Source: a virus
Virus record (IMG/VR): IMGVR_UViG_3300020197_000180
Location: 1-22,649 of that record
Strand: one strand, 5' to 3'
DNA: 22,649 nt
Both the position numbers and the translations under genes were made by a program. Below, piece after piece: positions 1 to 22,649 of this stretch. Numbering within the stretch: the stretch's first letter is position 1; every line of letters begins with the position of its first letter. The notes under the pieces were generated by a model. It was given only the letters and a program-made list of their open reading frames with translations, was not told the origin of the DNA and did not search any database.

Positions 1-1141
1 CGCTTGTAATTCCTACGGTTGTTACAATACCGCTTGCAAGATATAAATTATCGATATATCCGAAAGAAATTCCTGCAGTAGTTACAATACCTGTAGTTAC
101 AAAAAGATCATCTACTCTACCACTAGAGATTCCTGCGGTTGTTACAATACCTGTAGTTACAAAAAGATCATCTACTCTACCACTAGAGATTCCTGCAGTG
201 GTTACGATACCAGAAGTTGCAAAGAAATTATCGACTCTAGCGCTTGTGATTCCTGCAGTGGTTACGATACCAGAAGTTGCAAAGAAATTATCGACTCTAG
301 CGCTTGTAATTCCTACAGTTGTTAGAATACCAGTGTTAATATATACATTGTCTATTGATGCAGTTGAAATTCCTGCAGTAGTTACGATACCAGAAGTTGC
401 AAAGAAATTATCTACTCTAGCGCTTGTGATTCCTGCAGTGGTTACGATACCAGAGTTGATGTAACCATTATTAGCTGATAAAGTTGTGGTATAAAGATTA
501 GTTATAATACCTGAAGCTACATAAGCATTTGTAATGTTAAAACTAGTAGCGATACCACCATTGATATTAGCAGTATCAATGTACTCTGTAGTTGCAAATA
601 GAGTGGTTACAATACCTGTAGTTACAAAAAGATCATCTACTCTACCACTAGAAATTCCTGCAGTAGTTACGATACCTGTAGTTACAAAAAGATCATCTAC
701 TCTACCACTAGAAATTCCTGCAGTAGTTACAATACCAGAAGTTGCAAAGAAATCATCTACTCTAGCACTAGAAATCCCTGCAGTGGTTACGATACCAGAG
801 TTGATGTAACCATTATTAGCTGATAAAGTTGTGGTATAAAGATTAGTTATAATACCTGAAGCTACATAAGCATTTGTAATGTTAAAACTAGTAGCGATAC
901 CACCATTAATATTTGCAGTATCAATATACTCTGTAGTTGCAAATAAGGTTGTAACAATACCAGAAGTTGCAAAGAAATCATCTACTCTAGCACTTGAAAT
1001 TCCTGCAGTGGTTACGATACCAGAAGTTGCGAAGAAGTTGTCTACTCTAGCACTAGAAATCCCTGCAGTGGTTACGATACCAGAAGTTGCAAAGAAATCA
1101 TCTACTCTAGCACTAGAAATCCCTGCAGTGGTTATAATTCC
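1..1141 (-). repeat. Tandem 60-bp coding repeats of the fibre shaft
   Basis: Residues 343-722 of the fibre are built from 20-residue (60-bp) units starting with GIVTT, GIITT or GILTT, with one recurrent 15-residue unit (GIATSFNITNAYVAS). Counting from the N-terminus I find 18 full 20-residue units, two 15-residue units and one unit cut by the window edge. Units differ mainly at a few positions (SSARVDDFFATS, SSGRVDDLFVTT, TSARVDNFFATS). Neighbouring copies are often nearly identical in DNA. The array continues beyond base 1. Confidence 0.93.
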
Positions 1142-2167
1142 TGTGTTTATTCTTGAAGTATTTGCATTTGATTCACTGGTTACGTTTAATCTAGAAACCG
1201 ACTCTTCTTGAACATCTAGGACATCAATGAATGCTTTACCGACAATGGGATCAGTGAAAGTAAAACTTGTTGATATGCTTAAATTTGAAAAATAATAATC
1301 ATTAAGTTGAGTAAATTCAAAATCTCTAGTTCCAGTTACATTATTAGTTTCATTTATTGTTATTTCGCCAACTCCAATACTTTCAATATTGGCGGCCGCA
1401 GTTAATCCACTAGAAGGATCAAATATTATATCATATCCCACTGCCAAATTAGAAGTATCAATTCCAGTAATTATTGTACCAGCTGAAGAAACTGTTCCAG
1501 ATACAGTTAAAACTCCAACAGTACCGGTTGTATTTTGAGATAGAGTTACAAATCCAGTACCTAGAGAAAGGATGGTTGTTCCTGCACCAATCCCAAAACC
1601 ACTAACTCCATATCCGACAGCTAAAACGGATGTATCAATGCCCGCAGGGGATGACAATTCATTTCCATTAGAAGTAACTAGATAAGCAGATGTTGATATT
1701 TGGGCATCTGTGGTAAATTGACTTATAATGATAGAACCGGTTTCAATACCTACCACTGTTGTTCCAACAGAAACATATGTGGAATTAGTAACAGAATATC
1801 CTACGCGAATATCATTCGTAGAAATTCCAATAATTAGAACGTCTGGAGTTGAACTTATAATACCGGTCCTTTCAACAGGTTGGTTGTAAGCTATAGATAA
1901 ACTTCTGGCATTTACATTACCAGCAAATACAGCATCTCCAATTACGTCTAAAGCAACTGCAGTTCCACTAGTTCCAATTCCAATTGAAACTTTATTAATT
2001 AAATTTTGAGTCGAAGCTGCACCAACTAGATAATGACCGCCAGCAGTAGATCCATCATGGACCACTGCGACATCTAGATTAGTATCAATTGTTAACTCTC
2101 CAACTGCCCCCGTAAATACTAAATGTTCTGCTGTGGTTCCTCTTCTAAGCTGTACCTGCTTGGTCAT
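1..2167 (-). CDS. Tail fibre protein with Mtd-like N-terminal domain and 20-residue repeats (3'-partial)
   Basis: Probable receptor-binding or shaft fibre of the virion. The frame opens at ATG 2167-2165 and stays open to base 1, giving 722 residues with no stop in the window. Residues 1-50 (MTKQVQLRRGTTAEH, later VGELTIDT and VHDGSTAGG) match the small domain that starts many phage fibres and is known from the major tropism determinant (Mtd_N type). Residues about 110-285 hold three related beta units with the pattern I-D-T-x-x-L-x-V-G-Y followed by GTT and an xVTLSQ-like strand. From residue 343 the protein is a tandem array of units such as GIVTTAGISSARVDDFFATS. Family knowledge says such N-termini attach fibres to the baseplate; the shaft role of the repeats and trimerisation are inferred. 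A late promoter box lies 36 bases upstream. No clear Shine-Dalgarno sequence is seen. The receptor-binding tip is outside the window. Confidence 0.85.
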   Translation of the reverse strand, partial: MTKQVQLRRGTTAEHLVFTGAVGELTIDTNLDVAVVHDGSTAGGHYLVGAASTQNLINKVSIGIGTSGTAVALDVIGDAVFAGNVNARSLSIAYNQPVERTGIISSTPDVLIIGISTNDIRVGYSVTNSTYVSVGTTVVGIETGSIIISQFTTDAQISTSAYLVTSNGNELSSPAGIDTSVLAVGYGVSGFGIGAGTTILSLGTGFVTLSQNTTGTVGVLTVSGTVSSAGTIITGIDTSNLAVGYDIIFDPSSGLTAAANIESIGVGEITINETNNVTGTRDFEFTQLNDYYFSNLSISTSFTFTDPIVGKAFIDVLDVQEESVSRLNVTSESNANTSRINTGIITTAGISSARVDDFFATSGIVTTAGISSARVDNFFATSGIVTTAGISSARVDDFFATSGIVTTLFATTEYIDTANINGGIATSFNITNAYVASGIITNLYTTTLSANNGYINSGIVTTAGISSARVDDFFATSGIVTTAGISSGRVDDLFVTTGIVTTAGISSGRVDDLFVTTGIVTTLFATTEYIDTANINGGIATSFNITNAYVASGIITNLYTTTLSANNGYINSGIVTTAGITSARVDNFFATSGIVTTAGISTASIDNVYINTGILTTVGITSARVDNFFATSGIVTTAGITSARVDNFFATSGIVTTAGISSGRVDDLFVTTGIVTTAGISSGRVDDLFVTTGIVTTAGISFGYIDNLYLASGIVTTVGITS
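436..960 (-). repeat. Higher-order 345-bp duplication inside the fibre repeat array
   Basis: A composite block containing the distinctive units LFATTEYIDTANING, GIATSFNITNAYVAS and GIITNLYTTTLSANNGYINS occurs twice. The copies start at 436 and 781 on the plus strand and are almost identical for about 175 bases. The offset is 345 bp, exactly 115 codons, so the reading frame is kept. Three ordinary 20-residue units lie between the composite blocks. This indicates a segmental duplication on top of single-unit expansion. Confidence 0.88.
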
Positions 2168-2203
2168 AGTACTATACGACTCAAATTACTATTTCTTCTG
2201 ATT

Positions 2204-2211
2204 TATTTATC
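2204..2211 (-). promoter_or_regulatory. T4-type late promoter box GATAAATA
   Basis: Minus-strand GATAAATA matches the NATAAATA late promoter consensus of T4-like phages. It lies 36 bases before the fibre ATG and 4 bases after the stop codon of the repeat protein. The box sits inside the short palindrome CTGATAAATAAATCAG (2198-2213). Confidence 0.6.
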
Positions 2212-2215
2212 AGAA

Positions 2216-5200
2216 TTAAATGATAACAACATAAGTTCTTGGAATCTGGAATGGATTGTTAATAGTTGTTCCCGAAGTTTCCTGAATATAAATTGTTCCA
2301 AGTCCGACATAAGTTGATTTAGTAAACGACTCAAATCCTGAAGAGAATCCAAATAAAGATCCAGATGTATCTTTGTAGATTTTGACAACAAAATTATTTG
2401 AAGATCCAAGAATACTAATTGATCCAGAACTCTTATATGCAGGTATGAATATAATATTTGGATATAGAAGTTCTCCCGATAAAGTTGCAATTCCAGACCC
2501 AATTTGAGTGTAAGTTGAAACTTTTTTGGTTGATGAAGTTCCACTAATATTGAATATTCCAATTCCAACAACAGAGTATTCGGATTCAACTTTGGTTGTT
2601 GCGGAACCATTGATAGAAATAAGTATCGTAGACTCTGGAGTTTGTGCAGAATAAGATTCTGATTTACCAGAAAGAGCAAACAGACTACCAGATCCATTAT
2701 AAGTATCTACCTCTTTTTCACCAGAAGATGTGGCAATAAAGATAGTTCCAAATCCAATTTCCGAACTTACAAATTTAACACTCTGATAAGATCCAAAAAT
2801 TGACTCTACTCCAACACCAATATAAGAATAAGTTGCAATTTCTCTTGTAGAAGCAACTCCACTTAATGTGAATAGTATTGTATCCTCAACAGGGTTCGCA
2901 ACAAATGTTATATTCGCTGCATTTTGATAATCACATGTAAATTCTTCACTATCACAGGAATCATAAAGAACATCCGAAGTATGTTGAGTAAACTTAAATA
3001 GTACAGTATTAGAAATACTTGGAGTGTAAGCACTTACTGCAGCAACACCAAATACATCTACAGGTATTACTCCAGTTCCAACTTCAGATATAGTAATACT
3101 TTCATCAGAAGCTGCGCCATTAATACTTAATGTTGGTTGATCTGTTGGAGGTATGCTTGATAAAGACTCATTTGCAGAAGAGGTAAATTGATATAAAACA
3201 GTATTCTCTGGAGTCTGTGCAGATATTGACTCTAATGTTTCTGAAATTCCAGATATTACAAATAAAGTTCCTTTACCGTTTATCAGAATTTTTCTAATTA
3301 TCTTGTCAGCACCGGCACTAAGAGTTATGGAACCGGATCCACGATAAGCATCTACCTCTTTTTCTAATGTTGCAGTTGTTTGTTGCGAAATAGTTGCATT
3401 TCCAGATCCAGAATATGTAAATGTTCTTACCGGTCTGGTTAATGCATTACCAGGAATAGTTACAATACCAGAAGTAATATAAGTGGATCTTGTGAAACTC
3501 CAAGATTTACCAACTCCAGGGCCGCCAGGATAAGCTATCGTATCCTCTGGACTAAATCCAGTAATTACATTGAATAATCCAGTTCCAGAATATGGAGTTA
3601 ATGGACTATACTTGGCAATATTATTAGTTTGATCAAACTTGAATGTTCCTATTCCAGTTCCAGGAACCTTATCATTAATTGGATATCTATTTGAATATGT
3701 CTTAGCATCACGAAGATTTCCTTCACTATCCGGCGCAGTTCCTACGCCAATACCAAACTTAATGCCTGTTGTGCCAATACCAATATTTTTTTCAATACCA
3801 TAGTGTGGAGTGTAATCAATATTTGGATGTAATAGTTCTCCAGAAATACTAAAGAGTTGAGTATTCTCTGGAGTCTGAGCTGAATAAGCTTCTAGAGCTA
3901 CTCCAGAAATACTAAAGAGTTGAGTATTCTCTGGAGTCTGAGCTGAATAAGCTTCTAGAGCTGTTCCAGAGAATGTTAGAGTACCTAAGCCAACATAGGA
4001 ATCTACATCTTTTTCTACAGCTACTCCAGAGAATGTTAGAGTACCTAAGCCAACATAAGATTCTGTATTCTTCTCTACAGCTACTCCAGAGAAAGTATAA
4101 AGAACAAAGTCTTCTGGAGTCTGAGCTGAATAAGCCTCTAGAGCTGTTCCAGAAATAGTAAAGAGTTGAGTATTCTCTGGAATCTGAGCTGAATAAGCTT
4201 CTAGAGCTACTCCAGAAATACTAAAGAGTTGAGTATTCTCTGGAGTCTGAGCTGAATAAGCTTCTAGAGCTGTTCCGGAGAGTGTTAGATTACCTAAGCC
4301 AACATAGGAATCTACATCTTTTTCTATAGCTATTCCAGAGAATGTTAGAGTACCTAAGCCAACATAGGAATCTACATCTTTTTCTATAGCTACTCCAGAG
4401 AATGTTAGAGTACCTAAGCCAACATAAGATTCTGTATTCTTCTCTACAGCTACTCCAGAGAAAGTATAAAGAACAAAGTCTTCTGGAGTCTGAGCTGAAT
4501 AAGCCTCTAGAGCAGTTCCAGAGAACGTATAAAGAACTAAATCTTCTGGAGTCTGAGCTGAATAAGCCTCTAGAGCAGTTCCAGAGATTTGAATTCCTGT
4601 GGTTCCAATACCAATATTCTTTTCAATACCATAATGTGGAGTGTAATCAATATTTGGATGTAATAGTTCTCCAGAAATTTTAATTCCGGTAGTTCCAATA
4701 CCAATATTCTTTTCAATACCATAATGTGGAGTGTAATCTACAAATGGGTGTATGATAGAAGTATTGGTAATTGTAAATAATCCAGAAGGAAAGTAATTAT
4801 AGGCGGCTGTTTCTCGACAAGAAGCAATTCCAGAAATAGAATATAAAGCAGTATCACCGATATATCCCTTTCTAGTAAAACTCCAGGATTTACCTACACT
4901 AGGACCTCCAGGATAAGCTTCTGTATCCTGTGGGCTAAATCCATTTACAACATTAATCGGTCCAAATGGATATACAAGTTCACCGACAATAGATGGAACT
5001 ACAGCACTTACTTCACCAAAATCAAGTGTTAGTCCAGTTGGCGATAGATATACATCACCATAATCAGCGGGTTGTTCAGTTGGATTGTGAATTATTAATC
5101 CATAATCCAAAGCACCTTCAATGATAGAACTTTCATTATAATCATAAGTGACCCTTTCAACTAACTGACCAAATTCAAATAGTGTACCAATACCAACATA

Positions 5201-6634
5201 AGATTCTGTATTCTTTTCTACAGCTACTCCAGAGAAAGTATAAAGAACAAAGTCTTCTGGAGTCTGAGCTGAATAAGCCTCTAGAGCTGTTCCAGAGAAA
5301 GTATAAAGAACAAAGTCTTCTGGAGTCTGAGCTGAATAAGCTTCTAGAGCTACTCCAGAAATACTAAAGAGTTGAGTATTCTCTGGAGTCTGAGCTGAAT
5401 AAGCCTCTAGAGCTGTTCCAGAGAATGTTAGAGTACCTAAGCCAACATAGGAATCTACATCTTTTTCTACAGCTACTCCAGAAATACTAAAGAGTTGAGT
5501 ATTCTCTGGAGTCTGAGCTGAATAAGCCTCTAGAGCTGTTCCAGAAATAGTAAAGAGTTGAGTATTCTCTGGAGTCTGAGCTGAATAAGCTTCTAGAGCT
5601 GTTCCAGAGAATGTTAGAGTGCCTAAACCTATATAAGATTCAGTTTCAGACTCTAATGCAGAAGTTGATAAAACTATAGATCCAGAAACAACTTCTGAAT
5701 AAGAAGCTCTTACTATCGCAATACCATCAATATAAAGCCTATAGTTTGCAGAACATATTGCTGATCCACTTAGAGACATTCCTCCAAATGGATATGGTAT
5801 TACTGGATCAACAATAAAAGCATAATCGCCAATTTGTGGAATTGGTGTTCCTGATACTTGACCATAATCAAGGGGAATACCAGATAAAACATCTACAATA
5901 CTACCATAATCAACAATACTTTCAGTTATTGAAGATTCATTATAGTCATAAGTAATACTTTCTTCAGCAGTATCTAAACTGAAAAGAGTGCCAGATCCCG
6001 TATAATTACCTGTTATAAATCGTTCTTCCGCGCTTCCAAATATCTGTATATTTCCTGAACCAACATAAGATTCTGTATCATTCTCTATAGCTACTCCAGA
6101 AATACTGAAGAGTTGAGTATTCTCTGGAATTTGAGCAATGAACTGTAAGCCTGTATAGTTACCAGTAATTGTGTAGAGAGTAGTATCTCCTACAGGACTT
6201 ATCGTAGTGGACTCTAGGGCCGTCTCGGCGACGGCTGTATCTAGTCGGAGAGTACCAGAAGACAGATATGCATTTACGGTCCTTTCTAGACCATTTCCTA
6301 TCTCAAATACAGTACCATTTCCTACCCAAGTAAATACAACATTTTCAGTTAGAGTTTCACTTGTAAATTCAAATAGTATACCAGAAGAAATATATTGATA
6401 ACTTGCAGATTCTTGTAGAGTACTTAATGTACCTATATTACCGTAAGGAACTAATGACTCGCTAACAGAGATATTATACCAGTCATCTTCTAAGAAATTA
6501 AAAGTTGGACTTCCATCACTTACAGCTCCAATATCCTCCGAAGATGTTGATGCAGACGAAATTAATCCATAATCTTCGGTAGAATATGGATTATTTACTT
6601 CTGGATTATCTAGATTATAGACATAAACTGCCAT
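2216..6634 (-). CDS. Giant repeat-mosaic tail or adhesin protein (1472 aa)
   Basis: Putative fibre-like or adhesin virion protein; no enzyme motif is seen. Residues 1-330 start with MAVYVYNLDNPEV and carry degenerate repeats, including several DYG-x-I motifs (EDYGLI, VDYGSI). Residues about 338-486 and 683-931 are arrays of two interleaved unit types. One is 21 residues (GTALEAYSAQTPENTQLFSIS, or EDFVLYTFS endings); the other is 20 residues (GVAVEKNTESYVGLGTLTFS). I count 12 clear EAYSAQ units. Three copies of a DYTPHYGIEKNIGIGTTGI segment and two of an AYPGGPxVGKSWSFTR segment are interspersed. Residues 960-1472 are divergent relatives of the same units, ending IPRTYVVII. Similar Gly/Ser-rich repeats occur in large marine myophage tail proteins as far as I recall; the adhesin role is inferred from this and from the adjacent fibre gene. 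The ATG is preceded by no strong Shine-Dalgarno sequence, and a terminator-like hairpin lies just upstream. Confidence 0.82.
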   Translation of the reverse strand: MAVYVYNLDNPEVNNPYSTEDYGLISSASTSSEDIGAVSDGSPTFNFLEDDWYNISVSESLVPYGNIGTLSTLQESASYQYISSGILFEFTSETLTENVVFTWVGNGTVFEIGNGLERTVNAYLSSGTLRLDTAVAETALESTTISPVGDTTLYTITGNYTGLQFIAQIPENTQLFSISGVAIENDTESYVGSGNIQIFGSAEERFITGNYTGSGTLFSLDTAEESITYDYNESSITESIVDYGSIVDVLSGIPLDYGQVSGTPIPQIGDYAFIVDPVIPYPFGGMSLSGSAICSANYRLYIDGIAIVRASYSEVVSGSIVLSTSALESETESYIGLGTLTFSGTALEAYSAQTPENTQLFTISGTALEAYSAQTPENTQLFSISGVAVEKDVDSYVGLGTLTFSGTALEAYSAQTPENTQLFSISGVALEAYSAQTPEDFVLYTFSGTALEAYSAQTPEDFVLYTFSGVAVEKNTESYVGIGTLFEFGQLVERVTYDYNESSIIEGALDYGLIIHNPTEQPADYGDVYLSPTGLTLDFGEVSAVVPSIVGELVYPFGPINVVNGFSPQDTEAYPGGPSVGKSWSFTRKGYIGDTALYSISGIASCRETAAYNYFPSGLFTITNTSIIHPFVDYTPHYGIEKNIGIGTTGIKISGELLHPNIDYTPHYGIEKNIGIGTTGIQISGTALEAYSAQTPEDLVLYTFSGTALEAYSAQTPEDFVLYTFSGVAVEKNTESYVGLGTLTFSGVAIEKDVDSYVGLGTLTFSGIAIEKDVDSYVGLGNLTLSGTALEAYSAQTPENTQLFSISGVALEAYSAQIPENTQLFTISGTALEAYSAQTPEDFVLYTFSGVAVEKNTESYVGLGTLTFSGVAVEKDVDSYVGLGTLTFSGTALEAYSAQTPENTQLFSISGVALEAYSAQTPENTQLFSISGELLHPNIDYTPHYGIEKNIGIGTTGIKFGIGVGTAPDSEGNLRDAKTYSNRYPINDKVPGTGIGTFKFDQTNNIAKYSPLTPYSGTGLFNVITGFSPEDTIAYPGGPGVGKSWSFTRSTYITSGIVTIPGNALTRPVRTFTYSGSGNATISQQTTATLEKEVDAYRGSGSITLSAGADKIIRKILINGKGTLFVISGISETLESISAQTPENTVLYQFTSSANESLSSIPPTDQPTLSINGAASDESITISEVGTGVIPVDVFGVAAVSAYTPSISNTVLFKFTQHTSDVLYDSCDSEEFTCDYQNAANITFVANPVEDTILFTLSGVASTREIATYSYIGVGVESIFGSYQSVKFVSSEIGFGTIFIATSSGEKEVDTYNGSGSLFALSGKSESYSAQTPESTILISINGSATTKVESEYSVVGIGIFNISGTSSTKKVSTYTQIGSGIATLSGELLYPNIIFIPAYKSSGSISILGSSNNFVVKIYKDTSGSLFGFSSGFESFTKSTYVGLGTIYIQETSGTTINNPFQIPRTYVVII
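3757..4760 (-). repeat. Three long direct repeats (HYGIEKNIGIGTTGI) bracketing an array
   Basis: Near-identical segments encoding DYTPHYGIEKNIGIGTTGI lie at about 3757-3842, 4585-4677 and 4678-4760. The landmark gtgtaatcaa starts at 3810 and 4641, an offset of 831 bp (277 codons). The third copy is displaced a further 90 bp (30 codons). The outer copies flank the main repeat array, so the spacing would keep frame after recombination. Confidence 0.88.
3838..4585 (-). repeat. Main 63/60-bp coding repeat array of the 1472-aa protein
   Basis: Tandem units encoding EAYSAQTPE (63 bp) and SYVGLGTLTFS (60 bp) types. Neighbouring copies can be identical at DNA level: the segment beginning cagaaatact recurs at 3841 and 3904, an offset of exactly 63 bp. 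Differences are often silent, for example gcttctagagc against gcctctagagc. The order of unit types is mosaic rather than regular. Confidence 0.92.
5175..5620 (-). repeat. Second copy of the 63/60-bp repeat array
   Basis: Encodes residues about 338-486 of the same protein with the same two unit types: five EAYSAQ units, one EKDVDSYVGLGTLTFS unit and one EKNTESYVGIGTLFEFG unit. Stretches match the array at 3838-4585 almost base for base, so the two arrays appear to have exchanged sequence or expanded recently from a common source. Confidence 0.9.
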
Positions 6635-6657
6635 GCAAGTCGTCCAACAACTTTTTT

Positions 6658-6695
6658 AAAAAAGAAGGAGGATCGCCATAAAAAAGCAACCCTCC
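6658..6695 (-). terminator. Rho-independent terminator, minus strand
   Basis: On the minus strand GGAGGGTTGC (6695-6686) can pair with GCGATCCTCC (6676-6667) through ten pairs, two of them G-T, around a 9-base loop. The stem is followed at once by TTCTTTTTT (6666-6658). It lies 36 bases after the stop of the 335-aa gene. On the plus strand no T-run follows the hairpin directly, so the signal is directional. It probably ends the baseplate transcript, although read-through into the next gene is likely needed. Confidence 0.75.
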
Positions 6696-6731
6696 CACCA
6701 ATAACTTATTATATTTTTTTATTAAAATAAA

Positions 6732-7739
6732 TCAGTCAAGAGCAACATTCAATGTGATCTTGATTTGGTCACCGTTATTTTGAATGGTGTATGGACCATT
6801 TGTAAATCTTTCTGCATACATTACAGAACTATAAAGAGTTGCGGTACTTAAACCAGCACTTGAATTTGGTGTTGCTGTCAAAGCGGGAGTAGTGTGAAAC
6901 TCGTTTGCATTAGGAACAGAGAATACTGTATAAACATTAGATGTTAATGTAGTATTACCAGTTCCGGCAGCAATGTAAAGTACATCTCCAGCAACTAGTT
7001 GGTGATTGGTTACTGCAATTTTACCAAAACTGAAGGTAACACTTGAATCAGTAGCAACTTGAATATTATCGATAAGAACTTTATCTAAATAAATTACTTT
7101 TAATGCTCTGTCAATACCTATAACTGTAGTTCCTGTTTGAATTCCTGCGTTTCCACCAACAACCATTCCCAAAGTTAAATCGTCTACGCTTTGATCTGGA
7201 TCAATTGTGATATAAGAGTTACCAATAACACCAATTACTGGATCAGTATTGTCACCCTTGGTAACTGTAGTACCGATACCAACCGAGGCATAGTGAACAA
7301 CGCCTTGTACAGCAACAGGCATGTTGTTTGCACGAGTTACATAGTAACCATAAACATCACCAGCATCTCCAGTGAATGTAAAAGTTTGTTCTGGATATGT
7401 TGCAGTTGTACCAGAACCTACTTGATTAATTCTCCAACGAGAACCATTGAGAAGAATACCAGTCTGAGATGTATATGTCTGATCTCCTCTATTGTTTACA
7501 CAATATGGATACCCTGTGGTAGGAGCAAATCCATAAGCATTGGTATTTCCAATTCCATATGGTTCATAATATCTGGAATCAGAAGGGACATCCGACTCAG
7601 CTGGAGTGGTGTTACTTGTAAAAAGTTTTAAAACTAAGTTTCTGGGAGACTGGTCAGCAAGACTTGCAGTGTGGTTGTTGTTTGCAACCAAGTATCTGAG
7701 TGACTCAAGTTCTCCAATATTTGGAACTAATAGTGCCAT
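6732..7739 (-). CDS. Virion structural or tail protein with inserted module (335 aa)
   Basis: The start MALLVPNIGELESLRYLVANN, an NLVLKLFTSNTTPAESD segment and the end GPYTIQNNGDQIKITLNVALD recall a small conserved structural protein family of T4-like cyanophages whose function is unknown to me. Residues 1-148 (containing WRINQVGSG and QTFTFTGDAGDVYGYYVTRA) and 305-335 look like two halves of one domain. Between them, residues about 149-304 form an apparent insert with a GTTVIGI unit and a later NHQLVAGDVLYIAAG hairpin followed by YTVFSVPNANEF. The ATG at 7739 has a good Shine-Dalgarno sequence (AGGGGAG) at 8-base spacing and a TATAAATA late promoter box 43 bases upstream. It precedes a terminator, so it is probably the last gene of the upstream late transcript and can also be transcribed alone. 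Confidence 0.8.
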   Translation of the reverse strand: MALLVPNIGELESLRYLVANNNHTASLADQSPRNLVLKLFTSNTTPAESDVPSDSRYYEPYGIGNTNAYGFAPTTGYPYCVNNRGDQTYTSQTGILLNGSRWRINQVGSGTTATYPEQTFTFTGDAGDVYGYYVTRANNMPVAVQGVVHYASVGIGTTVTKGDNTDPVIGVIGNSYITIDPDQSVDDLTLGMVVGGNAGIQTGTTVIGIDRALKVIYLDKVLIDNIQVATDSSVTFSFGKIAVTNHQLVAGDVLYIAAGTGNTTLTSNVYTVFSVPNANEFHTTPALTATPNSSAGLSTATLYSSVMYAERFTNGPYTIQNNGDQIKITLNVALD

Positions 7740-7747
7740 TTAAACAA

Positions 7748-7754
7748 CTCCCCT
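7748..7754 (-). promoter_or_regulatory. Strong ribosome binding site of the 335-aa gene
   Basis: Minus-strand AGGGGAG lies 8 bases before the ATG at 7739. It is one of the two best Shine-Dalgarno matches in the window, which supports this start and suggests high expression. Confidence 0.7.
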
Positions 7755-7782
7755 ACAGGTTATGAATTTTAATAACTATCTT

Positions 7783-7790
7783 TATTTATA
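7783..7790 (-). promoter_or_regulatory. T4-type late promoter box TATAAATA
   Basis: An exact TATAAATA on the minus strand, the consensus recognised in T4 by the gp55 late sigma factor with gp33 and the sliding clamp. It overlaps the TAA stop of the 225-aa gene (7788-7786) and lies 43 bases before the next ATG, leaving room for a leader with the AGGGGAG ribosome binding site. Confidence 0.72.
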
Positions 7791-8463
7791 ATTTTAATTT
7801 TAAAGAGATTAGAAATCTGGTAATATTATTTACAGCAATAACGTCAAAAGTGAGAATATCTCCAGCTGTTATTGTTTTTGTCCATCCGGTTAAATCATCA
7901 TCACGAACTTTTCTTGCATTGGACATTTGTGGATATACCCCACCAACAATTGAGGTAAAAGTGGGAAATGTTGAATAACTTGACTTTTTAATGTCCAGTG
8001 TTAAATTGCCTTGTTGGTCTGATAATATCACTAAAGATTCTAAAACCCCTGTTACATCAACAGTTAATGATCCTTTATTTCCTGTTATCATTGCAATAGA
8101 TCCACTATCAATTATATAATTAATCGTTCTAGTTAAATCTGCAGTTGCGGCTAAAGCGACAATAGTGCAATCTTGACCATTTGTTGGTGCAGTTGTAAAT
8201 ATTATATTATTTGTGGATAAAGTATAATCTTTCCCTGGTTGTAAAATAGATCCATCAAGCATTACCAAAAGTTGTTGGTCATTAATAGGAACATAAGAAG
8301 TCGCATTTTCAGTAAGAACAAATGTTGAAATTGATCCGTTAAATTGTGAACTTATGTCATCTAAGATAATGTTACCATATTGAATTGATTTAGTAGGAAT
8401 TTCATAATCAACACCAATTCTATATGCACCTGGTTCATTTAATGTTACTAAGTAATCTGTCAT
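7786..8463 (-). CDS. Two-domain tail or fibre-associated structural protein (225 aa)
   Basis: Residues about 28-108 carry a beta module with LDDISSQFNGSISTFVL, LLVMLDGSILQPGKDY and IIFTTAPTNGQDCTIVAL, a pattern I recognise from phage fibre and baseplate proteins. Residues about 165-225 (VRDDDLTGWTKTITAGDIL then VIAVNNITRFLISLKLKL) match a C-terminal domain common at the ends of marine and other phage tail proteins, thought to be a beta-sandwich that may bind glycans. The link (residues 108-165) includes alternating strands such as GSLTVDVTG and GNLTLDI. The start overlaps the preceding stop as TAATG and has GGAG at 7-base spacing, so translation is probably coupled to the 110-aa gene. The two-domain plan suggests a decoration or host-contact role on the baseplate; this is inferred. 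Confidence 0.8.
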   Translation of the reverse strand: MTDYLVTLNEPGAYRIGVDYEIPTKSIQYGNIILDDISSQFNGSISTFVLTENATSYVPINDQQLLVMLDGSILQPGKDYTLSTNNIIFTTAPTNGQDCTIVALAATADLTRTINYIIDSGSIAMITGNKGSLTVDVTGVLESLVILSDQQGNLTLDIKKSSYSTFPTFTSIVGGVYPQMSNARKVRDDDLTGWTKTITAGDILTFDVIAVNNITRFLISLKLKL

Positions 8464-8795
8464 TAGGAGACTCCTGGAGTTACTAAAACATTTCCTTGAA
8501 CAGCTCGGGTTCTATAAGAATTTGGAGATATCAAGATAACATCATAAACATAACGACCACCTTCAATGGAATCGGTTGCAGTAAACCCCATGGAGACAAC
8601 GATTTTTCCATTAATTCTATCTGGAAAACTTAAAGTTAGTGGATATGAAGTTGAAGATGTTGGATGTTTCCTGATAGAAGAAATACCAGTATATCCTGTT
8701 AAGTTTAATGGTGCGTTGTTGGTATTCCTGATTGTAAAGGTGGCTTGAAAGTCAACCCCTTGTTCAAGAACTAAGTTTACATTCCTTGCCGCCAT
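8463..8795 (-). CDS. Small Ig-like structural protein (110 aa)
   Basis: A single beta-sandwich domain is suggested by the pattern VNLVLEQGVDFQATFTI, NAPLNLTGYTGISSIRK, GKIVVSMGF and GGRYVYDVILI, ending AVQGNVLVTPGVS. Proteins with an N-terminal strand, a D/N-L-T-G-Y turn and a GxYxYDV strand are frequent in phage tail and baseplate clusters and resemble the Ig-like domain of baseplate upper proteins. The exact role is unknown. There is no signal peptide and no membrane segment. The gene starts 23 bases after the 81-aa gene, with a CATAAATA late promoter box across the upstream stop codon. Its stop overlaps the next start by one base (TAATG). An upstream ATG at 8807 is in another frame and was not used. 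Confidence 0.78.
   Translation of the reverse strand: MAARNVNLVLEQGVDFQATFTIRNTNNAPLNLTGYTGISSIRKHPTSSTSYPLTLSFPDRINGKIVVSMGFTATDSIEGGRYVYDVILISPNSYRTRAVQGNVLVTPGVS
8471..8474 (-). promoter_or_regulatory. Ribosome binding site of the 225-aa gene
   Basis: Minus-strand GGAG lies 7 bases before the ATG at 8463, inside the last codons of the 110-aa gene. Together with the one-base stop-start overlap it supports coupled translation. Confidence 0.6.
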
Positions 8796-8815
8796 TATGG
8801 GAATCCATTTTTAAA

Positions 8816-8823
8816 TATTTATG
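8816..8823 (-). promoter_or_regulatory. T4-type late promoter box CATAAATA
   Basis: An exact NATAAATA match on the minus strand overlapping the TAA stop of the 81-aa gene (8821-8819). It ends 20 bases before the ATG of the 110-aa gene, so the leader would be very short. Probable but untested. Confidence 0.5.
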
Positions 8824-9064
8824 ATTCAGAATCCAATTTTGATAGAATCAATTTCATCATATTTTTTAATTCATCCACATCATTTTTTAAATTCCCAAGT
8901 TGTTCAATTTTATCATTCATAGTATTAAATTGTTCAATTTCTTTTAATTTTCTTTCTTTAGTCTGCAGATATGCAGAAAACTCGTTTCCAGAACAATTTA
9001 AAATTGCTCCTGACTTAGAATCACGAAATAATCCACTATTTCCTTCTACTGGTATTAATTCCAT
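8819..9064 (-). CDS. Small conserved coiled-coil protein (81 aa)
   Basis: Residues 1-32 (MELIPVEGNSGLFRDSKSGAI and the following EFSAYLQ) match the start of a small family I recall in T4-like cyanophages within the structural cluster. Residues about 36-78 are strongly helical with heptad spacing (IEQLGNLKNDVDELKNMMKL), so a coiled-coil oligomer is likely. There is no catalytic motif. The ATG follows the DUF4815 gene stop with only one base between, which suggests coupled translation and a role in the same assembly, perhaps as a chaperone or a minor baseplate component; the role is a guess. The start is supported by the conserved N-terminus, not by a strong Shine-Dalgarno sequence. Confidence 0.78.
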   Translation of the reverse strand: MELIPVEGNSGLFRDSKSGAILNCSGNEFSAYLQTKERKLKEIEQFNTMNDKIEQLGNLKNDVDELKNMMKLILSKLDSES

Positions 9065-9065
9065 A

Positions 9066-12000
9066 TTATATTGATGCTATTGCTCTCAAATCTCTTATTA
9101 AAGGAACAAAAGAAGAATTAGTTCCAGACATCAGAATTTTTATTTGGAATCCTTTAAATTGCGGTAAGAATGAAGCTGTAAACTCATAGGATCTGAAATC
9201 TTCTTCTGAAGAAGCGGACAATACTTTTTTGTCTGGTAATCCATTATTATCTTTTGCATTTTTAACTTGTCCATTATCATCCAAATTATTATACCCAGGG
9301 AAAAGTTCCCAAAGTGGTGCTGAATTTGAATCACCTCTAAACAATCTATAACAAACTCTGATGTCACTACTTGAATGTCTAAGTGCATCAAAATACACCT
9401 TTAAATTATCTGCTGCCTTTTCAAGACGAACAATTTTACTTAAGTAAGTAGCAGCAGTTGGATCATCAGTTAGAGAATTAACTCTGCCATCAGTTGCGTA
9501 ATTTTTAACTTTTGAATTGATTCTATTTGCAATAGTAATTACATTCGTTCTATCCAAATCTATCATTGGAGACACTTTAGTATCTTGACTAGTTAATTCT
9601 AATTCTATTGTAAAAGACTTATTTCCAGGAAAATCTTGTAAATATGTATTTTCATTGATTTGTGATGCTACCAATCTTGGACTGGAGAGTTCATTAGTTT
9701 TTACTAAAGAAATATCTTCAAACCCCTGATCGACAAAAGAAATTAAGTTACTGTCGGGAGTTGACGCAGAGAATGTTCGTGCTTTCGCCGTAATGTTAGT
9801 TTTCTCAGGTAACATTATTTGGAAATTAGTTAAAAATGAATTAAAAGGTATATTTTGTGTTGCTTTTGGTCCTTTTGGAGATCCCATTAAAGGAACAATA
9901 TCATAAGATCCGCAAGATTTATCTGCCTTGAAGAATAATTCTGGGAACCCGTTTGCGTTTCCTGTTGTTCTATCTGTTCCTCCAGTATTCATACCAACCT
10001 TAATATAATAGAAATCCAAATCATTTGGATAAATTGTTTGATTTGCAGCTGATAAATTATGAGTTTTATTGATCCTTCTCAAAGAAACTCCATTAAGCTC
10101 ATACTTGTAAACAGAAATACCGCTAGAGTAAGATCCACCAATTGTTCCGTCTACTTTTCTAGATATACCAGTTAGAGAATTAGTAGAAGTTACAACTCCA
10201 GTATATTTAATAACTTCAGTATCAATCAAAATATATCCAGGGTTCAAAGAAGATACCGGAATATTTTCAAAACTAGTAAAGATTCCAACAGAATTGACTA
10301 TAATTGAATCAGTTGAAGATGCAGTATATGAGGAATTCAATGTTTGCGGTTTCAGATCTGATTCTAATCCAGAAAGAACAACCCTATCATTCGTAGCATA
10401 CATTCCATGGTTATAATGACTTACTTTAAAATGAAGTCCATCTGAGATAGTTTTGATATACGTAACATTGGCATTTGATAAAGAGACTGTTCCAGCAGTG
10501 CCAACATAGAATAAGATATCAGTTGAGTTTTGTTGTGGAGTTCCTTGAACTCTGTCAATAAGTAAAGAATTGAATGCAGAGATTACCCCAATATTATTTG
10601 GTATAGAAAGAATCAGGTTGTTGCCCAAATTATCAGTTTGGCTATAATCAACTTCTAAAGCATCTCCATAAACATATCCAGTGCCACCAACAGATACGGT
10701 AGCTGCAATTGCAACTCCACCTTGTACACTCAGATTGACTTTTGCGCCGACACCGCTGCCAGTTAACGCTATTACGTTCACATTTGAATAAGTTTTAAAT
10801 CCAGTCGTAAATGCAGATCCAGGAGAAGTTACTGATAACGTGCTGCCAATACCAATTGATCCGACGACACTTTTCAAATTACCCCTGAAGTTTCCGTTAT
10901 TGTTTTGAAGTATTGTAACTCCACTAGTAAGATCAGTAACTTCAGAAGTAGTTAAACTCTTTCCAAGTCCAACTATTAATGATCTGGAAATACAATCAAG
11001 TGGATTTGGCTTTAATGTAACTATCTGTCTGTTACCAACATCTAAATCTGGATTATAGAATCTAACAGTAGAAGATCCCTTATAAAAATCTGCTCTATAT
11101 ATTGTTAATTTAAGGTCTTCAAGTTGACTTGGATCCCATGTGGCACCATTTTGAGATTTAAACAAAGATCCTAATAAAGGTTGTTGTGATACAATAATTT
11201 TTTCAGACTCTACTTTATTTACAGTAGTTACATCTTCTTCACCCATTCTAGAAATAAAGACGTTATATTCGTCAGACGCCGAAAGAAGAACTACTGCATA
11301 TGACTTACCAGTTTCACAATAAACTGGTGAAGGAAAAGTAAATGTAGTAGCAACAGATCCCGAATCTGAGGTTTTAACATCAACTGGATCTAAGATTATT
11401 TCGCCAAAAGGCAAAATTTCTGTAGTGGGCAAACCAGTTTGCATAGTTCTGATTTGTGCTGTAATTGGTAATCCTTTAGTATCTTTTGTCTTAAAGAAGA
11501 CATCAACTTTGGTTATAAAAATTCCAGTTTCGTCAGGAACTTCAAAAGATTGTGCAAGTGGATCCACCCAACGCTGTTGTGTAATACTTCTATTCTTAAA
11601 TGAAGTACTAGCAACAGTTTCCGTTTTTTCAGAAGTTAAAGTTCTTTCATCAGTTTTAGCAATTTGTTCAACTTTTGCATTTCTAATTCTTAAAGTTGTT
11701 TCTTCTGTATTATTAAGGGTTCCGGAAGAAACAAAATTAGTTGATGCAGTGCTGTCTGTAGCTCCAGATATTGTAGTGTTAATAGAACTAGTTGTAAGTG
11801 TAAATGTTTTTGTTCCGGTTTCAAAAGAAGGTGATGAAGGTAATGTTGCGTTAGGAATAAACAATGATCCTATTAATGTTCCGGCAGAATCAGTTACTAA
11901 TCTGACTTTTGTTACCTTTGCAATCGCACCACTTGTCTCACCTTTTAATTGCATATCGCTAATAATAAAACCATAATATCCAGCCGAGGATTGCAGTTCT

Positions 12001-15000
12001 AAAGATGCAGTGTCTAAATTCAATATTGTTGACGTGCTAGAATATGAAGAAGGTATTGATTCAGTAGGTATATAAGGATTTTCAGTATATACCTGGGTAG
12101 GACTGTTGTAGGGTCCATATTTATGATTTGGTTTTGCCAATCTAGCTCTTACAGCAGTAGTTCCAGAAGTTCCTTGTATTGCTTCTCCAACAGCAAATGT
12201 ACCACTAACCATCTGCACTTCAACTAATTTTGGTGTTGCGTATTTATTCATATCAACATTATCAAAAAATGCATACATCTGAGTTTTTGGTTTCAGTCTT
12301 TTTGCAATAAACTCAACATTCCTTGATCTCATAGTATGAATAACTTCAGTAGACACTACCTTAGTTCCCAAATTCACATAATCAAATTGTTCGCTTACTT
12401 TATATTGAATTCCCTGCCTAGATTGTTTAGTAGTTGTTAAAGTAGTTACATTAGCAAAATCAGTATATTGATCTTGATAATCAATCTTTGTCCATTCTGG
12501 AATACCTCTACCTTTTTGATATCCGCCTCTCCAACTAGTTCTACCAGTTTCTTTAGTTCCAATATAAATGGAACCCATATTTTTTCTACCTGTTTCTACG
12601 GTTCCAGTCCAAGTAGTTTCCCAAGCTCCCCACGTAATAGGTGATAATCCAGTGTTTGTATCAACCCCTAATTGTTGAATAGTTGTATTATAGGTTCCTT
12701 CCTGGTCAACTGTTTTTTTGGTTCCCTTTGTTTCAATCCAAGTATCAGTAGCAGGATTTAATTCAATTGCACCAATCCAATTAACAACATTAAAAGGATT
12801 TACGTTTACAATTCTAGTTGCAAACTTATTTTGCAACCATTGTTTATCTGTATATTTTAAACAGACTACATCTCCAACTTTTACTGTATTTGGATTTCCC
12901 AAGTCTTTAACAAATCTCAAATCTGCATCTGGGTTAGATGTATTTGCTGCGCCAACTACAGCTTCAGATCCAAGTAAAAGGTCAATCGAAGTTGTGTAGT
13001 GTTGTGGTCTCAAATGTCCTTCTAGGGTATCAATACTGCATTTATGATTTGGATTTCCTAAAGAACCTGCAAAATCTGATTTAAAATTATCAACAAAGAA
13101 TCCGGTCTTAAATCTATCTAATCCGGTTTGACCATCCTTTAAAGTTAAATTTTTAGTGTCACTCTCTAATAAAGATAACGAAGTGTAGTATTCTACATTT
13201 TTCAGCCTATCCTCAAGTCTTGCAATGTCTTGCATTCTATAACGTTTATGCGTAGATAATTGAACTTTTACATCGTTAGAATTGTAAACATATGGAGGCA
13301 TTAAAATTGTAGCCACTTCTAATGCTGTTTCAATATCTTTAGGATTTTGTGGCTTTAATGATGGCACACCACTACTTACAAAAAATTCTCCAAATTTATT
13401 TAAATATAGTTTATCGATTCTTCCCAGATAATAATCATAAGAAACTATGATATTTTTATCCTTTGCTATATTAAATTGGCTTGAGTTTGTTGATGCTGAG
13501 TATGTTCTTGCCGCATATTCAAATGGAGAATAAATATTGGTTGCTTGATCATATGGTGAAACTCTGGGCCTTACATCAATAATATCATTTGCTCTGTAGG
13601 TATCAATATAAGGCAAATCATTAGAAAATCTTTCTTTATCATACGAAGTTACTGTTACAAAATCACCAGTATCTGCTGGATCAATTACGTAGTTATGATA
13701 TATAATTTTTAATTTTTTAGTTGGGGCTATGATTCCCTCTTTTCTAGTGATATATGCATAATTTGCAATTTCACGTTCTTGTCCATAATCAATAATAAAG
13801 TCATTGATTATATTTCTATCTCCCTCAATAAATTTGACAACATTAGCGGTTAAATTTGATTCAACAAAAATAATTTTTTCATCTGCAACAAAAGAATTTT
13901 CATTGACATAAACGATTTCGATGGTATTTGATCCATTATTTTCAACTAATACAGCCATAGCTTGACTAGATTCACCATATATCATTTCTCCTCGTTTAGA
14001 ATTGAGAATATTACCATTCAAATTAGATAATTCTAATTTTGGAAGGTCCGCTTGATTTGAATCTGAAGATTCAAATATACCCATAACAAAACTAACATCT
14101 GCAACTTGTAATGAAATATTTTTATCTTGGACTCTAGTTCCATAAATTGAACTATAAGTTAATCCATCGGCCAAAGTTGTACTTGTTATTCCGGATGATG
14201 AATTTGCTGATCTAGTAATATTTAAAACTGTTGATCTATTATAGAATTTTTTTCTTGATTTTAAACCTGTTTTTTTCAAAGTTGCAGTTAATGTTGCTGG
14301 CCCATTTGCAGTTAATTGAACTAGGTTTATAGTTCTTCCAGCACTAATTGAAAATTTAGAACTAGTTAATGGTTCATTAGTTCCATTAGAATAAACTAAA
14401 GTATAGTCTTCCTCATCAAATGGAACTAATGTAACATCTGTTCCAGATTCTAAAGTAGCAGTAAGTGCATTTGAAGATACCGTTACGTCATAAGATTTTC
14501 TAAATATAATTTCACCACTTGTTAAATCAACCGACGCAATATCCGTATTTTCGTATTCAGTAAATAAAAATGATTCTTTAGTATTAGTTAATACTGGGAT
14601 AACCTTAAATACATCTGTAGAAGTTATAGAAGAAATTGATAGAGTTCCATCACAAACTCCACTAACTGAAGTTGTGGGTTTAACAATTATTCTTTTGCCA
14701 GCAGTATTAACTTCAGAAACTATATTGTATGTTGGAACTGTTTGACCGGATTTAGTATAAGAGATAATATCTCCGGTTTTGATACCTATTCCAAAAATAG
14801 AAGTAGAAGCTGAAATCGTACTAATTCCAGATGAGGCAGTAGAAATACTAAAAGTTGTTCCCTGCGGGGATAAAAGTAATGGTTGACTTAATAACAAATC
14901 TCCAGTAAAAGAAGTTCCATCAAGACTTACAACTTGTCTAACATCTGATAATGAATAATCTCGTATATTAGTTACAGTTCTTGAAATTTCTACTTCATTA

Positions 15001-16568
15001 ACCAATAATGATTCATCTTGTAAAAAAGTTCCAGATACTTGATATAAAATAAGTTGATCGGTATTTGTTGCTACTTTAGCTAAATATCCAGAAGCAGAAC
15101 TATTTTTACCTTCAATGAACGCAGGAAGATTTAGAGTAATTGTAGAATTGATAGTTAAATAGGTATAAGTTTGGACATCATATACCGATCCTTCAAAAAT
15201 AGTCGTAGCATTTGAGTATTGTGTATTTTTTAACTTCAAATCATAAACCCTTGCAATTCCAACTTCAATTCCAGACGCAGTTCCGGGTGTAGATGTTCGT
15301 TGAGAATATAGTTTAACTTGACTAGTCGCTCCAAATCCAACTTTTACTCCACCAAAAACATTATTAATCTCAAGTTGATTCCCTAAACTAAAAGGTAAAG
15401 TGATATTTTTAACTGATGCTGTGGTTCTTGGTTTTGCTAAATCAAAATTAATAGTATTTAAAGTTTCTACTTCATAGCCTCTGACATATGCTTTTCCTGG
15501 AGATATTTGAAGGGTTAATAAGTCATCTGACGGAGTGTTTCCTTGTTTAGTTAGTTGATTATATTGGAAAACTCCATTATTACCTATTTTATTATTTAAA
15601 GATTCTTTAGCTATAACCGAATATGGTTTTACATAATAATCACCGGATTCATCATATGTTCTTCTAGCTAATTCATCCGTTATAAGATTTGGATCTTCTT
15701 TTTTTGTAAATTTTTTTAAGATGCCGTTTTCAACTCGCATCAATTCAACAAAATTTTCATCATTAAAATCATCTAAAGATTTTTTACCCAATGTTGCTGT
15801 AATTTTTAATCTATCCGCTCCTGGGGCTGCAAAATTTGAAAATCCCCTAGCATTGTCATAAAGATCTGGATTTGATTGAGACGCTACAGAAAGTTCTTCT
15901 AAAATATTTAAACCAATTCGATACGAAGGTAAATTTGAATATTGATCAAGAATTACTGTTTGTGCATAAACATCAATAAAAAAACCTCTAATAAAATAAA
16001 CACCTTGATCAATTTTTGCAGCCGAACCAGTTTCTACCGATCCTGTTACTATTGATGTTGCAAATGATGAGTTTTCAAGTATAACTGCCGTCGTATAGTC
16101 AATATTTTCTAAAGAAATTAAATTTTCTCCATCAACAAATGTGTTTGATGAAAAATTAGTATCACTTGAACTTTGATATTTTATATAAAGAGTATAATTA
16201 TCATTTTCAGATTGAGTATTTGTAATATAACTTTCTACTTTCGCAATTACCCCACTAGTTTCTCCTTTTATTAATTTTCCAACTAACTTGTCGATATAAA
16301 AAGAAACTGAAATTCCTAAGTGAGTTGGATCTATTTGGACACAAGAATATTCGGGATCATACGCAATACTCCCAGGTATGACTACAGACCCTTCTTTAAA
16401 AAAATGTTTGCCAAATTTTTCAATTTGATTTTGCAGTATTGATTGTGACGTTGTTAATTCTCTGGCCTGTATTGGAGTTCCGGGTTTGAATAATACTCTT
16501 TGATAACCCTTAGTTACATCAAAATCATCAAAGTATGGCGATGCATTTAAATTAGTATTTTGTGCCAT
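9066..16568 (-). CDS. DUF4815-type giant baseplate/tail structural protein (2500 aa)
   Basis: The N-terminus (NLNASPYFDDFDVTKGYQRV, then FKPGTPIQARELTTSQSILQ) is the signature of the DUF4815 family found in marine T4-like phages; residues about 1-400 belong to it. A short helical segment follows at about 1105-1140 (RYRMQDIARLEDRLKNVEYY). Around 1665-1780 a beta-sandwich-like region begins RWVDPLAQSFEVPDETGIFI. About 1913-1976 is a GxGY module (VGGTGYVYGD). The last 250 residues (MIDLDRTNVITIANRINSK; LPQFKGFQIKIL; PLIRDLRAIASI) match the C-terminal domain I recall from cyanophage structural proteins. Short GETSGxxAxV motifs recur near residues 101 and 1543, with variants near 489, 864 and 1467. 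The gene directly follows gp8, where T4 has genes 9 and 10, so it may fill their place as a connector between baseplate rim and fibres; that is inference. GGAG lies about 12 bases before the ATG, at the end of gp8. Confidence 0.88.
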   Translation of the reverse strand: MAQNTNLNASPYFDDFDVTKGYQRVLFKPGTPIQARELTTSQSILQNQIEKFGKHFFKEGSVVIPGSIAYDPEYSCVQIDPTHLGISVSFYIDKLVGKLIKGETSGVIAKVESYITNTQSENDNYTLYIKYQSSSDTNFSSNTFVDGENLISLENIDYTTAVILENSSFATSIVTGSVETGSAAKIDQGVYFIRGFFIDVYAQTVILDQYSNLPSYRIGLNILEELSVASQSNPDLYDNARGFSNFAAPGADRLKITATLGKKSLDDFNDENFVELMRVENGILKKFTKKEDPNLITDELARRTYDESGDYYVKPYSVIAKESLNNKIGNNGVFQYNQLTKQGNTPSDDLLTLQISPGKAYVRGYEVETLNTINFDLAKPRTTASVKNITLPFSLGNQLEINNVFGGVKVGFGATSQVKLYSQRTSTPGTASGIEVGIARVYDLKLKNTQYSNATTIFEGSVYDVQTYTYLTINSTITLNLPAFIEGKNSSASGYLAKVATNTDQLILYQVSGTFLQDESLLVNEVEISRTVTNIRDYSLSDVRQVVSLDGTSFTGDLLLSQPLLLSPQGTTFSISTASSGISTISASTSIFGIGIKTGDIISYTKSGQTVPTYNIVSEVNTAGKRIIVKPTTSVSGVCDGTLSISSITSTDVFKVIPVLTNTKESFLFTEYENTDIASVDLTSGEIIFRKSYDVTVSSNALTATLESGTDVTLVPFDEEDYTLVYSNGTNEPLTSSKFSISAGRTINLVQLTANGPATLTATLKKTGLKSRKKFYNRSTVLNITRSANSSSGITSTTLADGLTYSSIYGTRVQDKNISLQVADVSFVMGIFESSDSNQADLPKLELSNLNGNILNSKRGEMIYGESSQAMAVLVENNGSNTIEIVYVNENSFVADEKIIFVESNLTANVVKFIEGDRNIINDFIIDYGQEREIANYAYITRKEGIIAPTKKLKIIYHNYVIDPADTGDFVTVTSYDKERFSNDLPYIDTYRANDIIDVRPRVSPYDQATNIYSPFEYAARTYSASTNSSQFNIAKDKNIIVSYDYYLGRIDKLYLNKFGEFFVSSGVPSLKPQNPKDIETALEVATILMPPYVYNSNDVKVQLSTHKRYRMQDIARLEDRLKNVEYYTSLSLLESDTKNLTLKDGQTGLDRFKTGFFVDNFKSDFAGSLGNPNHKCSIDTLEGHLRPQHYTTSIDLLLGSEAVVGAANTSNPDADLRFVKDLGNPNTVKVGDVVCLKYTDKQWLQNKFATRIVNVNPFNVVNWIGAIELNPATDTWIETKGTKKTVDQEGTYNTTIQQLGVDTNTGLSPITWGAWETTWTGTVETGRKNMGSIYIGTKETGRTSWRGGYQKGRGIPEWTKIDYQDQYTDFANVTTLTTTKQSRQGIQYKVSEQFDYVNLGTKVVSTEVIHTMRSRNVEFIAKRLKPKTQMYAFFDNVDMNKYATPKLVEVQMVSGTFAVGEAIQGTSGTTAVRARLAKPNHKYGPYNSPTQVYTENPYIPTESIPSSYSSTSTILNLDTASLELQSSAGYYGFIISDMQLKGETSGAIAKVTKVRLVTDSAGTLIGSLFIPNATLPSSPSFETGTKTFTLTTSSINTTISGATDSTASTNFVSSGTLNNTEETTLRIRNAKVEQIAKTDERTLTSEKTETVASTSFKNRSITQQRWVDPLAQSFEVPDETGIFITKVDVFFKTKDTKGLPITAQIRTMQTGLPTTEILPFGEIILDPVDVKTSDSGSVATTFTFPSPVYCETGKSYAVVLLSASDEYNVFISRMGEEDVTTVNKVESEKIIVSQQPLLGSLFKSQNGATWDPSQLEDLKLTIYRADFYKGSSTVRFYNPDLDVGNRQIVTLKPNPLDCISRSLIVGLGKSLTTSEVTDLTSGVTILQNNNGNFRGNLKSVVGSIGIGSTLSVTSPGSAFTTGFKTYSNVNVIALTGSGVGAKVNLSVQGGVAIAATVSVGGTGYVYGDALEVDYSQTDNLGNNLILSIPNNIGVISAFNSLLIDRVQGTPQQNSTDILFYVGTAGTVSLSNANVTYIKTISDGLHFKVSHYNHGMYATNDRVVLSGLESDLKPQTLNSSYTASSTDSIIVNSVGIFTSFENIPVSSLNPGYILIDTEVIKYTGVVTSTNSLTGISRKVDGTIGGSYSSGISVYKYELNGVSLRRINKTHNLSAANQTIYPNDLDFYYIKVGMNTGGTDRTTGNANGFPELFFKADKSCGSYDIVPLMGSPKGPKATQNIPFNSFLTNFQIMLPEKTNITAKARTFSASTPDSNLISFVDQGFEDISLVKTNELSSPRLVASQINENTYLQDFPGNKSFTIELELTSQDTKVSPMIDLDRTNVITIANRINSKVKNYATDGRVNSLTDDPTAATYLSKIVRLEKAADNLKVYFDALRHSSSDIRVCYRLFRGDSNSAPLWELFPGYNNLDDNGQVKNAKDNNGLPDKKVLSASSEEDFRSYEFTASFLPQFKGFQIKILMSGTNSSFVPLIRDLRAIASI

Positions 16569-16574
16569 GTTAAG

Positions 16575-18170
16575 TTAAAACTCCAGTATGACTTTAATAT
16601 CTTCTTTTTGGCTAGAAGATCTGGGAATTGGCTGCCTATTATCTATGTAGATAATTTCACCAGACTTTTTATTATATTCTGCAGAGGATATACCTGAAAC
16701 AAAATCAAGACCTAACTGATATATTCTATTATTTATTGTGGTCGTTATACCGTTAAAATTGGTATTGATTGATAAAGCTGGTCCAATAATTGAAGATCCG
16801 TTTATTGTAACTCCATAACCAATGTCTGGATTTGATGTGAAAGGAATTATTCTAAATGCAGTTTCACTTGAAGCTAGTCCCGTTGATTGATAGTATTTAA
16901 GAACCCCTGTTATTGGATCCCATGATGCAACAAATCCTATTGCAGTTGACCCAAATCCAACTGTTTGAGTAATTTTTGAATCTATTGCATAAGTTGTGTT
17001 AGTAGTAATTCCAGATAATTTTAAAGCCTGCAATCCACTTACTAGAGAAGTATTTAATACTTGGACATTACTGCCAACAACGGTTGGATTTTTTATCACT
17101 CCTACTCTAGCGAAATCGTTTCCAAGAATAATATCCGGATTACTGTCTAATGTTTCAAATCTAGAATATAACAAAACACGATATGCACCCAGTTCTCTGT
17201 ATATATCATATCCATGTCCACCTTTCGGGGGGATAATTACTTGAAAAGTTGCTACAGAAGTTGTACCAATTCCAGTATTACTTAACTGACCTAATGGGCC
17301 ATTAATATTTGATTCTGGAGCTCCTGGATAAAATTGAATGGTGCCATATGTATAGTCTTTCCCACCTTCAGTGACGAATACCTCAGATATTTTTCCAAAA
17401 GAATCGATTGTAATTGTAGCTTTACCTCCAGAACCATCACCCAATATTGGAACATTCGAAAAAGAAGTTGAGATTGGTTGATAATTTGAACCCCTGTTTG
17501 TGACAAGAATTACTTCTATTTTTCCATCAATAGAATTATTTTTTGTTGCAACACTTTCTCCAACTACTCCCCAATCTTCAGGAACTGGAATATACTCAAT
17601 AGAATCAAATTTAACAATTTCCGAAGGTTTAATGGTGTAAAGATATTTCCAAATATATCCGTCTCCACTAGCGCCCGCAGATCTGGGCTCCAAATCAATA
17701 AAAGTTGGTTGATCATATGATGGTCTGCCCTTAGGATTTTCAGGATCCGTGCCATTTTGGAGACAAATATAAACTCTTAAGTCATCATTAATTGCGTAAT
17801 AATTTGATTCATATAGAGAAGTTGAATTTGAAACTGGTGAAGGGTTGTAAACATTATAATCATGCCTATACATTTCATAGGTATTGCCGGCAACCCAAGG
17901 TGTTTTTCTAATTAATCTCCTAACATCTTGATTTGTTATTTGTTTCATTGCAATAATACTTTCTTTTATCTGGTTTTCCTCTTGAAAACCATCCAAAGGA
18001 GATGGTGTATTAGCAATCCAATTTGGTGTTCCACCAGTAGCCGGATTTAATGCGTTAGGAAGGCCAATAAAAGTATAATATTTACTATCAGTATTCCCAG
18101 CGCCAGAAACACTCTTTGCAAAAGTTTCTGCATTTAGAATTCTAAATTGATCTGATATAATTGCGGGCAT
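16575..18170 (-). CDS. 8: Baseplate wedge subunit gp8
   Basis: Homologue of T4 gp8, a dimeric wedge protein of the contractile tail baseplate. Landmarks in T4 order are visible. ASGDGYIWKYLYTIKP with EYIPVP (about 165-195) corresponds to T4 GDGYVWEYLFEIPP and EYIVVP. DFARVGVIKNP (about 350-360) corresponds to FRQISIITNP. SGEIIYIDNRQPIPR near the C-terminus corresponds to SGEMIYMENRPPI, with both proteins ending in an acidic EDIKVILEF-type strand. T4 values are from memory. At 531 residues it is much longer than T4 gp8 (334). The excess is mainly a GxGY module at about 217-285 and a beta-rich insert at about 370-470. The N-terminus MPAIISDQFRILNAETFAKS is as in cyanophage gp8. The start at 18170 is A-rich upstream without a clear Shine-Dalgarno sequence. 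The next gene follows after 6 bases. Confidence 0.93.
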   Translation of the reverse strand: MPAIISDQFRILNAETFAKSVSGAGNTDSKYYTFIGLPNALNPATGGTPNWIANTPSPLDGFQEENQIKESIIAMKQITNQDVRRLIRKTPWVAGNTYEMYRHDYNVYNPSPVSNSTSLYESNYYAINDDLRVYICLQNGTDPENPKGRPSYDQPTFIDLEPRSAGASGDGYIWKYLYTIKPSEIVKFDSIEYIPVPEDWGVVGESVATKNNSIDGKIEVILVTNRGSNYQPISTSFSNVPILGDGSGGKATITIDSFGKISEVFVTEGGKDYTYGTIQFYPGAPESNINGPLGQLSNTGIGTTSVATFQVIIPPKGGHGYDIYRELGAYRVLLYSRFETLDSNPDIILGNDFARVGVIKNPTVVGSNVQVLNTSLVSGLQALKLSGITTNTTYAIDSKITQTVGFGSTAIGFVASWDPITGVLKYYQSTGLASSETAFRIIPFTSNPDIGYGVTINGSSIIGPALSINTNFNGITTTINNRIYQLGLDFVSGISSAEYNKKSGEIIYIDNRQPIPRSSSQKEDIKVILEF

Positions 18171-18190
18171 TTTATAAATATACTTTTCTT

Positions 18191-18198
18191 TATTTAGT
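18191..18198 (-). promoter_or_regulatory. Late-promoter-like box ACTAAATA
   Basis: Seven of eight bases match NATAAATA. It overlaps the TAA stop (18196-18194) of the upstream gene and ends 20 bases before the gp8 ATG, the same geometry as the box before the 110-aa gene. One mismatch keeps confidence low. Confidence 0.3.
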
Positions 18199-21100
18199 TA
18201 CTTAATAGTCCTCTTGTTCTAAAGATCTTAGCAGAGGTACTTAATCCAACCAATCCATTATTTGTATAAGTTTCAAAAGATTCTGCTCCGGTTAAAGACA
18301 AAGCTCTATTTTGGTAGTCATATATTTTACCCCAACTATATCTTCCATAAAAATTATTAGTTCCGACACCAGTATTATTTGGACCTCTTTTATAAACTTT
18401 AACATAGTTATCTACCATAGGAGCAAAATGACATGTTACCGTCACTATGCCCAGATTTGGAGTTGTTACATTGTCTGCAATATAAACTCCATCTATAAAA
18501 CTTTTTGCAGTTCCAATTCTTGAATTTGGATAATTACTCATTCCGCCAAGTAAAGTTGTTATTCCTACCAAATCACCTCCAGTGGAAACATTACTATCAG
18601 TAATTACAAAATAATCACCTTTTTGTAATTGACTATTAGAAATTCCAAATGTATTAAGAGATGAATATCCGATTCCTAAAGTATTATTATCATAAGTTTC
18701 AGACTGTAAGACAAATTCTATTTTTGGTGAGGTTGTTCCTATGCCAGGAGTTCCAGAAATAAATGTGTTTATTCCAATAATTATTCCATGGTCACCTACT
18801 GCCTTAAAAGATTTAATAGTTTCAGATCTAAACACATCTGGTTCAATCATTACTGCAGGTGGAGAATTTTGCAAGTATCCAAATCCACCATCTATAATAA
18901 CGATTGAAGTTACTAATCCAGAAGTTACTGATGATTGTGCTACAGCCCTATGGAAAACAGGTTCAGCATATATTACAGTCGAAGCTGCACCAACTGCAAT
19001 ATATTTTCCATTTGTGCCAAGAGATTCCTCAAATGATAAATCTTTTATGTTATTAGTTCCCACATAATTCCTAATAACCCATGTAGATAGATTAAATGAG
19101 TAGTATAAATCCCCACTAGATGTAATAGCAACGTAAAAACCATAATTATATTTAATATTTACAAAATTTGTTAATCCATACAAATTAGTTGTTATAAATT
19201 CATACGAACTTCTACTAATAGATTTTAATATAGCTCCATTATTTGCAGCAATAATAAAATTACTTCCATCAAAAGTAACTTTATTTAAATTATTACTAGT
19301 TGGAGATGGTTCTAGTTCCCAGAACAATCCAGTATTTGATGTTAATATAGTTCCGTCATTACCAACTGCAACGAAATATCCATTACCAAATGCGATACTA
19401 TTTAAATCTTTAATTGTTCTAGAATATCTGTTAACAAAAGTATTAGTATGTATTCCTGAACCAACAAATATAGATCCAGCGGTTCCAACAGTTACCCATG
19501 TATTTGGTAATGGATTATATACAATTTCTTTTAACGTTCCGTTATATGAACTAGATTGTTGCAATAATGCTCCATATCCAGGAATAGATAATTCTTCTAC
19601 AAGATTTAATTGTGTCCAACTTGAAATAGTAGTAGCATATCCAGTCGCTTTTCCAATTTTTCCAAAAGATCCAACAGCTAGTATTGTATTAGAATTACCA
19701 TATCCAACAGATGCCGAATATACAGAATTAAAATTAGTTGTTGATCCCAGTCCAATATTTCCAACTTCCCATTCAGAACCATCTGCACTAATAACATATA
19801 AAGAGCTATTTCCGACAGAAATAATTCTTTCTCCAAAACTTAACGAATTTAGTTGTGAAGTTGTAGATAGTCCAGAAATACCAGTAACAGTATTCCATTC
19901 ATATATGGGATCTTTAATTGAAATAGCAGAAAGGGATATATTAACATATGGAGAAGTAGTATATGCATATCCAACTCCAGGAGAAGTTACTGTTATTGAA
20001 GAAATTGTAGATGCTACTGAAACTGTAGACGTAGCTTCTGCTGCTTCAGTAGTTCTATTTTCAACTATGAATAAATTTCTTAAATCTTCAACCAAGTTAT
20101 CAGTTCCAGCAAAAATTGGAAAAGCATTATCAACATAAATTGAAGTATCTTCCGGAGATATACTTTTTATTATAGTAGCATTTGGTCTTATGTTGCTTTG
20201 TAGATTCGGTCTAGATTTTGCAAATAATGATCCTGTTATAATTTTATCTTGTTTTTGTTTTTTCCATGTCAATGGTCTTTCTTTACTGGAATCTGTAATA
20301 ATTCCTATGCTGCCATAAGTAAATGTATCCAATTGATCTGATGATACTATTTTTTTAACTGTTCTTTCAAATTGAGAAATATCATAAAGATCATCACGAT
20401 TTTCTTGAATTACTAATGAATCGCCAACTTTTATAGTTTTTGGTGGTTCTATTTCTTCAACATCAATTGATGAGCCTCTGTAATAAAGAATACTACATTT
20501 AGAGTTTTTTCTGGGTGCTTCCTTAAAAATTACTCTACTTCCTTGGAATGTATAAGAATCTAGAGGATTTTGTATTACATTATTAATGTAGATAAAGATA
20601 TTATTTGTAATATCCAAATCTGACCCAACTGGAGTTTTTAAACTTAAAACTTGTTTAACACCATTAATCATCGCACTCAAAGTAAATTTCTTTCTAAATC
20701 CATTAAAGTTTTCGGAAATATCATCGAATATGATAAATTGTCCTGGATAAAAACCACTAAACTTATCAGTTTGAATTTCTTGTACTGTTAGAATGAGATC
20801 TTCTGGTTGTCTGAATGAAACTATGCCGCTTTGCGTATAAAAATGAGGAATGGTTGTGATTCCAGATAGTATAGTGAATACATTTGTTGATCCAAGGCCA
20901 ACGGTATCAGGAATTCCAGTTACTTGGAAATCATAAGCACCATCAGAACTATCATCGGTATATCTAAGAACTCTTTGAACAGTTGCAGCTTTTTTGGTTT
21001 TTCCACCACTTACGTAATCATGAACGATTGTAGAAATACCCGCATTAAATGTAAAAGTATTTGTAGTTATACCAATAACAGTAAATGTATATCCATAAAT

Positions 21101-22649
21101 GGAGGATCCTGGATACGGGAATATTGTAGATGTAATACCAGCTTGAGCTGTGCCACCAGAAACATAAGTATGTGTAATACTGGAAACTCCCACATTGATT
21201 GTAAATTGCGTCTGACTTAAAACAGAATTGACTTTAAAAATATCCCAATTACTCAATGTATTTTGACTAGATCCTGGATACGGGAATATTGTAGATGTAA
21301 TACCAGATCCACTAGGACAGGTGAGAGCGATTCCAGCTAACTTGATTTGCTTTCCTGTAATAGCTAAGTGATTACTTGCGGTAGTGATTGTTGCTATTCC
21401 AGATACTTTATCGTAGATGAGATTTGTAATATTTACAATTGGATTTTGAACATATCCAGGACAGGTAAGAGAAAGATCTTCTAAAGTAACTTTATCTCCA
21501 ATTAAATAGTTGTGATTAGTTGAAGTAGTCGCTGTTGCAATACCAGTTGTATTAGTATATTTGAATGTAGTAATTCCTATTTCTGGCCAACCAACAAATA
21601 CATGTGGAATCGTAGAAATTCCAGAGTTTATCGTAAAACTTGTAGATCCTAAAGATGTGAGAACTGGGAATACTCTTCCATAAGTGCTTGTGCCATCAGG
21701 AAGTATTGTAGTTGTTACACCTGATTGAGCTGTCCCACCGGAAACATAAGTATGTGCAATACTGGAAACTCCGGCTATAATTGTGAATTGTGTGTTACTT
21801 AAAACTGAATTAACTTTGAACACATCAAATGTTCCACTTACAGCAGTAGGACTAGATCCAGGATACGGGAATATTGTAGATGTAATACCCACTGTTGCTG
21901 TGCCACCAGAACTATAAGTATGTGCAACAGTAGAAATTCCTGCATAGAATACAATTGTTGTGCCAGAGGTTCCTACAAGAACTCTGAATACATTAAATGT
22001 TCCACCAAGGGTATTTGGACTGCTATTCGGATAAGAATTGCCCAAGGTCCCTATACCAGCTGAGTATGGGAACTTAGTGGTTGAATACCCGATAGCTTCT
22101 GATGGACAAGAAAGAATAATATCAGCAAGTTGAACATATTCACCTGGTATTAATCCATGATTTGCGTTAAGGGTAATAGTTGTTATACCGGTAGAGTTAG
22201 TATAGACGAAATTAGTAATATTATAAGTTGCAATTCCTGTTGCACTATGTGCAGCACAAGAGAATGCAATTCCTGCCAGTTTTACTTGTTTTCCAGCGAC
22301 AGCACCATGATTAGAAGATGTTGTAATTGTAGCGATACCAGCTATATGATTATAAACAACATTACTAATATTAACTGCAGCATTTGTTGTATATGATGGA
22401 CAAATAAAAGGTAAATTATATAAAAATACTTCATCACTAGTTTCATTATTTGGAACATCAGTTCTCAATAATCCATGAGGAGAATAAGTAACAATTGTAG
22501 AAATTCCGGTAACATTATCGTATGAGAATGTGCGAATTCCCACTTCATCATATCCACAAGTAAGTGCAATTCCAGACAATCTAATACTGTCACCAACTTT
22601 TAATAAATGACTTTGTAATGTTCTTATTGTGGTAACTCCCGTTGTATTA
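18194..22649 (-). CDS. Giant baseplate-region protein with beta repeats and beta-propeller (5'-partial)
   Basis: The frame is open through the right edge of the window. The TTG at 22579 is not the start, because the frame continues upstream as NTTGVTTIRTLQSHLLKVGD, which fits the internal repeat. Residue numbers here count from 22579. Residues up to about 560 alternate NHG-x-x-x-G-x-x-V-x-L units ending in a Cys-Pro turn (LACPS-like) with HTYVSGGT units. About 616-708 is a DDISENFNG module with YINNVIQNP. About 863-886 and 1215-1245 are GxGY motifs (SPGVGYAY, DGGFGYLQ) on either side of seven propeller-like blades (about 908-1208; for example FGNGYFVAVGNDGTILTS). The C-terminus is RTRGLLSN. 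The gene directly precedes gp8, where T4 has gene 7 (wedge initiator), so it may be a positional counterpart; sequence similarity to gp7 is not evident to me. Confidence 0.78.
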   Translation of the reverse strand, partial: NTTGVTTIRTLQSHLLKVGDSIRLSGIALTCGYDEVGIRTFSYDNVTGISTIVTYSPHGLLRTDVPNNETSDEVFLYNLPFICPSYTTNAAVNISNVVYNHIAGIATITTSSNHGAVAGKQVKLAGIAFSCAAHSATGIATYNITNFVYTNSTGITTITLNANHGLIPGEYVQLADIILSCPSEAIGYSTTKFPYSAGIGTLGNSYPNSSPNTLGGTFNVFRVLVGTSGTTIVFYAGISTVAHTYSSGGTATVGITSTIFPYPGSSPTAVSGTFDVFKVNSVLSNTQFTIIAGVSSIAHTYVSGGTAQSGVTTTILPDGTSTYGRVFPVLTSLGSTSFTINSGISTIPHVFVGWPEIGITTFKYTNTTGIATATTSTNHNYLIGDKVTLEDLSLTCPGYVQNPIVNITNLIYDKVSGIATITTASNHLAITGKQIKLAGIALTCPSGSGITSTIFPYPGSSQNTLSNWDIFKVNSVLSQTQFTINVGVSSITHTYVSGGTAQAGITSTIFPYPGSSIYGYTFTVIGITTNTFTFNAGISTIVHDYVSGGKTKKAATVQRVLRYTDDSSDGAYDFQVTGIPDTVGLGSTNVFTILSGITTIPHFYTQSGIVSFRQPEDLILTVQEIQTDKFSGFYPGQFIIFDDISENFNGFRKKFTLSAMINGVKQVLSLKTPVGSDLDITNNIFIYINNVIQNPLDSYTFQGSRVIFKEAPRKNSKCSILYYRGSSIDVEEIEPPKTIKVGDSLVIQENRDDLYDISQFERTVKKIVSSDQLDTFTYGSIGIITDSSKERPLTWKKQKQDKIITGSLFAKSRPNLQSNIRPNATIIKSISPEDTSIYVDNAFPIFAGTDNLVEDLRNLFIVENRTTEAAEATSTVSVASTISSITVTSPGVGYAYTTSPYVNISLSAISIKDPIYEWNTVTGISGLSTTSQLNSLSFGERIISVGNSSLYVISADGSEWEVGNIGLGSTTNFNSVYSASVGYGNSNTILAVGSFGKIGKATGYATTISSWTQLNLVEELSIPGYGALLQQSSSYNGTLKEIVYNPLPNTWVTVGTAGSIFVGSGIHTNTFVNRYSRTIKDLNSIAFGNGYFVAVGNDGTILTSNTGLFWELEPSPTSNNLNKVTFDGSNFIIAANNGAILKSISRSSYEFITTNLYGLTNFVNIKYNYGFYVAITSSGDLYYSFNLSTWVIRNYVGTNNIKDLSFEESLGTNGKYIAVGAASTVIYAEPVFHRAVAQSSVTSGLVTSIVIIDGGFGYLQNSPPAVMIEPDVFRSETIKSFKAVGDHGIIIGINTFISGTPGIGTTSPKIEFVLQSETYDNNTLGIGYSSLNTFGISNSQLQKGDYFVITDSNVSTGGDLVGITTLLGGMSNYPNSRIGTAKSFIDGVYIADNVTTPNLGIVTVTCHFAPMVDNYVKVYKRGPNNTGVGTNNFYGRYSWGKIYDYQNRALSLTGAESFETYTNNGLVGLSTSAKIFRTRGLLSN
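20800..22649 (-). repeat. Alternating NHG and HTYVSGGT coding repeats
   Basis: The upstream half of the giant protein contains about six units of the form GIATITT-x-x-NHG with a following VxLAGIxLTCP turn, and about five units with I-x-H-x-Y-x-SGG (HTYSSGGT, HTYVSGGT twice, HVFVGWP, HDYVSGGK). The segment encoding SGITSTIFPYPGSS is almost identical in DNA at about 21100, 21275 and 21865. Copies are more diverged than in the fibre arrays, so this is an older expansion with partial homogenisation. Confidence 0.8.

Follow-up and report, generated by a model that had tools for sequence, protein, structure and literature searches.

Does the long repeat gene of this virus encode a variable part of its host-contact apparatus, and how do its repeats change? 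A sequence-only reading had proposed two repeat arrays forming a mosaic adhesin-like protein, as a candidate for an undescribed variable host-contact system. The gene (2216..6634, minus strand) encodes a protein of 1472 amino acids, P0001, built of repeats; it lies in the window, by which we mean the whole analysed stretch of 22,649 nucleotides. This 22.6-kb virus contig is a fragment of a Lake Tanganyika-type T4-like cyanophage. The samples of near-identical contigs appear among 24 Lake Tanganyika metagenomes (PMC8245535). Two Photo_RC (psbA/psbD-type) genes on a related contig of 248.8 kb identify the group as cyanophages; on this contig, G001, which is that of locus L025, the photosystem reaction-centre genes lie at 74650-75519 and 77740-78612.

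The repeat gene and its neighbourhood

Tandem Repeats Finder (TRF) located 60/63-bp arrays at 3838-4587 and 5193-5611, both inside the minus-strand ORF; the larger array also has a higher-order period of 309 bp (94% match). Parsing of P0001 into units yielded 18 full units and a degenerate 19th that closes the block at 5174-5608. Block 1 (5174..5608, minus strand; aa 343-487) contains six full units and the degenerate one, seven in all, in the order n,n,B,n,d,d,t, where n and d are 21-aa classes and B and t are 20-aa classes. Block 2 (3845..4585, minus strand; aa 684-930) contains 12 units arranged as a super-repeat of 5-6 units in about two copies. The 21-aa unit reads SG(T/V)ALEAYSAQ(T/I)PE followed by NTQLFxI or D(F/L)VLYTF, and the 20-aa unit reads SG(V/I)A(V/I)EK followed by DVDSY or NTESY and then VGLGxLTx (mostly VGLGTLTF). 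The longest exact internal repeat of the gene is 126 bp long, compared with a mean of 12.8 bp and a maximum of 16 bp in 200 codon shuffles, so the repeats are far beyond chance. TRF, the unit parse and this exact repeat together confirm two blocks of mixed 63- and 60-bp units in one gene. That the copies were identical or differed only silently was overstated: of the 38 unit pairs within a class only 4 are identical, and codons changing the amino acid are as common as silent ones. The arrays had also been called near-identical, which does not apply to the whole blocks, since they have the same unit types but differ in unit order and number.

A degenerate 20-21-aa repeat with the ground plan SGxAxE...YxGxGxxxx runs along the whole chain, so that P0001 consists of repeats throughout and the two blocks are the stretches homogenised recently. 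A 30-aa segment, SGELLHPNIDYTPHYGIEKNIGIGTTGI, flanks block 2 as a direct repeat: one copy directly precedes the block (4586..4675, minus strand; aa 654-683; DNA match 90% over part) and the second directly follows it (3755..3844, minus strand; aa 931-960). The entire block might be gained or lost at these copies. A further internal copy pair outside the arrays, the PGGPxVGKSWSFTR segment at window positions 3488-3571 and 4871-4954 (80% DNA identity), suggests that the gene underwent a large internal duplication at an earlier time.

Gene order as well as domain and PHROG matches place P0001 within a tail-fibre/baseplate cluster. The order on the minus strand is a gp8-like baseplate wedge protein (16575..18170; Pfam Phage-Gp8, 1.3e-9; PHROG 438), a 2500-aa DUF4815 tail/baseplate-region protein (9066..16568; domain and PHROG profile matches), an 81-aa virion protein, a 110-aa protein (8463..8795; PHROG 3304, 'L-shaped tail fiber protein assembly'), a 225-aa virion structural protein (7786..8463; PHROG 10330; the S-SSM7 homologue is annotated as structural protein), a conserved 335-aa protein (6732..7739; PHROG 10467), P0001 and an Mtd_N-domain tail fibre (2..2167), the gene for which is cut by the window end. 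The 335-aa gene is the syntenic anchor of the locus in at least 80 contigs and in cultured Synechococcus phages. At window positions 69-1134 the Mtd_N gene has 60-bp repeat arrays of its own, of the SGIVTTAGISSARVDDFFAT type; their higher-order period is 345 bp (92%). The frame of this gene is open for at least 2649 aa in contig L097.

P0001 matches PHROG 11522 (unknown function) in five stretches with E=1.5e-56, and tblastn comparisons with S-SCSM2R, S-CAM3 and S-CAM1 gave E values from 6e-47 to 2e-13. The relatives range in length from 737 to 2636 aa. The proteins of S-CAM1 (C290910_099, 2130 aa), S-CAM3, S-SSM7 and S-SCSM2R (there annotated 'TolB') resemble P0001 in their place in the gene order, show significant sequence similarity to it and have the 20-aa repeat ground plan in common with it. 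The gene order is the same in S-SSM7, S-SCSM2R and Sf-FS3, and S-CAM1 and S-CAM3 have the repeat protein in the equivalent place; the P0001 gene directly follows the 225-aa structural and 335-aa type genes, the intermediate gene being longer in S-CAM1 and S-CAM3. Marine members of the family have old, diverged repeats, whereas in the window phage and in some of the lake relatives the homogenisation of the arrays is recent.

Concerted evolution and array replacement between identical flanks

Unit number and order had been expected to vary between phages, and a comparison of the locus in related phages had been named beforehand as the check. We carried it out on assembled contigs of the window-phage population, on relatives and on isolate genomes. 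The expectation holds for four lineages with conserved flanks; in most other near-identical genomes the array is fixed. All window-phage contigs with 99.94-100% identity have the same array wherever it is covered, four of them covering the whole gene. The array is likewise fixed in the L030 lineage, the length of the repeat protein is constant among six S-CAM1 genomes, among three S-CAM3 genomes and in S-SSM7/S-SSM6a, and most other near-identical pairs have arrays of the same length. Mismatch clusters between otherwise near-identical isolates were seen in S-CAM1 (L145, gene positions 2780-3023) and S-CAM3 (L151, 1862-2009), and these look like short gene-conversion or recombination tracts within the repeat protein.

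An array that is fixed everywhere can nevertheless be rejected, because four lineages vary between near-identical flanks: in one an array of 1.2-1.7 kb has been swapped, the second has gained or lost 260 aa, the third has lost 18 aa, and in the fourth block 1 is changed. The array differs between relatives that have 0 mismatches across 2-10 kb upstream. In a second Tanganyika lineage (L061/L156 versus L062/L060) the array is replaced, resulting in two forms of 1607 and 1773 aa, the first of which was assembled in two samples. The flanks of these two forms have 0 mismatches over approximately 2-2.7 kb upstream (at least 1994 bp), a 2047-bp prefix of the gene is identical, and 6 mismatches are found in the 1858 bp past the array. 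L083 and L159 differ by 780 bp in frame (260 aa), while 10 kb upstream and 1.7 kb downstream are identical. A unit-like loss of 54 bp (18 aa) separates L048 from L051, which otherwise have 0 mismatches in 3245 bp. The sibling of the window phage, L023/L102, is approximately 99-100% identical to it per 250 bp upstream; in its block 1 one unit was lost, one was gained and the classes are different. Block 2 is identical in this sibling and in all four full contigs. With most near-identical genomes carrying the same array and four lineages varying, turnover is real but occasional.

Units of the 20-aa class have a nucleotide distance of 0.235 within a gene and of 0.376 between lineages (permutation mean 0.359, sd 0.011), and for 66 of 103 units, compared with 12 expected, the nearest unit comes from the same gene. 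Units are thus closer within a gene than between lineages, which is concerted evolution by lineage-specific homogenisation. For L061/L062 and L023, shuffling of internal units was rejected as the only origin of new arrays: most 31-mers of their variable segments are absent elsewhere in the gene, and the local dS is high. Between the window phage and L023 the diverged tract extends over ~4650..6900 (minus strand; dS comparison). Inside the changed part of the gene dS is 0.10-0.53, against 0.034 in the neighbouring gene and 0 in block 2, and dN/dS is approximately 0.3, showing that P0001 is under purifying selection. The ratio of 0.74 for L061/L062 was given no weight, because that array alignment is not strictly orthologous. 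Judged from these comparisons, the dS peaks and the dN/dS of approximately 0.3 indicate that divergent co-circulating alleles are probably imported by recombination and that units are gained and lost, rather than that hypermutation takes place. The recent expansion and gene conversion suggested earlier agree with the homogenisation of the units. New arrays seem to stem mainly from the import of divergent alleles and not from internal gene conversion alone.

Possible roles of the array

Our best explanation, which we consider probable, is that P0001 is an elongated, repeat-built virion protein from the tail-fibre/baseplate appendage cluster of large T4-like cyanophages, with homogenised blocks turning over by recombination. 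Each unit of 20-21 residues would probably form a pair of short beta strands, and serial stacking of the units would give a rod. In the homogenised blocks, unequal recombination could change the number of units without breaking the frame. When the phage recombines with co-infecting relatives, a divergent allele could take the place of whole array stretches and of the N-terminal part, while the conserved C-terminal part and the neighbouring genes are left unchanged. Under selection driven by the host, this would likely alter the length of the appendage or its contact surface. Gene neighbourhood and variation pattern make P0001 most likely an elongated tail/baseplate appendage, perhaps touching the host; we infer its location in the virion, its rod shape and the selective cause of the variation.

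AlphaFold models of aa 640-1472 and aa 1-560 (33- and 29-row alignments) showed two short paired strands per unit at a mean pLDDT of 33.2 and 37.7, respectively. At such low confidence fold, valency and host contact are things that we infer. Searches of Pfam and NCBIfam found no fibre or adhesin domain in P0001; the matches to Mycophage_Gp42, Ribosomal_L35Ae and phosphoglycolate phosphatase were far under the cut-offs and were judged spurious. The PDB profile search gave no match for the N-terminal half and one uncharacterised chain (4iyk, E=0.012) for the C-terminal half, and no PDB sequence relative of substance was found. Neither domain matches nor PDB relatives nor a confident fold thus directly support the terms adhesin, reach or valency.

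The main rival to the appendage reading is a plain spacer. P0001 would then be a structural rod or spacer of the tail or baseplate that makes no receptor contact, its unit number would drift through the ready recombination of repeats and a loose constraint on length, and host specificity would reside in the neighbouring fibres. The low-complexity beta repeats, the array fixed in most isolates and the dN/dS of approximately 0.3 in most comparisons, with no clear diversifying signal, are consistent with this, and the adjoining Mtd_N fibre is the better candidate for receptor binding. Yet divergent alleles locally replace arrays in otherwise identical genomes, a pattern that is commonly reported for host-recognition genes of marine phages (PMC3909814), and we regard the spacer as possible but rather doubtful. 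We also consider it unlikely that the array is a swappable cassette, in which lake cyanophages of a single genotype would carry alternative repeat segments between fixed ends, these would be exchanged by recombination among co-infecting phages and a shared allele pool would set host contact, as likened to the cassette systems of bacterial surface proteins.

The variation might also be largely an artefact, short reads having collapsed or cross-joined the arrays of co-occurring strains. The Tanganyika arrays rest on 2x150 bp HiSeq reads with inserts of ~240 bp, assembled with metaSPAdes (PMC8245535), the L083/L159 event sits on a 195-bp exact direct repeat at which assembler collapse is possible, and several contigs end within or at the array. 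Among contigs of the window-phage population, L103 and L104 end at window position 4525, L101 at 3642 and L102 at 3829, so that they break off close to where block 2 starts or shortly past its end; assemblers can be expected to stop in this way at repeats or at mixtures of array forms. The longest exact repeat in the window array, however, is shorter than the reads, and the four full contigs, all from one lake and one method, agree. Furthermore, the assemblies L061 and L156 from different samples have one structure (11 mismatches), the loss in L048/L051 occurred without an exact repeat of more than 11 bp, and the L061 and L062 haplotypes hold unique sequence beyond rearranged units. The L083/L159 difference could therefore be an assembly collapse, but the other three variable cases are not easily explained in this way, and a largely artefactual origin is very unlikely. 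A dedicated diversification machine acting on the array, either a diversity-generating retroelement (DGR) or a phase-variation recombinase, is suggested by the adjoining Mtd_N fibre, which recalls the tropism protein of a DGR phage, and by the restriction of change to the array and its surroundings, but it is highly improbable: relatives differ at the scale of whole units and alleles, and the DGR was rejected because no reverse transcriptase was found on the 248.8-kb relative and five other contigs and because mismatches, mostly transitions, fall on all bases and are not adenine-specific.

Known systems and meaning for cyanophages

Duplications of adhesin domains in T4 tail fibres expand host range (Tetart et al. 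1996, as cited in PMC6957217). The likeness to P0001 is that the number of units changes in a gene of the fibre region, through which host range can shift, a function that is putative for P0001; homology of P0001 to gp37 was not detected, and the host-range phenotype is that of T4. In metaviromic islands of marine-phage tail-fibre genes (PMC3909814), host-recognition-type genes likewise vary between near-identical co-occurring phages, including a fibre repeat region. These islands mostly comprise C-terminal regions or whole genes, whereas in P0001 a defined internal repeat segment is swapped and both sides are kept. The BACON arrays in tail proteins of crAss-like phages (PMC6949934) are also tail-associated tandem arrays that have grown by unit duplication and horizontal transfer. 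BACON is, however, an Ig-like domain, and the P0001 unit of 20-21 aa has no detected relation to it (no BACON match in the Pfam scan at E<=0.1). Moreover, the array order is conserved in crAssphage but differs between close relatives in P0001. In an evolution experiment with the cyanophage S-TIM4 (PMC6224464), fibre and baseplate proteins made up most of those mutated particle proteins whose role is known.

The literature searched on tandem repeats in cyanophage fibres contained no directly matching report. The description of the system as undescribed is true for the protein family, but the principle has already been described in other phages. What is new is the repeat ground plan of the family, its lineage-specific homogenisation and the natural pairs of genomes whose differences are almost confined to the array. 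Loss, gain and swapping of the array with unchanged surroundings point to a fast-changing part of the virion surface, of a kind known in other phages. If the array were a mere spacer, P0001 would be an ordinary repeat-containing structural protein. The analysis names a family of long, unannotated repeat proteins that in many T4-like cyanophages of fresh water and the sea occupies one fixed place in the tail cluster. How cyanophage host range is determined is still poorly understood, and the natural phage pairs differing almost only in the array are ready-made tests of array length and unit order against host range.
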